From Nitrosarchaeum sp. (GTDB lineage Archaea; Thermoproteota; Nitrososphaeria; Nitrososphaerales; Nitrosopumilaceae), in the NCBI GenBank assembly GCA_025699025.1, contig JAILWJ010000002.1, positions 186,001 through 250,000 of the forward strand: a DNA stretch of 64,000 bases. Direction: 5' to 3'. Under the pieces are notes generated by a model, which saw nothing but the letters and a program-made list of their open reading frames with translations, did not search any database and had not been told where the DNA came from. This document shows positions 1 through 64,000 of this stretch, piece by piece; the first letter of the stretch is position 1; each line of letters starts with the position of its first letter. The position numbers and the translations under genes are program-made.

Positions 1-2
1 AT

Positions 3-1085
3 TTTCGAACCAAAGTTAATTCTGGCTCGTTAAATCTAATCAACAAGACTATTGAAAATCTGAATTTTCAAATCCAGAATGAAAGTGACGTAATCATTGA
101 ATCAAATAGATCACAAGGCTCTATTGTAATTCATTCATGCTTTGGAACAAAAATTAACGCAACACTGTCTACGTTACTATCATCAATGCTGTCTTCGGTA
201 TTAGGATCACTGGTAGATTCAAGAAGTGATGGATATAGAATAGCCTTGTCTTCTAGATCCAGAATATCTGAAAAATTATTTTTAGAAGTTCTAAAAGATG
301 AGTATGATCTGTATTCTATAATTACTGCTTCATTAGCTGGAACTCACAATGTTAATTGGAGAACTTGGTGTGTTGCAAAAAAATTTGGTGTAGTTGGCAG
401 AGGTGCGATCTATGAAAAAAAATCTGCCAGATTTTTATATGAGAGATATTCAAAAACACCTCTTGTTATGGAAGCACTGCGGGAGCTATTCCATGATAAA
501 TATGATTTGTCAAATACTGATAAAATTCTAAGAAAAATCAGAAATGGTAGAATTTCCATAGTCTGGATGGAAGTGGATGCATTTTCTAAACTTGCAGAGC
601 CAATATTAGATCATACTGCAAAATACTATTCTGCACCTGCAAATCTTGACAAAGGAATATTGGATCTTGTTAAAGCACGATTAGCAAAAACAAAACATCG
701 GTTAGTTTGTGCAAGATGTGGGAAATGGGAAAGGGTTATTGAAACAAGTGAAGCTAAAAACATTCTAGTTTGTCCTTATTGTAAGGGCAGGCAAATAACG
801 GCTACTTTCTATTCTGATTATGATCTCCCAAAAATTATTCGTAAGAAACACGAGGGAAAAAAGCTGACTCCTGACGAAAAACACAAGTTTGAGCGTGCCT
901 GGAAGGTGTCTTCGTTGATTGGAAATTTTGGAAAAATTGCAATAACGGTAATGTCTGGATATGGTGTTGGTGCAGATACTGCAGCACGAATTTTGCGAAA
1001 CATGGTAGATGAGGAACATCTCTTCAGGCAAATTTACGAAGCAGAAAGGCAGTATGTTGTTACTCGGGGATTTTGGGATTCCTAA
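3..1085 (+). CDS. Lhr-type DEAD/DEAH helicase, C-terminal part (5' truncated by window edge)
   Basis: The frame is open from the left edge, so only the last 360 residues or so of the protein are visible. The stretch HSCFGTKIN (about nt 132-158) followed by a helical domain matches the region after the two RecA domains of archaeal Lhr-type DNA/RNA helicases. Near the C-terminus a zinc ribbon is visible (CARC ... CPYC, nt 709-783), as in aLhr2-type proteins. Such enzymes are ATP-dependent 3'-5' helicases linked to DNA repair and recombination. The Walker motifs lie outside the window, so activity is assigned by similarity of the tail only. The gene converges on the RPA-like gene and overlaps its end by 4 bases. 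Confidence 0.8.
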   Translation, partial: FRTKVNSGSLNLINKTIENLNFQIQNESDVIIESNRSQGSIVIHSCFGTKINATLSTLLSSMLSSVLGSLVDSRSDGYRIALSSRSRISEKLFLEVLKDEYDLYSIITASLAGTHNVNWRTWCVAKKFGVVGRGAIYEKKSARFLYERYSKTPLVMEALRELFHDKYDLSNTDKILRKIRNGRISIVWMEVDAFSKLAEPILDHTAKYYSAPANLDKGILDLVKARLAKTKHRLVCARCGKWERVIETSEAKNILVCPYCKGRQITATFYSDYDLPKIIRKKHEGKKLTPDEKHKFERAWKVSSLIGNFGKIAITVMSGYGVGADTAARILRNMVDEEHLFRQIYEAERQYVVTRGFWDS

Positions 1086-2479
1086 TTTTTCTTTGTAATT
1101 TTTGAAAATGGGGTTAAAAACAACTCTATTCTTCCTTCCAAACCGGCTTTTGCATTCAGAGCAGTCACAGAAATGATCTCCCCTAACTCGCATTTGTCAA
1201 CAAGCCTTGCTTGATTTCTCCACCCTTTAATCCATATTTGCCCCGTATCGTCTTCTACAAACATTTCTGATAGTGAAATTGATTCGCCTGATTTTGTTTG
1301 CACTTCTCGTCTTTCAGGAACTTTTAAAATTATGGCTTCCACGCAATAATTTCCATCAACTTTGACATCGTTAATTTTTGTTCTTAACTGAGATCTTGAG
1401 GGAATAGATTCGTCATTTTCTATTTTTCTTACAAATGAGTTGTCATCAAGAGTAACAGAATTACCATACACTTTTGATGGCATACATTCAATCACGTCGC
1501 CTTCATTACAAATTGTAGTTGAATTAGAAAGATCAGTGATGTTGTAAAAGTTCTTCTTGTTGTCTACAGCCAAAATCATGTTTTTCCCATTCTCTGACGT
1601 CGAGATTGAGATGATTCTTGCAATAATTGGCTCAGCTTCTTTTCCGCCTTCTATCTCTATTAGTGTGGAATCACTGCCATGAATCTCTAGTCCCTGGTTT
1701 CCTCCTCTGACTTTGACTCCTAACAACCTTACTTTTGCTCCTTGAGAAATCATGTTGGGTATCTCTGATTCGTCTTTTCCCCAAAGTACTACCCTCATAG
1801 CATCCCCATCCTTACCTTTTAGCCTCATTCTTAGTGCTTTTCCAGGCTGCCCTCGTGAGTTTGTAAATTCCATGCTGCTGATCAACCCGTCAAGGATTCC
1901 TGATACTACCAAATCTTTCTGCCCTTCCTTCAACTCCCCGATATCTTTTGTAATTTTTTCAATAGTTGGAATTTCACTATTGTTGTCAATCGCTTCAATA
2001 TTGGAACCAGAGCCAATGTTGATTGTCGGCGTGCCATTTAGATCTGACTTTACATATGCCTTGATAATTTTGATCAAATCACCTGGTTTCAAATTTTCAA
2101 TTCCGGGCAGGTTTGCTTTTTCATCCCACAGCTTTACACTTGCTGTAGAGTCTGAGTCATATACAGTCATAGTTCTAAGATAAAATGGCGATCCGTCTTT
2201 CCTTGAAAATTGTTTAGCTGGGGATAAATTCAGAACTCTTGTTTCCAGAGAAATTTCTTTAGCACCTGCATAAAGATCCTTCAGTCCCATCTCAACTTTT
2301 AATGGCTCTGATAGTGTTATTCCAAAATCTGATGCTACTAAAAACAGTGCACCTTGATCAGTCAGATATCCTGCCCCGATTTTTTCTTTTTTCTGCTTAA
2401 TCTGCTCCTCAACATCATTTTTAGTTAATTCAGGTTTCAACTCAAGTAGCTTTTCAACCAGAATATCAAACTCAGACAA
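1082..2479 (-). CDS. Replication protein A-like multi-OB-fold ssDNA-binding protein
   Basis: This 465-residue protein is built mostly from repeated beta-rich OB-fold units: about residues 70-165 (containing VKLWDEKA), 180-280 (VVLWGKDES), and 365-460 (IWIKGWRNQ). The hydrophobic-x-LW-(D/G)-(D/E) pattern is typical of archaeal RPA OB folds. The N-terminal 50 residues look helical. No C-terminal zinc finger is visible, unlike euryarchaeal RPA41. It should coat single-stranded DNA during replication and repair. The ATG start follows an AT-rich promoter region. The convergent neighbour is a repair helicase, but there is no operon link. Confidence 0.8.
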   Translation of the reverse strand: MSEFDILVEKLLELKPELTKNDVEEQIKQKKEKIGAGYLTDQGALFLVASDFGITLSEPLKVEMGLKDLYAGAKEISLETRVLNLSPAKQFSRKDGSPFYLRTMTVYDSDSTASVKLWDEKANLPGIENLKPGDLIKIIKAYVKSDLNGTPTINIGSGSNIEAIDNNSEIPTIEKITKDIGELKEGQKDLVVSGILDGLISSMEFTNSRGQPGKALRMRLKGKDGDAMRVVLWGKDESEIPNMISQGAKVRLLGVKVRGGNQGLEIHGSDSTLIEIEGGKEAEPIIARIISISTSENGKNMILAVDNKKNFYNITDLSNSTTICNEGDVIECMPSKVYGNSVTLDDNSFVRKIENDESIPSRSQLRTKINDVKVDGNYCVEAIILKVPERREVQTKSGESISLSEMFVEDDTGQIWIKGWRNQARLVDKCELGEIISVTALNAKAGLEGRIELFLTPFSKITKKN

Positions 2480-2626
2480 CTTAATGTGGATAAACTAGAT
2501 GTATTAATAAAAATTTCATTACCGTTAAACCAATTTCTAAATTAAGATCGCAAAACCTGTTATGTTAATCTATGATGAGAACAATCATCTCATTAACTAC
2601 ATTAGTGGGCAGATCGCATTTTCTTT

Positions 2627-3565
2627 ATGTCTTGTATTGAAGGCAAAAATCTATCAAAATCATATGGCTCCATGAAAGCCGTTGATGATATTGTTTTATC
2701 TGTAAAATCAGGCCAAGTTTTTGGATTTTTGGGTCCAAATGGTGCCGGAAAATCTACTACCATAAAACTTCTAACAACTTTGGTTTCTCCCTCGGAGGGC
2801 TCGTTGACAATTTTGGGAATTGATGCCATTAAACATCCTCTTGCCATCAGGCACAAAATTGGGGTAGTTTTACAGCAGCCAAGCTATGAACCAACACTGA
2901 CTGTCGAAAAATCACTTGAAAAATACGGTATGATGTGGAATGTGTCAAAAAATGAATGTAAAAAGAGAATGGAGGTTCTTTTACGAGATTTTGATCTAAT
3001 TGATATCCGGAAAAAAAGAAATGAGGATCTTTCAATTGGTCAGCGAAGGCGAGTACAGGTTGCAAGAGAATTCATGCATGACATGGAACTTTTGTTTTTA
3101 GACGAACCTACTGTGGGACTGGATCCGAGCGCCAGAAGGAAACTGTTAGATTTCTTAAAAAACAAAGTAAAAACTGGATTGACAATTTTTTATACGACGC
3201 ATAATCTCAGTGAAGCCGAATATCTCTGCGACGAAATCGCAATTATAGATAAAGGTAGAATTCTTACTGTTGATTCGCCTGATGCGTTAAAGAAAAGGTT
3301 TGGAAAAGAAAAAACTATCAAAATTCACCTGCTGGAAAAACAGCCCATTGTGGTATCGCTGCTCTCTAGGATACCTGAATGTGTGGTTGATCTTGATAAT
3401 GGAACCACAATTACAATTCATTCGGAACAATCCGAACTAGTTTTGCTACAAGTTTTAAAAATTCTCAGTGAAAACAAAATTGAGATAGAGGATCTTTCAG
3501 CGGTCCCTACTAATCTAGAAGAAATATTCCTTAAAGTGGTGAGAGATAATGCATCCAATAATTAG
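2627..3565 (+). CDS. ABC transporter ATP-binding protein (DrrA/CcmA type)
   Basis: This is a 312-residue nucleotide-binding subunit. Walker A GPNGAGKST lies at residues 36-44, the ABC signature LSIGQ near 137, Walker B LLFLDEP near 158, and the H-loop in TTHNLSEAE. The C-terminal roughly 90 residues form the extra domain usual in DrrA-like exporters. It overlaps the permease gene by 17 bases, so the two form one exporter operon. Substrates of this subfamily (drugs, lipids, polysaccharides) cannot be told from sequence. Confidence 0.93.
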   Translation: MSCIEGKNLSKSYGSMKAVDDIVLSVKSGQVFGFLGPNGAGKSTTIKLLTTLVSPSEGSLTILGIDAIKHPLAIRHKIGVVLQQPSYEPTLTVEKSLEKYGMMWNVSKNECKKRMEVLLRDFDLIDIRKKRNEDLSIGQRRRVQVAREFMHDMELLFLDEPTVGLDPSARRKLLDFLKNKVKTGLTIFYTTHNLSEAEYLCDEIAIIDKGRILTVDSPDALKKRFGKEKTIKIHLLEKQPIVVSLLSRIPECVVDLDNGTTITIHSEQSELVLLQVLKILSENKIEIEDLSAVPTNLEEIFLKVVRDNASNN

Positions 3566-4310
3566 ACTCGTTAATCGAAATCTCACAATCTCCATCAATC
3601 CTGGATTTTTAATCTGGCAGGTGATTTTTCCTCTTATCTATATCTTTGTTGCAGGTTTTGCATATACATCCCTCATACAACAAGTTCCATTTGGCAGCAA
3701 GAGCCTTGATTACCCGTCATTTCTTGCATCAGGAATGATTGGATTTAACATAATGAATAGTACTCTGGTTTCTGGCATTATAATCTGGAATGATCGACGT
3801 CATGGAATGTTCGAACAGATTATGTCTGGGCCTTTCACTAGGGCTCACTACATTCTTAGTAATATTGCTACAATTGGAATAGTGGGATTGGTCAGTGCAT
3901 CATTAATAGCACTAGTGGGATATCCTGTATTTTTTGAATCTGTTGATTTTACTTTCATTACTATTCCTGTGATAGTCTTTGCAGCAATTGCCGGCTCTGT
4001 TCTATTTGGTTCCATTGCCTCAATCATATCTACAAGGTTACGATCTAGTGAAGGGTTCAACGTGATAATCAATACTGTTTTTCTCTTCTTTGCTTTTGTT
4101 AGTACTGCGTTTTATCCAGCAGAAGGCGCACCGGAACCTCTCAAAACTTTTTTCTATCTAAATCCGCTGACTTACTTGGTGGATATCATCCGCGCTGGAA
4201 TATTTGGGAATATTACTGAATTTGTAATTGTTGAAATGATAATTCTAGCGTCACTATCTTCTGTACTTTTTGTCGTTGCAACAAAATTACTTACAAGATT
4301 AGACTTTTAG
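3549..4310 (+). CDS. ABC-2 type transporter permease
   Basis: This 253-residue protein has about six hydrophobic segments and the general layout of the ABC-2 family. The motif FYLNPLTYLVDIIRAGIFG sits before the last membrane segment, as in DrrB/NodJ-type permeases. The gene begins inside the end of the ATPase gene. It probably dimerises and pairs with that ATPase to export an unknown substrate across the cytoplasmic membrane. Confidence 0.9.
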   Translation: MHPIIRLVNRNLTISINPGFLIWQVIFPLIYIFVAGFAYTSLIQQVPFGSKSLDYPSFLASGMIGFNIMNSTLVSGIIIWNDRRHGMFEQIMSGPFTRAHYILSNIATIGIVGLVSASLIALVGYPVFFESVDFTFITIPVIVFAAIAGSVLFGSIASIISTRLRSSEGFNVIINTVFLFFAFVSTAFYPAEGAPEPLKTFFYLNPLTYLVDIIRAGIFGNITEFVIVEMIILASLSSVLFVVATKLLTRLDF

Positions 4311-4317
4311 AAAGAGT

Positions 4318-4389
4318 AGCCCGGCCCAGACTCGAACTGGGGTCAAGGGCTCCAAAGGCCCCTATGCTTGACCGCTACACTACCGGGCT
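4318..4389 (-). tRNA. tRNA-Gln (anticodon UUG)
   Basis: A cloverleaf reads on the minus strand. The 7-bp acceptor is AGCCCGG/CCGGGCT, the anticodon stem GGGGC/GCCCT encloses loop CTTTGGA giving anticodon TTG, and the T arm is CCCAG-TTCGAGT-CTGGG. There is no intron and no encoded CCA. In archaea this tRNA is charged with Glu and then amidated by GatDE, both subunits of which are encoded in this window at 10.7-13.9 kb. Confidence 0.95.
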
Positions 4390-4463
4390 GCTAACACGAG
4401 CACTTTATTTCCCTTAATGAACTTTTTATTTTACAATTATTTGTAAAAACTCAGAGTATGATC

Positions 4464-5480
4464 TCAAATAACTTGATTCAATCTGGCGATGGGATCTTCC
4501 ATAGAATGTAAAAATTTTGATGCTCTGGTTTTGCACTCTTTTTTTGAATTAAAATACGCGTCAATCACTTTAACAATTTTTTTAGGATCTGCTTCTCGTT
4601 TTGCAAGATTGTTTTTGACTAGGTATTTTTCAATGATGTTTGGTACAGCATTATATGAGATAGTAGGCACGCCCAGTAAAGCTGATTCGGCAGTCATTGT
4701 TCCTCCTGAACCGATAAAAATATCTGTGTTGTCTAATACTGTTTTTCCATCAAATGACATTTTCAGCACTAGTGCATTTTTGCCAACAATTTTCTGCAAA
4801 TTTTTAACCTGCTCCTCATATCTTCCAAGAATTACAATATTTTCATCACTATATTTTTTAATGATTTCACTCACAATTGGAATGAATTTATTTGATTTAG
4901 AAGTGTATGCGGCCTCTTCCTCTGCTGCTCTGATTAGAATATTTTTTTTGCCTAATTTTTTAAAAGGACTGCTCTTCTGAATGCCTTTTCTCTTGATTGT
5001 TACATATGCGTCAATTGCCTTGTATTGAATAATGTCTTTCTCATCAATACCGTATTTTGCAAATTCTTTCTTTGGAATAATCCACGGGATGAGCAATTTC
5101 TGAATAAAAGGCAGTGTTAACTTCATTACAGCACTGGCATGTGGGGAATCACAAAATGCAACATGTCTGATTCCCAACCCAAATGAAATTCTGGCAGCCT
5201 CAGGAGAACAGAAACTAATTGTCAATTCTGGAGAGAACTTTGTAACCAGCGGAATGAGTTTTTTCATACGTAGTATGCTTGTTTCCAGCTTTGATGATTT
5301 CTCACTTCCGCCGTGTCTTCCAACAGGAGTTAGATCAAAGTTCCTGATCTTTGCTAGTTTTAGCACTTCAGTGTATGTTCTAGATGTACACAAAATCTCA
5401 TGTTTTTTACCTAATTTCTCAACCAATGGCTCCGAAAACAGTAATTGTTTTGGAGTAAGAATATCAATCCATATTTTCAA
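4464..5480 (-). CDS. DUF354 family protein, GT-B-like fold
   Basis: This is a 338-residue protein. The start MKIWIDILTPKQLLF and the later GSGGTMTAESALLGVPTISY segment (about residues 256-275) match the DUF354 family, which has a GT-B-like fold related to UDP-GlcNAc 2-epimerases and glycosyltransferases. The enzymatic role is not established for the family. The start codon is TTG. It is divergently oriented to the next gene, which has a nucleotide-sugar dehydrogenase-like Rossmann fold, so a shared role in surface-sugar metabolism is possible but inferred. Confidence 0.8.
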   Translation of the reverse strand: MKIWIDILTPKQLLFSEPLVEKLGKKHEILCTSRTYTEVLKLAKIRNFDLTPVGRHGGSEKSSKLETSILRMKKLIPLVTKFSPELTISFCSPEAARISFGLGIRHVAFCDSPHASAVMKLTLPFIQKLLIPWIIPKKEFAKYGIDEKDIIQYKAIDAYVTIKRKGIQKSSPFKKLGKKNILIRAAEEEAAYTSKSNKFIPIVSEIIKKYSDENIVILGRYEEQVKNLQKIVGKNALVLKMSFDGKTVLDNTDIFIGSGGTMTAESALLGVPTISYNAVPNIIEKYLVKNNLAKREADPKKIVKVIDAYFNSKKECKTRASKFLHSMEDPIARLNQVI

Positions 5481-5542
5481 GCATTTTTCATAATTATGAT
5501 AAGTTCAATAAGTTTTTCTTAGTCTAATACATACCACACGTA

Positions 5543-6676
5543 ATGGGGGGAGCAAAAGTAGTTGTATATGGACTAAGCACTGAAGGATACTCAATTGCAT
5601 CCCAAATGGCAATCAAGGGTGCAGATGTTTCTATTATTGATGAATCTACCCCGTCTGCGATATCACTAAAAGCTGAAGTTGCAAAGACATACCCCAACGT
5701 ACTATCGCTTAAAGAAGATGAACCATTATTGGCTATGGAGCCAATCGATGTGGCTATTTCAAAAGCTCAGTATCTTTTCTTTACACCCAGAATCAGGAAA
5801 ACAGGACAAGATATCAAAACTGAAATACACTCAAAATTCAAAGATGCCACATCGTCCCTGAAAAAAAACAGCTCTGTAATCTATACACTGCCAACAGGGT
5901 TTGGCGGAAATAATGAAACCATCTCACTCTTAGAACATGTCACGGGTTTGGAGGTTGGAAAACAAATCTCGTACTTTTATTATCCCTTGGAGGATCTTAA
6001 TGCACAACCAAAAATCATCGGTTCCTACAACGGTCAAGAGGATCTTAAACTTGCTGAGTTATTAACTACAAAAAAAGAGAAAAAATTTGTGGCAATATCA
6101 TCAGCTGAGCATTTTCATGCTATTGATATCTTGTCTAGGTTCTCAAGTCTGTGTAGCATTCTTGAAGTCTGTAAATACGCCCAAGATGACGTAACAAAAA
6201 AAGATCTCTCATCTGATGACTTTCAGGAAATTTATCTAGATAACATGGTAAGTGGGTTGTTTGATTTAAAATCATTAGGCTCATCGTTTGAAGGTGCAAA
6301 TACCCTGATGTATTTGATTAATGGAAGTGTCAAAGGAATTGATGGATATATTAAAAGATTAATTGATGAAATACGCTCTACGCTTAAGAAAAATGATCTT
6401 AAAGCCAGCCGTACAAAAATTGCTCTTTCGTGGACCCTTGATCAGCACGAAATGCGTGGAGACAAGATTGAAATGCTGCAAAACCTGACTTCCAGACTTC
6501 GGGATTACATTGGTGATGTTGAAGCGTTTGAAGATCCTAACTTTGATCTCTTTCATAGTGAAAAGACCACCATAGTTGTTGCTTGTTCAAAAATTGATTT
6601 TGAAAATATTCAAAAAACAAAACAAGGTTCGGATCTTATCATAGTAAAAGCAAATCCTTTATGTGAAATTATCTAA
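5543..6676 (+). CDS. Rossmann-fold protein distantly like nucleotide-sugar dehydrogenases
   Basis: This is a 377-residue protein. The N-terminal KVVVYGLSTEGYSIASQMAIKGADVSIID pattern (split here: KVVVYGLSTEG then YSIASQMAIKGADVSIID) is an NAD-binding beta-alpha-beta unit. A later VIYTLPTGFGGNNETISLLE segment resembles the region of UDP-ManNAc/UDP-glucose dehydrogenases that follows the cofactor site. I do not see the GGxC catalytic cysteine motif, so ordinary dehydrogenase activity is doubtful. The C-terminal half is unfamiliar. The ATG is followed by a run of G. Function unknown. Confidence 0.6.
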   Translation: MGGAKVVVYGLSTEGYSIASQMAIKGADVSIIDESTPSAISLKAEVAKTYPNVLSLKEDEPLLAMEPIDVAISKAQYLFFTPRIRKTGQDIKTEIHSKFKDATSSLKKNSSVIYTLPTGFGGNNETISLLEHVTGLEVGKQISYFYYPLEDLNAQPKIIGSYNGQEDLKLAELLTTKKEKKFVAISSAEHFHAIDILSRFSSLCSILEVCKYAQDDVTKKDLSSDDFQEIYLDNMVSGLFDLKSLGSSFEGANTLMYLINGSVKGIDGYIKRLIDEIRSTLKKNDLKASRTKIALSWTLDQHEMRGDKIEMLQNLTSRLRDYIGDVEAFEDPNFDLFHSEKTTIVVACSKIDFENIQKTKQGSDLIIVKANPLCEII

Positions 6677-6679
6677 TAA

Positions 6680-6690
6680 GAGTATAAATT
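6680..6690 (+). promoter_or_regulatory. TATA box of the grpE-dnaK-dnaJ operon
   Basis: The sequence GAGTATAAATT is centred about 29 bases before the grpE ATG, the spacing that gives leaderless or nearly leaderless transcripts in archaea. No inverted repeat of the CIRCE type was noticed beside it. Confidence 0.6.
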
Positions 6691-6714
6691 AGCTTAACAA
6701 CTATTCTGTTTAAA

Positions 6715-7269
6715 ATGTCTGATGAAAAAAATTCAGATGAGATACCTGTAAATGTAATATCTGATGACGAAGAAAATTTGGAACATGATTTGACAAATTC
6801 CAAACAATACATTGAAAAGTTGGAAAATCTCCTATCATTAGAAAAACAAAAAGTCGTTGACTATGAAGAAAAAATCAAACATGTTCTGGCTGATTATCAG
6901 AATCTCAATAGAAAGACACAATCTGATATTGAAAAGGGCGTTAATTCAAAAATTGATGCATTTATGCTGGACTTTCTAAACATTTATGATGATTTTGTCA
7001 GGGCCAAGGAAGCATTTTCTCGAAATAAGATAGATACTACTGGATTGGATTTTATTTTAAAGAACATGGATTCTCTTTTAGCAAAGTATAACGTGACTCC
7101 CATAGAAGCGCTGGGTGAAATTTTTAATCCGAATCTTCATGAGGCAATTTCAATCATAACTGATTCTCAGCTTGATGATAATACCATCACAAAAGAAATC
7201 AGGAAAGGATATATTTCTCATGAGAGGGTTATTAGACCGACACTGGTTGAAATCTCAAAAAAAGGATGA
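6715..7269 (+). CDS. grpE: GrpE, nucleotide exchange factor for DnaK
   Basis: This is a 184-residue protein with an acidic N-terminus, a long coiled-coil stretch (about residues 25-75) and a C-terminal beta domain ending in RKGYISHERVIRPTLVEISK, the usual GrpE signature. It releases ADP from DnaK in the Hsp70 folding cycle. It is the first gene of a grpE-dnaK-dnaJ operon, 6 bases before dnaK. The family is bacterial in origin and present in only some archaea. Confidence 0.93.
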   Translation: MSDEKNSDEIPVNVISDDEENLEHDLTNSKQYIEKLENLLSLEKQKVVDYEEKIKHVLADYQNLNRKTQSDIEKGVNSKIDAFMLDFLNIYDDFVRAKEAFSRNKIDTTGLDFILKNMDSLLAKYNVTPIEALGEIFNPNLHEAISIITDSQLDDNTITKEIRKGYISHERVIRPTLVEISKKG

Positions 7270-7275
7270 AATGAT

Positions 7276-9117
7276 ATGGCTAAAGTAATAGGAATTGATC
7301 TAGGAACAAGTAACTCTGCTGCGGCAGTTATGATGGGCGGGAAACCAACCATAATCCCTGCGGCTGAAGGGGCCACCGTTGGCGGTAAGGCATTTCCATC
7401 TGTAGTTGCCTTTACTAAAAGCGGTGATCTTTTAGTTGGCGAGCCGGCAAGAAGGCAGGCAGTTACCAATCCTGATAACACAATTGTGGCCGCAAAGCGA
7501 AAAATGGGCTCTGATTATACGTTTAAGATACAAGATAAACAGTACAAGCCTCAGCAAATTTCATCATTCATTCTTCAAAAGATCAAAAAGGATGCCGAAG
7601 CGTTTGTTGGCGAAAAAGTAGAAAAGGCTGTGATTACAGTCCCTGCATATTTTGATGATAATCAACGTCAGGCAACCAAAGATGCCGGTACTATTGCTGG
7701 ACTAGATGTAGTGAGAATCATCAATGAACCCACTGCAGCTTCGCTTGCATTTGGGTTGGACAAGGCAAAAGAAGACATGAAAATCCTTGTTTTTGACTTT
7801 GGTGGAGGAACCTTGGATGTCACCATAATGGAGATGGGAGGCGGCGTGTTTGAAGTTATGAGCACATCTGGTGATACACAGCTAGGTGGAACTGATATGG
7901 ATAAAGCAATAATTGATTACATAATTGATGAATTCAAGAAAAAAGAAGGGGTGGATCTCTCCAAAGACAGTACGGCGATGACTAGAATTAGAGAGGCGGC
8001 AGAAAAAGCAAAAATCGAACTTTCAACCGTGATGGAAACTGACATCAATCTTCCTTTCATTGCTCATGATCCTTCATCAGGCGCAAAGAATCTTGAATTA
8101 AGATTGACTAGAGCCAAACTGGATGAATTAATTGGACCAATCGTAGAGAGATGCAGATCCTCTATAGAAAAGGCCATTGAAGATGCCAAACTATCAAAAT
8201 CGGATATTAATAAAATTGTCATGGTTGGTGGTCCCACAAGAATTCCACTGGTAAAAAAATTCGTCAAAGAAGTTATTGGAAAAGAGCCAGAATCTGGCGT
8301 GGACCCAATGGAAGCAGTCGCAATGGGGGCAGCAATTCAGGCTGGAATTATAGCTGGTGATGTCACTAGCGACATTGTATTGCTGGACGTGACTCCGTTG
8401 ACACTAGGCATTGAAACTCTTGGTGGCGTCCGGGAACCTTTGATTGAAAGAAATACTACTATTCCAACTTCTAAAAGTAAAGTGTTTACAACTGCTGCTG
8501 ACAATCAGACAGCAGTTACAATCCATGTTGTTCAAGGCGAAAGACCAATGGCTACAGACAATGTTTCACTGGGAAGCTTTAATCTGACAGATCTTCCTCC
8601 AGCACCAAGAGGAATTCCTCAAATTGAAGTAAAATTTGACATTGATGCAAATGGAATAATCAATGTAACTGCCAAAGATCTTGGTACTCAGAAAGAAGCC
8701 AAAATTACAATTGAATCTACCTCTAAACTATCTAAAGAAGAGATTGAAAAACTAAAACAAGATGCTGAAAAATTCTCTGAAGAGGACAAAAAGAAGAAAG
8801 AAAAAATTGATCTCAGAAATGAGGCAGAGAGTTACATCTATACCACTGAAAAACTAGTAAACCATGATCTTAAAGACAAGATTTCACAAGAACAGGGGAT
8901 AAAAATTACTGATTCTGTTAAAGAAGTTAAGGAATGTCTTGACAAGGACTCTGGAGAATTAAAAACAAAACTAGATGCTTTGAAAGCAATAGTAAATGAA
9001 GTCACAACAGAGCTTTACAAAAATGTCACACCTCCTCCAGGAGCAGAAAGCCAACAGGGTGCAGGGACGGAACAAGATGCCTCCAAATCATCTAGCGACG
9101 AGACAAAAAGCAACTAA
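7276..9117 (+). CDS. dnaK: DnaK (Hsp70 chaperone)
   Basis: This is a 613-residue Hsp70. The start [14 protein letters not shown] holds phosphate loop 1, [17 protein letters not shown] and [12 protein letters not shown] are the Hsp70 signatures, DFGGGTLDV is phosphate loop 2, and [10 protein letters not shown] is signature 3. The substrate-binding domain and helical lid follow, ending in a low-complexity Ser/Gln-rich tail. The length is typical. It folds and rescues cytosolic proteins with GrpE and DnaJ encoded on either side. Confidence 0.97.
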
Positions 9118-9158
9118 TTTTACATTATTTACCTAGATTACAATTAAAAGATGATATC

Positions 9159-10238
9159 ATGGCTGCAAAAAGGGATTATTATGAGGTTTTAGGCGTCTCC
9201 AAAACCAGCTCAACTGATGAAATAAAAAAACAATACAGGAAATTAGCCCTGAAATTTCATCCAGACAGAAACCAGTCATCTGACGCTGGGGAGCATTTCA
9301 AGGAAATCTCTGAGGCATACGGGGTTCTTTCTGATCCTGAAAAAAGAAGAGTGTATGATCAGTATGGGCATGCAGGTGTTGATGGGCGATATAGCAGCGA
9401 TGATATCTTTCAGGGAGCCGGTTCTGATTTTAGTGATCTCTTTGGAAGAGGCGGTGCGGGATTTGACTCGATTTTTGAATCAATTTTTGGAGGAGGTGGA
9501 TTTAGATCAAGACAGCAACGGGGCTCTGACATTCTTTTTGAGACGTCCATAACTCTTGAGGATGTATTGCATGGAAAAAAAATGGAGATTGACTTGCAAA
9601 AAGAGATCAAGTGCGATACATGTAATGGTACTGGATGCAAGCCTGGCACTAGCAAGAAGACCTGCTCTTCGTGTAATGGCCAGGGACAAGTTAGAAAGAG
9701 CAGGAGCATGGGATTTGCGTCTTTTGTTACGGTAGAGCCGTGTTCTGCTTGTAGGGGAAAAGGCTCTATTATAGAGACGCCTTGCAGTGAATGCAAAGGC
9801 AACACCAAGAAAAAAGGGCATAAAAAAATATCATTTGATATTCCACCCGGCGTAGATTCTGGCGATTATACTATTCCAAATGAGGGAAATGAGATTCCTG
9901 GGGGACTAAATGGTGATCTGATTGTAAGAATCAGGGTCCAACCGCATTCTAATTTTAAGAGGGATGGAATGGATATTTTCTACGATCAGGACATCTCTAT
10001 GGTTGATGCAGCTCTGGGGCGTGAAATTACAGTCCCAACTTTGGATGGCAATGAAAAAATCAAAGTAGAGTCTGGCAGTCAACCAAACACTATCATTAAA
10101 CTAAAAGGAAAAGGTGTTCCTCATTTGAATTCCAGGAGTCGCGGAGACCAATATGTCAGGTTGGTTGTAAACATTCCAAAGAAGCTCAGCAAGCATCAAA
10201 AATCCCTCTTGGATGAATTTGCAAAATCATTTGAATAG
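9159..10238 (+). CDS. dnaJ: DnaJ (Hsp40 co-chaperone)
   Basis: This is a 359-residue type I J-protein. The J domain with the HPD motif (KFHPDRN, about residue 34) is followed by a Gly/Phe-rich linker, then a zinc domain with four CxxC units ([32 protein letters not shown]) and the C-terminal substrate domain. The fourth repeat has lost its second glycine but keeps both cysteines. It delivers clients to DnaK and stimulates its ATPase. It lies 41 bases after dnaK and is the last gene of the operon. Confidence 0.96.
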
Positions 10239-10263
10239 ATGCATCACCGAACTGCTTTAGGTT

Positions 10264-10287
10264 GATGGCGTTCTTGCAGATGCCATC
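10264..10287. other. Small hairpin downstream of dnaJ
   Basis: GATGGC and GCCATC form a 6-bp stem around a 12-base loop, 25 bases after the dnaJ stop. It may stabilise the mRNA end or be chance. No T-run follows, so I do not call it a terminator. Confidence 0.25.
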
Positions 10288-10366
10288 GAGTCAAACATCG
10301 AATCATGAATGAAATAAGCACATTTGAGAAAAGGGTTTCTAGCTTATCTCGGTAATTACGTTATAG

Positions 10367-10537
10367 CTATTTCTCAAATTTTCTAATTATTAGATGGTGT
10401 CCATTTTTAACATGTGTTTCATGACTGGTTTTTATCAGCTCCCCCACCTTATCTTCGGTGTAAAATTTTACGTTATACCTGCCTAGTACTTTTTTACAGT
10501 TATTACAATAGATTTCACTAAATTCCATTTTCGACAT
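10367..10537 (-). CDS. Small putative zinc-binding protein
   Basis: This protein has about 56 residues, starting MSKMEFSEIYC. It has a CNNC pair near the N-terminus and an H-x3-H...GHH cluster in the second half, which could form a single zinc site. A TATA-like TTATTATA lies about 33 bases upstream of this ATG (10567-10574 on the minus strand), so I prefer it to the GTG ten codons earlier, which would lie in the promoter. Function unknown. Confidence 0.6.
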   Translation of the reverse strand: MSKMEFSEIYCNNCKKVLGRYNVKFYTEDKVGELIKTSHETHVKNGHHLIIRKFEK

Positions 10538-10608
10538 TTGCCTTTTTGTTATTGGTGACTGGAACACTATAATAAAGAAACTTATTCTAGATCTAGAAAT
10601 TTCTCAAT

Positions 10609-10693
10609 GCGGGAGTCGCCCAGCCTGGTCAACGGCGTAAGGTTCAGATCCTTATCTTCTAGGAGTTCGTGGGTTCAAATCCCACTTCCCGCA
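10609..10693 (+). tRNA. tRNA-Leu (anticodon CAG)
   Basis: This is an 85-base cloverleaf with a long variable arm, as expected of class II tRNA-Leu. The acceptor is GCGGGAG/TTCCCGC, the anticodon stem TAAGG/CCTTA encloses loop TTCAGAT giving anticodon CAG, and the T arm is GTGGG-TTCAAAT-CCCAC. The discriminator base is A. No intron and no encoded CCA. Confidence 0.95.
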
Positions 10694-10699
10694 TACAAC

Positions 10700-12604
10700 T
10701 TAATTGTTTTTTATGGCGTTTTTGATTTTTTGTAATAGGATTGCATTGATCATCTCACCTGATGCCTTACCTCTGAGCTCCTTCATGGCAATTCCCATTA
10801 GTGGACCCATTGCACGTTCTTTTTGATTCTCGATAATGCTCTTGTTATTATTGACAATCTTTTCTAAAATTTGGGCTAATTCGTCTTGAGTTACAGTCTC
10901 AATAGATGTGTTTTTCATGGCATCTTCGACAGTATCTGCCTTTCCGGACATTATGTTTTCATAAATTATCTCTAGTGATTCTTTTGCAATCTCTCCCGCA
11001 TCCAACAGTTCAAATGATTTTAAAATCTCCTTACTTGATAGTAACTGCGAGTTTAATCCGTTTCGCTCAAGATTCGTAATGGATGAGCAAAGAACTGATG
11101 CAACAAATGTGGGATTCACTTTGACTTTATCAGTTATCTTTTCAAACAACTCCATGTATGGAGAGTCGAAAATCTGCTCAGCTAGCTGTTGATTCAAGTT
11201 ATATCTGACTTTTAATTCCGAAAGTGATTCATCCCAGGATTTTGGAATGTTGTTTTTAGCAAAATCCAGCTCGTTTTGTGTGATGATTATTGGTGGAATG
11301 TCTGTTTCAGGATACATTCTTGATGCCCCAGGACGGGGTCTAAGAAATAGCGTCTCTCCGGCAGGAGTTGCCAGCCTGGTTTCAGTAGGCACTCCTTTCT
11401 TTGCTTCTCTGATTCGATTAATTATGGAGTTTATTACAAAATCAATCTTGTCTGTTGGAGCTGCGATAATTAGGAACGCGTCTTGATCTTTTAGATTTAA
11501 TGCATTTTTTACAATTGATATGTCACTTTCTTCAATTCCGTAATTTGGCAATTCATCTGAGTGAAATACTCCGCCAATTCCAAAAAATTTCACTAGTTGG
11601 CCTATCTCTTTTCCTAAGCGTATGCCCTCATAAGGCGAGTATCCAAACAGTCCTCCAAAATTCTTAACATGTATTGCCTTGATTCTGAAATCGTCGTTTA
11701 ATGCTTTTTGAATGATTTTAGATTTGCATTCTTTCCACAGGCCTGTAATTTCGTAAATGTCATTGTCTGAGATATCATCAAAGTTTGATCTGTTTATCTT
11801 TTCAGCAATTTTGACTAGTCCGTGCTGTCTTTTAGCCTCAAATTCTATGACTTTTTCTAACTGGTCTAGCTGTTGGACTCCTTTGACTTCTACGACTCCA
11901 CCGCCATCTCTTACAGACACGTTAACGTCTTGCCTGATCGAGCCAATTCCGCGAGTAACCTTCTTTGTACTTCGTAAAAGCCTACCTAATGACAGTGCTA
12001 TGTTTTTAATTTTCTTGGGATCTCCTTCGACTGGCTCTAGCGCAATCTCGACTAGCGGCACCCCTAGACGATCTAAGCTGTACTCTCGGATTGATCCTTT
12101 GTCGCCAAGAAGTTTTGCCGCATCCTCTTCTAGACATATGGACTGAACTCCAATCTTCTCATCGTTTACCTCGATGAATCCTCCCTGAGAAACTAGCATT
12201 GTCCTTTGGAATCCGGTCGTGTTTGAGCCGTCAATTACTGTTTTTCTCATTGGGTAGATCTCTGAAAATATGTTTGATTTTAATGATGCAGCAATGATCA
12301 GGGCAAGTTTTTTTGCATCCTCATCTATGTCGTGTGGCGGCTCTTCGTCTTGTTCCACAAGACAACTGCTCTGGGAGTTTGCATAATACATGATTGTTTT
12401 TGATTTTGATTTTTCAAACAATGCCGCAGGATCGTACTCGCCTAGTTCACTTTTGACTGCTCGTAGCTTTCTTTGAAATTTAATGGTGTATTCGTCTGAT
12501 TCTATGGGGGGACAGTTGCAAAACAGTTTTTTGTTAGTGGCTAACTGCTGGTGTATCTCCAGTCCAACTCTAAGTCCTATATCTTTGATGGACAATTCCG
12601 ACAT
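10700..12604 (-). CDS. gatE: Glu-tRNA(Gln) amidotransferase subunit E
   Basis: This 634-residue GatE is of normal length for archaea. The N-terminal GatB-like kinase/transamidase domain begins LRVGLEIHQQLATNKKLFCNC (zinc and substrate region). A GatE-specific AspRS-like insertion lies mid-protein, and the C-terminal tRNA-binding YqeY-like domain ends near residue 630. It phosphorylates Glu-tRNA(Gln) and receives ammonia from GatD. It lies 11 bases after gatD and forms an operon with it. Confidence 0.96.
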   Translation of the reverse strand: MSELSIKDIGLRVGLEIHQQLATNKKLFCNCPPIESDEYTIKFQRKLRAVKSELGEYDPAALFEKSKSKTIMYYANSQSSCLVEQDEEPPHDIDEDAKKLALIIAASLKSNIFSEIYPMRKTVIDGSNTTGFQRTMLVSQGGFIEVNDEKIGVQSICLEEDAAKLLGDKGSIREYSLDRLGVPLVEIALEPVEGDPKKIKNIALSLGRLLRSTKKVTRGIGSIRQDVNVSVRDGGGVVEVKGVQQLDQLEKVIEFEAKRQHGLVKIAEKINRSNFDDISDNDIYEITGLWKECKSKIIQKALNDDFRIKAIHVKNFGGLFGYSPYEGIRLGKEIGQLVKFFGIGGVFHSDELPNYGIEESDISIVKNALNLKDQDAFLIIAAPTDKIDFVINSIINRIREAKKGVPTETRLATPAGETLFLRPRPGASRMYPETDIPPIIITQNELDFAKNNIPKSWDESLSELKVRYNLNQQLAEQIFDSPYMELFEKITDKVKVNPTFVASVLCSSITNLERNGLNSQLLSSKEILKSFELLDAGEIAKESLEIIYENIMSGKADTVEDAMKNTSIETVTQDELAQILEKIVNNNKSIIENQKERAMGPLMGIAMKELRGKASGEMINAILLQKIKNAIKNN

Positions 12605-12615
12605 ATCACATTCAC

Positions 12616-13902
12616 TCAGTTTGACAGCTCTGATGCAATCTCTTGAAGCATTACTTTCTTTATCTCTTTATTGTCGTAATTTCCTGCGGCCCACATTGCC
12701 TTTACTAGTGCTACTTCAGGAATCATGTCTTCCAGAGGTATGATACCTAAATTCATCAAATCCCTGCCACTCTCATATACGGTCATTCTGACTCTTCCAT
12801 CAATACACTGAGATGTCATGCCTAGAAAAATTCCCATTTCATGCGCTTTTTGTATTTTATCATACATTGTTTTTCCAACATGTCCTAGTCCAGTACCCTC
12901 AAAAATTATTACTTGGTAATTCATGTCTAAAATTTTTTCAAACAGCTCAGGATCATATCCCGGATGATACTTTACTAGTGCCACATTTGTTTTCAGGTTG
13001 ATTTTTGGTTGATATGTCTTCTCTTTGAAAAATTCTTTTGTGTTGTTTCTGTAGACTGTATCGTTTACGACAATGAATGCTGGATCACCCCCTACTGTTT
13101 GAAATGCACCACGTTTGCTTGTGTGGTTCTTCCTCACTCTTGTTCCAAAATGGCACGCAATGGCTTCATCATTCTCATCTTGGTGCATAACTACAAAGAC
13201 TCCGTTGGTATTGCATTCTAGCAAAAATCGCACAGCTCCAATTAGATTCAACGCGGCATCAGATGATGCACGATCCGAGGATCTTTGTGAGCCGACAAGT
13301 GCAATTGGGATTGGGTATCCAGACAAGGCAAATGACAGAAATGATGAGGTATAATGCATTGTATCTGTTCCGTGAGCAATTATGATTCCTGAATAGTCTG
13401 ATTTGGAATGTTTGTCAAGCTTTTCAGCGATTTTCAGCCAGTGGTCTGGCGTTATGTTTTCTGAATATTCTGAGAATAATACCTCTGCGTCCACATTTGC
13501 AATCTCGGCAAGTTCCGGTACTGATGAATTTAGCTCCTCAGCTGTTAAAACCGGGGTTACTGCTCCAGTTCTGTAATCTACCTTGCTTGCTATGGTTCCG
13601 CCGGTAGATAACAGGAGAATTTTTGGCAATGATGGATCTTTCTCAAAATTTTCTTTGGCCTCGCTCTTTTTTTCTTTAGATTGGATCTTTTCTATCTTTT
13701 CAATCTTTTCTAGTTCGAGTCCTATGTTGTATCCGCTCTTTAGTTTGAGGGCCAAGTGTTTGTCATCACTGTGCTCGTATCTTGGCATGATGATTCCAGA
13801 ATATGTTATGTCTGAGCTGATCTTTACAAAATCTCCCACATTGATGTTGTTCTTTTTTAGAAACTCCAATGACTTGCCAGTATACCCTTTAAAGTCAGAC
13901 AT
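12616..13902 (-). CDS. gatD: Glu-tRNA(Gln) amidotransferase subunit D
   Basis: This is a 428-residue protein. An N-terminal beta domain (residues 1-85) precedes an L-asparaginase-like domain with LLLSTGGTIASKVDY (first catalytic Thr) and AHGTDTMHYT (second Thr and Asp). It releases ammonia from amide donors for GatE. A TATA-like TTTTATTAAATAG lies about 25 bases upstream of the ATG, so the gatD-gatE operon probably has its own promoter although cdc48 ends only 33 bases upstream. Confidence 0.96.
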   Translation of the reverse strand: MSDFKGYTGKSLEFLKKNNINVGDFVKISSDITYSGIIMPRYEHSDDKHLALKLKSGYNIGLELEKIEKIEKIQSKEKKSEAKENFEKDPSLPKILLLSTGGTIASKVDYRTGAVTPVLTAEELNSSVPELAEIANVDAEVLFSEYSENITPDHWLKIAEKLDKHSKSDYSGIIIAHGTDTMHYTSSFLSFALSGYPIPIALVGSQRSSDRASSDAALNLIGAVRFLLECNTNGVFVVMHQDENDEAIACHFGTRVRKNHTSKRGAFQTVGGDPAFIVVNDTVYRNNTKEFFKEKTYQPKINLKTNVALVKYHPGYDPELFEKILDMNYQVIIFEGTGLGHVGKTMYDKIQKAHEMGIFLGMTSQCIDGRVRMTVYESGRDLMNLGIIPLEDMIPEVALVKAMWAAGNYDNKEIKKVMLQEIASELSN

Positions 13903-13935
13903 TTACGAGGATTAGTTTGGGCTATTTAATAAAAA

Positions 13936-16122
13936 CTACCTGTAATAGGAGGCTACCAGTTTCTCGCCCAGTTTGAGGTCTTTTTGCTCTCTTACTTTCT
14001 TTACTGCCTCTTCAAAATGCTTCATTGTCACTTTGGCATCAATGCTCTTCTTCTCAACATCCTTTACATCTGGATGGGCATCTAGGAATTCGTGAATTAC
14101 CAGGGACACTGCTGTATTTGCAATGGCTGCAGTATCTGCACCACTTAGTCCATCAGTTAGATCTGCAAGCTTTTCAAAGTCAACGTGCTGTGGGTCTTTC
14201 TCGTCTTTGATTGCTGGAATTTTTTCTGCGTTGATTCTCAAGATGCTCTTTCTGCTTTCCTTGTCTGGCAATGGGATCTGAATGATTTTGTCAAATCTTC
14301 CTGGTCTTAGCAATGCGGGATCGATCATGTCTGCTCTGTTTGTGGCAGCTAGAACGACCACTCCATGCATGTTCTCCATTCCGTCCAATTCTGTTAGTAA
14401 CTGGCTGACAACCCTTTCTGTAACGGCTGTCTCGCCTCCTGCGCCTCGTATTGGTGCAATAGAGTCAATCTCATCAAAAAATACTACACATGGGGCTGAC
14501 TGTCTTGCTCTCTTGAAGATCTCTCTGATTCCTCTCTCTGACTCTCCTACCCATTTTGAAAGCAGTTCAGGACCCCTAACTGAAATAAAGTTAGCTTCGC
14601 TTTGTGTTGCGACGGCCTTTGCCAACAATGTCTTGCCGGTTCCGCTTGGACCGTGTAACAAAATACCTCTTGGCATTCTGTGTCCTAGCTTGTCATACAG
14701 TCCGGGATACTTCATTGGCCACTCGACAGCCTCTTGAAGCTCGCGCTTTACTTCCTCCAAACCGCCAACATCATCCCATTTTACGTCTGGGTTTTCAATG
14801 AAAACTTCTCTCATTCCTGAAGGTGTTACTTCAATTAGAGCTCTTTGGAAATCTTCATGGTTTACAATTAGTTTGTCAAGTGTCTCTGGAGGTATCTTTT
14901 CTTCTTCGAGATTTAATTCTGGAAGCAGCCTTCTAAGACACTTCATTGCAGCCTCCTTACACAAATACTCCAGGTCTGCCCCGACATACCCGTGACTTAC
15001 TGATGAAATCTTGTCTAAATCCACATCATCTGACAATGGCATGTTTCTACTGTGTATGGCAAGAATGTCTTTTCTTCCCTTTTTATCGGGGACCTTGATC
15101 TCTATCTCTCTGTCAAATCTTCCCGGTCTTCTAAGTGCAGGATCTATCGCGTTTGGTCTGTTTGTTGCAGAAATTACTATTACTTTACCTCTGGCTTCCA
15201 AGCCATCCATTAATGATAACATCTGAGATACAACTCTGCGTTCCACCTCGCCGGTTACCTCTTCTCTTTTTGGTGCAATGGAGTCAATTTCATCAACAAA
15301 GATTATTGATGGTGATTTCTCTCTGGCCTCTTTGAATATTTCTCTCAACCTAGCTTCGCTTTCACCATAGAACTTACTCATGATTTCAGGTCCTGAGATG
15401 CTGATAAAATGGGCATTGCTTTCGTTTGCAACGGCTTTTGCAAGCAGTGTCTTACCAGTTCCTGGAGGTCCGTACAGCAAGACTCCCTTTGGAGCTTCAA
15501 TTCCCAGCTTTTCAAAAATCTCTGGATGTCTTAATGGTAACTCGATCATCTCTCTGACCTTTTTAATTTCATCAGTCAAACCACCAATGTCTTCATAAGT
15601 CACTTGAGGGACTCCACGTAATGTCTCTCCCTTCTCTGCAATGTGGAAGACTGTCTTTTGTGTAACCAATACAGCATCAGCTGCAGGTGTAACACCAATT
15701 ACCTGAAAAGTCAAACGGCCACCAAAATATGGGACCATGACATTATCTCCTTTGATTAATGGAACGCTTTCCAAGGCGTCTGCAAGATAGCGTTCATCAA
15801 TTGGAGGAATTGCTTCTAATGGTGCAACCACCACTTTCTCTGCGGCGACTGCCTTAATCTTTCTAACAGTAATAGTATCTCCTATAGCAATACCGGAATT
15901 ATTGCGCCCCAATCCGTCAATTCTGATGATACCTTTTCCCTCATCTGATGGATAAAGCGGGAGACATTTTGCAACAGTTCTCCTTTTGCCTTTAATCTCA
16001 ATTACATCTCCTGTGGATGCATTTAGCGTATCCATGGAGTCATAATCAATTCTTGCCACTCCTCTTCCTACGTCTCGCGTATATGCTTCTAGAACTTTAA
16101 GAGAAAGCGCATTCTGGCTCAT
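13936..16122 (-). CDS. cdc48: Cdc48/VAT-type AAA+ ATPase
   Basis: This is a 728-residue protein with an N-terminal double-psi barrel domain (about 1-185) and two AAA domains. D1 has Walker A GPPGTGKT and Walker [16 protein letters not shown]2 has Walker A GPSGTGKT and [15 protein letters not shown]. Arginine fingers lie in the LRRPGRFD and LRPGRFD segments. It unfolds proteins, feeding the proteasome or remodelling complexes. A TATA element (GATATAAAAA, about 16144-16153) precedes the ATG by about 25 bases. Confidence 0.97.
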
Positions 16123-16194
16123 ACTGAAAAACCCCTTGCCTAATTTTTATATCTTTGTGGTAATTTTCAGAAATAACACGTCTGCAATCACAAG

Positions 16195-16204
16195 CTTAAA
16201 ATCC
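16195..16204 (+). promoter_or_regulatory. TATA box of rpl2
   Basis: CTTAAAATCC is centred about 29 bases before the TTG start codon of rpl2. This supports a leaderless transcript beginning at or just before that TTG. Confidence 0.55.
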
Positions 16205-16227
16205 TTAATGAATGGGAAACGATCTAC

Positions 16228-16962
16228 TTGGGTAAGAGACCATTAGTAAGAAGACGTGGCCGTGGAGGATTTCAGTTTAGATCAACCTCTACTGGTAAGG
16301 TAGGCAGTAAGGCAAAATATCCGCGTTTTACACTTGCAGAGCAACATGAGGGCCTTGTTATTGACTTGGTTCATGAGCGTGGAAGGGAGGCACCTCTTGC
16401 AAAAGTAAGATTTGAAGATGGCTCTGTCTCATTCATGCCTGCAGTTCTTGGAACTAGAGTAGGCTCTACGTTACAATTTGGATTAAAATCAAAGATTGAA
16501 CAAGGAAATGTTATCAGCGTTCAGAACATTCCTGATGGTACCATTGTATGCAATGTGGAAAAGCATTTTGGTGACGGCGGCGCAATTGTAAAGTCTGCTG
16601 GAACCAACGCTACGGTATTTTCACACGGCGATGACGGTGTCACAATAAAACTGCCTTCTGGAAAATTCACCACACTAAACCCAAAGAACCGTGCCATGAT
16701 TGGCACTCTTGCAGGCGGCGGTGTCGGAGAAAGACCATACATGAGTGCGGGAAACAAGTGGCGAAACTTTAGAGCTAAAGGAAAGAAATTCCCAATTGTT
16801 AGAGGTGTTGCACAAGCAGCATATGTGCACCCACACGGCGGTGGTCGTCATCAGCATGTCGGCCAAAGCTCGACAGTATCTAGAAATGCACCTCCTGGTG
16901 CCAAAGTAGGAAGCATTGCGGCAAGAAAGACCGGCAGAGCTAGAATTAAAGAGAGAAAGTAA
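16228..16962 (+). CDS. rpl2: 50S ribosomal protein L2
   Basis: This 244-residue archaeal/eukaryotic uL2 is complete, with RRRGRGGFQFRS at the N-terminus and the AYVHPHGGGRHQHVG segment that reaches the peptidyl transferase centre. It starts at TTG (MGKRPLV), supported by a TATA box at the right distance. An ATG 16 bases upstream is out of frame. It stands alone here, away from the main ribosomal protein operon, beside cdc48 in divergent orientation. Confidence 0.96.
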   Translation: MGKRPLVRRRGRGGFQFRSTSTGKVGSKAKYPRFTLAEQHEGLVIDLVHERGREAPLAKVRFEDGSVSFMPAVLGTRVGSTLQFGLKSKIEQGNVISVQNIPDGTIVCNVEKHFGDGGAIVKSAGTNATVFSHGDDGVTIKLPSGKFTTLNPKNRAMIGTLAGGGVGERPYMSAGNKWRNFRAKGKKFPIVRGVAQAAYVHPHGGGRHQHVGQSSTVSRNAPPGAKVGSIAARKTGRARIKERK

Positions 16963-17002
16963 CTTCCTAAACTTGATTAATAACTTGTAAAGTAATTTTT
17001 TC

Positions 17003-17281
17003 ATGTCAAAACAAAGAATTCGAATCTTTGTTTCAGGAAAAGTTCAGGGCGTTTTCTTTCGTCAAGCCCTTAAGGTTATGGCAAAAAAAAATAATGTTAC
17101 TGGCTGGGTAAAGAATCTACCAGATGGGAGAGTAGAGGCAGTTTTGGAAGGGAAAATAGAGGATGTTAGCAGGTTAATTGAATGGTCTCATGGAGGACCT
17201 GCAAATGCCAGAGTGGAAGACGTTGAGATTGTAAATGAAAAGTTTTCAGGCGAATTTACACAGTTTGATGTTCTTTACTGA
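17003..17281 (+). CDS. acyP: Acylphosphatase
   Basis: This is a 92-residue protein, full length for the family. The signatures VSGKVQGVFFRQALKVMA (catalytic Arg in FFR) and GWVKNLPDGRVEAVLEG (catalytic Asn in KN) are both present. It hydrolyses carboxyl-phosphate bonds in small acyl phosphates. It lies downstream of rpl2 and converges on the SRP RNA gene. Confidence 0.95.
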   Translation: MSKQRIRIFVSGKVQGVFFRQALKVMAKKNNVTGWVKNLPDGRVEAVLEGKIEDVSRLIEWSHGGPANARVEDVEIVNEKFSGEFTQFDVLY

Positions 17282-17393
17282 TTTTGTAATCTGTCTATGG
17301 TAGACATTGGAATTGAAATAAAAATTCAGTTGGATTTTATTTCAAATGATAATTTTGTTTTTATTTGCAGACTGGATATTTTTGAATAGTAAA

Positions 17394-17708
17394 GGTAGTA
17401 GATCTGCTGGCTCCAGTCTAGACGGATAGCCCCATTTCAAGGCATACAAGATCCGCCACGTAGACGAGGAAGCGTGGATGCTCCACCTTAGGATTGCTCC
17501 CTCCCGGACCTCATCCATTTCGATGGTTCGTCATAGAAGTCATCCCTTCGGATAACTCTAGTCCTGCAACCACCCGCCTCGGCGTGATTTCATTTCCGCA
17601 CACCAAGCGGGAATTACCAATCTAGAGATTTACCCAGCAGTTGCTGATCTCTGCGTATAGCCGGTTTCAGAGTAGGGCACGGCTGGCACCCTGATCCTAC
17701 CTACTACC
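17394..17708 (-). ncRNA. Signal recognition particle 7S RNA
   Basis: This is a 315-base RNA read on the minus strand. Its ends pair (GGTAGTAG with CTACTACC). The 5' domain has GAAACCGGCTATACGC, like the archaeal Alu-domain region. The SRP54-binding helix 8 is recognised from GAGGTCCGGGAGGGAGCA with its GGAG-type tetraloop and AGCA internal loop, read at about 17485-17525. It scaffolds SRP19 and SRP54 for membrane targeting. Ends are set by the terminal helix and the promoter distance and could shift by a few bases. Confidence 0.9.
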
Positions 17709-17728
17709 GATTTTTCTACAAACGTATG

Positions 17729-17736
17729 TTATATTT
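17729..17736 (-). promoter_or_regulatory. TATA box of the SRP RNA gene
   Basis: On the minus strand AAATATAA is centred about 25 bases before the predicted 5' end of the SRP RNA, overlapping the 3' edge of the upstream thiolase region. It fits archaeal spacing exactly. Confidence 0.6.
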
Positions 17737-17739
17737 GCA

Positions 17740-18654
17740 TTAGGTTTGATTTTCTTTCAGTCTTAAAATTACGTTGCAAACTGAGCATATTTTGCCCGTG
17801 CACTCATTGCCACATTTTTCACATAGGGTCTTTTGTTTGTAGTTAGAGTCCTTGACAATCTGTGATACCTTGAGTATTGATTGATACAGATTATTCTTGA
17901 TTCCACTATGTTGGGTTTCCAGGGAATTTAGAAATTCCCTGATCTCAGTTCTTATGCCCTCATTCATGTGCGGGCATGGCTCTGATTGAAATGGTATGTC
18001 ATTTGTAAAAGCGTAAAATACAATTTCAGATTCATATATTTCGCAAAATGGCTTTATCTTTCTTAATTTATTCCCTGGATTGTCAGGATCCATCCAACCA
18101 ATCTTGTTTGTATCCCCTGATAACATGTTGATTACAAATGTCTGTAATGTATCATCAAGATTGTGTCCAGTTGCTATTACATCTGCACCAATATCTTTTG
18201 CTGCATAATCAATTGCTCGTCTTCTCAAAGTACCGCAAATAGAACATGACGAAGTTTTATCATTCTCTCTTAATTCAAGTGCGCTATCTAAGGTCAAATC
18301 AAACAGTTCTTTGTAGGAGTATATCTTATGTTCTACATTTAGTTCCGAACAAAATTTGTCCACTATCTCCAAGGCCTCGTTTCTATATCCTGGTATTCCT
18401 TCATCAATTGTTACTGCCTTTATTCTAAAATTGTGGGTCTTGGACATTTCGCTAATTATTTTTAGCAATGCAAGTGAATCCTTGCCCCCAGAAACTGCTA
18501 CTGCAACCAGTTCATTGTTTTGAATCATTTTATATTTTGAAATCGTCTTTGCAGTCTTTCTTAGTATGGAATTTGAAAAACACTGGGAGCATAACTTTTC
18601 ACCTGAGTATCTTCTGGTGTAAACAGCCTGATTCTGGCATCTATCACAAATCAT
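17740..18654 (-). CDS. tRNA 2-thiolation ATPase of the TtuA/NcsA (Ncs6) family
   Basis: This is a 304-residue protein. An N-terminal zinc finger (CDRC ... CSQC) is followed by the PP-loop SGGKDS at about residues 55-60, the conserved CSICGTLRR and EPCPHMNEGIR cysteines that hold the catalytic Fe-S cluster, and a C-terminal zinc finger (CEKCG ... CSVC). Members adenylate uridine in tRNA and add sulfur at U34 (NcsA) or U54 (TtuA). Sequence alone does not separate these two. The gene precedes the SRP RNA on the same strand. Confidence 0.88.
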   Translation of the reverse strand: MICDRCQNQAVYTRRYSGEKLCSQCFSNSILRKTAKTISKYKMIQNNELVAVAVSGGKDSLALLKIISEMSKTHNFRIKAVTIDEGIPGYRNEALEIVDKFCSELNVEHKIYSYKELFDLTLDSALELRENDKTSSCSICGTLRRRAIDYAAKDIGADVIATGHNLDDTLQTFVINMLSGDTNKIGWMDPDNPGNKLRKIKPFCEIYESEIVFYAFTNDIPFQSEPCPHMNEGIRTEIREFLNSLETQHSGIKNNLYQSILKVSQIVKDSNYKQKTLCEKCGNECTGKICSVCNVILRLKENQT

Positions 18655-18698
18655 TGTATTGCGTTTGGTTTTTTCATTAATGATTCTTTAGGTATTTT

Positions 18699-19895
18699 CT
18701 ATATTGTAAACCAGCCTGATTTCATGTATGACAGTGCAATGTTGAGGCCAAATATGACAAACGTGAATGCGTATATTCCCCACATCACTTTATTCACAGC
18801 ACTATCTGAGATTCTCTTGTCGATAATTGTATGGATGAACTTTCCCCCATCTAAAATTGGCAAAGGAAGCATGTTGATAATTCCTATGAAAAATGAGATC
18901 ATCCATAACCACAACAAAAACATCGAAACCTGGGGATTGTTCCATTCGATAAAATCCATAACCGGCTTGTAGGCAAATGAGTTGTCCCTCATAATTCCAA
19001 TGAGGCCTCTTTCAGGATCCTCCTCTGATGCGGTAATCTCTACTGCAAAATCTAATGGCTGGCCATTTCTGATAACTGAAACCTCGGCAACTTCTCCGGG
19101 GCTAAGACTGGGAAAATCAATCGGGCTTAGAATCTCATTGCCGTTAATTGAAGTAATGATATCATTTGCAAGCAATCCTGCCTTTTCTGCTCCGGAATTT
19201 TCAATTATTGATAAAATCAAAACTCCGTCTGGTAAATCGTAAAATGTACTAAGTAGTGGTTCTGGCAGAACCATTGCAAAAAATGGGTTTGTTAAAAGTA
19301 TGGCGCCAAGTACAAATGCAAAAAGCACGTTTGATGTGGCACCTGCCCCGATTACTCTTAATTTTGATATTTTTTTTGCCTTGTTGAACTCCTCCTCATC
19401 AGGCTCTACAAATCCTGCAAACATTGCGATAAATATTGCAAAGCCGCCTGTCTTGATCTTTATTTTTTCAAGCGTAGCTACAATTCCATGTGCCCCTTCA
19501 TGTATTACCAAAACAATGGGTATTGAAAGCAAGAAATTTACAATTGAGGCTGAAGATGTCAGTGTAATCCCTGGAATGAGTACTGTCAGCTCTGAGAATT
19601 CTGCCGGTTCTACAAAAAATTTTGAGATGTTTGATAGCAAAAACCAGAATGCAAAACCCATCATGATAAAGCCCGCCACGACACTTACGTCTGCAAATAC
19701 TCTGATGCCTCGCCTCGTTCTTCCCAACAACCTCGTTAAGACAGGTTGAACCTGCTGGTTCTTGTAAACAAGGCTGTAGCTTTTCAGCTCAAAGCCGTAC
19801 TTTTCCAGTCTTAGCGCCTTGGCTGTAACCAAAATTACAACCCATGCAATCAAGACATAGATTATCGCATTATCAGTAATAAAATCAAGTGCCAA
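18699..19895 (-). CDS. Site-2 protease family membrane metalloprotease (M50) with PDZ domain
   Basis: This is a 398-residue protein with about six or more membrane segments. The zinc motif HEGAHG is near residue 132 and the second ligand motif LPILDGGKF is near 347. A PDZ-like domain lies between them (NSGAEKAGLLANDIITSINGNEI). Such enzymes cut transmembrane substrates inside the membrane, often in stress signalling. The start is TTG, with an A-rich TATA-like GTTTAAAAAATT about 25 bases upstream. Confidence 0.9.
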   Translation of the reverse strand: MALDFITDNAIIYVLIAWVVILVTAKALRLEKYGFELKSYSLVYKNQQVQPVLTRLLGRTRRGIRVFADVSVVAGFIMMGFAFWFLLSNISKFFVEPAEFSELTVLIPGITLTSSASIVNFLLSIPIVLVIHEGAHGIVATLEKIKIKTGGFAIFIAMFAGFVEPDEEEFNKAKKISKLRVIGAGATSNVLFAFVLGAILLTNPFFAMVLPEPLLSTFYDLPDGVLILSIIENSGAEKAGLLANDIITSINGNEILSPIDFPSLSPGEVAEVSVIRNGQPLDFAVEITASEEDPERGLIGIMRDNSFAYKPVMDFIEWNNPQVSMFLLWLWMISFFIGIINMLPLPILDGGKFIHTIIDKRISDSAVNKVMWGIYAFTFVIFGLNIALSYMKSGWFTI

Positions 19896-19939
19896 ATTAA
19901 TTGTTAATTTTTTAAACTACGTACATTTATCGGTTACTG

Positions 19940-20251
19940 ATGAAAGCAGCAATAATTGTCTCCACATACCCAGACAAAAAATCAATCACTGATATTGCAA
20001 AGAAACTTGTCGAGAAAAAATTAGCAGCTTGTGTAAACATTACCAAAATATCTTCTGTTTACTCATGGAATGGAAAGATTGAAAATTCTTCTGAGTACAT
20101 TGCTATTTTCAAAACCACGTACAAAAACAAAAAAATCCTCAAAGCACAAATCCGGGAAACACATCCATATGAGGTTCCAGAGATTGCAGAGATTATAGTT
20201 TCATCAATTAACAAACCATATCTGCAATGGATGATCGATTCCACAACTTAA
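19940..20251 (+). CDS. cutA: CutA1 divalent-cation tolerance protein
   Basis: This 103-residue protein is of family length. It shows the KKLAACVNI segment, SVYSWNGKIE, and ETHPYEVPEI near the C-terminus, all typical of CutA1 trimers. The role in metal tolerance is known from bacteria but not well defined. It is divergent from the site-2 protease and overlaps the end of pelota by 4 bases on the opposite strand. Confidence 0.95.
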   Translation: MKAAIIVSTYPDKKSITDIAKKLVEKKLAACVNITKISSVYSWNGKIENSSEYIAIFKTTYKNKKILKAQIRETHPYEVPEIAEIIVSSINKPYLQWMIDSTT

Positions 20252-21300
20252 GTTTCTACTGCGTATCTTAACAGGGCAATAATTCCGCCCAGTCCTGTCA
20301 CTCTTAGTCCGATATCTGTGGATGAGTCAACGCTGTATGTCTTGACTCCCTTGCTTTCAGCATCATTGAGCAACTCGATTATTTTTGATTCGTCGTTTGT
20401 TTGAATTGCACTGTCTGCAAAGACAAGCGACTCCACTGCGCCCATATCATTTGCTTTTTTAGTTTCATCATACCCCATCGTAAATTTTCTGCTTTTTTGA
20501 TTGGCCCTGATCATCGTCTCATCTATAATTGATGAGACCTTGGCCAGTTTACTCTCTGATATAATCTCTTTCATGGCTTGTGATTTTGTAAACGTGTAGA
20601 TGCCGTCTTCTCCGCCAGAGTCAATCCCCTCTACTACCTGCATCTTGTATTTCTGTGAGTTGGGCGACTTTTGCAGGAAATTTGCCAGTCTCTTTTTTGT
20701 TTCACCTGGTCCGAAAATTATGATCAAGTCTGACTCTTTTATTATGGAAAAAACTGCTTGTTGCACTTGCTCAAAAAACTTCTCTATGTTAAAATTTGTC
20801 TTGTAGCGTTTGCCGCCAGAGCCTGAATAGATATTTGGAATGAACTCCAGATGAGTTCCTTTCAGTCTTGCAATCCCACAGTCACCGGTATCAATTGCAA
20901 CTAGCAGGAATCCTGTTTGTTTGTTGTTTGACTCTATCAGACTTTTCTCTATTGGTAGCCACTTTTTCTTTGAAATTGTAATTCCATCATTTATCTTGAG
21001 AATAAATGAATGGTGCGAACCATGCGGTATGGATTCATTGCTTGACTCTGATATGGTGCCGCCGATTCTTAATCTGTCTAGTACTCCATCCAGTGATATC
21101 TTTTCAGCTGTTAATGCAATTCTGACCTTGACTCTTTCTCCCCTGTCTGGTCTTGCGTACTCTTTGTCTTGCTTTATTACCCTGGATGTGTCTCCAATTA
21201 TCTTGTCTTCTTGTTTGATAATTCTGCGTAGACTGAGAAGATCGTCAGAGTCTTCTGGAATAACAGAGATGGAATTATCATCAATAACTTTTGTGATCAT
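20248..21300 (-). CDS. pelA: Pelota (aPelota), mRNA surveillance and ribosome rescue factor
   Basis: This is a 350-residue protein with the three domains of the eRF1/pelota family: an Sm-like N-domain (1-125), a central domain without a GGQ motif (from LLVAIDTGDCGIARL), and a C-domain ending GLRVTGLGGIIALLRY. It binds stalled ribosomes with aEF1A and promotes subunit splitting with ABCE1. The length is typical and the ATG is unambiguous. Confidence 0.95.
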   Translation of the reverse strand: MITKVIDDNSISVIPEDSDDLLSLRRIIKQEDKIIGDTSRVIKQDKEYARPDRGERVKVRIALTAEKISLDGVLDRLRIGGTISESSNESIPHGSHHSFILKINDGITISKKKWLPIEKSLIESNNKQTGFLLVAIDTGDCGIARLKGTHLEFIPNIYSGSGGKRYKTNFNIEKFFEQVQQAVFSIIKESDLIIIFGPGETKKRLANFLQKSPNSQKYKMQVVEGIDSGGEDGIYTFTKSQAMKEIISESKLAKVSSIIDETMIRANQKSRKFTMGYDETKKANDMGAVESLVFADSAIQTNDESKIIELLNDAESKGVKTYSVDSSTDIGLRVTGLGGIIALLRYAVET

Positions 21301-21333
21301 GATAAATGGTTTAATCTACAAAAACAAAAGAGT

Positions 21334-21750
21334 TTAGCTTGTGACTTCACTGGTCTTTGTCTCTTCGGTCTTTTTCTTTAGATAGTTCTCTACCCAATCC
21401 AGGGTCAAGACTCCAGATTCTGCTAGATTTGTAAGTGAATTTGCAGATGCCTCGCCTGTCACCTTGCCGTGATTCTTCTTTATCTGGCGCCATTTCAGTG
21501 ACGTATTTCCACTCTTTGAGTTGTATATTATACCTAGAACATCCCTTGCATTAACAAATGTAATGTCTCGGATTTTTTTCAGCGTCACCTTGTCAGCTGC
21601 TTCGACGTAAATTGATCCAAGACTGTCTTCTCTTTCTGCAAACACCTCATAGTCCTCCAGATAGCTTCTAGGTGCATATGACTTGCATGTGCTGGAAATA
21701 ATGAATCGCCTAAAACTTTCAAGTGATGCTGGAGTGTCAATTGATACCAT
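21334..21750 (-). CDS. Conserved-looking hypothetical protein
   Basis: This 138-residue soluble protein is not recognised. The middle (YVEAADKVTLKKIRDITFVNARDVLGIIY) predicts alternating helix and strand. There is no signal peptide or membrane segment, and the C-terminus is Lys/Glu/Thr-rich. Codon use and a clean ATG start support a real gene. It lies 33 bases upstream of pelota on the same strand and may be co-transcribed with it, so a translation- or RNA-linked role is possible. Confidence 0.6.
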   Translation of the reverse strand: MVSIDTPASLESFRRFIISSTCKSYAPRSYLEDYEVFAEREDSLGSIYVEAADKVTLKKIRDITFVNARDVLGIIYNSKSGNTSLKWRQIKKNHGKVTGEASANSLTNLAESGVLTLDWVENYLKKKTEETKTSEVTS

Positions 21751-21920
21751 TTTGAATGGATCAGCAATTAGCCATTTATCAAGCTTCTTGAAAGACTCAA
21801 TTAGTATTTGACCAAATCAGCCTTGCAGGCGTTGATGAACCTATCCCTTTGAATGATGATGAGGATCTTGAGTTCTGAGCCTGCTCATAATTTTTATGCC
21901 TACTATCACTATCTAATATT

Positions 21921-22340
21921 GTGAAGTTTCTAACAGAACATCTTACCTTTAATGTCAAATCTCGACGGGCTTTTGTAAACATTACACCCGATGTAAGAAG
22001 AATAGTTTCAAAAAGCAAAGTACAGGAGGGACTATGTCTTGTCAATGCTATGCACATTACAGCTAGTGTCTTCATTAATGACAATGAAAGTGGATTGCAC
22101 CATGATTATGAAAAGTGGTTGGAGGCATTGGCACCCCATGAGCCAATAGAACAGTATGATCACAACAATACCGGAGAGGACAATGCAGATGCTCACTTGA
22201 AACGACAAATAATGGGAAGAGAGGTTGTTGTGGCAATCACAAATGGTGAATTGGATTTTGGTCCTTGGGAGCAGATCTTTTATGGGGAGTTTGACGGTAA
22301 CAGGCCAAAAAAGGTTCTAGTTAAAATCATTGGAGAATAA
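21921..22340 (+). CDS. YjbQ/UPF0047 family protein
   Basis: This 139-residue protein is full length for UPF0047. The conserved C-terminal half has [41 protein letters not shown] and [13 protein letters not shown]. Some members have weak thiamine phosphate synthase activity, but the physiological role is unsettled. It uses a GTG start. Confidence 0.92.
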
Positions 22341-22341
22341 T

Positions 22342-22506
22342 TCATCCAAAGTCTACGTCACGTTTCTGACTCTGTGACTCGTTCTTTCTTGCCGCAGCTC
22401 TAAACTCTTCATCATGATTTTGGGAACCGTGGCCACACTTTACACAAGCGACCTTGAATCCATACTCGTCCTTTTGAAAAGTTTCACATCCGCAAAAACA
22501 TGCCAT
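22342..22506 (-). CDS. 54-residue zinc-ribbon-like small protein
   Basis: A short frame begins MACFCGCETFQKDEYGF, has CxCxC at residues 3-7 and CVKCGH at 21-26, and ends RDVDFG before TGA. Four or five cysteines in 26 residues suggest a small zinc ribbon. The rest is charged and probably disordered. It converges on yjbQ and lies just downstream of the DtxR-like gene on the same strand. Its function is unknown; comparable tiny Cys-rich proteins recur in this window. Confidence 0.65.
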   Translation of the reverse strand: MACFCGCETFQKDEYGFKVACVKCGHGSQNHDEEFRAAARKNESQSQKRDVDFG

Positions 22507-22547
22507 GTTTTTTTCAATCTGTTAGGCGATATATCTTTTCGGTTGAA

Positions 22548-23006
22548 TTATGCTGTTTTGCAGCACTCGCCCATCGGGATCTCATGATCATGTGGGCACT
22601 TTCTTGGATGCTTCAACATTGTACAAAGTGCATCTGTAAACTGTTTGTTCATATGATGTTCAATTCCACACACCATCTCTTCGTCAATCTCTACCTTTAG
22701 TGCGCTGTCCATCAATACTTCAAGCAGTCTGCTGTTTCGCATCATGCTGGAGCCTATCCTCTCTCCATCTTCGGTAAGTGTGACTCCTGCCTTATTGTAA
22801 TTTACAAGGTTTTGACCGTTTAGCTTTTTGAGCATCTGTACAACACTTGGCTGTCTTACGTTTAGCATCTTTGCAATGGTGCTGATTTTCACATCCTCGC
22901 CTCTCTCTTTGATGTGCCATATTGCCTTTAGATACATCTCTACATGTTCAGCTTCTGCTGTTCCCACAAAAAGTGTCTCTTCGTTATCGTCAGTCAAAGA
23001 ATCCAT
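22548..23006 (-). CDS. DtxR/MntR-family metal-dependent transcriptional regulator
   Basis: This is a 152-residue protein. The N-terminal winged helix (ISTIAKMLNVRQPSVVQMLKKL) is followed by the DtxR metal-binding and dimerisation region with GIEHHMNKQFTDALC and a terminal CPHDHEIPMGECC rich in metal ligands. Proteins of this family repress Fe or Mn uptake genes when metal is bound. There is no SH3-like third domain. The downstream neighbour is the small Cys-rich protein. Targets are not visible. Confidence 0.88.
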   Translation of the reverse strand: MDSLTDDNEETLFVGTAEAEHVEMYLKAIWHIKERGEDVKISTIAKMLNVRQPSVVQMLKKLNGQNLVNYNKAGVTLTEDGERIGSSMMRNSRLLEVLMDSALKVEIDEEMVCGIEHHMNKQFTDALCTMLKHPRKCPHDHEIPMGECCKTA

Positions 23007-23007
23007 G

Positions 23008-23775
23008 TTATATTTTGCGTGAGTCTTTTAATAAATATTCAAAGTATTGTCGTGCAAATCCTGCCAGTCCTGCATGATCTGCCCATATTGCCACAACTTC
23101 AGATGAGTTCATACCTCCCATCTCTGGGCCTAGCAATATTACCACATACCGCTTGTCTGAGATTATTCCTCCGCCGAATAATCCCTTCTTGATCTTTACT
23201 GTTGCGACCCTGGAGATTGCCTTTATGGATTCCTTGTCCATCTTGTCTGATGTGAGTATGGTAATGTCTACTCCCTTGTCATGAAGTGAGCGCAGTTTTG
23301 GCAGTGCCTGTCTTACTAATTCTTCTCCTGCCTGTGGCAATGCAATCATTACCTCGTTTCTGCAGGATTCTACCATCTCTAGAATCTTTGCTGCAATGTT
23401 TATGGCACCTGACAATACCCAAATGTCTGGTCTCTCACTGGTTCCACTTTTTTCGTACAATGGCACCAGTTCATTTAAAATAACACTCTGATTCTGCGAA
23501 AAGTCGCTCTCCATCTTTTGCTTTGTGGTTTCCAGTCCAGTTGATGGCGACTTTGCAAAGTATTTTGTAGGCCGTGAGTCATCAGAGCCTATCCAGCCCT
23601 TCTCCTCCAAAGTGCCTAAAACCTCATATATCTTGGAATACGGCACACCTGACTTTTGGCTCAGGTCAGACGCCGTAAGTTCTCCTGCCTGCAATAGCGA
23701 GGCAAATGTCCTGATCTCATAACTTGTAAGCCCAATCTTTTCAAGTGCCTTTTTTGTCTTGTCAGATATGCTCAT
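23008..23775 (-). CDS. TrmB-family transcriptional regulator
   Basis: This is a 255-residue protein. The N-terminal helix-turn-helix (GLTSYEIRTFASLLQAGELTASDLSQKSGVPYSKIYEVL, residues about 15-53) is typical of TrmB, followed by a coiled linker and a phospholipase D-like effector domain (IWVLSGAINIAAKILEMVE ... ILTSDK). The atypical small effector domain resembles thaumarchaeal TrmB paralogs rather than sugar-binding ones. It stands divergent to the tetraether synthase gene, with about 100 bases between. A TATA-like ATTTAAAT precedes it. Confidence 0.88.
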   Translation of the reverse strand: MSISDKTKKALEKIGLTSYEIRTFASLLQAGELTASDLSQKSGVPYSKIYEVLGTLEEKGWIGSDDSRPTKYFAKSPSTGLETTKQKMESDFSQNQSVILNELVPLYEKSGTSERPDIWVLSGAINIAAKILEMVESCRNEVMIALPQAGEELVRQALPKLRSLHDKGVDITILTSDKMDKESIKAISRVATVKIKKGLFGGGIISDKRYVVILLGPEMGGMNSSEVVAIWADHAGLAGFARQYFEYLLKDSRKI

Positions 23776-23856
23776 GCGATCTAGTCGTTCAGTTTTGGTA
23801 TTTAAATCAGATATGACTGCATCCTAAATTCCACACGGGGGTAAGTATGAAATGCA

Positions 23857-23863
23857 TTATATA
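23857..23863 (+). promoter_or_regulatory. TATA box of the tetraether synthase gene
   Basis: TTATATA is centred at 23860. With archaeal spacing, transcription would start near 23885, which favours the ATG at 23892 over the one at 23877. Confidence 0.55.
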
Positions 23864-23891
23864 GTATTTCAGAAAAATGCCCTTTGTAGGC

Positions 23892-25556
23892 ATGGCACTA
23901 ATCCAAATTTCAAATCAATCAACCAAAAGCCTGGGAAAAAAATCCACCATTAGGTTCACCCAGAGCATCTGTCCGGACTGTAACATGATTCTGGATGCAG
24001 AGATCTTTGAGCGAGACAACAAAGTCTTCATGACAAAGGTATGTCCGACTCATGGGGAATGCGAGGAATTGTATTTTGGCTCTTATGACATGTACAAGAA
24101 ATTCAGCACATACTGGATGGACGGTAAAGGTGCCCATGCTCCAAATGTAATGATTGACAAGTGTTCATGTCCAAATAACTGTGGATTGTGTTCAAACCAC
24201 CTATCTCATAGCGGCTTGGCAAACATGATTGTCACTAATCGATGTGACTTGACATGTTGGTACTGCTTCTTTTATGTTAAAAAGGGCCTGGAAGGCGCTT
24301 ACATGTACGAGCCGGATCATACTCAAGTCAGGGCAATGATGAAGACCCTCAAGGCAGAAAGACCAATCCCAGGAAACTCTATGCAGATTACTGGCGGTGA
24401 GCCAATGCTTAGAGAGGACATTGCTGATATTATCAAAATTATGAAAGAAGAGGGTGTCGACCACATCCAGATGAATACCAATGGAATTAGACACGCAATG
24501 GATCCAGAGGCAGCAAGAGAGGTAAGGCTGGCCGGATGCAACAATCTGTATTTATCATTTGACGGTGTAACTGCAAGAACAAATCCCAAAAACCACTGGG
24601 AGATTCCATATGCGTTGGATAGCTGCAGAAAGACTGGTACTACCGTAGTGTTTGTTCCAACTGTTATCAAATCAATCAATGATCATGAACTGGGCGGAAT
24701 TATTCGATATGCGCAAAAGAACATGGATGTAGTCCATGCAGTAAACTTCCAGCCTGTCTCTCTAACTGGCAGAATGGGCAAATCAGAGCGTGAAAAGTAT
24801 AGAATTACAGTACCAGATTGTATCCAAAGAATCGAAGAGCAGACAAACGGCGAGGTAACAGTAGATGACTGGTTCCCAGTCCCAAGCTGCATGCCTTTGA
24901 CTAATGTCATAGAGGCGTTCTCCAGCAAGCCAAAGTATGAACTGTCAATCCACTTTGCATGTGGTGCGGGAACGTACATCTTTGAGGACGAGGAGACCAA
25001 GAAGTTTGTCCCACTAACTAAATTCTGCGACATTCAGGGAATGCTGGAACTATTTGAGGACAAAGCAGAAGAGATTCGCTCTGGCAAGAACAAGTACTTT
25101 ACAATGCTTGAAGTGGTAAGAAAGCTGAAAGGATTTGTTGATACTAAAAAGCAGCCAGCCGGACTGGACTTGGCAAAGATGTTTGGCAATATTTTGATGA
25201 AGAGGTCATTTGATTCAGTAGGCTCTTGGCATGTCAAGGGATTATTCTTGGGCATGATGCACTTTCAGGATAAATACAATGAAGATTTGGAAAGACTGCA
25301 GAGATGCGACATTCACTATCTTACTCCTGATCTTAGAATAGTTCCATTCTGTGCATTTAATGTGATTCCGGAATGGTACAGGGACAGGATCCAGAAAAAA
25401 TACTCCATCACCGTAGAGGAATGGGAGCAAAGGGAAGGCGTAAAACTAGAAGACGGTTTGTATCGTGGTCTGATGAGACGTGGAGCAGGCGATGAGCTTG
25501 CTGCTGGCTGTGCAAAGAGCCAGATGTTCCATGATGCAGCACAGGCTACAATGTAA
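23892..25556 (+). CDS. tes: Radical SAM enzyme, probable tetraether lipid synthase (Tes)
   Basis: This protein has about 554 residues. The N-terminal CPDC ... CPTHG segment, an extra CSCPNNCGLC cluster (about residues 95-104) and the radical SAM motif CDLTCWYC (about 118-125) follow the order seen in archaeal Tes enzymes of the MJ0619/MA_1486 type. These join two diphytanyl ether lipids tail-to-tail into GDGT membrane lipids. GGEP and a long C-terminal domain with further cysteines are present. I choose ATG 23892 from promoter spacing; ATG 23877 would add five residues. Other members of this radical SAM group cannot be wholly excluded. Confidence 0.8.
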   Translation: MALIQISNQSTKSLGKKSTIRFTQSICPDCNMILDAEIFERDNKVFMTKVCPTHGECEELYFGSYDMYKKFSTYWMDGKGAHAPNVMIDKCSCPNNCGLCSNHLSHSGLANMIVTNRCDLTCWYCFFYVKKGLEGAYMYEPDHTQVRAMMKTLKAERPIPGNSMQITGGEPMLREDIADIIKIMKEEGVDHIQMNTNGIRHAMDPEAAREVRLAGCNNLYLSFDGVTARTNPKNHWEIPYALDSCRKTGTTVVFVPTVIKSINDHELGGIIRYAQKNMDVVHAVNFQPVSLTGRMGKSEREKYRITVPDCIQRIEEQTNGEVTVDDWFPVPSCMPLTNVIEAFSSKPKYELSIHFACGAGTYIFEDEETKKFVPLTKFCDIQGMLELFEDKAEEIRSGKNKYFTMLEVVRKLKGFVDTKKQPAGLDLAKMFGNILMKRSFDSVGSWHVKGLFLGMMHFQDKYNEDLERLQRCDIHYLTPDLRIVPFCAFNVIPEWYRDRIQKKYSITVEEWEQREGVKLEDGLYRGLMRRGAGDELAAGCAKSQMFHDAAQATM

Positions 25557-25681
25557 TAGGATTTTTAATCAAAATTTCATTCAATTGAATAAGAATTATT
25601 TTGTTTTTGAAATTTAATTTAATACAAACATTAAATTTTACTACCACTCGCAAAGACCTTAAAAACTAACATTAGTTTTCA

Positions 25682-26770
25682 ATGTTGTTGAATATTGGAA
25701 TTATACATGGTTTTGTTGGAGGTGGAGGAGGTACAGAAAAAACATTACTTGCAATACTGGAGGCATTAGAAGACACAAATCACAAAGTTACATTATATAC
25801 ATTCTCAAAACCAAAATTCTCTTTTAAAAAAATTACCGTTAACAGCATTCTTCCCATTTCTATTCCTGCATTTGGATTGTATCAACGCTTAATGGAATCA
25901 AAACTTGTTGAAAAAGCAAAACATGAAGATCTGCTTATTCAAGCTTCAGGAGGTTTTACCGTACCTATGAACACAAAACAGAAACTAGTAGTTTATTGTC
26001 ACAGTGATTTTTCAAGTGAACTGGAAAAAACCATAACAAAATACAAGGGAGTTTGGGGAAAATATTACAACCTCTATTATGAAAGATTGAAAAAATCTCT
26101 TGAAAAAATAAATCAGGAAAATGTCATTCTGATTTCCAACTCTAAATATGTTCAAGACTTGATAGAAAAAACATATGGGAAAAAATCATTACTTCTTTAC
26201 CCTCCATTAGATTTATCAGAATTTAATGAAAATAAGTCCAAAAAAAATTCTTTGATCACTGTTTCTAGATTTTCAGCCGAAAAAAATCTCGAATTTGTTA
26301 TTGATGTGCTAAAAAATATCTCAATAGATTCAGTAATTATAGGCAACACAAAAACAAAATCAAATGAACTTTATTATGATCTGCTTGAATCAAAAATTAA
26401 AAAAGAAGTGTCTTCATCAAATATAATTTTATTAAAAAATATATCTAGACAAGAACTATTGAACCATCTTTTAGAATCAAAAGTGTATTTTCATGCGTCT
26501 CCTGAAACTTTTGGATTAACTATAGTTGAAAGCATTTCGGCTGGATGTGTACCGGTAGTACCAAATAATTCTGCACATTTAGAAACAGTTCCATTTCCTC
26601 AATTACGATATGAACCAAATAATATGTCTGATGCTCAAGAAAAAATTAGAGAAGCAATTTCAGGTAATTTTGATGATCTTATAATTTCTCTAAAAAAATC
26701 AATACAAAAATACAACAAAGAACAATTCAAAAAATCATTTGTTTCTATAGTTGATAACTCTTTAAATTAA
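25682..26770 (+). CDS. Glycosyltransferase family 4
   Basis: This 362-residue GT-B enzyme has the N-terminal GGGGGTEKTLLAIL loop, LITVSRFSAEKNLEFVIDVL at the start of the nucleotide-sugar domain, and the donor-binding E-x7-E motif in SPETFGLTIVESISAGCVPVV. It probably adds a sugar to a lipid-linked or surface glycan. The gene opens the glycan locus, and its AT content is visibly higher than the upstream core genes. Confidence 0.9.
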   Translation: MLLNIGIIHGFVGGGGGTEKTLLAILEALEDTNHKVTLYTFSKPKFSFKKITVNSILPISIPAFGLYQRLMESKLVEKAKHEDLLIQASGGFTVPMNTKQKLVVYCHSDFSSELEKTITKYKGVWGKYYNLYYERLKKSLEKINQENVILISNSKYVQDLIEKTYGKKSLLLYPPLDLSEFNENKSKKNSLITVSRFSAEKNLEFVIDVLKNISIDSVIIGNTKTKSNELYYDLLESKIKKEVSSSNIILLKNISRQELLNHLLESKVYFHASPETFGLTIVESISAGCVPVVPNNSAHLETVPFPQLRYEPNNMSDAQEKIREAISGNFDDLIISLKKSIQKYNKEQFKKSFVSIVDNSLN

Positions 26771-26771
26771 T

Positions 26772-27497
26772 TTACGGATCAGAAATCTTATATTTTTTCC
26801 ATCTCTCTGTATCCAAACTCATATCCATTGTAAGTTTTGGACCTGAATAATCCTTTATTGTCATAGGTTGTACGTCAGGAGTAGTCTTTTTCGCTAATTC
26901 AAAAATTGACATTTTTTTATCTCCAACAATATGCACAATTCCTGTGAGTTTTTCTTTCTGCACATCTTGTATTCCTTGTGCTACACCGTCTGCAAAAAGA
27001 TAAGTTCCGTATCTATCTGTAAATGCCTTTGGATATGGAAATTTCTCTTTGGCAACAAAATTGGTTCTTGCAATAAGGAATTCAGGCAATTTTCGTACTT
27101 CGCTTTCTCCTACTAATTTGGTTAATGCATAGAAATTTTCAGGATATGGAATAGAGCTTTCTTTATACATTTCACCATGACCGTCAAAAACACATGCGGT
27201 ACTTACATAAATAAATTGAATTTTCTTTTTTGATTCTAGTACCGCATCTACAAGATTTCTCGTACCTTCAACATTTGTTTTCCACGCAAGAGACTGATTT
27301 TCTTCACAAGGCCTTATGCCCGTTAGTGCGCCTGCATGAATAATTACATCAATATCTGGATGATCTTTGAAAAATCTAAAAACATCTTCTCTATCTCCTA
27401 AATCTAGCTCTTGATGAGTTGGAGCTAATGCGTTTGGATATTTCTTTTTTAGTTCTGTACCTAATGCCCCTGTACCACCTGTTATGAAAACTGTCAT
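26772..27497 (-). CDS. RmlD-like NAD(P)-dependent sugar reductase
   Basis: This is a 241-residue extended SDR. It has GGTGALGTELKK for the cofactor, IHAGALTGIRPCEEN, the catalytic Tyr/Lys in YALTKLVGE, and a short substrate domain like dTDP-4-dehydrorhamnose reductases. It is the last gene of a four-gene minus-strand cassette (30168 to 26772), 2 bases after its neighbour. It likely reduces a 4-keto sugar made by that cassette. Confidence 0.85.
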   Translation of the reverse strand: MTVFITGGTGALGTELKKKYPNALAPTHQELDLGDREDVFRFFKDHPDIDVIIHAGALTGIRPCEENQSLAWKTNVEGTRNLVDAVLESKKKIQFIYVSTACVFDGHGEMYKESSIPYPENFYALTKLVGESEVRKLPEFLIARTNFVAKEKFPYPKAFTDRYGTYLFADGVAQGIQDVQKEKLTGIVHIVGDKKMSIFELAKKTTPDVQPMTIKDYSGPKLTMDMSLDTERWKKYKISDP

Positions 27498-27499
27498 GA

Positions 27500-28492
27500 C
27501 TATTGTTTGAAAATTGGTCCTTGAGTGTAAACCTTTCGCTGTAGCGATTTAGAATTAAAAAATGATTTGTAGTTACTGTATTTTTCATCTGTATAGTTTT
27601 TGACATCATCTTGTATCTTTTCTTTAAACTCTTTTACTGCATATGTTATATCCTTCTTTGCCTTAAAACCGAATTTTTCCAATTTTGCACCTGTAACTTT
27701 GTAATCTCTTTTATCCACAATATCTTTTGATATGTCAATTTTTGTTGGAACTAGTTTTTTGACATCTTTTGCCATTTGATTAATTGTAATGTTCTTCCAA
27801 ATCACATTGTATATTCCCTCCATTTTATTTTCTAATGCAAAACTAAATGCTTCTGCTGCATCATCCACGTGTAAAAATGGTCTCCATTGATCGCCACCAA
27901 ACACTGTAATTTTTTCTTTATTCATTGCTTGTGCAATGAATAAGTTAATTGCAAGATCAAATCGCATTCTGTATGACGCCCCAAACAATGTTCCAAGTCG
28001 AAGTATTGTGGGATAGTCATAAGCTTGTAGAATAGCACGTTCTGATTGAAATTTTGATTGACCATACGAATCTAGTGGATTTACTTCTGAATTTTCAGCA
28101 ATGAGTTGATTTGGTTGGGCGCCATAAACAGAACATGTACTTGCAAAAATGAACTGCTTTATCTTGTATATCTTACATAATTCTGCAATATTTCTTGTTG
28201 CCATAAAATTAATCTCTATTGATGTTTTTGGATCTAATTCTGCTGATTGAGTTCCAACAATAGATGCCAAATGAATTACTGAGTCAATATTTTTTAGTGA
28301 TCTTCCAACAATTGATAAATCACGTATATCGCCTTCCACAATCTCTATTTTTTTATTATTTTTAATATCTTTGATTGAATTATCTCCAAAAAGAAAATTA
28401 TCTAATATTCTGACACCGTGTCCTTTTGCAATCAATTTCCTTGAAAGAATAGATCCTAGATATCCTGAACCACCTGTAAGAAGTACTTTCAT
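27500..28492 (-). CDS. NAD-dependent epimerase/dehydratase of nucleotide sugars
   Basis: This is a 330-residue extended SDR with GGSGYLGSILSRKL, VIHLASIVG, STCSVYG and the catalytic YGQSK. The C-terminus carries about 30 extra residues. It overlaps the upstream cupin gene by 4 bases and precedes the RmlD-like reductase by 2, so the genes are translationally linked. It could be a 4-epimerase or a 4,6-dehydratase; sequence alone does not decide. Confidence 0.87.
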   Translation of the reverse strand: MKVLLTGGSGYLGSILSRKLIAKGHGVRILDNFLFGDNSIKDIKNNKKIEIVEGDIRDLSIVGRSLKNIDSVIHLASIVGTQSAELDPKTSIEINFMATRNIAELCKIYKIKQFIFASTCSVYGAQPNQLIAENSEVNPLDSYGQSKFQSERAILQAYDYPTILRLGTLFGASYRMRFDLAINLFIAQAMNKEKITVFGGDQWRPFLHVDDAAEAFSFALENKMEGIYNVIWKNITINQMAKDVKKLVPTKIDISKDIVDKRDYKVTGAKLEKFGFKAKKDITYAVKEFKEKIQDDVKNYTDEKYSNYKSFFNSKSLQRKVYTQGPIFKQ

Positions 28493-28935
28493 CTACTTTT
28501 AACTTCCCATACATTTCCATATGTAAATGGATCCAATCTCTCATCGTCTGGATTATTTTTATCAAATGGCTCACTTGAGATTCCTATGATTACTGTCTTA
28601 TCTTCCAAAGACATCCATCCTGTGTAAATTCCAGTTGGAACTACTAGTACTGATGGATTAAGCTGTGATAACACAAAAGTATTGATTTGTTTGTAAGTTG
28701 CACTGTCTTTTCTATCATCTACTGCAACAAATTTTGCTGCTCCCGAAGTTACAAAAAATGCTTTTATCTCTCTTGAATGTTTATGGAATCCTCTGATTGT
28801 TCCTTTTGAAAAATTCCCAGTTGAGTAAATTCGTTTTATGTTAAATGATTTATCCCCTTCAGGTAAAATTTGAGATAAAAATCCCCTATCATCAATAAAT
28901 GATTCTACTTTGTTATATTGTAGCCCTTCTATCAA
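28489..28935 (-). CDS. RmlC-like cupin, sugar 3,5-epimerase family
   Basis: This is a 148-residue single cupin domain. GTIRGFHKHSREIKAFFV carries the catalytic His region and PTGIYTGWMSLEDKT ... SEPFDKNNPDDERLDP is the RmlC/FdtA-type C-terminal signature. It probably epimerises or isomerises a 4-keto nucleotide sugar. TTG start. Within the cassette it lies between the 2-epimerase and the SDR gene. Confidence 0.85.
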   Translation of the reverse strand: MIEGLQYNKVESFIDDRGFLSQILPEGDKSFNIKRIYSTGNFSKGTIRGFHKHSREIKAFFVTSGAAKFVAVDDRKDSATYKQINTFVLSQLNPSVLVVPTGIYTGWMSLEDKTVIIGISSEPFDKNNPDDERLDPFTYGNVWEVKSR

Positions 28936-28974
28936 TCTTAATTACTCCAAAAATTATTCGCTAATTAACCTTAA

Positions 28975-30168
28975 CTAAAAAATTTCATCAGGAACTGATG
29001 GGTTTTTCCATTTTGTTTTATATTGACTAATTGATTTGCTTGAATTAATTTTTGGATGATCCCACCAAACTTTAGGAGAACAAATTTCACCATCTAGTTT
29101 TTCAAGAATTTTAATCATCTTTTTTGAAAAATCTGGTTTTCCATATGGGTTCTTCCAATTTGACTTTTTGTTTACCATTTTATCTACTGCATCCATAATG
29201 TGAGCCATGTTTACTCCTGCTGCAATACTTGAACCAACTTCTATAGTCTCTGAACGTTCCGTGCTTATTCTCATAGTAACACATGGAACCTTAAATATAC
29301 ACGTGTCTTCTTGAACAGTACCAGAATCTGTCACACAACAAAATGCATTTTTTTCTAGTTTTGAAAACTCCAAAAACCCTACAGGTTCTAACAATTTAAT
29401 TCCCTTGGGAATTCTTAGGCCAAACTTTTTGATAGATGCTCTGGTTCTAGGATGAATTGGAAAAATAACTGGTTTCTCATATTTTTTATAAACTCCTTCT
29501 AATGCTGCCAAAATGTTTCCTAGTGGCTTTTTTACTCCTACATTTTCTGGTCTATGAGCAGTTACCAGAAAATATTTGCCTTTTGATATATTCAATTCAT
29601 CCAAAATTGTATTCTTGTCAATTTTTTCTTTAAAATTATTTAACACTTCGAAAATTGGCTTTCCAACTTGAAATATTCTATGAGGTGGTATGCCCTCTCG
29701 AATCAGATTTTTTTTTGTAGATGAGGTTGGGGTAAAAAGATAATCTGAAATACTATCTAACAAACGTCTGTTTTTCTCTTCTTGCATTCTCCAATCATAA
29801 CTTCTCATTCCTGCCTCTAAATGCGCAACTTTTATTCCCATTTTTGAGGCAACAATTCCAGATAATGCTGGATTTGCATCAGAAAAAGAAAACACAAGGT
29901 CTGGCTTTTCTTTTAACAACACCTTTTCAAATTTCTGTACAAGTTTTCCAAGCTGATGGGCCTGTGTTCCTGAACCAATTTTTAAATGATAATCTGGGTT
30001 TGGAAAGTTTAATTGTTTAAAGAATAGACCATCAAAGAAATATGAATAATGTTGCCCTGTATGAATAATTTTGAAATCAATTTTTTTTCTTTTAAACTCA
30101 TTTACTAGTGGTTGATAATTAATAATGTCTGGTCTAATTCCTAGAACAACTAGATACTTTGCTTTCAA
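28975..30168 (-). CDS. wecB: UDP-N-acetylglucosamine 2-epimerase (WecB-like)
   Basis: This 397-residue GT-B-fold epimerase has the IIHTGQHYSYFFDGLFF N-terminal motif, HLEAGMRSYDWRMQEEKNR, VTAHRPENV and VTDSGTVQEDTCIFKVPCVTMR, all classical WecB landmarks. It converts UDP-GlcNAc to UDP-ManNAc, or acts at the 2-epimerase step of UDP-FucNAc/QuiNAc routes. TTG start, first gene of the four-gene sugar cassette. Confidence 0.92.
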   Translation of the reverse strand: MKAKYLVVLGIRPDIINYQPLVNEFKRKKIDFKIIHTGQHYSYFFDGLFFKQLNFPNPDYHLKIGSGTQAHQLGKLVQKFEKVLLKEKPDLVFSFSDANPALSGIVASKMGIKVAHLEAGMRSYDWRMQEEKNRRLLDSISDYLFTPTSSTKKNLIREGIPPHRIFQVGKPIFEVLNNFKEKIDKNTILDELNISKGKYFLVTAHRPENVGVKKPLGNILAALEGVYKKYEKPVIFPIHPRTRASIKKFGLRIPKGIKLLEPVGFLEFSKLEKNAFCCVTDSGTVQEDTCIFKVPCVTMRISTERSETIEVGSSIAAGVNMAHIMDAVDKMVNKKSNWKNPYGKPDFSKKMIKILEKLDGEICSPKVWWDHPKINSSKSISQYKTKWKNPSVPDEIF

Positions 30169-30243
30169 CGACTAGATTGTTAATAGTGTGAATATATGCT
30201 TTGATTAGTAAGATAAATTAGTTCATTTAGACTTGGTTTAATA

Positions 30244-31725
30244 TTGATTTTTAAAAAAATCGCAAAAAAAGGTTTGAACATCTATAAAGACATAATGAAA
30301 ATTAAAACATCTTCATTAACATCAGTATCTGAAAAACCTGTTAAACTAGTGGGGTTTGTTAAATGTTTTAATGAAGGAAAAACGGGAAATCTGGAAAGAT
30401 GTCTAAAACATTTGTCTAGATTTTGTGATGACATTGTATTTTGCGATGACAGCTCTACTGATAATAGTTTAGAGATTGCAACAAAATATACTAAACACAT
30501 TATTGTAATGCCTGATGAATTCAAAAAAGAGCTATATCACAAGCAAAAATTACTTGAATTGGCACTTTCTCTGAATCCTGATTGGATTGTATCTTTAGAT
30601 CCTGATGAAATTTTTGACAGAGACGGAGAGTCAGGCGGAATAAGAAAATTATGTTATTATGGAGATCAACATGATATTGACTCATTCTCCTTTTTGTATT
30701 ACAATTTATGGAAAGATACAAAAAATTTTAGAACAGATGAATTATGGCTCAAAAACTGGCAACCTAAACTGTGGAAAAACACAGGAAAACTAAGATTTGA
30801 CGTTAAAGAGGGATTGCATTTAAGACAATATCCTCTCGGATTAAAAATGGATAGAAGAACTGATATCAAAATACTCCATTATGGATTTGCAACTGAAGAT
30901 CGTGTTAATAAAAAATATTCTAACTACAAATCTCTAGGTCAAACTGGATGGAGTTTAGAAAGAATAAAAGATGAAAAAACTTTGAAATTAAAACAATTTT
31001 CAAGAGATTGGTTTCCCCTTTCTACTTTGAAAATTTCTGTAATCTGTTTGATCTACAAATCCATCGGATATGCCAATTTTGTATTTGATTCATTTCAGAA
31101 ATATACAAATCTATATGATAATATCGAATTTTACTTTATTGCAAATGATCCAACTGATAAACTAATAGATTATCTTGACAAAAACCATTTTCCGTATAAA
31201 TTATTTCGCAATCAAGATCCGGAAGAATACTATCTAAAAAGAGTTTATCGTGCTTGGAATTTCGGAGGATTTGAGTCTGATAGTGATATTATAGTTTTTG
31301 TCAATTCTGATATGGCCTTTTCAAAAAATTGGCTAGAAAATTTGTTGAGAAGACTACGTGAGGATAGAATTGTAACTTGCAGATTAGTTGAATCTGGAAA
31401 ACTTCGATCTGGTAAATATGGAATAGAAAAAAATTTTGGCCAAACCTATTCCGAATTTAACGATGAAAAATTTCAAAATTTTGTAAATCACATTTCCAGA
31501 TCTGAGATAAAAGATGGTGGATTATTTATGCCCTGTGCAATATACAAAGATTCTTTCATTAAAAGTGGGGGATATCCAATAGGTAATCGTACAGAAAAAA
31601 ATGGTAATATTACACCTGGGGATAAAATTTTATTTTATGAAAAACTACTGCCTATGGGAATTAAACATTACACTGTTTTTGATAGTTTGGTTTACCATGT
31701 TCAAGAAGGGGAAATGGATTCATGA
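30244..31725 (+). CDS. Tandem-domain glycosyltransferase family 2
   Basis: This is a 493-residue protein with two GT-A-like units. The first (about 35-250) starts VGFVKCFNEG and has FCDDSSTDNS and SLDPDEIF. The second (about 255-493) starts ISVICLIYKS and has VFVNSDMAFSKNWLENLL. Two acceptor or donor activities in one chain are plausible. The start is TTG, with a TATA-like AGATAAATTA about 29 bases upstream. It overlaps the following methyltransferase gene by 4 bases. Confidence 0.82.
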   Translation: MIFKKIAKKGLNIYKDIMKIKTSSLTSVSEKPVKLVGFVKCFNEGKTGNLERCLKHLSRFCDDIVFCDDSSTDNSLEIATKYTKHIIVMPDEFKKELYHKQKLLELALSLNPDWIVSLDPDEIFDRDGESGGIRKLCYYGDQHDIDSFSFLYYNLWKDTKNFRTDELWLKNWQPKLWKNTGKLRFDVKEGLHLRQYPLGLKMDRRTDIKILHYGFATEDRVNKKYSNYKSLGQTGWSLERIKDEKTLKLKQFSRDWFPLSTLKISVICLIYKSIGYANFVFDSFQKYTNLYDNIEFYFIANDPTDKLIDYLDKNHFPYKLFRNQDPEEYYLKRVYRAWNFGGFESDSDIIVFVNSDMAFSKNWLENLLRRLREDRIVTCRLVESGKLRSGKYGIEKNFGQTYSEFNDEKFQNFVNHISRSEIKDGGLFMPCAIYKDSFIKSGGYPIGNRTEKNGNITPGDKILFYEKLLPMGIKHYTVFDSLVYHVQEGEMDS

Positions 31726-32468
31726 AAATTCATAATCTTTTTCGTATAATCAATAATCCAGAATCATTAAAAACATATATTCAAACAAGAAGTAAGGAAG
31801 AAGCAAAAAAAACACTTCAAATTAATGAACATCGAAAAAAAATGATAAAATCATGTTCTTTATCTGAACATCTACTTAATCAAAATCTCCCTATTCCAGA
31901 AATAATTGAAATTGTTTCTAAGAATACATGCATTACAAAATATCCAATTGCTTGGTATTGTTTAGTCAGACGATATAGACCTGAAATAATTGTTGAAACT
32001 GGTACAAGTATGGGTTGGTCATCATTTATGATATTAAGTGCAATCTCACAAAACAAACATGGTCATCTCTATTCCTTGGATCTTGATGATTCTGAAAATG
32101 TAAAAAATTATGGTGGTGTGGGATATCTTGTACCAGAATCTCTTCAGAAAAATTGGACACTAATAATTGGTGATACTATGAAAGAACTTGAGCCCCTTTT
32201 AATTAAATTAAAATCAATTGATATGTTCATACATGATTCTGATCATTCCTATGAACCAATGATGTTTGAATATACAACTGCATGGAATTATATTAAGAAT
32301 GGTGGAATCTTAGCCTCGGATGATATTAATCATAGTAATGCTTTTGCTGAATTCGCAAAACAATATGCAAATCAAATTTTAAATCTGACCGAATTCGAAG
32401 AAATTTCACGTAATACGGATACCCAATTTAAACGACCATGGGTAGGATATTTTTTTAAAAATATTTGA
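31722..32468 (+). CDS. SAM-dependent methyltransferase (class I, glycan-locus type)
   Basis: This is a 248-residue protein with IIVETGTSMGWSSFMIL as the SAM-binding motif I, YSLDLDD as the acidic loop, and DMFIHDSDHSYEPMMFEY followed by NGGILASDDINHSN. The pattern fits methyltransferases related to the CmcI/macrocin O-methyltransferase group. It is coupled to the tandem glycosyltransferase by a 4-base overlap, so it may methylate the sugar that enzyme adds. Confidence 0.82.
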   Translation: MKIHNLFRIINNPESLKTYIQTRSKEEAKKTLQINEHRKKMIKSCSLSEHLLNQNLPIPEIIEIVSKNTCITKYPIAWYCLVRRYRPEIIVETGTSMGWSSFMILSAISQNKHGHLYSLDLDDSENVKNYGGVGYLVPESLQKNWTLIIGDTMKELEPLLIKLKSIDMFIHDSDHSYEPMMFEYTTAWNYIKNGGILASDDINHSNAFAEFAKQYANQILNLTEFEEISRNTDTQFKRPWVGYFFKNI

Positions 32469-32470
32469 TT

Positions 32471-33367
32471 TTATTCAAGATGTTTATCTATAAAATTTTT
32501 CCAATTTTCAATAAAACTATTCATGTCTAATTTTTTCTCAAAAGCAGATTCCCTAGGATTCTTCATGTCTGGATCCCAATCCCAAAATATCCCAATTTTG
32601 GGAACCTCTATAGGAATATTACAAAACATTGCTTCAACAAGTGAGAGACCAAAGCTTTCTGTAATGCTTTTTGATACACACAAGTCTGCACAATTGTATA
32701 ATTCTGCAAGAATGTTTTGTGATATTTTATTGAAGACTACATAGTTTTTCCCATTTGATATTGGATTATCTTTTAAGACTAAAATCCAAAATTCATCCTG
32801 ATTTTTATTGATCAATTTTTTGATTTTATCAAATCCTTTTACAGGATGTTGACTACCGACAAAAATCTTTACAAACTTATTTTTTGGTATGTGGTATTTT
32901 TCTCTCATTTCAGTTTTATTCATTGGTCGAAATAACTTAGAGTCTACTCCTAATGGAATTACAGTAAACTCTCCCAATTCTTTATACATATGTGCCATGT
33001 AATTGGAATTTGTAACCCTAATACTGTTTCTCAATGATTCTTTTTGTTTTTTTAATTTATCTTGATATGTTTCTCTTCCTCTGAGTTTAGATCTTAAAAA
33101 TATTGATAACGGTTGACATTTTTTTATCATCTCAATAAATGGATCCTGTAAAAATGAAATTGTTTTATATTCTGAAAAATATCCTAAATTAGCATTTTGT
33201 AAAATTAGAGATGGTTTTAATTCATCTAATTTTTCTTTGATTGGTACTGTTAGGGAATTGGTGCTGATTCCTACTGCATTAGGTATGTTATCTCGTAATC
33301 TTGACCATATTGTCTCTTCATCTGAAACTACTCCACGAATACTGTCATTTACAATTAGAATCAACAT
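32471..33367 (-). CDS. Glycosyltransferase family 4-like
   Basis: This 298-residue protein is short for a GT-B enzyme. The C-terminal half has FVKIFVGSQHPVKGFDKI and SKSITESFGLSLVEAMFCNIPI with the E-x7-E donor motif. The N-terminal half is reduced. It is convergent with the methyltransferase, 2 bases apart. A TATA element (CCTATTTAATATAAA) lies about 25 bases upstream. It is likely part of the same glycan pathway. Confidence 0.82.
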   Translation of the reverse strand: MLILIVNDSIRGVVSDEETIWSRLRDNIPNAVGISTNSLTVPIKEKLDELKPSLILQNANLGYFSEYKTISFLQDPFIEMIKKCQPLSIFLRSKLRGRETYQDKLKKQKESLRNSIRVTNSNYMAHMYKELGEFTVIPLGVDSKLFRPMNKTEMREKYHIPKNKFVKIFVGSQHPVKGFDKIKKLINKNQDEFWILVLKDNPISNGKNYVVFNKISQNILAELYNCADLCVSKSITESFGLSLVEAMFCNIPIEVPKIGIFWDWDPDMKNPRESAFEKKLDMNSFIENWKNFIDKHLE

Positions 33368-33566
33368 CTGTATTTTTCTAGTTTATATTAAATAGGTTTG
33401 AACCAGAATTTTACACGAACACAATTACTTTTTCTAAATGTTATCTATATTTTAAAATTGATTATAGGCACCTTGCCCATTAAATTTATGCACAACTTTT
33501 ATTATTTTTAGCTGTTTTACAATCAATATACCAATATACTTTAAAATAATTTGAATAGTGATAACT

Positions 33567-34049
33567 TTGACCAAGAAAAAAAATACATTTAAAACTTTTT
33601 TTTATTTTCGAATTGGATATGCTACTTACCTTGCTTTTTTTATTGGAATCATCAATCTCCTAACAACAAGCTATTTTTTGGCTATCAAGAAAATTCCTGA
33701 CATTGTAAATATTTTCCCAACATTTGAAATCTATGTAATGACTGTAATCCTAATTGGTCTTCCATTAGTCACTTTGATTGGGTGGTTACACTTTAAACGT
33801 GTAGGAACATATTCTGCAGAATCTGCAATTGGTCAGCAAGCATTTCCTTTCAACTACAGATATCAACCAGGATACAATAAGGAAGTGTTTGGACCTGCAT
33901 ACCTCGAAATCTTAAAAATTAACAGAAAAAAACTGACTGGTGAAAAACTAACAGAAGAAGATCTAAAGAAAATTACCGATATTGAGAAAAAACTAGAAAT
34001 CTTAATTTCTGGAGGATTTGTTGGCAGGCCTCCAAAAGGAGTACTATAA
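33567..34049 (+). CDS. Two-TM membrane protein, first of a paralogous pair
   Basis: This 160-residue protein starts at TTG (MTKKKNTFKTFF), chosen because TTAAAATA lies about 25 bases upstream; a GTG three codons earlier is the alternative. Two membrane helices (about 10-35 and 50-75) are followed by a cytosolic tail with QAFPFNYRYQPGYNKEVFGPAYLEIL and a charged helix. It is not a known family to me. It is closely similar in layout to the next gene, which starts 1 base after its stop. Confidence 0.7.
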   Translation: MTKKKNTFKTFFYFRIGYATYLAFFIGIINLLTTSYFLAIKKIPDIVNIFPTFEIYVMTVILIGLPLVTLIGWLHFKRVGTYSAESAIGQQAFPFNYRYQPGYNKEVFGPAYLEILKINRKKLTGEKLTEEDLKKITDIEKKLEILISGGFVGRPPKGVL

Positions 34050-34050
34050 A

Positions 34051-34530
34051 ATGAAGAAAAACTTACCTTTTAGAGCATGGTTTTACTTTCGAACAGGCCT
34101 TTCTCAATATTTTTCATTTGTCATTGCACTAGGAAACATGTTTACAATCACATATTATCTTCTAATTGAAAACATTTCTTTTTTTGATACTATTTTTCCC
34201 AGTTTCTCCTCATATGTTATAATATCATCAATTATTGGAATTCCTTCATTAACAGTTATAGGATTTATACACATGAAAAAATCACATGCGTACAAATCTG
34301 AAGCAGACATTATCCATGAGTCATTGCCATATAATTACAAACTCATGCCTGGAATTCATAAAGAATGTCTTGCACCATTATACTTAGAATTACTTCGATT
34401 AGGAAAAAAATCACTAACTGATGAAAAAATTAGTGATGAAGAGATTAAAGAGATAGAAGCTTTGGAAATAAAACTGGAAATGTTATCCAAGGGAGGAAGT
34501 TTGCCAGAGCCTAAAAAATTTGATGAATAA
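34051..34530 (+). CDS. Two-TM membrane protein, second of the paralogous pair
   Basis: This 159-residue protein starts MKKNLPFRAWFYFRTG. It shares with its upstream neighbour the FYFRxG start, two membrane helices, the (L/F)PxNYxxxPGxxKE motif and the LTxEKxxxEExKxI tail, so the pair arose by tandem duplication. ATG 34051 is preferred because the earlier start would lie in the upstream gene. Its end overlaps the start of the next glycosyltransferase by one base. It may help assemble or anchor glycosyltransferases. Confidence 0.7.
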   Translation: MKKNLPFRAWFYFRTGLSQYFSFVIALGNMFTITYYLLIENISFFDTIFPSFSSYVIISSIIGIPSLTVIGFIHMKKSHAYKSEADIIHESLPYNYKLMPGIHKECLAPLYLELLRLGKKSLTDEKISDEEIKEIEALEIKLEMLSKGGSLPEPKKFDE

Positions 34531-35414
34531 TGAAAGTATCTATTGTAATTCCAGTATACAATACAGAAAGATATATTGAAAAATGTATCAAATCAGCTCT
34601 TAATCAAACTTATGATGATATAGAAGTCATAGTGGTAGATGATGGATCAACAGATTCTACAGCATCAATCCTCCAAAAATTTGAAAATACGATTAAAATA
34701 ATCAGCAAAAAAAATGGTGGAACTGCCTCAGCACTAAACCAAGGGATAAAAAACATGAGTGGTCAATGGTTCAAATGGTTAAGTGCTGATGACATGCTAA
34801 AAAATACTGCTGTTGAAAAACTGATTTTAGAAATAAACAATATTGGAAAAGATGCGGAAAATTTCATTTTTTATTCAAACTATGATCTTATTGATGAAAA
34901 TGATCATGTTATTGATACATTTAAAGAACCGAATCATAATTCATTAGATAGTTTTCAAAGAAACGTGATACTTTTAGATCATTTTTACGGCAACGGTACT
35001 ACTTCAATTATGCATAAATCTATTTTTGAAAAATGTGGATTATTTGATGAATATTTGGGATACAAGGACGATTATGAATTTTGGCTCAGATGTTGTATGA
35101 TATTTAATTTTAAATTACATCTTGTACCGGAAAGTCTTGCTCAATATAGAATTCATAAGGAACAATTAACAAAAAAAAGATATGATGATGCCTTAGAAAA
35201 AATCGAACAAATTAAAGCCAAAACACTCTGTAAATTATCACCAGAGATGAAATCAAAATATATGACAGCTCTGAAGAAATACCAAAAACAAAAATCACTT
35301 AAAACAAAAATTAAAAAGTTCTCTCGTACTATGTTATTTAAGACACTTCCAAAAAAAACTTCTAATAAAATATTAGAAACTTATCTAAATAAAAAGTCTA
35401 ATTATAAACAATAA
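34530..35414 (+). CDS. Glycosyltransferase family 2 (GT-A)
   Basis: This 294-residue enzyme has the canonical start VSIVIPVYNTERYIEKCIKSAL, the nucleotide-binding VVDDGSTDST, and LSADDMLK as the DxD-type metal site, with CGLFDEYLGYKDDYEFWLR as the acceptor/catalytic region. There is no membrane anchor. It is translationally coupled to the upstream membrane protein pair. It probably transfers a hexose or HexNAc to a growing glycan. Confidence 0.93.
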   Translation: MKVSIVIPVYNTERYIEKCIKSALNQTYDDIEVIVVDDGSTDSTASILQKFENTIKIISKKNGGTASALNQGIKNMSGQWFKWLSADDMLKNTAVEKLILEINNIGKDAENFIFYSNYDLIDENDHVIDTFKEPNHNSLDSFQRNVILLDHFYGNGTTSIMHKSIFEKCGLFDEYLGYKDDYEFWLRCCMIFNFKLHLVPESLAQYRIHKEQLTKKRYDDALEKIEQIKAKTLCKLSPEMKSKYMTALKKYQKQKSLKTKIKKFSRTMLFKTLPKKTSNKILETYLNKKSNYKQ

Positions 35415-35569
35415 TTATTATTTTGAATTAATTTTAATATTTTATTATGCATATTAAAAGATCTTTATCACTTGATTGTCTGGTACTATCTATTAATCAA
35501 TAATTTAATTTTGCAAGTTCATCTATTTTTAATCGCTTAAAATAATTACTGCAACATATGTCTTAAACC

Positions 35570-36481
35570 ATGAATGTTCTTATCACTGGAGGAGCAGGTT
35601 TTATAGGATCACATTTGATTCGTTATTTGAACAAACAAGGTAATTCTATTACAATCTTTGATAATTTTAGTAATTCTTCTAATGCAATAATATCAGGTTA
35701 TGATATCAAACTTATTGAGGGAGATATTCTTGATTACTCACTACTTTCAAAATCCCTAAAAAATATAGATATTGTAATTCATCTTGCAGCACAAATAAGT
35801 GTAATTGATTCTATAAAAAACCCACAACATACAATGAAAATCAATGTCATTGGAACTCAAAATGTACTTGACGCATGTCTAGAAAATAATGTCAAAAATT
35901 TTATTGCAATATCATCTGCTGCAATATTTGGAAATCAAGATACATTACTTACTGAGAATTCAAATCCTGAACCAATATCGCCATATGGGCAAAGTAAATT
36001 ATTAATGGAAAAAAGAATAATAGATTTTTCAAAAAAACACCTGCTAAATTCTATCATACTTCGATTTTTTAATCTATATGGATCAGGACAATCATCACAA
36101 TATGCAGGTGTAATAACAAAATTTCTAGAAAATATTAGAGAAAACAAACCATTAGAAATCTATGGGACTGGAAATCAAACACGTGATTTTATTCACATAG
36201 ATGATGCGATAGAATGCATACATTTGGCAATCAAACACATAAACAAAAATACTGCCAAAATCTATAACGTTGGAAGCGGAAAAAGTACTAGCATATTGGA
36301 TCTTGCTAATTTGTTATCAAAACTGTCCGGCAGGAATCTGCCCATTAACTTCAAACCAGATACTAAAGGTACTATTTTGTATAGTAAGACATCTATTGCT
36401 TTGGCAAAAAAAGAACTTGGATTTGAGCCAAAGATCTCATTACAAGCAGGACTGTCTAAATTCTTTCAATCTTATTCTTGA
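35570..36481 (+). CDS. UDP-glucose 4-epimerase-like NAD-dependent epimerase
   Basis: This is a 303-residue extended SDR with GGAGFIGSHLIRYL, VIHLAAQISV, SSAAIFG, the catalytic SPYGQSKLLME, and RFFNLYG. GalE-type specificity is likely, though other 4-epimerases and dehydratases share this pattern. A TATA-like CTTAAAATAATT lies about 25 bases upstream of the ATG. It lies between the GT2 gene and aglB and probably supplies a sugar donor for N-glycosylation. Confidence 0.88.
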   Translation: MNVLITGGAGFIGSHLIRYLNKQGNSITIFDNFSNSSNAIISGYDIKLIEGDILDYSLLSKSLKNIDIVIHLAAQISVIDSIKNPQHTMKINVIGTQNVLDACLENNVKNFIAISSAAIFGNQDTLLTENSNPEPISPYGQSKLLMEKRIIDFSKKHLLNSIILRFFNLYGSGQSSQYAGVITKFLENIRENKPLEIYGTGNQTRDFIHIDDAIECIHLAIKHINKNTAKIYNVGSGKSTSILDLANLLSKLSGRNLPINFKPDTKGTILYSKTSIALAKKELGFEPKISLQAGLSKFFQSYS

Positions 36482-36573
36482 CATATTCATCTGGCTTTAC
36501 AGGATAAAATCAATATGGATTAATGGTCTTGTATTCAAAAGAGTAATAACCACATAAGCTATCTGTTGATTTG

Positions 36574-38712
36574 ATGAGTTTTCAGTCCAATCTGTTTCGA
36601 GTCGGAAGCTTTGATTTCAGGTTGAACCATCTGTTGATAATCGGAGTTTTGGCTTTGTCATTTTCAATCTCTTTTCTTATCAGATCCCAGGCAGCAGACT
36701 ATGGATTTGAGCTAAACGAGTTTGATCCTTTCTTTAATTATAGAGCAACAGAGTTCATTCTAAACAACGGCATTGCAGAATATTTTGAATGGCATGATGA
36801 TAAGAGCTGGTATCCAAACGGAAGAGATGTCTCTGCAACGTCTCAGGTGATGCTGCACATAACAGCTGCTGTCACATACCAAATGTTTGGTGCAAACTCT
36901 AGCCTGTATGATTTTACCATATTGTTTCCAGTAGTAATTGGCTCGCTTTCAGTTGTAGTGATATTTGCCCTAGTCAGACTGTTTGGAGGAACATCTGCAG
37001 GTCTGTTTGCAGCAATGCTTTATTCAATATCTCTGCCAATCATCTTAAGGGGAACGATTGGGTGGTTCAAATCCGAACCACTGGGAATCTTTTACGGCCT
37101 GCTGGGACTGTATCTCTTTCTTAGTGGAATAAAATCACAAAACAAAAAAACTGCACTAATCAAAGTAATTTCCGCTGGAATAATTCTGAGTTTTGGGCTA
37201 GCATCATGGGGTGGAATTCAGTTTTTGATAATCCCAATTGGAATATTCATCCTTGCGCTGCCTTTTGTCAGAAAGGATCATGGATTTTTGCTCTGGAGCA
37301 TTCCACTGTTTGTAGCAACATTTCTACTTGTATCCGGTATATTTGAAAGACCAGGCCTTGATTTTGTATTTGGCTTGGGTGGGTTTTCACTGATTGTTCC
37401 AACCGCATTCTTGGTAGCATGCACATTTATTCAAAAAATCAGCAAGGACCAAAACAAAACCAGAAACGGTCTAGTTTTACTAGTTTCCATAATTCTGATA
37501 GGCTCATTTGTAATAGTAGTTAATGCCGAGTCAAACTTTTTGCCCTTGCCAAGTTTTCGTTATCTAAACGCAATCAACCCATTTTTGACATCAACAGACC
37601 CGTTGGTTGACTCTGTGGCAGAACATGCCAGTACAACACTGGTCCAGTCATTCTTCTTTCATTCTATACTGATGATCTTTGCAGGCATTGGAATCTGGAT
37701 TATCCTGAGTAAATCAAAAACCGAATATCTCCCCAATGACATGAAAGTGTTTGCTCTTGTCTTGGGAATTACCGGAGTTTATGTGAGTTCTACCTTTGTA
37801 AGATTAGAAGTATTTGCTTCCATCTCCTTGATACTTTTGTCTTCGATAAGCCTGTCAATTCTTGCCAAAGAATTCTTCAAAAACAAAGCCATTGGCAGCA
37901 AGCTTAGATTTTCTACCAGCCTTCCACTAATCTCGTTTTTTGTCATTATGGTTGTTTTGTTTATTGTACCAATGACATACCCTGCCAATGCAAACTGGGT
38001 AAGCGTGGTGGATAATCCTGCAACAATACTAAATGGCGGAACAAGCTTCCAACTTGGCACAAATGACTGGCTTGAGACACTCCAATGGATTAAAACAAAT
38101 ACTCCAACAGATTCCGTAATTGCCTCATGGTGGGATTATGGATACTGGATTACTACGATGTCAGAGAGAACCACACTGGTAGACAATGCAACACTAAGTA
38201 CCGTAAAAATTCAAAACATTGCAAAAATATTTCTCAGCAACCCCGATGAAGCCTGGCGCATGCTAAATGAAGCGGGTGCAACCCATGTAGTCATATTCAT
38301 CTCTGGTCAAAAGTTGAATGTCGAGCACGAGGGAAAGCCTCTTTACATACTGGGCGGCGGTGCTGATGAGTCAAAAAAGCAATGGTTTATGAGAATTGCT
38401 GAGGAGCCATTATCCAAATATCTTCACTCAGACGGTTTTAGTGGGACAGACTATTTCTGGAATGAAACATTACTGGGTAAAATGATGCCCTTTACCACAA
38501 TTGCATATCACAACTTCCAAAACCAACAGCAATCAGAGACATTCCAACCTGGATTTACTCCAATATTTACAAAAGAGATCAAGTATGATACAGATGGTTC
38601 TGGACCATTGAAACTAGTTTATTCCTCATCCAGCTTTAATGAAGAAAAGGTCGGACCAATGATTGGCGTCTTTGTTTATGAGGTAAATATAGACTATGCC
38701 CCATCACAATAG
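36574..38712 (+). CDS. aglB: Oligosaccharyltransferase AglB (STT3 family)
   Basis: This is a 712-residue membrane protein. The N-terminal EFDPFFNYR is the metal-binding acidic motif of the first external loop, HDDKSWYPNGRD follows, about 11-13 membrane helices span residues 15-480, and the WWDYG catalytic signature lies in the external domain near residue 525. It transfers a lipid-linked glycan to Asn-X-Ser/Thr of exported proteins such as the S-layer. I use the ATG at 36574; TTG three bases earlier is possible. Its base use is closer to core genes than the glycosyltransferases around it. Confidence 0.95.
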   Translation: MSFQSNLFRVGSFDFRLNHLLIIGVLALSFSISFLIRSQAADYGFELNEFDPFFNYRATEFILNNGIAEYFEWHDDKSWYPNGRDVSATSQVMLHITAAVTYQMFGANSSLYDFTILFPVVIGSLSVVVIFALVRLFGGTSAGLFAAMLYSISLPIILRGTIGWFKSEPLGIFYGLLGLYLFLSGIKSQNKKTALIKVISAGIILSFGLASWGGIQFLIIPIGIFILALPFVRKDHGFLLWSIPLFVATFLLVSGIFERPGLDFVFGLGGFSLIVPTAFLVACTFIQKISKDQNKTRNGLVLLVSIILIGSFVIVVNAESNFLPLPSFRYLNAINPFLTSTDPLVDSVAEHASTTLVQSFFFHSILMIFAGIGIWIILSKSKTEYLPNDMKVFALVLGITGVYVSSTFVRLEVFASISLILLSSISLSILAKEFFKNKAIGSKLRFSTSLPLISFFVIMVVLFIVPMTYPANANWVSVVDNPATILNGGTSFQLGTNDWLETLQWIKTNTPTDSVIASWWDYGYWITTMSERTTLVDNATLSTVKIQNIAKIFLSNPDEAWRMLNEAGATHVVIFISGQKLNVEHEGKPLYILGGGADESKKQWFMRIAEEPLSKYLHSDGFSGTDYFWNETLLGKMMPFTTIAYHNFQNQQQSETFQPGFTPIFTKEIKYDTDGSGPLKLVYSSSSFNEEKVGPMIGVFVYEVNIDYAPSQ

Positions 38713-38825
38713 CTTAAAATTAAAATCTTAAAAATTATTTGTCCAAATTTATCTCATCTGTTTCAATGAGACATTTTATTTTGTAGATTGATTATCTTTA
38801 TTATATTCCATATTTTCATTATGTT

Positions 38826-39641
38826 GTGGTTTTTACAGCAAAAAATGTTGTAGCAGGATTGGGCGAGATTGGAAATCCCATCTACAGATTACTGTCAAAA
38901 CATCTGCTTTGTGTAGGTTACGACATTGACGAGTCTCTTGTTGACATAAAAAAACTACAAAAATATGCAGACGTTCCAACAAGTTTTCTCCACATTTGTA
39001 CCCCGTTTAATGAAAAGTTTGATGCAAACATTATCTCACTTTGTGAAAGATTTGCCCCTAAAGTAATTGTCATACACAGCACTGTCAGCCCAAACACGAC
39101 CAGCTTACTTCAAAAAAAATTACCAATACCAGTCATATACAGCGCAACCAGGGGGGTTCACAAAAGAATGCTCTCTGATCTCAAAAAGTACACAAAATTT
39201 TACGCTATTGAAAAGTCCGCACCAAACCAGAAATGGGCAGCTACACAATATGCAAAGATATTAAAACAATGCAACATCAAGTCAAAAAAAATGTCCAGCC
39301 CCCTCACGCTGGAGCTGGCAAAAATCATCGTAGACACCACCTACTATGGATGGCTGATTAACTATGCGCAACTAAGCAACATGATTGCAAAAAAACACGG
39401 CGTAGACTATGACGAGATGTGGCAGTTCTCCGATGAGATCCACAAGTTCCTAGGAAACAGACCAAAAATGTTCCCTGGATTCATAGGAGGTCACTGTGTT
39501 ATACCAAATCTGTCATTAATTGACGAAGAAGCGTTTTGGCAGATTGACAAAATCAACAACCTCTATGCCAAAAAAGTAAAGGATGCAAAATCGATTGCCA
39601 AAAAATATGTCAAGGGCACGCAGTCCTATGATTCTAAATAG
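38826..39641 (+). CDS. Shortened UDP-glucose/UDP-ManNAc dehydrogenase-like protein
   Basis: This 271-residue protein covers the NAD domain (VVAGLGEIGNPIYRLL) and central domain (LELAKIIVDTTYYGWLINYAQL) of nucleotide-sugar dehydrogenases. PGFIGGHCVIPN matches the catalytic-cysteine motif. The usual C-terminal UDP-binding domain of about 120 residues is missing, with no sign of a frameshift. GTG start with an AT-rich TATA about 26 bases upstream. It may oxidise a different or lipid-linked sugar, or act with a partner. Confidence 0.72.
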   Translation: MVFTAKNVVAGLGEIGNPIYRLLSKHLLCVGYDIDESLVDIKKLQKYADVPTSFLHICTPFNEKFDANIISLCERFAPKVIVIHSTVSPNTTSLLQKKLPIPVIYSATRGVHKRMLSDLKKYTKFYAIEKSAPNQKWAATQYAKILKQCNIKSKKMSSPLTLELAKIIVDTTYYGWLINYAQLSNMIAKKHGVDYDEMWQFSDEIHKFLGNRPKMFPGFIGGHCVIPNLSLIDEEAFWQIDKINNLYAKKVKDAKSIAKKYVKGTQSYDSK

Positions 39642-39684
39642 TTTGAAGGTTCATTTTAAATATGGTAGCAAGATTTCGTAAAAA

Positions 39685-40731
39685 ATGCAAGATCATACAC
39701 TTCGAACTGTTGAATGGAAAGACAACAAAGTCGTAATGATTGATCAAACAAAGCTTCCAAACCAACTTGTCTTTGTAGAGTATGATGATTTTAACCAGGT
39801 GGCTGAGGCAATCAGAACTCTGGTGGTGAGGGGAGCTCCTGCCATTGGAGTTTCGGGCGCATTTGGGCTGGCTTTGGCTGCATTGCAAAGTAAGGCATCT
39901 ACAAAAGACGAAATGATCTCAGACTTGGAAAAGGCAAGAAAGATTCTCTTTGAGACCAGACCCACTGCTGTAAATTTGGCATGGGGGTTGGACCATATCA
40001 TGAAGACTGCAAACTCTGGAGGTTCCGTAGAGCAAATCAGAGAACTTGTAATTAATGAATCCAAAAAAATGGCAGATGAAGACATACAAATAAACAAGAC
40101 CATGGGAAAAAACGGCTCTGTACTGTTTGATAATAATGACACCATAATGACTCACTGCAATGCCGGGGCTCTGGCAACTGTCGCATATGGTACTGCCTTG
40201 GGAGTAATCAGGGCAACAAAAGAAAGCGGAAAAAACATCAAAGTTATTGCAACTGAGACAAGACCAGTACAACAAGGGTCTCGACTTACAGCCTTTGAGC
40301 TAAAGCATGACGGCTTTGATGTGAGTCTGATTCCAGATACTGCGGTGGGATATGCAATGGCAAACGGTCTTGTAAACAAGGTTGTGGTGGGTGCTGATAG
40401 AATTGTAAAGACAGGACATGTCTTTAACAAAATAGGCACTTATCAGGTGGCAACAATGGCAAAACAGCACGGAATCCCATTTTATGTTGCAGCGCCATTG
40501 TCAACATTTGACATGAAAAGCGAGGCCAAGGATGTAATAATTGAGATGAGAAACGGCAAGGAGGTAACGGAAATTGGTGATAGAAAAACCGCCCCTGATG
40601 ACATTAATGTGATAAACCCGGCCTTTGACATGACTCCTCCTGAGCTGATCTCTGGAATAATAACTGAAAAAGGAGTCGCCAAGCCTCCGTACGAGGAATC
40701 TATCAAAAAATTATTTGAAGCTAATTTTTAG
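39685..40731 (+). CDS. mtnA: Methylthioribose-1-phosphate isomerase-like (MtnA/aIF2B family)
   Basis: This 348-residue protein is full length. RGAPAIGVSGAFG near residue 50, THCNAGALATVAYGTALG with the catalytic Cys, and VGADRIVKTGHVFNKIGTYQVA with the catalytic Asp are the MtnA signatures. It isomerises 5-methylthioribose-1-phosphate in methionine salvage. Ribose-1,5-bisphosphate isomerase activity is a related alternative in archaea. It is followed 37 bases later by the MIP18-PqqD fusion. Confidence 0.88.
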   Translation: MQDHTLRTVEWKDNKVVMIDQTKLPNQLVFVEYDDFNQVAEAIRTLVVRGAPAIGVSGAFGLALAALQSKASTKDEMISDLEKARKILFETRPTAVNLAWGLDHIMKTANSGGSVEQIRELVINESKKMADEDIQINKTMGKNGSVLFDNNDTIMTHCNAGALATVAYGTALGVIRATKESGKNIKVIATETRPVQQGSRLTAFELKHDGFDVSLIPDTAVGYAMANGLVNKVVVGADRIVKTGHVFNKIGTYQVATMAKQHGIPFYVAAPLSTFDMKSEAKDVIIEMRNGKEVTEIGDRKTAPDDINVINPAFDMTPPELISGIITEKGVAKPPYEESIKKLFEANF

Positions 40732-40767
40732 AAAGTTTTTATTGTTTTTCAAAGGGTTCTAAGCATT

Positions 40768-41406
40768 ATGGGTATGGTTTCTGCGCAAAAAATCGAAGAG
40801 TCACTCAAGCAGTGCATGGATCCCGAAGTCCCACTAAACATTGTAGAGATGGGACTGATCTATGGAATTGACGTTGCAGAAAACAATGACGTTAACATAA
40901 AGATGACCATGACTACAAAGGGCTGCCCGCTTCATGAGACTCTGGTATCTGATGCAACAAGGTTTGTAAAAAAAGTCCCCGGTGTAAATAATGTCAATAT
41001 AGAGATTGTGTGGGAACCGCCATGGTCGATGGATAAGATGTCCGAAGAGGCAAAGATGAAGATAAAGAATATGGGTTCTGGTATGAACACTCCTGCACCA
41101 ATCAACTATGATACTGCCTTACCTCAAGGAGTAGGAAAGCTGGTACAGCAGGAGGACGGCTCTATGGTTCTGGCAAACGAGCACGACCAGGGATTCATGG
41201 TGAACCAGGCAATAGTGGATTTCTGGAAGTCATGCAACGGTGCACGCAAAATTACCGAACTTGTGGAAATGTTTGCCAAGCAAACCGGACTGCAGAGAAA
41301 CCAGGTGGAAAAAGAAGTCATGCAGCTGCTCCAGCAACTGCGAGATGGCGGACTGATTGCAATCCCAGACCAGCCAGACACCCCAAATGTGGAATTTAGA
41401 AAGTAA
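40768..41406 (+). CDS. MIP18 (DUF59) domain fused to a PqqD-like domain
   Basis: This is a 212-residue protein. Residues 5-100 are a MIP18/SufT-type domain (CMDPEVPLNIVEMGLIYGI, MTTKGCPLHETL), known from Fe-S cluster assembly. Residues 120-205 resemble the PqqD/RRE peptide-binding fold (MVLANEHDQGFMVNQAIVDFWKSCNGARKITEL). The linker is Met-rich. It probably helps deliver Fe-S clusters to selected proteins, the PqqD part possibly recognising a target peptide. It converges with an SDR gene with no gap. Confidence 0.8.
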   Translation: MGMVSAQKIEESLKQCMDPEVPLNIVEMGLIYGIDVAENNDVNIKMTMTTKGCPLHETLVSDATRFVKKVPGVNNVNIEIVWEPPWSMDKMSEEAKMKIKNMGSGMNTPAPINYDTALPQGVGKLVQQEDGSMVLANEHDQGFMVNQAIVDFWKSCNGARKITELVEMFAKQTGLQRNQVEKEVMQLLQQLRDGGLIAIPDQPDTPNVEFRK

Positions 41407-42054
41407 CTAAAAAATATAATTCGAGTTTGCACCATCAAAATTTATCGTAACCCCTGACAGATACTTGATGTTGTTCTCAACTATTGCCTTTACAAAATTT
41501 CCAATCTCTTCGGGCTCCCCGAGTCTTTTCATGGGAAGTGATTCCTTGTATTCCTCAACGTTTGCGATTAATTCTCTTGTCCTGTCTGTGTTTATTGGCC
41601 CTGGTGCAATGTTGATGCAGCTGACATTATATTTTGCATAGTCCTTGCTTAGAATCTTGAATACCTCACTAAATGCCGCGCGATATGCCGATGATATTAC
41701 TAGTTTTGAATTTGGCTCTTTGATTACGCTTGAGCTGATCAAAAATATGTAGCCCCCGTGATTAATCTTGATGTTTTGCAAAATCATACAAAACCCCAAA
41801 AACAGCTGGTTGTGGTATCTTTTCCAGTCCTCTTCTGTAACCTCTGAGAACTGCTTTGCCTTGGGACCTCCTGTATTGAGCACAAGTATGTCTGTCTCTG
41901 GGTTGGACTTTACAAACTCCCTTACTGAATCCAGATCTGACGTGTCAATGTCTTTTTTTGATGTGGCAGTGACACTACATCCAATTGAACTCAAGGCATC
42001 GGAAATCGCCTTTCCCATACCTCTGGAGCCGCCAAGAACTATAGCATTTGTCAT
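41407..42054 (-). CDS. Short-chain dehydrogenase/reductase family protein, atypical active site
   Basis: This 215-residue classical SDR has the cofactor motif LGGSRGMGKAIS, NTGG at the usual NNAG position, and the later INIAPGPINTDR. At the catalytic YxxxK position I read AYRAAF, with Phe instead of Lys, although the Ser-Ser before it is present. The catalytic lysine may therefore be lost or shifted. Substrate unknown. It sits opposite the MIP18-PqqD gene. Confidence 0.8.
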   Translation of the reverse strand: MTNAIVLGGSRGMGKAISDALSSIGCSVTATSKKDIDTSDLDSVREFVKSNPETDILVLNTGGPKAKQFSEVTEEDWKRYHNQLFLGFCMILQNIKINHGGYIFLISSSVIKEPNSKLVISSAYRAAFSEVFKILSKDYAKYNVSCINIAPGPINTDRTRELIANVEEYKESLPMKRLGEPEEIGNFVKAIVENNIKYLSGVTINFDGANSNYIF

Positions 42055-42163
42055 GTTGTTTCCAGAAGCATTTGATAATTAAATTTCTCTAAAAAAAGAG
42101 ATTGACAAGAAATTTTAAGATGAATTCTTATGACGAAAAATAAATTACAGGAATTATCTGAAA

Positions 42164-42541
42164 ATGACTGCAATAAACTATCTATTCTATGCTGCAGCAG
42201 CTACAACTGCAATTGCAGGGATAATTCATGTTATTCTGGGAATCCCGTCAACCAACCCAAACAGCCAGATATTGTTTGTCGTAGGCGGATTGGCGCAGAT
42301 CTTCTGGGTGGTTCCAATGATTCGAAGATGGGGAACTCCTTGGTATGGTATTGGTATTGCCGGCACAATAGCATTTATTGCAATATGGGTCATTACCAGA
42401 ATTCCAGAGAACTTCATTACCGGTAGAGGTGGAAGAATAACTGACAATGGAATCCTAACCGAAACATTTCAGATTGCATTTGTTGTGCTCGTAATAACCA
42501 TTCTTGTTATGGAAAAAAGAAAACTGAAAACTAGTTTGTAG
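42164..42541 (+). CDS. Four-TM membrane protein, unknown function
   Basis: This is a 125-residue protein with four predicted membrane helices (about 5-25, 35-53, 60-80, 98-118) joined by short loops. The loop IPENFITGRGGRITDNGILTE holds most polar residues. No known family is recognised. The C-terminus overlaps the end of the gene on the other strand by 11 bases. Confidence 0.65.
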   Translation: MTAINYLFYAAAATTAIAGIIHVILGIPSTNPNSQILFVVGGLAQIFWVVPMIRRWGTPWYGIGIAGTIAFIAIWVITRIPENFITGRGGRITDNGILTETFQIAFVVLVITILVMEKRKLKTSL

Positions 42542-42833
42542 GGTTCATCATCGCAGCACGTTCCTTGACTTTTTGATCAACTAGTGCATTGACATATTGG
42601 CCAGGCTCTGCCTGACAGTCTCCAATGTTTACTGAATACCCGTCCAGTGTTTCGGCAATACATCCAGATTCCGTAACTGCGATTATCTTTACCATCTCCA
42701 TGGTCTCTGCAGGTGCAGTATAGTACATCAGGTATGCAAACAGAGAGACTCCAATTGCTGCCAGAACGCCAGATATTATCACTATTGATTTTACCTGAGA
42801 TCCTTTACCTTCCTTTGATCCTATTGCAGACAT
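42531..42833 (-). CDS. Single-TM small protein with periplasm-facing domain
   Basis: This 100-residue protein has a short basic N-terminus, one membrane helix (about 15-38) and an outer domain with two cysteines (ESGCIAE ... IGDCQAE) that could form a disulfide. I do not recognise the family. The ATG at 42833 is the only sensible start. Confidence 0.6.
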   Translation of the reverse strand: MSAIGSKEGKGSQVKSIVIISGVLAAIGVSLFAYLMYYTAPAETMEMVKIIAVTESGCIAETLDGYSVNIGDCQAEPGQYVNALVDQKVKERAAMMNPTN

Positions 42834-42956
42834 TTCTCAAAAATACCATGAACTCTTTGGATAAAAAGTAGACGGACGTTTCTCAAACTAAAAACAACTT
42901 TTTTACCTTGGCAATAGCTTTTGCTGGATTTATTGTATTGTATAAAAAAATTGCTG

Positions 42957-43103
42957 CTAACTAAATAAACCGCTAGCAACAAGATATGCACCTGCACCCA
43001 TTCCTATTACTGCACCTATTCCCATGCAGATAAGGTCAAATTTTACGACCTTTTTGAATGGAGCATGCACCATTTTGTCCCAGTTTGAGATTTCTGTTTC
43101 CAT
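42957..43103 (-). CDS. 48-residue single-TM protein
   Basis: A short frame runs METEISNWDKMVHAPFKK, then a Gly/Ala-rich membrane helix (about 22-44), and ends VASGLFS. The strong hydrophobic helix and clean codon use support a real small membrane protein. It belongs to a cluster of tiny membrane and zinc proteins between 42.1 and 44.4 kb. Function unknown. Confidence 0.5.
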   Translation of the reverse strand: METEISNWDKMVHAPFKKVVKFDLICMGIGAVIGMGAGAYLVASGLFS

Positions 43104-43209
43104 GATTGTGATTATAGTTTGTTATTCATGGTATGTGGTGCACACCAGTGATTACTGGTAAGCTGAACATATGACCAACGTATATGATTATTAACAACAC
43201 AGACAATCC

Positions 43210-43272
43210 ATGCGAGAACATAGATTCCCTAGACCAGAACATTATTGTGATTTTTTCACAATGTTCTCGCAT
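43210..43272 (+). promoter_or_regulatory. Nested inverted repeats, possible two-state RNA leader
   Basis: ATGCGAGAACAT (43210-43221) is exactly complementary to ATGTTCTCGCAT (43261-43272). The right arm can instead pair with an inner GAACATT...GTGA segment (43237-43250, 3-base bulge) around a T-rich loop. The two folds exclude each other. The element ends 13 bases before the ATG of a 37-residue membrane protein. Confidence 0.45.
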
Positions 43273-43285
43273 AAAGGGGAAGGCA

Positions 43286-43399
43286 ATGACTCACACTAAA
43301 CAGATGTATCGGCATTCAATGCCAAGACATGCAAAATCATACTATGGCATATATGGATTTGCCATATTCTGCATTGCAATACTCTCATTGGTATTTTAG
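43286..43399 (+). CDS. 37-residue single-TM protein
   Basis: A short frame starts MTHTKQMYRHSMPRHAKSYY and ends with a membrane helix (IYGFAIFCIAILSLVF). A longer frame from 43184 exists but would run through the inverted repeat, so I prefer this ATG, which follows a GGGGAAGG purine run. It abuts the next zinc-ribbon gene directly. Function unknown. Confidence 0.5.
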   Translation: MTHTKQMYRHSMPRHAKSYYGIYGFAIFCIAILSLVF

Positions 43400-43408
43400 G
43401 TGGATACC

Positions 43409-43612
43409 ATGCGAGTAGACAGCTGTAGAAACTGCGGTAATCAGATCAGCATCAAAAAACATTGCAAAGTATGCCATCAACCAGTGCAACTACAATGTGA
43501 AAACTGCCAAAAATTTCTAGACGATCCGGTTCATTCTGTTTGTAATCAGACACAAGAAACACATTTGGAAGAAATGACTGGCAATGTCATTGACTATAAA
43601 CCAAGCATGTGA
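43409..43612 (+). CDS. Small double zinc-ribbon protein
   Basis: This protein has about 67 residues, starting MRVDSCRNCGNQ. Three CxxC pairs (CRNC, CKVC, CENC) within 40 residues, with a further His and Cys, suggest one or two treble-clef zinc sites. A GTG three codons upstream is an alternative start. It is probably co-transcribed with the 37-residue membrane protein. Function unknown, possibly nucleic-acid or protein binding. Confidence 0.6.
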   Translation: MRVDSCRNCGNQISIKKHCKVCHQPVQLQCENCQKFLDDPVHSVCNQTQETHLEEMTGNVIDYKPSM

Positions 43613-43739
43613 TATTGTCTTTCAACCACATCATTTTACAAATAATCTCCAGTGTGATCATTTTTCATACTGTGATTCAAAAATAGCATGCCACAAATTG
43701 TAATCTATTCCTATAATATTGATGACACTACTAGTACTC

Positions 43740-44102
43740 ATGAGTCAAACACTCGTAGAATCAAGGCATCCTGAGCCCGTAACAAATCTGGTTGAAAGAC
43801 TACCAGTAAAAGAAGGCGTAAAACTTTTCAAAAGCCAAACAACTTGGGAGGATCTAAGGGGGTTGTCTTGGTTGTTTTTAGAAGACTGGGGATGCTACGA
43901 TGAATAGTCTAAAGGAACTGCATCTGGACTTGGAGATTGCGTGGTATTGGGCTATGAGCAAACACCAACAGTCACTGAGAAATTCAAATCAATCCCAAAG
44001 AAAAGAACTGCTCATGGTCAATCACCGCTAGGAGGAATTGGTTTGAAAACATATCTCCAAAAAACCAAGTTTGGAAAATGGCCAAAACTTGCATTTTCCT
44101 AA
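43740..44102 (+). pseudogene. Small protein gene interrupted by an in-frame TAG
   Basis: From ATG 43740 (about 25 bases after a TATAAT box at 43712-43717) the frame encodes 55 residues (MSQTLVESRHPEP ... LEDWGCYDE), then TAG at 43905-43907. The same frame continues without another stop for 64 codons (SKGTASGLGDCVVLGYEQ ... WPKLAFS) to TAA at 44100. Both parts have protein-like composition, so the simplest reading is a recent nonsense mutation of a gene of about 120 codons. Readthrough is the alternative. The family is not recognised. Confidence 0.55.
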
Positions 44103-44146
44103 ACTGTCTGATTTACCATTAAATCATAATGGTATTATTGGAAACT

Positions 44147-44386
44147 CTAGATTTCCTTAATTTCTGAAATCGTCCCTTGAACAGAATCCATCTTTATGAT
44201 TGCCTTTTTCTCATCCCATCCCAACGCAACGTACCAGTCCCCTGAATCATCATCGTATTTTGTCTCCAGCGTCTGGATGGCCTCCGGATTTGTATTGTAT
44301 TTTTTTGCAATTCCTGATACTGCCAACGCAACTGCGTCTCTTTCCTTTTCAAGTCTTCTCTTCATCAGACCAATGCCGGGATTCAT
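44147..44386 (-). CDS. Small charged protein, unknown function
   Basis: This 79-residue soluble protein has a basic helical start (MKRRLEKERDAVALAVSGIAKKY) followed by a short beta-rich part (GDWYVALGWDEKKAIIKMDSV). The true start may be the internal Met at residue 8. Composition and codon use look coding. No family recognised. Confidence 0.55.
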   Translation of the reverse strand: MNPGIGLMKRRLEKERDAVALAVSGIAKKYNTNPEAIQTLETKYDDDSGDWYVALGWDEKKAIIKMDSVQGTISEIKEI

Positions 44387-44506
44387 GTCTTTCCTAGATT
44401 CTTTATTCTAAATATAGTTACTTGATAAAATTACCCTCCTAGTTCAATTTTTCTAATTGATAAATTTACAATATTTCAAATACCTCGTTTTTGCAGATCA
44501 TACAAA

Positions 44507-45100
44507 ATGAAGCTCATCTCAAGATTTTCAAACTCTATTATAACAAAAAGTACCACACTCATTTCATTTGTTTCGGTTCTTGCAGTGCTGGGGCCTGTAA
44601 TTACAGTCTCTGGAGGTTTTTGGGATGCAATATCTCATCTTCTAAAAGAACCTGAACTATTCTGGACTATTCAACACATTACGGTTTACTTTGGAGTTTC
44701 TCTAATATCATGTGCCGCAATAACTGGCATGGTAATTTTACGAAAAAATTCTCTTCAAGGTTCTCTTAATGTTGGGATCAAACTAGTTGTTGTTGGTGCT
44801 GTAATCCAATTGGTTTCTGGCTTTGGCGATTCTCTATCCCATGAGGTGTATGGAATTGACGGTTTGATCTCCTGGTCCCATCAGCCACTAGAGATTGGTC
44901 TGGTTTTAGCGTCACTGGGTGGATTTTTAATTCTAAAAAACAGAGAGCACACAAAACTCAAAGTACTGATACCGTTTTCCATAGTTTCATTTATCTTCTT
45001 TACAACGTGGCTTGCATTCAATTTTGTACTGATACTTGGTCATACCATCCAGTGCATTCCCGTTTATCAGATATTCTCATCAGGCTGTGCAATTTTGTAA
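44507..45100 (+). CDS. Five-TM membrane protein with paired Asp/His motifs
   Basis: This is a 197-residue protein with five membrane helices. Polar residues repeat at helix ends: FWDAISH after helix 1, FGDSLSH after helix 3, and SWSHQPLE before helix 4. Such D-x2-SH pairs could bind metal in the membrane. I know no family name. The 3' end overlaps the convergent gene by 34 bases. Confidence 0.65.
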   Translation: MKLISRFSNSIITKSTTLISFVSVLAVLGPVITVSGGFWDAISHLLKEPELFWTIQHITVYFGVSLISCAAITGMVILRKNSLQGSLNVGIKLVVVGAVIQLVSGFGDSLSHEVYGIDGLISWSHQPLEIGLVLASLGGFLILKNREHTKLKVLIPFSIVSFIFFTTWLAFNFVLILGHTIQCIPVYQIFSSGCAIL

Positions 45101-45555
45101 TTTTTTAGCTTCATGTATGATGCAAAAATTATCAGCAATGCACCTGCCAACACCATGATTCCAGATGGAATCATGTTTTGAGAATTTGTGCTTCCAAACT
45201 CTACTTGTACATTAATTGAATTCTCTCCAACATTTGTAATCTTTACCGTGTATTTCTCAGAGTTTTCATAGTCAAAATAACCCACTGACATCTTTGTATT
45301 GATGCTTTCTTCTGATATCACATTGCCTTTTGCATCTAATATTTGGACAAATACCAAATCTCCAGCAAATTCTGGCATGAAAACTTTGTAATACCCGATA
45401 TCACTCCCTGCAAAATCATGACTTATGCCGTAGGAGTTTGTCGACTCTAGCAAAAACTCTTCTGAAATCCTGTTGCCTTCAAGAAATACAACTGCAATCC
45501 ATATCATTCCTGCAATGCTGAGAATGATTCCTATTTTGAGCAAAGAAATTTTCAA
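45067..45555 (-). CDS. Membrane-anchored beta-rich outer protein, unknown function
   Basis: This 162-residue protein has a membrane helix at the N-terminus (about 8-25), a central beta-rich domain (YYKVFMPEFAGDLVFVQILDAKG ... YTVKITNVGENSINVQVEF) and a second helix near residues 132-150. The layout suggests an extracellular emp24/C2-like beta domain held at both ends. TTG start. No family recognised with confidence. Confidence 0.6.
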   Translation of the reverse strand: MKISLLKIGIILSIAGMIWIAVVFLEGNRISEEFLLESTNSYGISHDFAGSDIGYYKVFMPEFAGDLVFVQILDAKGNVISEESINTKMSVGYFDYENSEKYTVKITNVGENSINVQVEFGSTNSQNMIPSGIMVLAGALLIIFASYMKLKNYKIAQPDENI

Positions 45556-45598
45556 TTCACATTGTCTGAAAATTATTTGCCTAATAAGATAATCTAAA

Positions 45599-45672
45599 GG
45601 GCTCGGAGGGCTTCGATCCCTCGACCTGTCGGTTCGAAGCCGACCGCACTATCCAGACTGTGCTACGAGTCC
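45599..45672 (-). tRNA. tRNA-Arg (anticodon UCG) with non-standard features
   Basis: The minus-strand cloverleaf has anticodon stem GTCGG/CCGAC with loop CTTCGAA (anticodon TCG), D arm GCAC/GTGC, and T arm GAGGG/CCCTC. A20 of Arg identity is present. Oddities: the acceptor has an A3-C70 mismatch, the T loop reads ATCGAAG so base 54 is A not T, and the following base would give U73. No encoded CCA and no intron. It is probably functional but worth checking. Confidence 0.85.
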
Positions 45673-45716
45673 AAACAAGTAAGAATTTAACAGGCCTAAA
45701 TATCTGTCTAGATACT

Positions 45717-46892
45717 TTGAAGGTATCCAAAAAAGTCGCAGGTGTAGAGTATGCAATTAGAGATATTGTTTTAGCTGCAAGAAAGGTTCAACAGAAAGGA
45801 ATGAAGGTTGACTATCTTAACATCGGTGATCCCGTGCAATACGGTTTTCAACCACCCGACAATGTAAAGCAAGCTCTGATTGATGCAATTAATCGAGGCG
45901 AAAATTACTATTCTACATCAGAAGGACTGGTTGAGCTTCGTGATGAGATTGCAAAAAAAGAAAACGCAAAGGGACTCTCAATTTGTGCCGACGATGTTCT
46001 AATTACAAACGGCGTCTCTGAAGGGCTAGACATGGTGATTTCCTCAATTGTGGAAGAAGGCGACGAGGTGTTGCTGCCAGGCCCATACTATCCTCCATAT
46101 GCCTCATATGTCAGGCTGCATGGAGGGGTTCCCGTAGAGTTTGCAGTTGACTTGGAGCACTCTACGCCAGACATTGAGGATATCCGAAAAAAAATTACTC
46201 CAAAGACTGTGGCAATCTGCCTTATCAGCCCAAACAACCCAACCGGAGTTGTATTCAATGAAAATTCATTGAGAGATCTGGTAAACATTGCAAATCAAAA
46301 CAATCTCTATATCATTTGCGATGAAATCTATGATCAAATTATCTTTGATGAGAAATTTACCGGAATAGGCAAAGTCGCAGGCGACTCGCCAGTAATAATA
46401 CTAAACGGTTTTTCCAAAGTGCACCTCATGTCTGGATGGAGGATTGGCTATATTGCATTTAATCAATCCCCGAGATTGGAAGAGCTTCGTGAAAACCTAC
46501 CAAAACTTGCCAGAGTGCGCATTGCAACAAACCTTCCCGTACAGTATGCCGCACTAGAGTCCTTGCGAGGACCGCAAGACTATATCTCAAAGTTTGTCTC
46601 CGAAATCAAACTCCGCAGAGACTTGGTTATCAAAAGACTAAACGAAATACCCGGACTGTCTTGCCCAAACCCCAAAGGCTCGTTTTACGCATTTCCAAAA
46701 ATAGAGGACAATCGATTTGGAACCGATAAGGAGTTTGTCACAAAGCTACTGGAATCAAAAGGCGTATTGACTGTACATGGTTCCGGATTTGGCACGCAAT
46801 ATGGCAGCGGACATTTCAGACTGGTATATCTTCCAAGTCTTGATGTTTTGGACTCTGCAATGACAAAGATTGAAGAGTTTGTTACTCAGTAG
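45717..46892 (+). CDS. PLP-dependent aminotransferase, class I/II
   Basis: This protein has about 391 residues and starts at TTG 45717 (MKVSKKVAGVEYAIRDIVL). Earlier in-frame starts fall inside the tRNA-Arg gene. NIGDP, ISPNNPTGVVF, CDEIYDQI and the PLP-lysine motif NGFSKVHLMSGWRIGY are all present, as in aspartate/alanine aminotransferases of subclass I-gamma. It likely serves alanine or aspartate family metabolism. It overlaps the convergent flavoprotein gene by 7 bases. Confidence 0.92.
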   Translation: MKVSKKVAGVEYAIRDIVLAARKVQQKGMKVDYLNIGDPVQYGFQPPDNVKQALIDAINRGENYYSTSEGLVELRDEIAKKENAKGLSICADDVLITNGVSEGLDMVISSIVEEGDEVLLPGPYYPPYASYVRLHGGVPVEFAVDLEHSTPDIEDIRKKITPKTVAICLISPNNPTGVVFNENSLRDLVNIANQNNLYIICDEIYDQIIFDEKFTGIGKVAGDSPVIILNGFSKVHLMSGWRIGYIAFNQSPRLEELRENLPKLARVRIATNLPVQYAALESLRGPQDYISKFVSEIKLRRDLVIKRLNEIPGLSCPNPKGSFYAFPKIEDNRFGTDKEFVTKLLESKGVLTVHGSGFGTQYGSGHFRLVYLPSLDVLDSAMTKIEEFVTQ

Positions 46893-47287
46893 TTCCATAC
46901 ATGCCATTTTTCCGCAACGATCTCTATTATGCAATCAGTGTCATCTAGCAGTTCTTTGGCTGATTTGTTTTTGATGCTAGAAAAATATCTGAGAAGAATC
47001 CTTTTTGCAATTCTTTTTACCTTGGATTTTTCTAAAATCAGGTTTGCATTTCCCTGACCCATCACACCATAGATATCGGGAGCATTTACTCCTACATCTA
47101 CGCAAAAACTAACGTGCTTGTTTTTCTTTACATTTTTTGCTTTCCGAGTTTTCGTATTTGTGCCAACATAGATTTTTTTTGAACTGTACAAATACCATAC
47201 AGGCACAATGTGCGGGGTCTTGTCATTCCCTATTGTTGCCAACCGTAAGATCTTTTGCGATTTTAGAAATTTATCTCGGCTGTTCAT
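46886..47287 (-). CDS. Pyridoxamine 5'-phosphate oxidase-like split-barrel flavoprotein
   Basis: This 133-residue protein has the FMN/F420-binding split-barrel pattern: FLKSQKILRLATIGNDKTPHIVPVWYLY at the start, then VGTNTKTRKAKNVKKNKHVSFCVD and IYGVMGQGNANLIL. Relatives bind FMN or F420 and reduce small substrates. The F420-linked reductase encoded nearby at 47520 makes F420 use plausible. It overlaps the next upstream gene by 17 bases. Confidence 0.82.
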   Translation of the reverse strand: MNSRDKFLKSQKILRLATIGNDKTPHIVPVWYLYSSKKIYVGTNTKTRKAKNVKKNKHVSFCVDVGVNAPDIYGVMGQGNANLILEKSKVKRIAKRILLRYFSSIKNKSAKELLDDTDCIIEIVAEKWHVWNY

Positions 47288-47504
47288 GTCTTCTAAATCC
47301 TAATGCTATCATAAAAACACCAAATCCAATCATCCCCGCAGACATTTTCTCATTTGTTATCTCCGAATTTAGTAAAAAGTCTGACATGAATTCTGGCCCC
47401 CAAATAAGCAACTGTCTTACAAGAACGATTCCTGCCATGATGAGAAACAGTGCACCTATGGCTGTGTACCAGTTTCTTCCACGTCGATAATACTCGTGAC
47501 TCAT
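47271..47504 (-). CDS. Two-TM small membrane protein
   Basis: This 77-residue protein has two membrane helices (about 12-32 and 50-68) and basic ends (RRGRNW, FRRHEQPR). It overlaps the start of the split-barrel flavoprotein and follows the F420 reductase by 15 bases, so the three minus-strand genes probably share an mRNA. No family recognised. Confidence 0.6.
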   Translation of the reverse strand: MSHEYYRRGRNWYTAIGALFLIMAGIVLVRQLLIWGPEFMSDFLLNSEITNEKMSAGMIGFGVFMIALGFRRHEQPR

Positions 47505-47519
47505 AGCATTGTAATGTGC

Positions 47520-48191
47520 TCAGATAATTTTGATTCCGGGATTTTTTATCTTGTTTTGAATCATTGCATTGAGTAGTAGCGGCGTCGCAATCTCTGCCAT
47601 GTACGACAACTCTCCAGGCCCCAAGTAAATTGGCCTTAGTCCCTTTATCTCATTTATCAAACCATTTACGACCTCGACTGATTCCTTGTCATCCCCGCAC
47701 ACAAAAATATCATAGTCTAGCTCCAGCGTCGGATTTACCAGTTTCTTTTCTGAAATTACATGAAAAGCCGAGACCAGCTTGGATTTGTCCTTGACATACT
47801 TTGATACGAGCTGGTATGAAAACGGCTTGCCCTCCTTGATTGGAATAAACTCAAAGCCTACATCAGTCTTTGTCATTGGAACTATTGGCGATATTACAAC
47901 GCAACTGTCTTTTGTCTTTGGTAGAACCTCGGAGCAAACTGCATCAATATTCTCATATGGAATTGATAAAACCAAGACATCACTCTGTTCTGCCACAGAA
48001 ACATTGTCGCTTCCAGTTATTGTTCCTTTTATTTCTCCAAAAGCTTCTTTTGCAAGATTTGCATATTCCTCAGCTGCGCCTGATGCTCTTGCCGCATCTC
48101 TGGAACCTACCATCACATCATGATTCTGAGACCATCTCAGAGCAAAACCTTTTCCCATTCCACCGGTTCCGCCAATTATTCCCACCTTCAT
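47520..48191 (-). CDS. npdG: F420H2:NADP+ oxidoreductase (NpdG-like)
   Basis: This is a 223-residue protein. VGIIGGTGGMGKGFALRWS is the NADP site, VMVGSRD the phosphate-binding Ser/Arg, VLVLSIPYEN the F420-contact region, and the C-terminus GELSYMAEIATPLLLNAM closes the fold. It moves hydride between coenzyme F420 and NADP. Its length is normal. First gene of a three-gene minus-strand set with a small membrane protein and a split-barrel flavoprotein. Confidence 0.88.
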   Translation of the reverse strand: MKVGIIGGTGGMGKGFALRWSQNHDVMVGSRDAARASGAAEEYANLAKEAFGEIKGTITGSDNVSVAEQSDVLVLSIPYENIDAVCSEVLPKTKDSCVVISPIVPMTKTDVGFEFIPIKEGKPFSYQLVSKYVKDKSKLVSAFHVISEKKLVNPTLELDYDIFVCGDDKESVEVVNGLINEIKGLRPIYLGPGELSYMAEIATPLLLNAMIQNKIKNPGIKII

Positions 48192-48241
48192 GAACTTTCT
48201 CTGATAATGTTATTATTATCTCTATTTGGCATGCGATTCAG

Positions 48242-48865
48242 TTGGGTTCGATAATTTTTTTAAGACATGGGCAGGCAAAAAATAATACTGAAAGAATTCT
48301 GGCAGGAAGAACTCCTGGAATTCCATTAACTGAGAAAGGAGTTGATCAGGCCAAAAAGGCAGCCGAATTCCTAGAACACATGAACATCTCTGCAATCTAC
48401 TCCAGTCCAATTGAGAGGGCAAAACACACAGCAGAAATCGTCGGTGCCCATAACTCAGTTGATGTTCGAATTGATGAGAGACTAATTGAGTTGGACATGG
48501 GAAAATTCACCGGTATGCCGTATGAGCAGATATTTTCCAGCCATGGAAATGTATTTATGAAATTTTACAGCGGCGAGCTAGAGATTGCTCACAATGGCGT
48601 TGAGACTTTTGATCAAGTAAAAAAGCGAGTTCTTGGAATAGTGGATCATGTGTTGGATAACCATGCAGATGAAAACGTCGTCCTTGTAACTCACATGGAT
48701 CCAATAAAGGCGATGCTGTCTACCATAGTGGATCTGACTCCTGAAAATCTCTTTGAGTTAATTATTGCAAATGCATCACTTAACATATTCCGAGAATACA
48801 AACGCAAGTTTTCTGTATCTGGACTCAATGTGATGCATCCTTCCAGATTCGATCAGGATTGGTAG
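48242..48865 (+). CDS. Histidine phosphatase family protein (PGM-like)
   Basis: This is a 207-residue protein. FLRHGQAKNNTERILAGRTPGIPLT carries the catalytic RHG, IYSSPIERAKHTAEIV the second Arg, and LVTHMDPIKAML the later catalytic His. It belongs to the phosphoglycerate mutase-like superfamily, with sugar-phosphate or alpha-ribazole phosphate substrates possible. TTG start just before the RHG strand, so a short leader is expected. It lies directly upstream of the oxidase operon. Confidence 0.88.
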   Translation: MGSIIFLRHGQAKNNTERILAGRTPGIPLTEKGVDQAKKAAEFLEHMNISAIYSSPIERAKHTAEIVGAHNSVDVRIDERLIELDMGKFTGMPYEQIFSSHGNVFMKFYSGELEIAHNGVETFDQVKKRVLGIVDHVLDNHADENVVLVTHMDPIKAMLSTIVDLTPENLFELIIANASLNIFREYKRKFSVSGLNVMHPSRFDQDW

Positions 48866-48880
48866 CTAGTAATCTTGAAA

Positions 48881-48891
48881 ACCCTTAAATA
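48881..48891 (+). promoter_or_regulatory. TATA box of the terminal oxidase operon
   Basis: ACCCTTAAATA lies about 33 bases before ATG 48920 and 42 before ATG 48929. It gives a predicted transcript start near 48912 for the run of oxidase genes that follows. Confidence 0.5.
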
Positions 48892-48919
48892 GAAATCAAA
48901 GGGCACGTCAATCACGCTA

Positions 48920-49183
48920 ATGACGAGTATGGTCGGTCTATTCTTAGTATTGGCAGTTTTGATAATAATTCCAGCAGCTGATTATGTATTTGCTGCAGGT
49001 GACGAGCCCGGAGAATATGTTGATAGGCGTGTTTTGATTTGGAACTTGTTCTTTAGAATGATGACGGTTGCATTTACTGTTGGTGCTGTGGTGTCTGGCA
49101 CGATGATTTGGCTGGTTTGGCGATTCAGAGAATCTCATCCAAAGGCCACGCCAACCCCATATGAAAAGGAAGGAGTATGGTAG
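48920..49183 (+). CDS. Oxidase subunit II, N-terminal membrane part (split)
   Basis: This is an 87-residue protein with a signal-like hydrophobic N-terminus (about 4-26), GDEPGEYVDRRVLIWNLFFR, and a second membrane helix (about 45-68). The stretch before helix 2 and the position just ahead of the CuA protein suggest it supplies the first membrane segment normally fused to subunit II. Subunit-II-like naming is inferred from context and layout. It ends 3 bases before the CuA gene. Confidence 0.7.
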   Translation: MTSMVGLFLVLAVLIIIPAADYVFAAGDEPGEYVDRRVLIWNLFFRMMTVAFTVGAVVSGTMIWLVWRFRESHPKATPTPYEKEGVW

Positions 49184-49186
49184 AAT

Positions 49187-49618
49187 ATGGGCGGACACTC
49201 TAACTGGCCTGAATGGATCTATATTGGAATTGTCATTGCCTTGATGACTTGGGTCGGAGCAGAAGCTTGGAATGTGGAGAGACTTGTAGAACATATCCCT
49301 GCAGATGCCGAAGTAATCAAAGTCACAGGGCAGCAGTGGTTCTGGTCATTTGAGCATGAGGATGGAACCAAGGAGATTGGCGAACTGCACGTAGAGGCTG
49401 GAAAAGCATACAAGTTTGAAATTTATTCTAAAGACGTTAACCACTCTTTTAACATTCATGATTATGTTGTTTTAATGGATGCAGTTCCTGGCAGAGTCAA
49501 TACTGTCTGGTTTGCACCTGACAAGGCAGGCGAGCATGACATACAGTGCAGGGAATACTGTGGTTTAATTCACTATAACATGCGCGGCAAACTAATTGTG
49601 GAGGAGCCATCATCTTGA
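49187..49618 (+). CDS. coxB: Cytochrome c oxidase subunit II, CuA domain
   Basis: This is a 143-residue protein with one membrane helix (about 9-25), then the cupredoxin domain. GQQWFWSFEHEDG is the conserved Trp-rich electron-entry region, VNHSFNIHDYVVLMDAVPG supplies the first CuA histidine, and CREYCGLIHYNM gives the remaining Cys-x-Glu-x-Cys-x3-His-x2-Met ligands. All CuA ligands are intact. It takes electrons from a small copper protein, there being no obvious cytochrome c here. Confidence 0.93.
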   Translation: MGGHSNWPEWIYIGIVIALMTWVGAEAWNVERLVEHIPADAEVIKVTGQQWFWSFEHEDGTKEIGELHVEAGKAYKFEIYSKDVNHSFNIHDYVVLMDAVPGRVNTVWFAPDKAGEHDIQCREYCGLIHYNMRGKLIVEEPSS

Positions 49619-49661
49619 TGCTAAAACATTTATCTGTAATTTCAAGTGAGGAGACTGTCTA

Positions 49662-51188
49662 ATGGTTCTAGAATTACAAAAGCCGCGTCCAATCTGGCAA
49701 ATAATGTTCTCAACTCATCATACTGATGTAGGTCTGCTATACCTTATCATGTCCCTTGGATTCTTGTTCTTGGGAGGAGCACTGGCACTTGCAATTCGTG
49801 CAGAATTGTTTTTGCCAGGAGCCCAGTTCATTGGCGATGCGATGACATTTAACAGAATGTTTACTGTTCATGGAACAACACTGATCTTTTTGTTCTTGTT
49901 GCCATTTGCATCGGCCGTTGGTAACTACTTTGTGCCAATCATGGTACGATACAAAGACATGGCATATCCGAAACTTAACGCAATTGCATTTTGGATGATT
50001 CCTCCAGCAGGCGCACTAATCTGGTTAGGCTTTGCGGACTTTACATGGTATGCAACTCCGCCGTACTCTATCATTAGTGCACCAGGTCCAGCAGCTGACA
50101 TGTGGATTTTTGGACTAAAGATTTTGGGCATCTCTTCAATATTGGGCGCAATCAACTTTATTGTCACTATCTTAAAATGCAAACATCCAGACATGTCAAT
50201 TGGTCAGGTGCCTTTACTGGCTTGGTCATTTTTGTCATCTTCCTTGATTGTACTAGTTGCAATCCCAACGTTTGCAGCAGCACTTTTGATGCTGCTTACT
50301 GATAGATTGGGAGTGTCTGGATTCTTCAATCCTGCAATGGGAGGAGACCCGATTGCGTATGCCCATCTGTTTTGGTTTACGTTCCATCCTGAGGTGTATG
50401 TACTTGTAATTCCAGCAATTGGTATGATGTATGAAATAATTCCAAGATTCTCAAGAAAGCCGATATTCAGCTACAACTCTGGCGTATTTGCATTTGTTTT
50501 GTTATCTGTTGTCAGCTTTTCATCCTGGGCACATCACATGTATGCAACCGGAATGTCCTTCACTGAAAAGACTGTATTTATGGTAGGAACATTGGCAGCA
50601 GTACCGGCATCTGCCATGCATGTCTTTAACTTTATTGCAACAATGTGGAATGGTCGAATCAAGTTTGCAACACCAATGATGTGGGCCGTTGGAGGAATTG
50701 CACTATTCTTCTCAGCAGGAGCAGGCGGTGTGGTAAACAGCGCAATGCCATTGGACTTTTCAACACATGACACATACTGGGTAGTTGGACACTTCCACCT
50801 GTTTGTAATGGGTACTATTGCATTTGGATCAATTGGTTATCTCTACTACATGTTCCCATATGTTACAGGAAGAATGTACAATGAAAAGTTGGGCGTAATC
50901 CACTTTATACTCTCATTTATTGGAACCATACTGGTATTCTTTACACAGCACATACTTGGTCTGTATGGAATGCCAAGAAGAATCTTTGATTATCCACCAA
51001 TCCCAGAATGGATTGCCATGAACCAAATTGCTACAGTAGGTGCAATGATTATTGGTGTAAGCATGGCAATATTCTTGGCAAACATTATCTACAGTTCAGG
51101 TAAAGGAAAGATTGCAAATACAGACGACCCATTTGGTCTTGGAGGCAAATACTATTATCCATTCGAGCAAAAGAACCCACATCACTAG
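49662..51188 (+). CDS. coxA: Heme-copper oxidase subunit I
   Basis: This 508-residue protein has about 12 membrane helices. Low-spin heme His lies in FTVHGTTLIF, the CuB His-Tyr pair in FHPEVYVLVIP, the CuB His pair in SWAHHMYATGM, and the two helix-X histidines in VGHFHLF. The usual K-channel lysine region reads PASAMHVFNF without Lys, which suggests a B-type-like proton path. It is the catalytic core reducing O2 to water at the cytoplasmic membrane. Confidence 0.95.
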   Translation: MVLELQKPRPIWQIMFSTHHTDVGLLYLIMSLGFLFLGGALALAIRAELFLPGAQFIGDAMTFNRMFTVHGTTLIFLFLLPFASAVGNYFVPIMVRYKDMAYPKLNAIAFWMIPPAGALIWLGFADFTWYATPPYSIISAPGPAADMWIFGLKILGISSILGAINFIVTILKCKHPDMSIGQVPLLAWSFLSSSLIVLVAIPTFAAALLMLLTDRLGVSGFFNPAMGGDPIAYAHLFWFTFHPEVYVLVIPAIGMMYEIIPRFSRKPIFSYNSGVFAFVLLSVVSFSSWAHHMYATGMSFTEKTVFMVGTLAAVPASAMHVFNFIATMWNGRIKFATPMMWAVGGIALFFSAGAGGVVNSAMPLDFSTHDTYWVVGHFHLFVMGTIAFGSIGYLYYMFPYVTGRMYNEKLGVIHFILSFIGTILVFFTQHILGLYGMPRRIFDYPPIPEWIAMNQIATVGAMIIGVSMAIFLANIIYSSGKGKIANTDDPFGLGGKYYYPFEQKNPHH

Positions 51189-51200
51189 GAGAGAAATGAA

Positions 51201-52163
51201 ATGAGTCAAAACAACGAAACAATTTACAGAACAACAACTGCCAGAACCGGCAAGATGATGACAATCATGTTGGGCATTTGCATAGTCGGCGGTGCAATCT
51301 TCTTTAGTATGTGGGATTACTGGATCTCCGCTCCTGCACCTGTTGTAGGGATGATGAGTGAAACAACAGAACACGATGTAAAGGCTGCATTTTCAGGCGT
51401 TCATCACCCGGTAAGTTTGTCCTTTGTTGAATCATCTGACTTTAGAACACTGGCATTTAATGCGCTACCCGGTGAGGAAGGAAACAACCCGACCATCAAC
51501 GTAAATGTCGGTGATGAGATTAATTTTAGCGTAGTTAACGATGGGAAATCATTTCATTCATTTGGTGTAACAAAGGCAACAGAAGGATTCTCTGGTATCA
51601 TTCCAGGCTCTGAGATTGCAAGCGCATCAAACCCACTAAAGCCAGGCGAAAGTGGCGAGTCTAAGTTCATTCCTGGTGAGGAGGGCACATACTATTACAT
51701 CTGTACCGTTCCAGGTCATAGAGAGCAAGGAATGGTCGGCGAAATCATTGTGGGTCCGGCAAAGTCATCTGGAGGCTCAGCAAAGGCAGCAGCGCCTACC
51801 GGAGTAAGTCACAGTTTCAGCGTAGACTTTGTTGAATCATCTGACTTTAGAACACTGGCATTTAATGCGCTACCCGGTGAGGAAGGCCACAACCCAGACT
51901 TTGTTGTAAACTCTGGTGATGAAGTCACTTTCACTGCAGCAAATGTTGGCAAGTCATTTCACTCATTTGGAATTGTATCAAACCCAGAAGACTTTAACAA
52001 TGTACTATGGGACTCTGAGATTGCAAGCGCATCAAACCCGCTAAAGCCCGGTCAAAGCGGTGAGACTACCTTTATAGCTGGCGCACCAGGCACATACTAT
52101 TACATCTGTACCGTTCCAGGACATGCCCTTCAAGGCATGCAAGGCTCTTTCATTGTAGAATAA
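51201..52163 (+). CDS. Membrane-anchored two-domain cupredoxin
   Basis: This is a 320-residue protein. One membrane helix (about 15-37) anchors two plastocyanin-like domains (about 70-190 and 205-320). Each has FHSFG with a copper His, and CTVPGH followed by a Met (REQGM or LQGM), so both type 1 sites look complete. The domains share blocks that are identical at the DNA level. It lies 12 bases after subunit I and probably passes electrons to the CuA centre. Confidence 0.93.
   Translation: MSQNNETIYRTTTARTGKMMTIMLGICIVGGAIFFSMWDYWISAPAPVVGMMSETTEHDVKAAFSGVHHPVSLSFVESSDFRTLAFNALPGEEGNNPTINVNVGDEINFSVVNDGKSFHSFGVTKATEGFSGIIPGSEIASASNPLKPGESGESKFIPGEEGTYYYICTVPGHREQGMVGEIIVGPAKSSGGSAKAAAPTGVSHSFSVDFVESSDFRTLAFNALPGEEGHNPDFVVNSGDEVTFTAANVGKSFHSFGIVSNPEDFNNVLWDSEIASASNPLKPGQSGETTFIAGAPGTYYYICTVPGHALQGMQGSFIVE
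51422..51481 (+). repeat. 60-bp exact direct repeat, copy 1 (cupredoxin domain 1)
   Basis: The first copy of a 60-base block encodes FVESSDFRTLAFNALPGEEG. The identical second copy begins at 51827, 405 bases later, in the matching position of domain 2. No mismatch was seen. Confidence 0.9.
51827..51886 (+). repeat. 60-bp exact direct repeat, copy 2 (cupredoxin domain 2)
   Basis: The second copy of the block at 51422. Shorter near-identical blocks also occur around GAGATTGCAAGCGCATCAAA (51613 and 52017) and in the copper-ligand segment CTVPGH. Confidence 0.9.
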
Positions 52164-52165
52164 AC

Positions 52166-52609
52166 TTGGCAATTCAATATCTAGCACTAACAACTCTGAT
52201 AGTTCTATATTCTTTGATGTTCGTAGGGGGGTATGTCTCAGCTGCAGGGCTCGGGTTGACATGCCCGGACTGGCCGCTTTGCCCTGGTGGATTGATGCCC
52301 AGTGATGAGTATCTTATTGAATGGATTCATAGACTGGTTGCAGTCACGACTGGCAGCCTTGTAATTGCCACCATGATTGCAAGCTGGATAAACAAAAGTG
52401 CTGATAAGAAAATCAAATTTACCAGCACATTTGGAGCCGCACTTGTAATCACGCAAATCACATTAGGTGCCTTGGTAATTGATCTAAAACTCCATGCAGT
52501 CCTTGTTGCAATCCATCTTGGCGTGGGGATCTTGTTGTTTGCAATGGTGTTGTTGACAGCTCTGTTTGCATTCAGAATCACAAGAAATACCATACAGGCT
52601 AAGGTCTAG
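52166..52609 (+). CDS. ctaA: Half-size heme A synthase (CtaA/COX15 family)
   Basis: This is a 147-residue protein with four membrane helices, half the length of the bacterial enzyme, as in several archaea where it acts as a dimer. GGYVSAAGLGLTCPDWPLCPGG carries the conserved loop with two Cys, EWIHRLVAVTTG and AIHLGVGILLF the heme histidines. It oxidises heme O to heme A for the oxidase. TTG start 2 bases after the cupredoxin stop, last gene of the oxidase operon. Confidence 0.9.
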   Translation: MAIQYLALTTLIVLYSLMFVGGYVSAAGLGLTCPDWPLCPGGLMPSDEYLIEWIHRLVAVTTGSLVIATMIASWINKSADKKIKFTSTFGAALVITQITLGALVIDLKLHAVLVAIHLGVGILLFAMVLLTALFAFRITRNTIQAKV

Positions 52610-53123
52610 TCTTAAATCTTAGCTTCTTTGGGAGATAAATATACACAACAACCACACCCAATGATACCGCACCGATGGTAATTGCAATAATGAATATGTA
52701 TCCAAACGGACTTTGTGTGCTCATGTTAAATGTATAAGTCAAAATGCCTGGATTGTCTCCCATGTCGTACAAATCCACTCGAACAATATGGTTGCCTGGT
52801 TCCTCCCAGACATAATCGACTTCGTAATGGCCTAACTCGTGTGACTGTGGGGGAATTGCATCAACCTGCTGATCATTGTAAAAGAACCTGACTCCCATTG
52901 TAAATCTGTCTACCTCCTCATAATTCTCATCTGTGACTCTGAAAAGAATCTGTGATGGCTCGCCTATCTGTGGAAACTCGGGAAGTGTGGCAACCTGCAC
53001 TCTGTATCCGCCAAGAAACTGCTCAGCTGAATTGAACATGGAGTGACCATGTCCCTCAGAAATTAATGGAGTGATCATCAGCATTACAAAAATCAGAAAA
53101 ACAATTGATCGCAATTTTCTCAT
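52599..53123 (-). CDS. Secreted, C-terminally anchored beta-domain protein near the oxidase operon
   Basis: This is a 174-residue protein with a signal peptide (1-22), the mature start GHGHSMF that could bind copper, a YtkA/FixH-like immunoglobulin fold (QIGEPSQILFRVTDENYEEV ... PGNHIVRVDLYD), and a membrane helix (about 140-165) before a basic tail. Position beside ctaA and the His/Met-rich N-terminus suggest a role in copper delivery to the oxidase, which is inference. It overlaps ctaA by 11 bases in convergent orientation. Confidence 0.7.
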   Translation of the reverse strand: MRKLRSIVFLIFVMLMITPLISEGHGHSMFNSAEQFLGGYRVQVATLPEFPQIGEPSQILFRVTDENYEEVDRFTMGVRFFYNDQQVDAIPPQSHELGHYEVDYVWEEPGNHIVRVDLYDMGDNPGILTYTFNMSTQSPFGYIFIIAITIGAVSLGVVVVYIYLPKKLRFKTRP

Positions 53124-53187
53124 AAAAAAAGTAATGATTCGAGTAGAATATAGTGTTAATCAATTTACATGGGAAAATCTTCAAAAC

Positions 53188-53197
53188 CTTTAAATCC
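53188..53197 (+). promoter_or_regulatory. TATA box of the SRPBCC gene
   Basis: CTTTAAATCC is centred about 28 bases before TTG 53220. This supports that codon as a leaderless start. Confidence 0.6.
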
Positions 53198-53219
53198 TTA
53201 TTGCCAAGACAGTGAATCG

Positions 53220-53822
53220 TTGACCGTCGTAACAAAATCAATCGATATTAAAACACCCGTAGAGAATGTTTTTACCTATTTTGCAAGACCAGAACACGTT
53301 TCTGACCAGATAAAGACTGATGCAGTAGGAATGACAGTAGTCCCCATGGATATCAAGGAGGGGATGGGTGTGGGAACAACATTTAGAATTATCGGCGACT
53401 TTAGCGGTAAACGTCTAGAATGGGATTGTGAAACCATCGAGTTTGTCAGAAATGAGAAAATCTCTGCAAAACAAATTGAGGGTCCATTTAAACACTGGCA
53501 AATAACCAATGAATTCAAGTCACTTGGCGGTAATCTTACCAGAATTACCATGACAGTAGATTATGAGATGCCATTTGGCCCGTTGGGTGCAATCTTGGAT
53601 AAAGCAAAGTTTGCAAAATCTGCAGAGAGAGGAATGGAAACTGCACTCTACAACGTCAGAGGACTGCTTGAAGGTAACGGCTCGATTCCAGTATACATCA
53701 CACTAGATGCATACCAAAAACTACTTGCCGAAAAGAAAAAGATGAACGATGTACCAGTTTCTACTGCACTTACTGCAATTCTGGAAAAGTACAGCGAAAT
53801 TGAAGCCAAAGCTCAAAACTAA
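53220..53822 (+). CDS. SRPBCC/START-like lipid- or ligand-binding protein
   Basis: This 200-residue protein starts at TTG (MTVVTKSIDIKTPVENVFTYFARPEH), chosen from the TATA position; a longer frame to 53169 would include the promoter. The first 150 residues fit the polyketide cyclase/coenzyme Q-binding SRPBCC fold. The last 50 form a charged helical tail (KKKMNDVPVSTALTAILEKYSEIEAK). Ligand unknown. Confidence 0.8.
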   Translation: MTVVTKSIDIKTPVENVFTYFARPEHVSDQIKTDAVGMTVVPMDIKEGMGVGTTFRIIGDFSGKRLEWDCETIEFVRNEKISAKQIEGPFKHWQITNEFKSLGGNLTRITMTVDYEMPFGPLGAILDKAKFAKSAERGMETALYNVRGLLEGNGSIPVYITLDAYQKLLAEKKKMNDVPVSTALTAILEKYSEIEAKAQN

Positions 53823-53881
53823 ATTTTCCTTTATTTTACAATCTTAAGATTAATAACAACTCTGGAAATCTGTATTTTTGT

Positions 53882-53958
53882 GGGTCTATGGCGCAGCCAG
53901 GTAGCGCACCGGACTCTTAATCCGGTTGTCGTGGGTCCGAATCCCACTAGACCCGCCA
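53882..53958 (+). tRNA. tRNA-Lys (anticodon CUU) with encoded CCA; integration target
   Basis: The cloverleaf has acceptor GGGTCTA/TAGACCC, anticodon stem CCGGA/TCCGG with loop CTCTTAA (anticodon CTT), and T arm GTGGG-TCCGAAT-CCCAC. The discriminator is G and CCA is encoded at 53956-53958. The recombinase gene begins 43 bases downstream, and GACCCGCCA from the tRNA end recurs at 53980-53988, so the 3' half is the likely attachment site. Confidence 0.95.
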
Positions 53959-53970
53959 TCCTTATTGGTC

Positions 53971-53978
53971 TTAAAATA
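53971..53978 (+). promoter_or_regulatory. TATA box of the integrase gene
   Basis: TTAAAATA lies between the tRNA-Lys and the recombinase, about 27 bases before TTG 54001. It argues against the longer reading frame that runs back into the tRNA. Confidence 0.5.
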
Positions 53979-54000
53979 CGACCCGCCACATTATGTATCA

Positions 54001-55401
54001 TTGAAGATAAACTATGATGACATCAACAGCAGAAACAATCCATACCAGTTATTCTTGGATAACATCAAGAGTCCAGAGACTGCAAGAAAATACAAAAAGA
54101 TGCTAGAGAGGTTTCTGCTATCCATTCCAGATCAGGTATATGAAAATACAAAGGTAAAGTCAGATCTTAAAAGCATGGTAAAGCATTTTGTTGCCCTTGC
54201 AAAAAAGAATCCAGATTTGGCAACTGACATCATTGCAACATACATCAAAGAGGAAAAGAAACTGGTAGAATCAGGACTATTAAGTTCAGGAACACTAGAG
54301 AATCATATCAAGCCAATCAAGGTGCTACTTGATGCAAACAGAATCGCCATACACTGGAAGTCACTGTACAGGCTGTACCCAAGAAAGCAGAGCACCACAA
54401 ATGACAGGGCATACACAAGAGCAGAACTGCAAAATATGCTAGAGGTTGCACGAGACCTCACAGACAAGGTGATAATTACCGTATTCTCATCAGGGGGATT
54501 CAGGCTAGAGGCGTGGAACTATTTTACATGGAAGGATATCAAACTGTTCAAAAATCAAGACGGTTCTCACAAGGGAGGAGCCTTGTTAGTATACAGTAAT
54601 GACGAGGAGAGCTACTGGACTCACATCACTCCAGAGGCTTGCAAATACGTGGAGATGTACCGAGAAAAATGGAAGTCTGACATTGGGGTTTATCCAAAAG
54701 ATGATCAGCCGTTTCTAAAGGCAGTAAAGTATCCCACTATCCACAGGCTGAATTCAACTGGCGTCAAAAAGAGAATCGGAAAAATTGTAAAGGCAATCGG
54801 TATGCGAGATTCATTGCCTGAAGGCAAGAAGAGATACGAGGTTCCACTAGATCACGGGTTTAGAAAATATTTCAACACCATGATGAGGCGTGCCAAGGTA
54901 AACTATCTGGACAAAGAGGACATGATGGGACACAAGGTAGGATTGGAAAAACACTATGAGCGATATCAGGAAGAGGACTTTGAGCGATTCCCCGAGTATC
55001 AAAAGGCAATAGCATTTCTTACCATATCAGATGAGGACAGGCTACGCTTTGAGAACCAGCAAAAGCAAGAGATACTAGATGAGGTTACGCAGAAAGACTA
55101 TCAGATTGAAGACATGTCAGCAAGACTAAGCGAGGTGGAAAACGAGGTGAAAAACGGGCGGAACACAAGATGGAACTCACTTTTCCAAGAATCTTTCAGA
55201 CATCAAGACAATGAGAAGGTACAGCTGATTCTTACCCTGTTGCACATGTGGTTTGAGATGAGGGCAACAGAAGAGGAAAAACAAGCGTTATGGAAGAAGC
55301 TCCAAGACGCAAAAAAGGAAGGAAAACCACTAAACATCATGGATATGTTAGATCCAGACAAGGATGAGCTTAGCTGGAAGAACCTCTACTCCAAAAAGTA
55401 A
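54001..55401 (+). CDS. int: Tyrosine recombinase (integrase)
   Basis: This protein has about 466 residues and starts at TTG 54001 (MKINYDDINSRNNPYQ). An N-terminal core-binding domain (SPETARKYKKMLERFL) is followed by the catalytic domain: Arg in SSGGFRLEAW, HxxR in LDHGFRKYF, His in MGHKVGLEKH and the nucleophile in KHYERY. A coiled tail of about 90 residues follows. It would insert or excise DNA at the adjacent tRNA-Lys. The gene is complete, so the element may be mobile. Confidence 0.93.
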   Translation: MKINYDDINSRNNPYQLFLDNIKSPETARKYKKMLERFLLSIPDQVYENTKVKSDLKSMVKHFVALAKKNPDLATDIIATYIKEEKKLVESGLLSSGTLENHIKPIKVLLDANRIAIHWKSLYRLYPRKQSTTNDRAYTRAELQNMLEVARDLTDKVIITVFSSGGFRLEAWNYFTWKDIKLFKNQDGSHKGGALLVYSNDEESYWTHITPEACKYVEMYREKWKSDIGVYPKDDQPFLKAVKYPTIHRLNSTGVKKRIGKIVKAIGMRDSLPEGKKRYEVPLDHGFRKYFNTMMRRAKVNYLDKEDMMGHKVGLEKHYERYQEEDFERFPEYQKAIAFLTISDEDRLRFENQQKQEILDEVTQKDYQIEDMSARLSEVENEVKNGRNTRWNSLFQESFRHQDNEKVQLILTLLHMWFEMRATEEEKQALWKKLQDAKKEGKPLNIMDMLDPDKDELSWKNLYSKK

Positions 55402-55430
55402 ATCCAATCATTCTCTACATCGATACAAGT

Positions 55431-55447
55431 CGTTAATCGGATTAACG
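55431..55447. repeat. Perfect 8-bp inverted repeat
   Basis: CGTTAATC, one G, then GATTAACG. It lies 30 bases after the recombinase stop. Candidate protein-binding site. Confidence 0.6.
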
Positions 55448-55479
55448 CTACTTCTTACAACCATGCAAGACCCATTTTT

Positions 55480-55655
55480 TGTAGAGGTCGTTAGGCATGA
55501 CGTGTTAGGCATGAATAGTAGATGTAGAGGTCACGAAGTCCAGATGTAGAGATTGTTAAAGATTGTAATGCCTAACGATATGTTAACAGCCGTTAATAGT
55601 GCATAGTCGTTAGAGATATCATTTGTAATAACATGTAGAAAAATTCACGCCTAAC
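55480..55655. repeat. Cluster of direct and inverted short repeats (iteron-like)
   Basis: GTTAGGCATGA occurs at 55490 and 55504 (14-base spacing). Its inverted core occurs as ATGCCTAAC at 55568 and GCCTAAC at 55649. TGTAGAGGTC occurs at 55480 and 55523, with a shorter TGTAGAG at 55545. Confidence 0.7.
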
Positions 55656-55886
55656 GTTAATGTATAATGTAAGAAGTGTTAAACCTGACGCCATATCTGA
55701 CACAATCTGTCAGGCTTTACGTACAAAATAACATCATTCTACTCTTTCAAAATTTGTCTAAGTGTCAGATCATTACATAATAGAAAATTAATTTTGAGTT
55801 TTGATTTGAGTTTTTTATTTTTGGTATAACCTTGTTTTAGATAGATTTAGTGATGGATTAAACGGAAATAAAATTTTAAGAAATAG

Positions 55887-56198
55887 TTAATCACTAGTAA
55901 AAAGTCGATTGGGTAATTTTTCACCAAACATCTGTATAGATTCAGAGATCATGTAAAGCATATTTCCTTTCAATACTCCTACCGGAATTTTTTTCTCTTT
56001 ACACAAATTTACAAAATCTACATCTTTAGTGACTATTGCAAAACCGTATTTTTGGGCAACTTTTACAATATCTTCATCAGCAATACCTTCAGGTAATTCT
56101 TCATGGTGCCCTACGCAAATAAGTTCATGTTCTTTTTCAATTTCTGCCCTATTGCTAAGATATTGTCCCTGACAATGAACATCAAACAATAATTTCAT
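55887..56198 (-). CDS. DUF5615-like PIN-domain protein, possible toxin nuclease
   Basis: This 103-residue protein begins MKLLFDVHCQGQYL and has acidic residues at the PIN-like positions: D6, IADEDIVKVA and VTKDVDFVNL. DUF5615 proteins are small predicted RNases often paired with an antitoxin. No antitoxin is obvious next to it. It is the last gene of the seven-gene minus-strand run, 35 bases after the GIY-YIG gene. Confidence 0.7.
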   Translation of the reverse strand: MKLLFDVHCQGQYLSNRAEIEKEHELICVGHHEELPEGIADEDIVKVAQKYGFAIVTKDVDFVNLCKEKKIPVGVLKGNMLYMISESIQMFGEKLPNRLFTSD

Positions 56199-56233
56199 GA
56201 TATTATCAGATAATCTCTAAGTTATAAGAAAAT

Positions 56234-56728
56234 TCAAATTCGTGACGGTTTTCCTACGGTTTTATTCCACAAAGGTTTCAGATTTATGATTAATTCGTGT
56301 TCAATGTTGTATCTATCTTTTGTTTCAAGAAAGTATAGTTGAATTTTTTCCTGTGATTTACTGCATCTTAGAATTTCTGAATTAATTCTGCAGTTTGTTG
56401 GCTGACCTCTCTCAAAACAATTTCTAGGCGAGATATTTCCATATCCCATAAAAAATCTCTTATGAAAATCATCACATTCTCCAACATATTGGATTTCATC
56501 ATTGACTAATATTATGTATACTCCAGATTTACCAGAAAATTTCCTATCTATAGTGAACTTACAAAATGGACCTTTCCCATACTTGTTTAGAGGAAGATTC
56601 TTTTTATTTTCATATCTTTCTTGAGGAAAGAATTCAATTGGAATCTTGTTTTCATCAGTTATTGGAATGATCTGACAAACATGATCAAATCTCCAGTCAT
56701 TTATTTTGATTTGAGGTAAAATAGTCAA
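56234..56728 (-). CDS. GIY-YIG nuclease-like protein
   Basis: This is a 164-residue protein. SGVYIILVNDEIQYVGECDDFHKRF (shown in two halves: SGVYIILVNDEIQ, YVGECDDFHKRF) matches the GIY-YIG core with the pattern GVY-x9-YVG, followed by an Arg on the next helix. The N-terminal 65 residues form a separate domain that may bind DNA. TTG start. The catalytic Glu could be in EHELIINLKPLWN. It probably cuts DNA. Confidence 0.72.
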   Translation of the reverse strand: MTILPQIKINDWRFDHVCQIIPITDENKIPIEFFPQERYENKKNLPLNKYGKGPFCKFTIDRKFSGKSGVYIILVNDEIQYVGECDDFHKRFFMGYGNISPRNCFERGQPTNCRINSEILRCSKSQEKIQLYFLETKDRYNIEHELIINLKPLWNKTVGKPSRI

Positions 56729-56820
56729 GGATCATCATCTGCTCAATAGCTGCTTTAGAGGAAACATAATAATTCTTTTTTTATTTTTTAGTAATGTTTT
56801 TAAAAAAAAGAATTGTGTGG

Positions 56821-57045
56821 TTAGTTTGGCAAATTGCTAAACCTATATCTACGACAATCTTTACACCAGGATTGAACCCTTATTGTACCAGCTCCCATAT
56901 TTCTTAGACCAAATCTTTCAATAATCTCTGAATATCCTGAAGCTGAAATTCCACAATTAGGACAAAAAGTTGGATCCTTTATCACAACATTTCTCTGAAT
57001 TCTATCAGATCTGGTTAATAATTGATGTATACGTTTCTTATTCAT
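56821..57045 (-). CDS. Small zinc-ribbon protein
   Basis: This is a 74-residue protein. A basic N-terminus (MNKKRIHQLLTRSDRIQRN) is followed by FCPNCG and WCKDCRRYRF, two CxxC pairs 31 residues apart, forming one zinc ribbon. The basic flank suggests DNA or RNA binding. It follows the RelE/ParE-like toxin gene on the same strand by 45 bases. Confidence 0.7.
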   Translation of the reverse strand: MNKKRIHQLLTRSDRIQRNVVIKDPTFCPNCGISASGYSEIIERFGLRNMGAGTIRVQSWCKDCRRYRFSNLPN

Positions 57046-57090
57046 TCTATCACTTCCTCAAAATAAAATAAGAAAAATGGAGAAAGTCAT

Positions 57091-57447
57091 CTATTTTCCC
57101 TGTCCTATGGCCTTTGCCAATTCAGAGTATGATGACTTCCTGTGATCAATCTCAAAGACTACAATCTTTTCAATAGGTTCATAGATTATCTTGTAGACAA
57201 TGCGATACTTGTTTCCAAGATAATGAATGGATCTGAATCCTGGAAAATTTGCCTCGAGTTTTTCTCCAATGTATGGATTTGTTTGAAGTTCCTCAAGATA
57301 GTTTTCTGTCCATTTTTCTAGAATCTTGTCTTTTTTGATTAATTTGAGGTACTTTTTCTCACAATATTCAGTGAGATTTACCTCAAATTGAGGATGTTTT
57401 GCCTCAATTCCTGTTTGCACTTGGTTTTTGATATTATCAACCATCAT
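57091..57447 (-). CDS. RelE/ParE-superfamily toxin-like protein
   Basis: This is a 118-residue protein. The C-terminal 85 residues show the fold order of RelE/ParE: two helices (YLKLIKKDKILEKWTENYLEEL), then NPYIGEKLEANFPGFRSIHYLGNKYRIVYKI and VVFEIDHRKSSY. ParE-type proteins inhibit gyrase and RelE-type cut mRNA; which applies is unknown. The short upstream gene is the candidate antitoxin. Confidence 0.75.
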   Translation of the reverse strand: MMVDNIKNQVQTGIEAKHPQFEVNLTEYCEKKYLKLIKKDKILEKWTENYLEELQTNPYIGEKLEANFPGFRSIHYLGNKYRIVYKIIYEPIEKIVVFEIDHRKSSYSELAKAIGQGK

Positions 57448-57477
57448 GATTTTCCACTATCCAAAATCAACGACTGG

Positions 57478-57681
57478 TTATACATGAGGTTCATCTCCCA
57501 TGCCTTCATGATGCATAACGTGAGTCATCATATCCACACATCGCTCAATGTCATGAATTGGAGCAACTAATCTGTTATCTGAGATTTTGAATCTATCAAG
57601 ATAGTCATTTACAATCTCCAATTTTGCATGACATTCAGCAACTGCATTGTAAAGTATTTCTTCAATGTCTTTGTATTCCAT
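57478..57681 (-). CDS. Small acidic protein, candidate antitoxin
   Basis: This 67-residue helical protein (MEYKDIEEILYNAVAECH ...) has a His/Met-rich end (MMTHVMHHEGMG). Its start shares one base with the stop of the HerA gene, and it lies 30 bases before the RelE/ParE-like gene, the usual antitoxin position. No DNA-binding motif is obvious, so the antitoxin role is inferred from position. Confidence 0.55.
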   Translation of the reverse strand: MEYKDIEEILYNAVAECHAKLEIVNDYLDRFKISDNRLVAPIHDIERCVDMMTHVMHHEGMGDEPHV

Positions 57682-59771
57682 TACTCAATCTCCTCTGGCA
57701 ATGCTTCTTTGTTGCCAATGTATGGAATCTTTAGTCTTGCATTGATTGGTCCCTGGTTTTCACGATTTACTTTAATTGAGATTCTACAGTAACCAGTAGG
57801 TAGTGAGTTAATCTCAGAGACATACTCTTTTCCAAAGTAATCACGAATCCATTTTTCAGAACCAGACAAACCAAAAGCAACTTTGGTATTTGTCAAGTCA
57901 CCAACTTTCTTTGAGACTTCAGTTGGAAGATGAGTTACTAGTGTTACACCATATTTTCTCTTTCTTCCTCTATTTGTAATGTCTTCCATTCTTTCTGCAA
58001 TTCTTTGAACAAAGTCTTTCTCACCTTTTGATGGACTTTGTGGGAATAGTTGTTCAGCCTCATCAATTACAAGTAATACTCCTGGATCTACGTTTGGAGT
58101 ATTCATCTTGTATTGGTCTAAGAGTTGAAGCAAATACAAGACAACAACTCTTTTCATGTTATGGTCAAGGCTATGATAATCAATCACAGTAATTGAGCCA
58201 GGTTTGAATAGAAGTTGAGGAGTAAGTGGAGTCTTGTCTTTTTGATCAAGCATGTTCAAACTTGGTGAGAGAACGGCTCTAGCTATTGCGGGTCTTTGTG
58301 AGATATGAACTAGACTTGAGCGATTTACTTCAGCTAATAGTCTTGTTCTTAGTGTCTCAATATCTTGTGGAGCTTGTTCTTGATCAATTTGGTTTCCGAC
58401 ATGACTGATCAGTAGGCGTAGTATGTTTTCAGTTCTTGATTCTACTTCAGGCATAAGATAGATTGTATCTTGTCTAGAGATGCCACGAAGACTAAGTGTA
58501 GCGTCAGATTTTACAGGATCCTTGTGTAAAGAGTAGATTTTAGGCTTGATGTCACCTATTCCATACTTTTCAAGGAAGTTAATTGATGATTGTATCATCT
58601 CTGATTTTTTAGCAAAATCAGTGTACTCGGGTTCCCCATCCAGAATAATTACTGCAGGTCTCTTATCTGCAGGAATATGCTTGTTAGAACAAAGGCTCTT
58701 TACCATTAATTTGATAAAGTTTGATTTTCCTTTTCCTTGAACTCCTGCTACTAACATTGATTGATAGATTGTATCCATTGGCTTTAGTGGATACAAAAAT
58801 GGTTCACCACCACCATTGTAGTCTAGTTTACCAATTGGCATTCCAAAGTCTGGAATGTTTAGGACATCTAGAAGTTCTTTATCAGATGGCCTTCTGATGA
58901 TAAATCCTGACAGGTCTGTGGGTCTTGGTCTTCCATCATAGTCTGCTGCAACTTCTCTGAGTGGTCTGAATAGTACATGTGTTACTACCTCAGAAAACTG
59001 ATGTACATAACCCCCGCCGGATAGTGGATTCATGTTTATCTTTGCCACACGAGAAAAGATCTTCTTTTGTTCTTCCTGGTTTTCTAAAACCAAGATATCT
59101 AATGGTTGAACTGTCTTTGCATGTTGTTCATACAGAAATCCCTTGATTTCGTCTTGTTCTTGTTCTGATTTTAGTACATATTGATCCTTTTTGCTAAACA
59201 AAACCTTTCCAAGAATTGTCTCATCGATCTTATCATTTCTCTCAGTTAGTTTTACTGAAACAATCTCTTGTGGTTTCTTTGGCAGTAGTTCTGGTCCTTT
59301 CACTATAACATCAATACAAGGAATTTCATAGTCTTGTTCTGCTTCAATTTGTGCCTTGATAGAATCAAATTCGTCTTCAGTAGATGGCGAGAAAACCCAT
59401 GCAACACTTCTTTGTGGGTCTTGCTTTACTACAATGTCATAGTGACGATTATCAGCTAATCTCGCAGATATTACAATTCCATCAAATACATCGTATGCTA
59501 GATAACCATTGATGAATTTCTTGTCTTGAGATAATGATTCAGCAAGAAATGTTATGTTAGCAACTTGTTCTTTGAGTGCTTTTCTGATTGCTTCTTTTTG
59601 CTTTGAATTTTGGTATTTGACCTTAATATCTGAGGCTAATTTCTTTACAGATGCCTTTAACTCATGAAGTTTGGTCTGTTTTTGACCATCCTCTAAGATT
59701 TGACATAATCCGTTATAGAAATATGCCTGGGCACAACGTAAATCATTTTTTTGTAGTAGACTAGTTTGCAT
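57681..59771 (-). CDS. HerA/FtsK-family DUF87 ATPase, DNA translocase
   Basis: This protein has about 696 residues and starts MQTSLLQKNDLRC; an upstream ATG at 59795 would deepen the overlap with the nuclease gene. The N-terminal part is charged and helical with a likely HAS-barrel region. Walker A is AGVQGKGKSN near residue 345, Walker B LLVIDEAEQLFP near 570, and the later TNRGRKRKYGVTLVTHLP carries sensor and arginine-finger residues. HerA hexamers pump DNA to a partner nuclease. The Cas4-like protein next to it is the natural candidate. Confidence 0.88.
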   Translation of the reverse strand: MQTSLLQKNDLRCAQAYFYNGLCQILEDGQKQTKLHELKASVKKLASDIKVKYQNSKQKEAIRKALKEQVANITFLAESLSQDKKFINGYLAYDVFDGIVISARLADNRHYDIVVKQDPQRSVAWVFSPSTEDEFDSIKAQIEAEQDYEIPCIDVIVKGPELLPKKPQEIVSVKLTERNDKIDETILGKVLFSKKDQYVLKSEQEQDEIKGFLYEQHAKTVQPLDILVLENQEEQKKIFSRVAKINMNPLSGGGYVHQFSEVVTHVLFRPLREVAADYDGRPRPTDLSGFIIRRPSDKELLDVLNIPDFGMPIGKLDYNGGGEPFLYPLKPMDTIYQSMLVAGVQGKGKSNFIKLMVKSLCSNKHIPADKRPAVIILDGEPEYTDFAKKSEMIQSSINFLEKYGIGDIKPKIYSLHKDPVKSDATLSLRGISRQDTIYLMPEVESRTENILRLLISHVGNQIDQEQAPQDIETLRTRLLAEVNRSSLVHISQRPAIARAVLSPSLNMLDQKDKTPLTPQLLFKPGSITVIDYHSLDHNMKRVVVLYLLQLLDQYKMNTPNVDPGVLLVIDEAEQLFPQSPSKGEKDFVQRIAERMEDITNRGRKRKYGVTLVTHLPTEVSKKVGDLTNTKVAFGLSGSEKWIRDYFGKEYVSEINSLPTGYCRISIKVNRENQGPINARLKIPYIGNKEALPEEIE

Positions 59772-60678
59772 GATTTGCACCCCCAAACAAATCAAATCTT
59801 TGATCAGATCCTTGTAAGAGTCTGTCTATCCATTCAATCTCACCTTGTTCACGAGCAAGCTTAAAACATTGTTCTCTTGCATAACAATGTCGACATTTTG
59901 CAGCATCTTCTTTAGGTAACATTGGAGGAATTTCTGCTCTTTCAATTAGTTCTCTTGCAGTTGTAATCTTTTCGATAAGTTGGATTTTTTCATCTACATT
60001 TGCTTTGAATGTTTCATAAGATAGGTCTTGTGTGTAAAATATTCTAGCTTCTGGAGCTGGTATATCAAAGTTTTCTTCAAGCATTATGCAGTAACATAGA
60101 AGTTGTGTCTTGTGTGAATCTTTTTGTAATAGTGTTTTGAACTTTGATTGATGTGTCTTGATGTCTTCTGGTATTATGTATATGCCATCATTGTAAATTG
60201 CATCAACTCTTCCATAAAGACCAAATTTGTTACTGAAAACTTTTTCTTCAGTCTTCCAGGGCAACATGACAGATACAATATGATCTATGCTAAATCCTTC
60301 ATGAAGTAATTTTAGCATATTTTTTTCTTGTATTGCTAACCATAGATCTAGTCGGTATGTTAGATCCTGCATGTATTTTTTAAGATCTAGTGCATGTGAT
60401 GGATGATTCTCAAGTGATAAATTAAACACATGAGAAAGGGTTCCATTAATAGAATCTTGACTAATTGCACTCAATGTAGTTGCAGGTGACCATTCTCTCC
60501 AAGCAACATCAAAGGCTTCAGCCAAAAGTCTCCAGGCCTCATGCTCAACGTTTCCTTGAACTGTAGGAAGATTTGAGATAAAACCGTGTTGTGGCATTGT
60601 TTTGTTGATAAAAAAAAGTCTTGGGCAGTATGCCATTGCTGCCATATTTGTGGGAGTAAGTGCTAATGATGATTGCAT
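59761..60678 (-). CDS. Cas4-like PD-(D/E)XK nuclease with Fe-S cysteines
   Basis: This is a 305-residue protein. N-terminal AYCPRLFFINK holds the first Fe-S cysteine. The nuclease core has VDAIYNDGIYIIPEDIKTH (GxxD, then ExK-like D-I-K) and a downstream QLLCYCIMLEE helix. The C-terminus KCRHCYAREQC gives three more cysteines. This is the Cas4/AddB arrangement. No CRISPR or other cas gene is nearby. Its end overlaps the HerA gene by 11 bases, implying a joint complex. Confidence 0.83.
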   Translation of the reverse strand: MQSSLALTPTNMAAMAYCPRLFFINKTMPQHGFISNLPTVQGNVEHEAWRLLAEAFDVAWREWSPATTLSAISQDSINGTLSHVFNLSLENHPSHALDLKKYMQDLTYRLDLWLAIQEKNMLKLLHEGFSIDHIVSVMLPWKTEEKVFSNKFGLYGRVDAIYNDGIYIIPEDIKTHQSKFKTLLQKDSHKTQLLCYCIMLEENFDIPAPEARIFYTQDLSYETFKANVDEKIQLIEKITTARELIERAEIPPMLPKEDAAKCRHCYAREQCFKLAREQGEIEWIDRLLQGSDQRFDLFGGANHAN

Positions 60679-60765
60679 TATACAAACTCCATTTCTATGA
60701 AAGAGTCTAACGTCAACTGAGTTGTTTTAATCAAACCTCTACATTTTGTCATTTCTAATCTCGCC

Positions 60766-60782
60766 ATAATGGCGCCATTATT
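60766..60782. promoter_or_regulatory. Palindromic operator candidate 1
   Basis: ATAATGGCGCCATTAT is a perfect 16-base palindrome. It lies about 88 bases before the nuclease start codon on the minus strand and upstream of its TATA-like element (revcomp of TTTTAATC, about 60725). Confidence 0.7.
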
Positions 60783-60821
60783 CTTAACCATGGTAGGGGT
60801 TGATCTAATGAGTACTTAAAG

Positions 60822-60838
60822 ATTATGGCGCCATTATT
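60822..60838. promoter_or_regulatory. Palindromic operator candidate 2
   Basis: ATTATGGCGCCATTATT repeats site 1 with a single base change, 56 bases further on. It ends 10 bases before the TATA-like TTTAATA (60848-60854) of the response regulator gene, whose GTG start lies 26 bases further on. Confidence 0.7.
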
Positions 60839-60876
60839 TTGCGATAGTTTAATACCTAGGCATAAGAAATTATGAT

Positions 60877-61857
60877 GTGCCTCAAACTAAAGAGATTCCT
60901 AGACTGTCAACGTCTGAGATGGATGAAATTGTATTTGAGACAATTAAACAAAATCCCGGCTCAACTTCTCGTCAAATTAGATTAATCCTGGAAGATGATC
61001 CTAGAGGTATTTTCAAAGAATCATTCTTGATCAATTCACTAAAACGCTTAGAAGAAGAACAAAGAAGAATTGTTAAACGAGCAAAAAAGGAATTTGAACA
61101 TGGAAAAATTGTAAGGAAGTATTTTGTTAGAGATGAAGATTCAGAATTTCAATTTCATTTAAAACTAGGAAAAGATATTCTTGAAGAAATAATTGAGTAT
61201 AATTCAAATCAGAGAATTTTTGCATTTGCTACTGGTAAAAAAACAATAGCCATAGCTTTAGAAAATAATGAGTATTATAAAAAAACTGCAAAGTTTTATG
61301 AGTCATTAGAAAAAATGGAAGAAAACGATTTAGTAAAACTCAGATTTCCTGATGTATTCGTTGAATTTTATGGACTTATACCTCATAGTTACTCAATTCA
61401 ATATCTACCACCTGATGAAAACAAAGCAATAAGAATTGAAATTATAGAGAATGTAGAATCACAGAAAGATTATGAACCAAAAAAAACAAAAAGGATTTTA
61501 ATTTTAGAAGATGAAGAAGATTATTGTGAAGATTTAGTAACTCGATTAGAAGATGAAGGTCATATTGTTGAATATGCAAAAGATATCACCAGTTTTTTAG
61601 AAAAACTTGAAAAAAAATCATTTGACTTTGTATCTATAGATAAAAGAATTGTAAGTGAAACTGATGAAAAAAATATTGCAGGCAAGATGTTCTTTGAGGT
61701 TTTAAAAGCATGTCCCAATGCAGAGGTTGGTCTTTTAACGAATAAATTAGAAAAATCAGAAGAAGATTATTTTACAAAATTAGGGTTTAAGACGATTTTA
61801 AGAAAAAAAGAAAAACGGACAGGAGATCAATTAGTTAAAATTTTAAGAGCATTATGA
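60877..61857 (+). CDS. Winged-helix response regulator with C-terminal receiver domain
   Basis: This 326-residue protein starts at GTG. Residues 8-75 form a winged helix (MDEIVFETIKQNPGSTSRQIRLIL ... LINSLKRLEEE). Residues 85-195 are an unknown alpha/beta domain. Residues 207-325 are a receiver domain with acidic pair LEDEED, phospho-acceptor Asp in VSIDKRIV, Thr in GLLTNK and Lys in ILRKKE, all intact. Its stop overlaps the start of the dual GHKL protein by one base. DNA-binding output is at the N-terminus, the reverse of most bacterial regulators. Confidence 0.82.
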   Translation: MPQTKEIPRLSTSEMDEIVFETIKQNPGSTSRQIRLILEDDPRGIFKESFLINSLKRLEEEQRRIVKRAKKEFEHGKIVRKYFVRDEDSEFQFHLKLGKDILEEIIEYNSNQRIFAFATGKKTIAIALENNEYYKKTAKFYESLEKMEENDLVKLRFPDVFVEFYGLIPHSYSIQYLPPDENKAIRIEIIENVESQKDYEPKKTKRILILEDEEDYCEDLVTRLEDEGHIVEYAKDITSFLEKLEKKSFDFVSIDKRIVSETDEKNIAGKMFFEVLKACPNAEVGLLTNKLEKSEEDYFTKLGFKTILRKKEKRTGDQLVKILRAL

Positions 61858-64000
61858 TGAGTCACAAAGAGAGATTTAGAGTAACAGGAAAAATTACTAG
61901 ACTTTTAGGAAGGGAATCCGTGGCAGATCCAGTTGTAGCGTTATTTGAAGTAATTAAAAATTCTCATGATGCAGATGCATTATCAGTTCACATAAAATTT
62001 GACACAATTAGTGGAAATAATAAAATCATCATAAAAGAGAAATTTGGAGATGGAATGACATATGAACAAATCAAAAATGATTTTTTAGTCATAGGGACTT
62101 ATGCTAAACAAGCAATAAAAGGAAGACCAAAAAAAACTAGGAGGTTAAAAAGACCAATGATGGGTCAAAAAGGAGTTGGTCGATTTGCATTGGAAAAATT
62201 AGGTAGCAAGGCAACAATTATCTCAAAACCAATTGGAACATTAGATAAATTTACGTTTACAATTGATTGGGATAGATTTGAGCCTGAAAATGTTACTGTA
62301 GATATGATTCCAATTACCATACACAAAGATAAAAGAATAGATAAAAAAGATTCAGGACTAGAAATTGAAATAAAAGGGTTAAGAGACAATTGGACATCTC
62401 AAAAAATTAAAGAATTAATTACTTATTTACAAAGTTTCATATTACCGAGACAACTTCAACCAAGAAATTCATTCAATATTGAGTTAGAAGCTCCAGCTCA
62501 AGGAATAGAAAAAAGAGAGATAGATCCTCAATTAGATGAGAAAGCATTTTTTAGTTTATCCGTTAACTATGCAAAAAATGCAGATCATTTTCTAATTAGC
62601 GCAGAAAAAATGGGAAGATCATACATCAAAAAACAAAAAAGAGAAACATTTCGTTCTCATTTAACTGGAGAGATAAGAAATGTTTCAGATCTAAAATGTG
62701 GACCTGTGAAATTGTATGTTTATTATTTTCCAACATTTAAAAAAGCTGAAAAATATCCACAACTAGAAGAGGAGTATTATAGAAAAGCCATTGACTACTA
62801 CACAGAAATGTTTTATAATCAAATACCTGAAATCATGCAAGATAAACAGGGAGTCAAAATTTATCGTGCTGCAGGTATAAGAGAGTTCCAATATGGAGAT
62901 CCCGGGAATGATTGGGTCGATAGAGGAAAAATTAGCAGAAATCTAGCAGGAACTATGCAAGCAGATAGGATTATTGGATTTTGTATTTTACCGAATAATC
63001 CAGAAATTATTGCAACTACGAATAGAAGAGAAGCTGTTGAGAATGAGGCTTTCTTAGATTTAAAAGATTTAGTAATTTCATCCATGAAGATTTTAGATCA
63101 AAAAATTAGTGATGATAGAGCCAAATTATATGCTGAAGCAAAAGAAGAAGATGAAAAAAATAAAGAAAAATTAAAAAATGAATTAACAGAAATTTTAGAA
63201 ACCAAAACAGATGAGTCAGAAAAAACACAACAATATAAAAATGAAATTCTTACTAAAGCAAAAAAAGTCATAGATGAAAGTCTTAATGAGGAAGAAACGG
63301 AGACTACAATTAGAGAAATAGAATTAGCTCATGCAATTGTTGGACATTTTATTTCAAAATTATATCATGATTTTGTTGCATCAGGAATTCAAACAATTAC
63401 TAATCAAATTGGAATTTTAGAAGATCATGTTAAGGGAGTTAGTCCTAGAACTCCTGATAAATTAGAATCAGTGATAGAGAAATTAAGAAAAAAATGGGAT
63501 AAAATTTCAATAATTTTTGATGCACTTGATAATATAGAACGTGGTGTAGGTGTTGAAAATTACTATAAAAGAGAAAAAGTGGACATTCTGGTAAAAGATG
63601 AAATCCAGACAATTTTTGAAGATTTACAAGAGCTTACAGGATTTGATAATATTTTATTGGAGAACAAGATAAATAGAAATTTAGAAATTTGGACATATGG
63701 ACCAATATTTTATTCAATTGTGTATAATCTATTAACAAATTCATTGAAAGCATTAATGAAAAGTAAGCCAAAAGATAGAGAAAATTGGATTTTTGTAAAA
63801 TCAGAAGTTGATGAAAAACATCTAAAATTAATTTTTGCAGATAATTCTACAATTCCAATTCCTGAAAATAGATGGAAAGTGGTTTTTGATCCCTGGATTT
63901 CTACCACTACAAGAATTGATAATAAGAAATTCAGAGGTAAAGGAATTGGTTTATCAATATGTAAAGAAATTTTGAAATTTGTAAAAGGGGAAATTAGTAT
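61857..64000 (+). CDS. Large sensor-kinase-like protein with two GHKL ATPase modules (3' truncated by window edge)
   Basis: The frame is open from ATG 61857 to the right edge, about 714 residues. The N-terminal GHKL/MORC-like ATPase has ALFEVIKNSHDADA (N box), GDGMTYEQI and GQKGVGRFALEKLG. A central region follows, then a charged coiled coil (about 420-480). A possible H box in SKLYHDFVASGIQTI precedes a histidine-kinase ATPase with YNLLTNSLKAL (N box) and GKGIGLSICKEI (G box). There is no membrane segment, so it is a cytosolic sensor. It is coupled to the response regulator gene just upstream. Confidence 0.8.
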   Translation, partial: MSHKERFRVTGKITRLLGRESVADPVVALFEVIKNSHDADALSVHIKFDTISGNNKIIIKEKFGDGMTYEQIKNDFLVIGTYAKQAIKGRPKKTRRLKRPMMGQKGVGRFALEKLGSKATIISKPIGTLDKFTFTIDWDRFEPENVTVDMIPITIHKDKRIDKKDSGLEIEIKGLRDNWTSQKIKELITYLQSFILPRQLQPRNSFNIELEAPAQGIEKREIDPQLDEKAFFSLSVNYAKNADHFLISAEKMGRSYIKKQKRETFRSHLTGEIRNVSDLKCGPVKLYVYYFPTFKKAEKYPQLEEEYYRKAIDYYTEMFYNQIPEIMQDKQGVKIYRAAGIREFQYGDPGNDWVDRGKISRNLAGTMQADRIIGFCILPNNPEIIATTNRREAVENEAFLDLKDLVISSMKILDQKISDDRAKLYAEAKEEDEKNKEKLKNELTEILETKTDESEKTQQYKNEILTKAKKVIDESLNEEETETTIREIELAHAIVGHFISKLYHDFVASGIQTITNQIGILEDHVKGVSPRTPDKLESVIEKLRKKWDKISIIFDALDNIERGVGVENYYKREKVDILVKDEIQTIFEDLQELTGFDNILLENKINRNLEIWTYGPIFYSIVYNLLTNSLKALMKSKPKDRENWIFVKSEVDEKHLKLIFADNSTIPIPENRWKVVFDPWISTTTRIDNKKFRGKGIGLSICKEILKFVKGEIS

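Follow-up and report, generated by a model that had tools for sequence, protein, structure and literature searches.

The tRNA-Lys(CTT) gene in the analysed window very probably marks the left end of an 11.58-kb integrative element that carries its own recombinase, is bounded by the same core at both ends and has 2 sisters with unrelated cargo in the same genome, one (C3) at tRNA-Lys(TTT) and the other (C1) in a short gap between protein genes. The window is the whole stretch of 64,000 nucleotides (C2:186001-250000) from a genome of 1.71 Mb in 4 contigs, and the element is here called C2. The target gene, called by ARAGORN, occupies positions 53882 to 53958 on the forward strand, and its T-stem 3′ side and acceptor 3′ strand contain the 15-base attL core, TCCCACTAGACCCGC (53942-53956, forward strand). 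An earlier note had placed one end of an element larger than about 10 kb at this gene, had seen no second attachment site up to the window edge and had proposed a downstream search for another copy of the tRNA 3′ end. On all 3 points it was right: a tRNA 3′-end pattern (28 bases, up to 3 mismatches) matches only tRNA-Lys(CTT) itself in the window, and the attR core TCCCACTAGACCCGC lies at C2:251523-251537, 1.5 kb beyond the window edge, the distance from core to core being 11,581 bases. Genome-wide, the same pattern occurs at 3 places, each with a nearly identical integrase gene behind it. Within the element the GC content is 0.29, down from 0.42 to its left (2-kb windows). The tRNA gene ends in GCCA here and in GCTT (GCTA in G022) at the same place in relatives with empty sites; the inserted element would have rebuilt the 3′ end of the tRNA gene, leaving the 15-base core at both of its ends.

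The recombinase is a tyrosine recombinase of 466 aa (54001-55401, forward strand), open from a putative TTG start at 54001 to the stop at 55401 and starting 43 bases after the tRNA gene, as the earlier note had stated. The ORF listed by the program begins further upstream, inside the tRNA gene; we prefer 54001 because the corresponding codon is the start in several homologues, as judged by eye. The claim that all catalytic residues are present also holds, with the motifs GGFR, HGFR, GH and YERY conserved and in the order (R, HxxR, H, Y) expected of the tyrosine recombinase superfamily. All 20 rows of an alignment agree in the HGFR, GH and Y columns, and 19 have the GGFR arginine (the exception, L032, has this segment in another frame). 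Profile matches are distant: the protein scores 19.2 bits against Pfam PF00589, below the cut-off of 27.1, its single NCBIfam match is archaeal XerA (NF040815; 32.7 bits versus a 220-bit cut-off), and its own profile matched no solved structure at E 0.01. It differs from XerA in length (466 aa versus a model of 263 positions) and in being encoded next to a tRNA gene. Unlike the split genes of SSV-type (suicidal) integrases, the gene is intact and lies entirely within the core repeats. As far as the sequence can tell, the best explanation is that the C2 integrase inserted its own element into the 3′ end of tRNA-Lys(CTT).

Just inside the left core lies a subterminal inverted repeat, GGTCTTAAAATACGACC (53967-53983, forward strand), the right arm of which overlaps the second of 2 copies of the 9-base sequence GACCCGCCA (53950-53958 and 53980-53988). 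Both copies had been noted previously and are indeed there, and the repeat is unlikely to be due to chance, since only 77 of 63,800 window positions show a 9-mer recurring within the next 60 bases; the copy at 53980 was nevertheless rejected as the second attachment site, because the 15-base core is what stands at the far site, and because this nearby copy overlaps part of an inverted repeat also known in relatives. Of the 14 relatives with a readable left end, 7 match a strict inverted-repeat pattern there and the other 7 have looser forms, seen by eye; the pattern also gives chance matches at unrelated places. Right-end matches were obtained in C1, C3 and the G021 tandem described below, but the left ends of C2, C1 and C3 have none. 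C1 and C3 carry GGGTCTGAAATTAGACCC at their right ends, and C2 has a diverged form there. The inverted repeats near each end, together with the core, are putative integrase binding sites. Evidence that the inverted-repeat arm covaries with the target tRNA end is weak, with a score of 89 against a shuffled mean of 80.7 (0.86% of 20,000 shuffles as high) in a set of 17 hand-read pairs that were picked by eye from related loci.

Comparison with relatives revealed empty sites for all 3 elements. Among 12 relative loci compared for the C2 site, 7 have the left flank gene at tRNA-Lys(CTT), its protein being 69-97% identical. Three of these 7 (G003, G034 and G017) provide the empty site that the earlier note had sought, with the right flank gene (62, 56 and 55% identical, respectively) located 0.7-0.8 kb from the tRNA gene and no insert; the DNA following the tRNA gene in these genomes corresponds to that beyond the right end here, which confirms that accessory genes start at the tRNA gene. 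In the other 4 (G004, G022, G051 and G058), the stretch examined yielded no right flank gene, and in G004 the DNA after tRNA-Lys(CTT) resembles the flank beyond the C2 right core. When joined without the element, the C2 flanks can be aligned across the core and about 200 bases past it, best with G003, and diverge thereafter. The C1 site carries no insert in any of the 5 gaps read (G003, G004, G017, G034 and G049), the empty gap measuring about 40-47 bases from a small gene to a gene reading as aspartyl-tRNA synthetase; the outer genes are close together in G022 too and on different contigs in G001. For C3, the flank in G004 directly follows tRNA-Lys(TTT), with the match starting from L151:2961, in a gene reading as argininosuccinate lyase. 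In the genome studied here, the C3 element plus about 2.7 kb with a terminase gene separate the tRNA from the argininosuccinate lyase-like gene, and because of this intervening stretch the C3 right flank fails to align directly with the empty sites. The terminase large subunit and a small neighbour are encoded at C3:299866-302059 (L151:366-2559), after the C3 right core and before the following conserved gene, and are probably what is left of a separate, viral insertion at this tRNA.

The sisters measure 10,425 (C1) and 12,725 (C3) bases from core to core. A three-way comparison (blastn at E 1e-5, 20 kb taken per sister locus) yielded only 2 common blocks, an integrase module of about 1.9 kb (96-97% identity) and a right end of 75-81 bp (89-91%) which finishes in the core TCCCACTAGACCCGC in all 3 elements; the DNA in between is unrelated across C1, C2 and C3. 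In C2, the module extends into an intergenic stretch (55402-55839) that is common to the 3 sisters, more weakly from about 55742, and the cargo begins at its end. In each of the 3 pairwise comparisons, the boundary with the cargo occurs at the same point of the backbone on both sides. We propose that the element may consist of a constant module (integrase, left end and right end) and a single cargo slot. No tRNA gene was called at the C1 site, the likeness of which to the tRNA-Lys end is about GAATCCC; the 43 bases past the C1 right core (L017:13185-13227) close with a CTGAATCCC repeat and resemble a worn element end. A fourth copy of the family in this genome lies at tRNA-Met (C3:263561-263634); its integrase (C3:262214-263479) is 48% identical and broken by 1 stop, and a candidate far core with 1 mismatch is found 19.2 kb away, with a cation exporter gene in between.

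The window covers most of the C2 cargo genes we describe. On the reverse strand lie genes for a DUF5615 protein (55887-56198), a 164 aa protein (56234-56728) with no match in the Pfam scan and a weak match to phage/intron endonucleases, putatively of the GIY-YIG type, a ParE/RelE-family toxin (57091-57447), a 704 aa HerA/FtsK-type ATPase (57681-59795) and, overlapping the latter gene, a Cas4-like PD-(D/E)XK nuclease of 305 aa (59761-60678). All NCBIfam matches of the ATPase are under their cut-offs; one is a weak VirB4-like match, and its neighbour is the nuclease, with no conjugation genes beside it. Forward-strand genes encode a 326 aa protein with a C-terminal receiver domain (60877-61857; Pfam match just under the cut-off) and a 740 aa dual-GHKL ATPase protein (61854-64000, continuing past the window as C2:247854-250076), restriction-enzyme-like at its N-terminus and kinase-like at its C-terminus; an N4/N6 DNA methyltransferase follows in the cargo past the window edge. 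The dual-GHKL protein adjoins the receiver-domain protein and the methyltransferase, a possible unusual restriction system. The C3 cargo includes a type IIG restriction-modification protein, an RMMBL hydrolase, an EVE-GmrSD_N-Schlafen protein and HEPN_Swt1, and that of C1 includes cupredoxins, a cation exporter, a winged-helix regulator and a weak HEPN match. Judging from these family names, the cargoes may serve in defence or detoxification. The scans, which took in the cargo ORFs of the 3 elements apart from a few small ones (C2: 74 and 67 aa; C3: 74 and 94 aa; C1: 172 and 63 aa), named no capsid, casposase, conjugation or excisionase gene. Since the scans named no capsid or conjugation gene, transfer between cells probably depends on an outside vehicle.

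The 3 integrase copies are mosaic. At 46 informative sites, C1 mostly agrees with C2, then mostly with C3 and then again with C2, giving 13 runs against a shuffled mean of 28.8 (0 of 20,000 shuffles as low), and the 872 bases after the mosaic region are identical in all 3 copies. Read from the sequences, this pattern supports recombination or gene conversion between the sisters; the assembly of repeats could be a partial source of the identical stretches at the 3 loci. Cargo may thereby be reassorted through homologous recombination of co-resident sisters within the integrase module. We tentatively suggest a minimal archaeal carrier (an integrase, 2 ends and 1 slot) able to reach non-tRNA sites, the sisters of which might swap whole defence-like or metal-handling cargoes via the integrase gene, different cargo behind one integrase type being read here from one genome. 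There is a somewhat better chance, close to even, that 3 elements of the same family entered independently, each bringing its own cargo, and that gene conversion later homogenised their integrase modules without any exchange of cargo. Integrase mosaics are equally expected from such a history, and relatives at other tRNAs carry yet other genes. The cation exporter bears on both sides of the question. It is patchy, being found in 4 of the 61 genomes searched (own genome counted), and its 2 copies here, 88% identical, lie in C1 and about 2 kb behind the broken, 48%-identical fourth integrase, a distribution which speaks against separate arrival, as does the coincidence of the cargo boundaries noted above. 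G047 has a third relative of the exporter, at about 12 kb from an integrase of the family. Conversely, G017 and G025 have the exporter and no family integrase at E 1e-20 (G034 has a distant integrase only), so that the exporter is not confined to this integrase family, as separate arrival would have it. With such different cargoes, the family looks like a general-purpose vehicle for genes of defence-like and metal-handling types.

It is improbable that the elements are decayed proviruses or virus satellites which lost their structural genes. A terminase large-subunit gene just to the right of C3 would favour such an origin, but it lies outside the C3 right core; a pattern scan of viral contigs, limited to close relatives, confirmed no integrase relative, none was found in phage or plasmid records (all these searches possibly leaving out same-genome records), and no structural gene was named by Pfam (most ORFs of the 3 elements) or PHROGs (part of C2 only). 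Equally doubtful is a fixed, immobile genomic island at a stable locus with the integrase as a relic, given that 3 integrase copies are open and retain the catalytic motifs, one of them at a site without a called tRNA, and that several relatives have empty sites, even though the integrase is broken in the fourth copy here and in the relative G032.

With its tyrosine integrase, insertion at a tRNA 3′ end, short attachment site (15 bases here) and size below 20 kb, the C2 element fits the description of the thaumarchaeal cryptic integrated elements (CIE), for which the accessible part of Krupovic et al. 2019 (PMC6563490) gives attachment sites as short as 8 bp (median 17 bp) and sizes mostly below 20 kb. 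That survey covered 74 thaumarchaeal integrated elements, of which 68 have defined sites, in 39 cases in tRNA genes. As in CIE, where restriction, plastocyanin and cation-transporter genes occur and an obvious replication gene is often lacking (PMC6563490), an integrase is combined here with direct repeats at a site-specific insertion (the 15-base core at both ends, and empty sites), and virus capsid, casposase and conjugation genes are absent from the scanned cargo ORFs. What is new with respect to CIE is the triplet with fixed ends and different cargo: the accessible part of Krupovic et al. 2019 (PMC6563490) describes no co-resident set with one integrase module, fixed ends and wholly different cargo, and contains neither 'cargo' nor 'satellite', and the pattern was not found in the portions of the literature searched, which is not proof of its being unpublished. 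By analogy, the C2 family may work like the tycheposons of Prochlorococcus, cargo carriers bordered by tRNA genes and equipped with a tyrosine recombinase (PMC10872708, as far as its accessible part goes); a tRNA-bordered tyrosine recombinase with variable cargo is found here as well, although tycheposons are bacterial and 4-200 kb long, and the likeness is one of organisation and not of sequence comparison. Most thaumarchaeal integrated elements are classed as 'cryptic', and the triplet separates carrier from passenger. Its exact ends and empty sites provide an att pair with which archaeal integration could be tested, and defence genes might be sought in the DNA that separates the integrase module from the conserved right end.

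The integrase family extends well beyond this genome. Matches at E 1e-20 are present in 55 of 151 genomes, own included. Distant matches predominate; the near ones, some of which are partial, have 46-71% identity. Relatives with 47-68% identity are located at Val, Arg, Met and Lys tRNAs of other Nitrosopumilales. Fifteen of the 16 nearest named integrase records are thaumarchaeal, mostly from Nitrosopumilales or Nitrosopumilus, and the remaining one, in an Alphaproteobacteria bin, is probably misbinned; by these nearest relatives, the window is archaeal. A complete tRNA gene lies directly upstream in 9 of 16 relatives (Val in 5, Arg in 2, Lys in 1 and Met in 1) and a tRNA-end-like remnant, seen by eye, in 5 others (weakly so in L029); neither was seen in L025, at a contig edge, or L030. 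Among the 16 entries scanned for far attachment-site copies (3 of which represent the same contig), these were found, within the DNA available for each, only for L020 and L118/L119. The L020 element (strain D17) consists of the integrase alone, with cores at both ends 1,532 bases apart, and in G022 the flanking genes surround tRNA-Val with the element absent. G021 carries 2 family members in tandem, the first of 11.81 kb (cores in L118/L119), with genes resembling restriction-modification systems (translations read, no scan); tandem insertion has been described for casposons (Krupovic et al. 2019, PMC6563490, accessible part). Read in the same way, L118:8993-12423 of the G021 element encodes a GHKL protein and Vsr-like and C5-methyltransferase-like proteins. 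Finally, the tRNA-Lys end occurs twice, about 1.28 kb apart, at G058:C1:1607543/1608818 and G030:C10:2340/3620, possibly marking very small insertions.

Follow-up and report, generated by a model that had tools for sequence, protein, structure and literature searches.

What is the task of a cytosolic protein that carries two different GHKL ATPase modules in one chain? The question is raised by a gene at the right-hand end of a 64,000-nucleotide stretch of Nitrosarchaeum sp. DNA (hereafter the window). A preliminary description, based on the letters alone, proposed an intracellular sensor of DNA state that signals by phosphorylation. We observe the architecture of the protein, a partner gene beside it and a DNA-methylation cassette around both. 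The explanation that we favour, with a probability of about 0.55, is that the protein is a soluble histidine kinase with a MORC/paraMORC-type GHKL-S5 ATPase as sensor, that it and the receiver protein encoded upstream make up a two-component system, and that this system, with its HTH-REC regulator, would convert a DNA-state signal into a transcriptional output within a restriction-modification-type cassette.

Domains and motifs of the dual-GHKL kinase

The reading frame is open at the window end, with its first 715 residues inside the window; the whole genome supplied the rest of the gene, which stops at window-equivalent position 64076 and encodes 740 aa. The start given in the preliminary description (61857) lies one codon from the first ATG (61854). 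The features of the gene are as follows.

61854-64000, plus strand: dual-GHKL soluble histidine kinase, 740 aa, gene continuing to window-equivalent 64076 (reading frame and whole genome)
61890-62381, plus strand: module 1, GHKL ATPase fold of MORC/MutL type (residues 13-176), with an altered G1 box, EKFGDGM (Pfam, AlphaFold, Foldseek, family alignment)
62475-63038, plus strand: S5-like middle domain, about residues 208-395 (alignments, Foldseek)
63045-63287, plus strand: helical linker or coiled coil, residues 398-478 (AlphaFold secondary structure)
63288-63545, plus strand: DHp (H-box) helices, residues 479-564 (His conservation, AlphaFold, HK853 match)
63366-63368, plus strand: predicted phospho-acceptor His505 (alignment, 98% conserved His)
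63579-64000, plus strand, running past the window: module 2, catalytic ATPase of the histidine kinase (residues 576-734), with N and G2 boxes preserved and a changed G1 box, DNSTIP (Pfam HATPase_c, alignment, AlphaFold, Foldseek)

The presence of two different GHKL modules, as first described, is confirmed by Pfam matches above cut-off to HATPase_c_3 (residues 28-168, E 1.1e-15) and HATPase_c (residues 620-734, 3.6e-16). An AlphaFold2 model built on 62 homologues (mean pLDDT 80.6) starts at the N-terminus with a Bergerat-fold ATPase, continues through a middle domain and long helices, among them the coiled coil expected between the modules, and ends in a kinase core. Foldseek searches against the PDB match the N-terminal part to the ATPase modules of SMCHD1, MORC3 and MORC2 (TM-score by target 0.43-0.54), in agreement with the proposed MORC type; these matches span the ATPase and middle domains. 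The C-terminal third resembles histidine kinase HK853 (TM-score by target 0.64). Hydropathy analysis reveals no membrane segment in the kinase, again as proposed: its highest 19-residue mean is 0.97, whereas a membrane kinase encoded in the same genome reaches 3.4. A classical membrane or PAS sensor kinase is ruled out by the lack of a hydrophobic segment and by the N-terminal MORC fold. Identity as a BbrUII/HgiDII-family restriction enzyme (NF050001) is also ruled out: the N-terminal GHKL region of these enzymes aligns with kinase residues 30-221 at 63.2 bits, far short of the required 550, and a nuclease domain was not found in the kinase.

Motif conservation is uneven. In module 1, the N box (E32, K35, N36, D39) and the G2 box (GQKGVGR) are intact, as the preliminary description had them, but the GDGM that it also listed is not a canonical G1 box: this copy reads E-K-F-G-D-G-M where relatives have D-N-G-x-G-M (DxGxGM), and the G1 Asp, present in 97% of the family, is absent. 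The ATP pocket of this module, required in the preliminary description, keeps the N and G2 boxes but has the G1 Asp replaced. The C-terminal ATPase stands as a histidine-kinase module by its N box (N625, N629), its G2 box (GKGIGL) and its HK853-like fold; its G1 box is altered to DNSTIP, compared to DNGxGI in relatives. The proposed H box in SKLYHDF is borne out by H505 (YHDF): its alignment column holds a His in 98% of 89 homologues. The next residue is D506 here and Glu in 88% of the 89 relatives. An initial alignment pairing had placed the H box at the His of GHF, which was dropped because the 89-sequence alignment puts it on H505. The S5-like middle domain holds the family motif G-x-YR-x-G-x-PYG-x-DW, degenerate in this copy (YRAAGIREFQYG).

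This copy also lies on a long branch of the kinase tree (2.15), the placement of which is unsure. The linked N6/N4 methyltransferase shares 47-62% identity with its counterparts next to five relatives, although the kinases of those relatives are just 22-29% identical to this one, which implies either that the kinase evolves much faster than the methyltransferase or that modules have been exchanged. ATP binding by this copy is uncertain because both G1 boxes are altered; together with the long branch, this suggests that it may be slow, ATP-independent or decaying. A degenerate kinase that has lost proper ATP binding would account for the missing G1 Asp, DNSTIP, the altered S5 motif and the branch length. 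We nevertheless regard such a loss as quite unlikely: the 740-aa frame is intact, the N and G2 boxes and H505 are kept along with D255, K305 and T288 of the partner, and the overlap of kinase and regulator genes is preserved.

Partner regulator and mobile methylation cassette

The partner regulator (60877-61857), the DNA methyltransferase (window-equivalent 64082-65095) and the mobile element that carries both are additions to the preliminary description. The main features are listed from left to right.

53882-53958, plus strand: tRNA-Lys(CTT), insertion site of the element, with the left TCCCACTAGACCCGC core copy at 53942-53956
53926-55401, plus strand: tyrosine-recombinase integrase, left end of the element (XerA_Arch 7.3e-8)
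57681-59795, minus strand: HerA/DUF87 ATPase overlapping the nuclease gene, a possible effector or neighbouring unit (DUF87 7.9e-14)
59761-60678, minus strand: Cas4-like PD-(D/E)XK nuclease, transcribed away from the regulator-kinase operon (PDDEXK_1 5.8e-11; TIGR00372 cas4 4e-17, just under cut-off; PADLOC Cas4)
60766-60781, no strand: perfect 16-nt palindrome ATAATGGCGCCATTAT, candidate operator (genome-wide site search)
60822-60837, no strand: second palindrome copy ATTATGGCGCCATTAT with 1 mismatch, candidate operator, followed closely by a TATA-like TTTAATA and then the start of the regulator
60877-61857, plus strand: partner response regulator, 326 aa, its stop overlapping the kinase start (profile, structure model)
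61639-61641, plus strand: predicted phospho-Asp D255 of the regulator, invariant in 85/85 receivers
window-equivalent 64082-65095, just past the window, convergent with the kinase and 5-6 bp after its gene end: N6/N4 methyltransferase (PADLOC type II methyltransferase 1e-71)

The regulator has N-terminal HTH-like helices (residues 12-74), an unmodelled middle (residues 76-200) and a C-terminal receiver (residues 205-325). The receiver matches Response_reg just below the 30.2 cut-off (2.7e-6, 28 bits); it is modelled confidently, has structural matches to many receivers, and contains the conserved acidic pair (E211, D212), Asp (D255), Thr/Ser (T288) and Lys (K305). The three N-terminal helices resemble a winged HTH (pLDDT about 70-79) and have no profile match. 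On the strength of this model, the regulator seems to have a DNA-binding domain. Relatives of its N-terminal 200 residues were found neither in 398 genomes nor among solved structures. Shedu identity was considered and rejected, with the SduA match limited to the receiver-like stretch.

The two palindromes lie between the nuclease start (60678, minus strand) and the regulator start (60877, plus strand) and are the only sites at ≤1 mismatch in the 1.7-Mb genome. With an HTH-like regulator encoded next to genome-unique candidate operators, the arrangement points to local control over transcription of the two operons; the palindromes could also belong to some other regulator of the element. In a housekeeping circuit, the pair would set only the expression of the methyltransferase and of itself, as a phospho-relay counterpart of a restriction-modification C protein with no antiviral output. 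Candidate operators that are confined, genome-wide, to the promoters of the cassette itself are in keeping with such a circuit, as is the apparent DNA-binding domain. Most receivers of relatives, however, have no recognisable DNA-binding domain, so control of expression is not a role that the family as a whole can share, and we consider a housekeeping circuit rather unlikely. The HTH-REC form was seen in none of the relatives found, and the transcriptional output that we favour here is not generalisable to the family.

The nuclease and HerA genes may or may not belong to the signalling unit. The pair occurs alone in another genome (G444) and so may be an independent neighbour, which argues against an obligate link to the kinase. 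HerA-like genes directly before dual-GHKL genes at four other loci (L057, L065, L100, L102) favour a link. The HerA/DUF87 and Cas4-like nuclease genes (57681-60678, minus strand; L153:8470-10895, minus strand) form a conserved overlapping or adjacent pair with no known name; among 250 genomes of the taxonomic family, just one other has it, at 40% identity.

The element is about 11.6 kb long, is integrated at tRNA-Lys and is bounded by two copies of the 15-bp tRNA 3' core TCCCACTAGACCCGC, of which the right copy lies at window-equivalent 65523-65537 (chance expectation 0.02). The true start of the integrase is probably downstream of the tRNA. In addition to HerA/DUF87 ATPase and Cas4-like nuclease, the element encodes a DUF5615 protein and a ParE/RelE-type toxin. 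GC content is 27-31% across regulator, kinase and methyltransferase compared to about 40% outside. Kinase relatives (E≤1e-20) occur in 15/250 genomes of the taxonomic family and are absent from the other sampled members of the genus. Sporadic presence, low GC and att repeats together indicate mobility. The host is an ammonia-oxidising archaeon, as indicated by its archaeal AmoA gene (2e-118). A phage-gene origin was rejected, with only three weak matches in 50,697 phage records. The element also has an 18-nt perfect palindrome, ATTTTTGCTAGCAAAAAT, at window-equivalent 65358 (L002:4359), inside a small ribbon-helix-helix-like gene (L002:4283-4474). In another genome of the taxonomic family (L149:4322-6089), an N6/N4 methyltransferase of the same type adjoins a kinase remnant of 232 aa and a DUF87-like ATPase, apparently a decayed cassette.

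The wider family of dual-GHKL kinases

A scan with one genome per species yielded at least 549 relatives of the kinase in many phyla. The kinase gene is followed immediately, on the same strand and at a distance of ≤20 nt, by a receiver gene at 84 of the 92 other dual-GHKL loci, and 62 of these receiver genes overlap the kinase gene. The phospho-Asp and the acidic pair are each present in 85/85 partner receivers. With the kinase His and the receiver Asp both conserved, the alignments make phosphotransfer very likely across the family.

The suspected link to restriction systems is supported by DNA-modification genes within 4.5 kb at 80/93 loci (43 N6/N4-type, by motif-based calls, 30 C5 and 7 SspD-type). 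A methyltransferase lies within 1.5 kb of 40/85 dual-GHKL genes, whereas none of 16 ordinary kinases from this archaeal phylum has one that close (Fisher p=1.5e-4), and Vsr endonucleases recur (19 loci). A possible role for the kinase as a sensor of DNA state fits this genomic context.

Kinases of this type could also be mechanical parts of a restriction complex that loop or clamp DNA, as proposed for paraMORCs, with the kinase half serving in allostery or dimerisation and phosphotransfer being minor. The N-terminal module resembles MORC/paraMORC proteins and the BbrUII/HgiDII N-terminus (63 bits), and three loci (L041, L123, L147) encode a large protein in place of the receiver, with a helicase domain shown for L041. 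Conservation of the His (98%) and of the receiver Asp (100%) nevertheless needs continued use of phosphotransfer, and a mechanical role is distinctly improbable.

Family neighbourhoods are varied. At L041:2195-9569 and L147:1814-7391, the dual-GHKL gene stands directly before the large gene, with no receiver, in an arrangement reminiscent of DISARM gene order; at L041, the large helicase-domain gene is followed by an MrfA Zn-binding domain protein. In Bacteroidota, a dual-GHKL kinase and receiver lie beside SspB/C/D-like phosphorothioation genes (L049, L055, L056, L068, L071, L072, L077 and probably L060). An SspD-like motif is present at 7/8 of these loci, and SspC, before the kinase at L049, was confirmed by PADLOC (E 0). 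None of the papers searched combined SspBCD with a histidine kinase. The receivers at L042:10268-11200 and L043:9901-10785 end in RNYLAH and RNQLAH, respectively, and this HEPN-like Rx4H motif suggests a HEPN-like RNase output for these two receivers only. At L117:2614-4044, a short dual-GHKL relative precedes a SIR2-STALD protein (SIR2_2 6e-31, STALD 3e-72), with no receiver.

Proposed mechanism and comparison with known systems

In the two-component system that we favour, a MORC-like dimer would engage DNA, or a modification complex bound to it, in an ATP-dependent manner and would thereby read unmodified or foreign DNA. Engagement would shift the coiled coil and the DHp bundle into an arrangement in which His505 is phosphorylated by the C-terminal ATPase, a step strongly predicted from conservation, and the phosphate is strongly predicted to pass from His505 to Asp255 of the HTH-REC regulator. 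The regulator could then bind the two ATAATGGCGCCATTAT palindromes and alter transcription of the cassette, including that of the Cas4-like nuclease and HerA ATPase. We tentatively extend this scheme, with the odds against it, to a general class of "signalling restriction", in which a MORC-type clamp surveys the mark of a linked enzyme (methyl or phosphorothioate) and starts a His-Asp phosphorelay instead of cutting. Interchangeable receivers would trigger the response; in this element, the two unique palindromic operators would serve to switch on transcription of the genes for the Cas4-like nuclease and HerA.

If this reasoning holds, some restriction-like systems report unmodified DNA by a two-component relay, beyond cutting it, and recognition of self and non-self DNA is linked to gene regulation. 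It would also extend the bacterial pairs to ammonia-oxidising archaea, imply that one kinase type serves both methyl and phosphorothioate marks, and offer a small module amenable to experiment. Because eukaryotic MORC proteins are gene silencers, a prokaryotic MORC module that is coupled to a kinase is also of interest for the way in which these modules recognise modified DNA.

Several known systems share parts of this design. Detocs is a defensive two-component system that likewise uses a histidine kinase and receiver proteins in phage defence. Unlike this locus, its kinase has a TPR-type sensor, its effector cleaves ATP, and it is not known to include a MORC module or a methyltransferase. 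ParaMORC GHKL-S5 ATPases occur in restriction-modification operons and have nuclease, TIR or unknown C-termini (Iyer, Abhiman and Aravind 2008, PMC2292703). They share the N-terminal GHKL and S5-like module, the restriction-modification neighbourhood and the patchy distribution, whereas the C-terminal part of our protein is a complete histidine-kinase core. VcSduA, a GHKL-Shedu (paraMORC3) GHKL-nuclease, restricts phage and loses this activity on ATPase-site mutation (PMC12137116). It shares a soluble GHKL N-terminal module and a clamp-like middle domain that controls a C-terminal output, but that output is a fused PD-(D/E)XK nuclease rather than a kinase with a separate receiver. By analogy only, VcSduA supports a defence role for this kinase.

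The closest counterparts are soluble bacterial kinases with HATPase_c_3, HEF_HK and HATPase_c domains, which have Response_reg_2 partners and restriction-modification genes and for which a paraMORC origin was proposed (Bellieny-Rabelo, Pretorius and Moleleki 2021, PMC8011034). The preliminary description named a known, broadly distributed sensor with a described role as counting against its reading; this applies to the architecture, already described there, though not to a tested role. Shared features are the N-terminal HATPase_c_3, the His-(E/D) DHp, the C-terminal HATPase_c, solubility and the adjoining receiver gene. The published pairs have a C5 or N6/N4 methyltransferase, often with Vsr, nearby, and this copy adjoins an N6/N4 methyltransferase. 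It differs in being archaeal, in its regulator-kinase gene order and in its altered G1 boxes; its receiver is at the C-terminus of an HTH-like protein, whereas the Response_reg_2 partner carries no other domain. This kinase has no match to HEF_HK (PF19191) at E≤1, and its partner does not match Response_reg_2 (PF19192); a genome search with HEF_HK was silent in targets and controls alike and so is uninformative alone. HEF_HK is matched by 7/62 homologues, and the partner at L057 matches PF19192 at 2e-5, which places the published families within the dual-GHKL family. Kinase and partner, which match neither profile, therefore represent a divergent archaeal variant of a kind already described.
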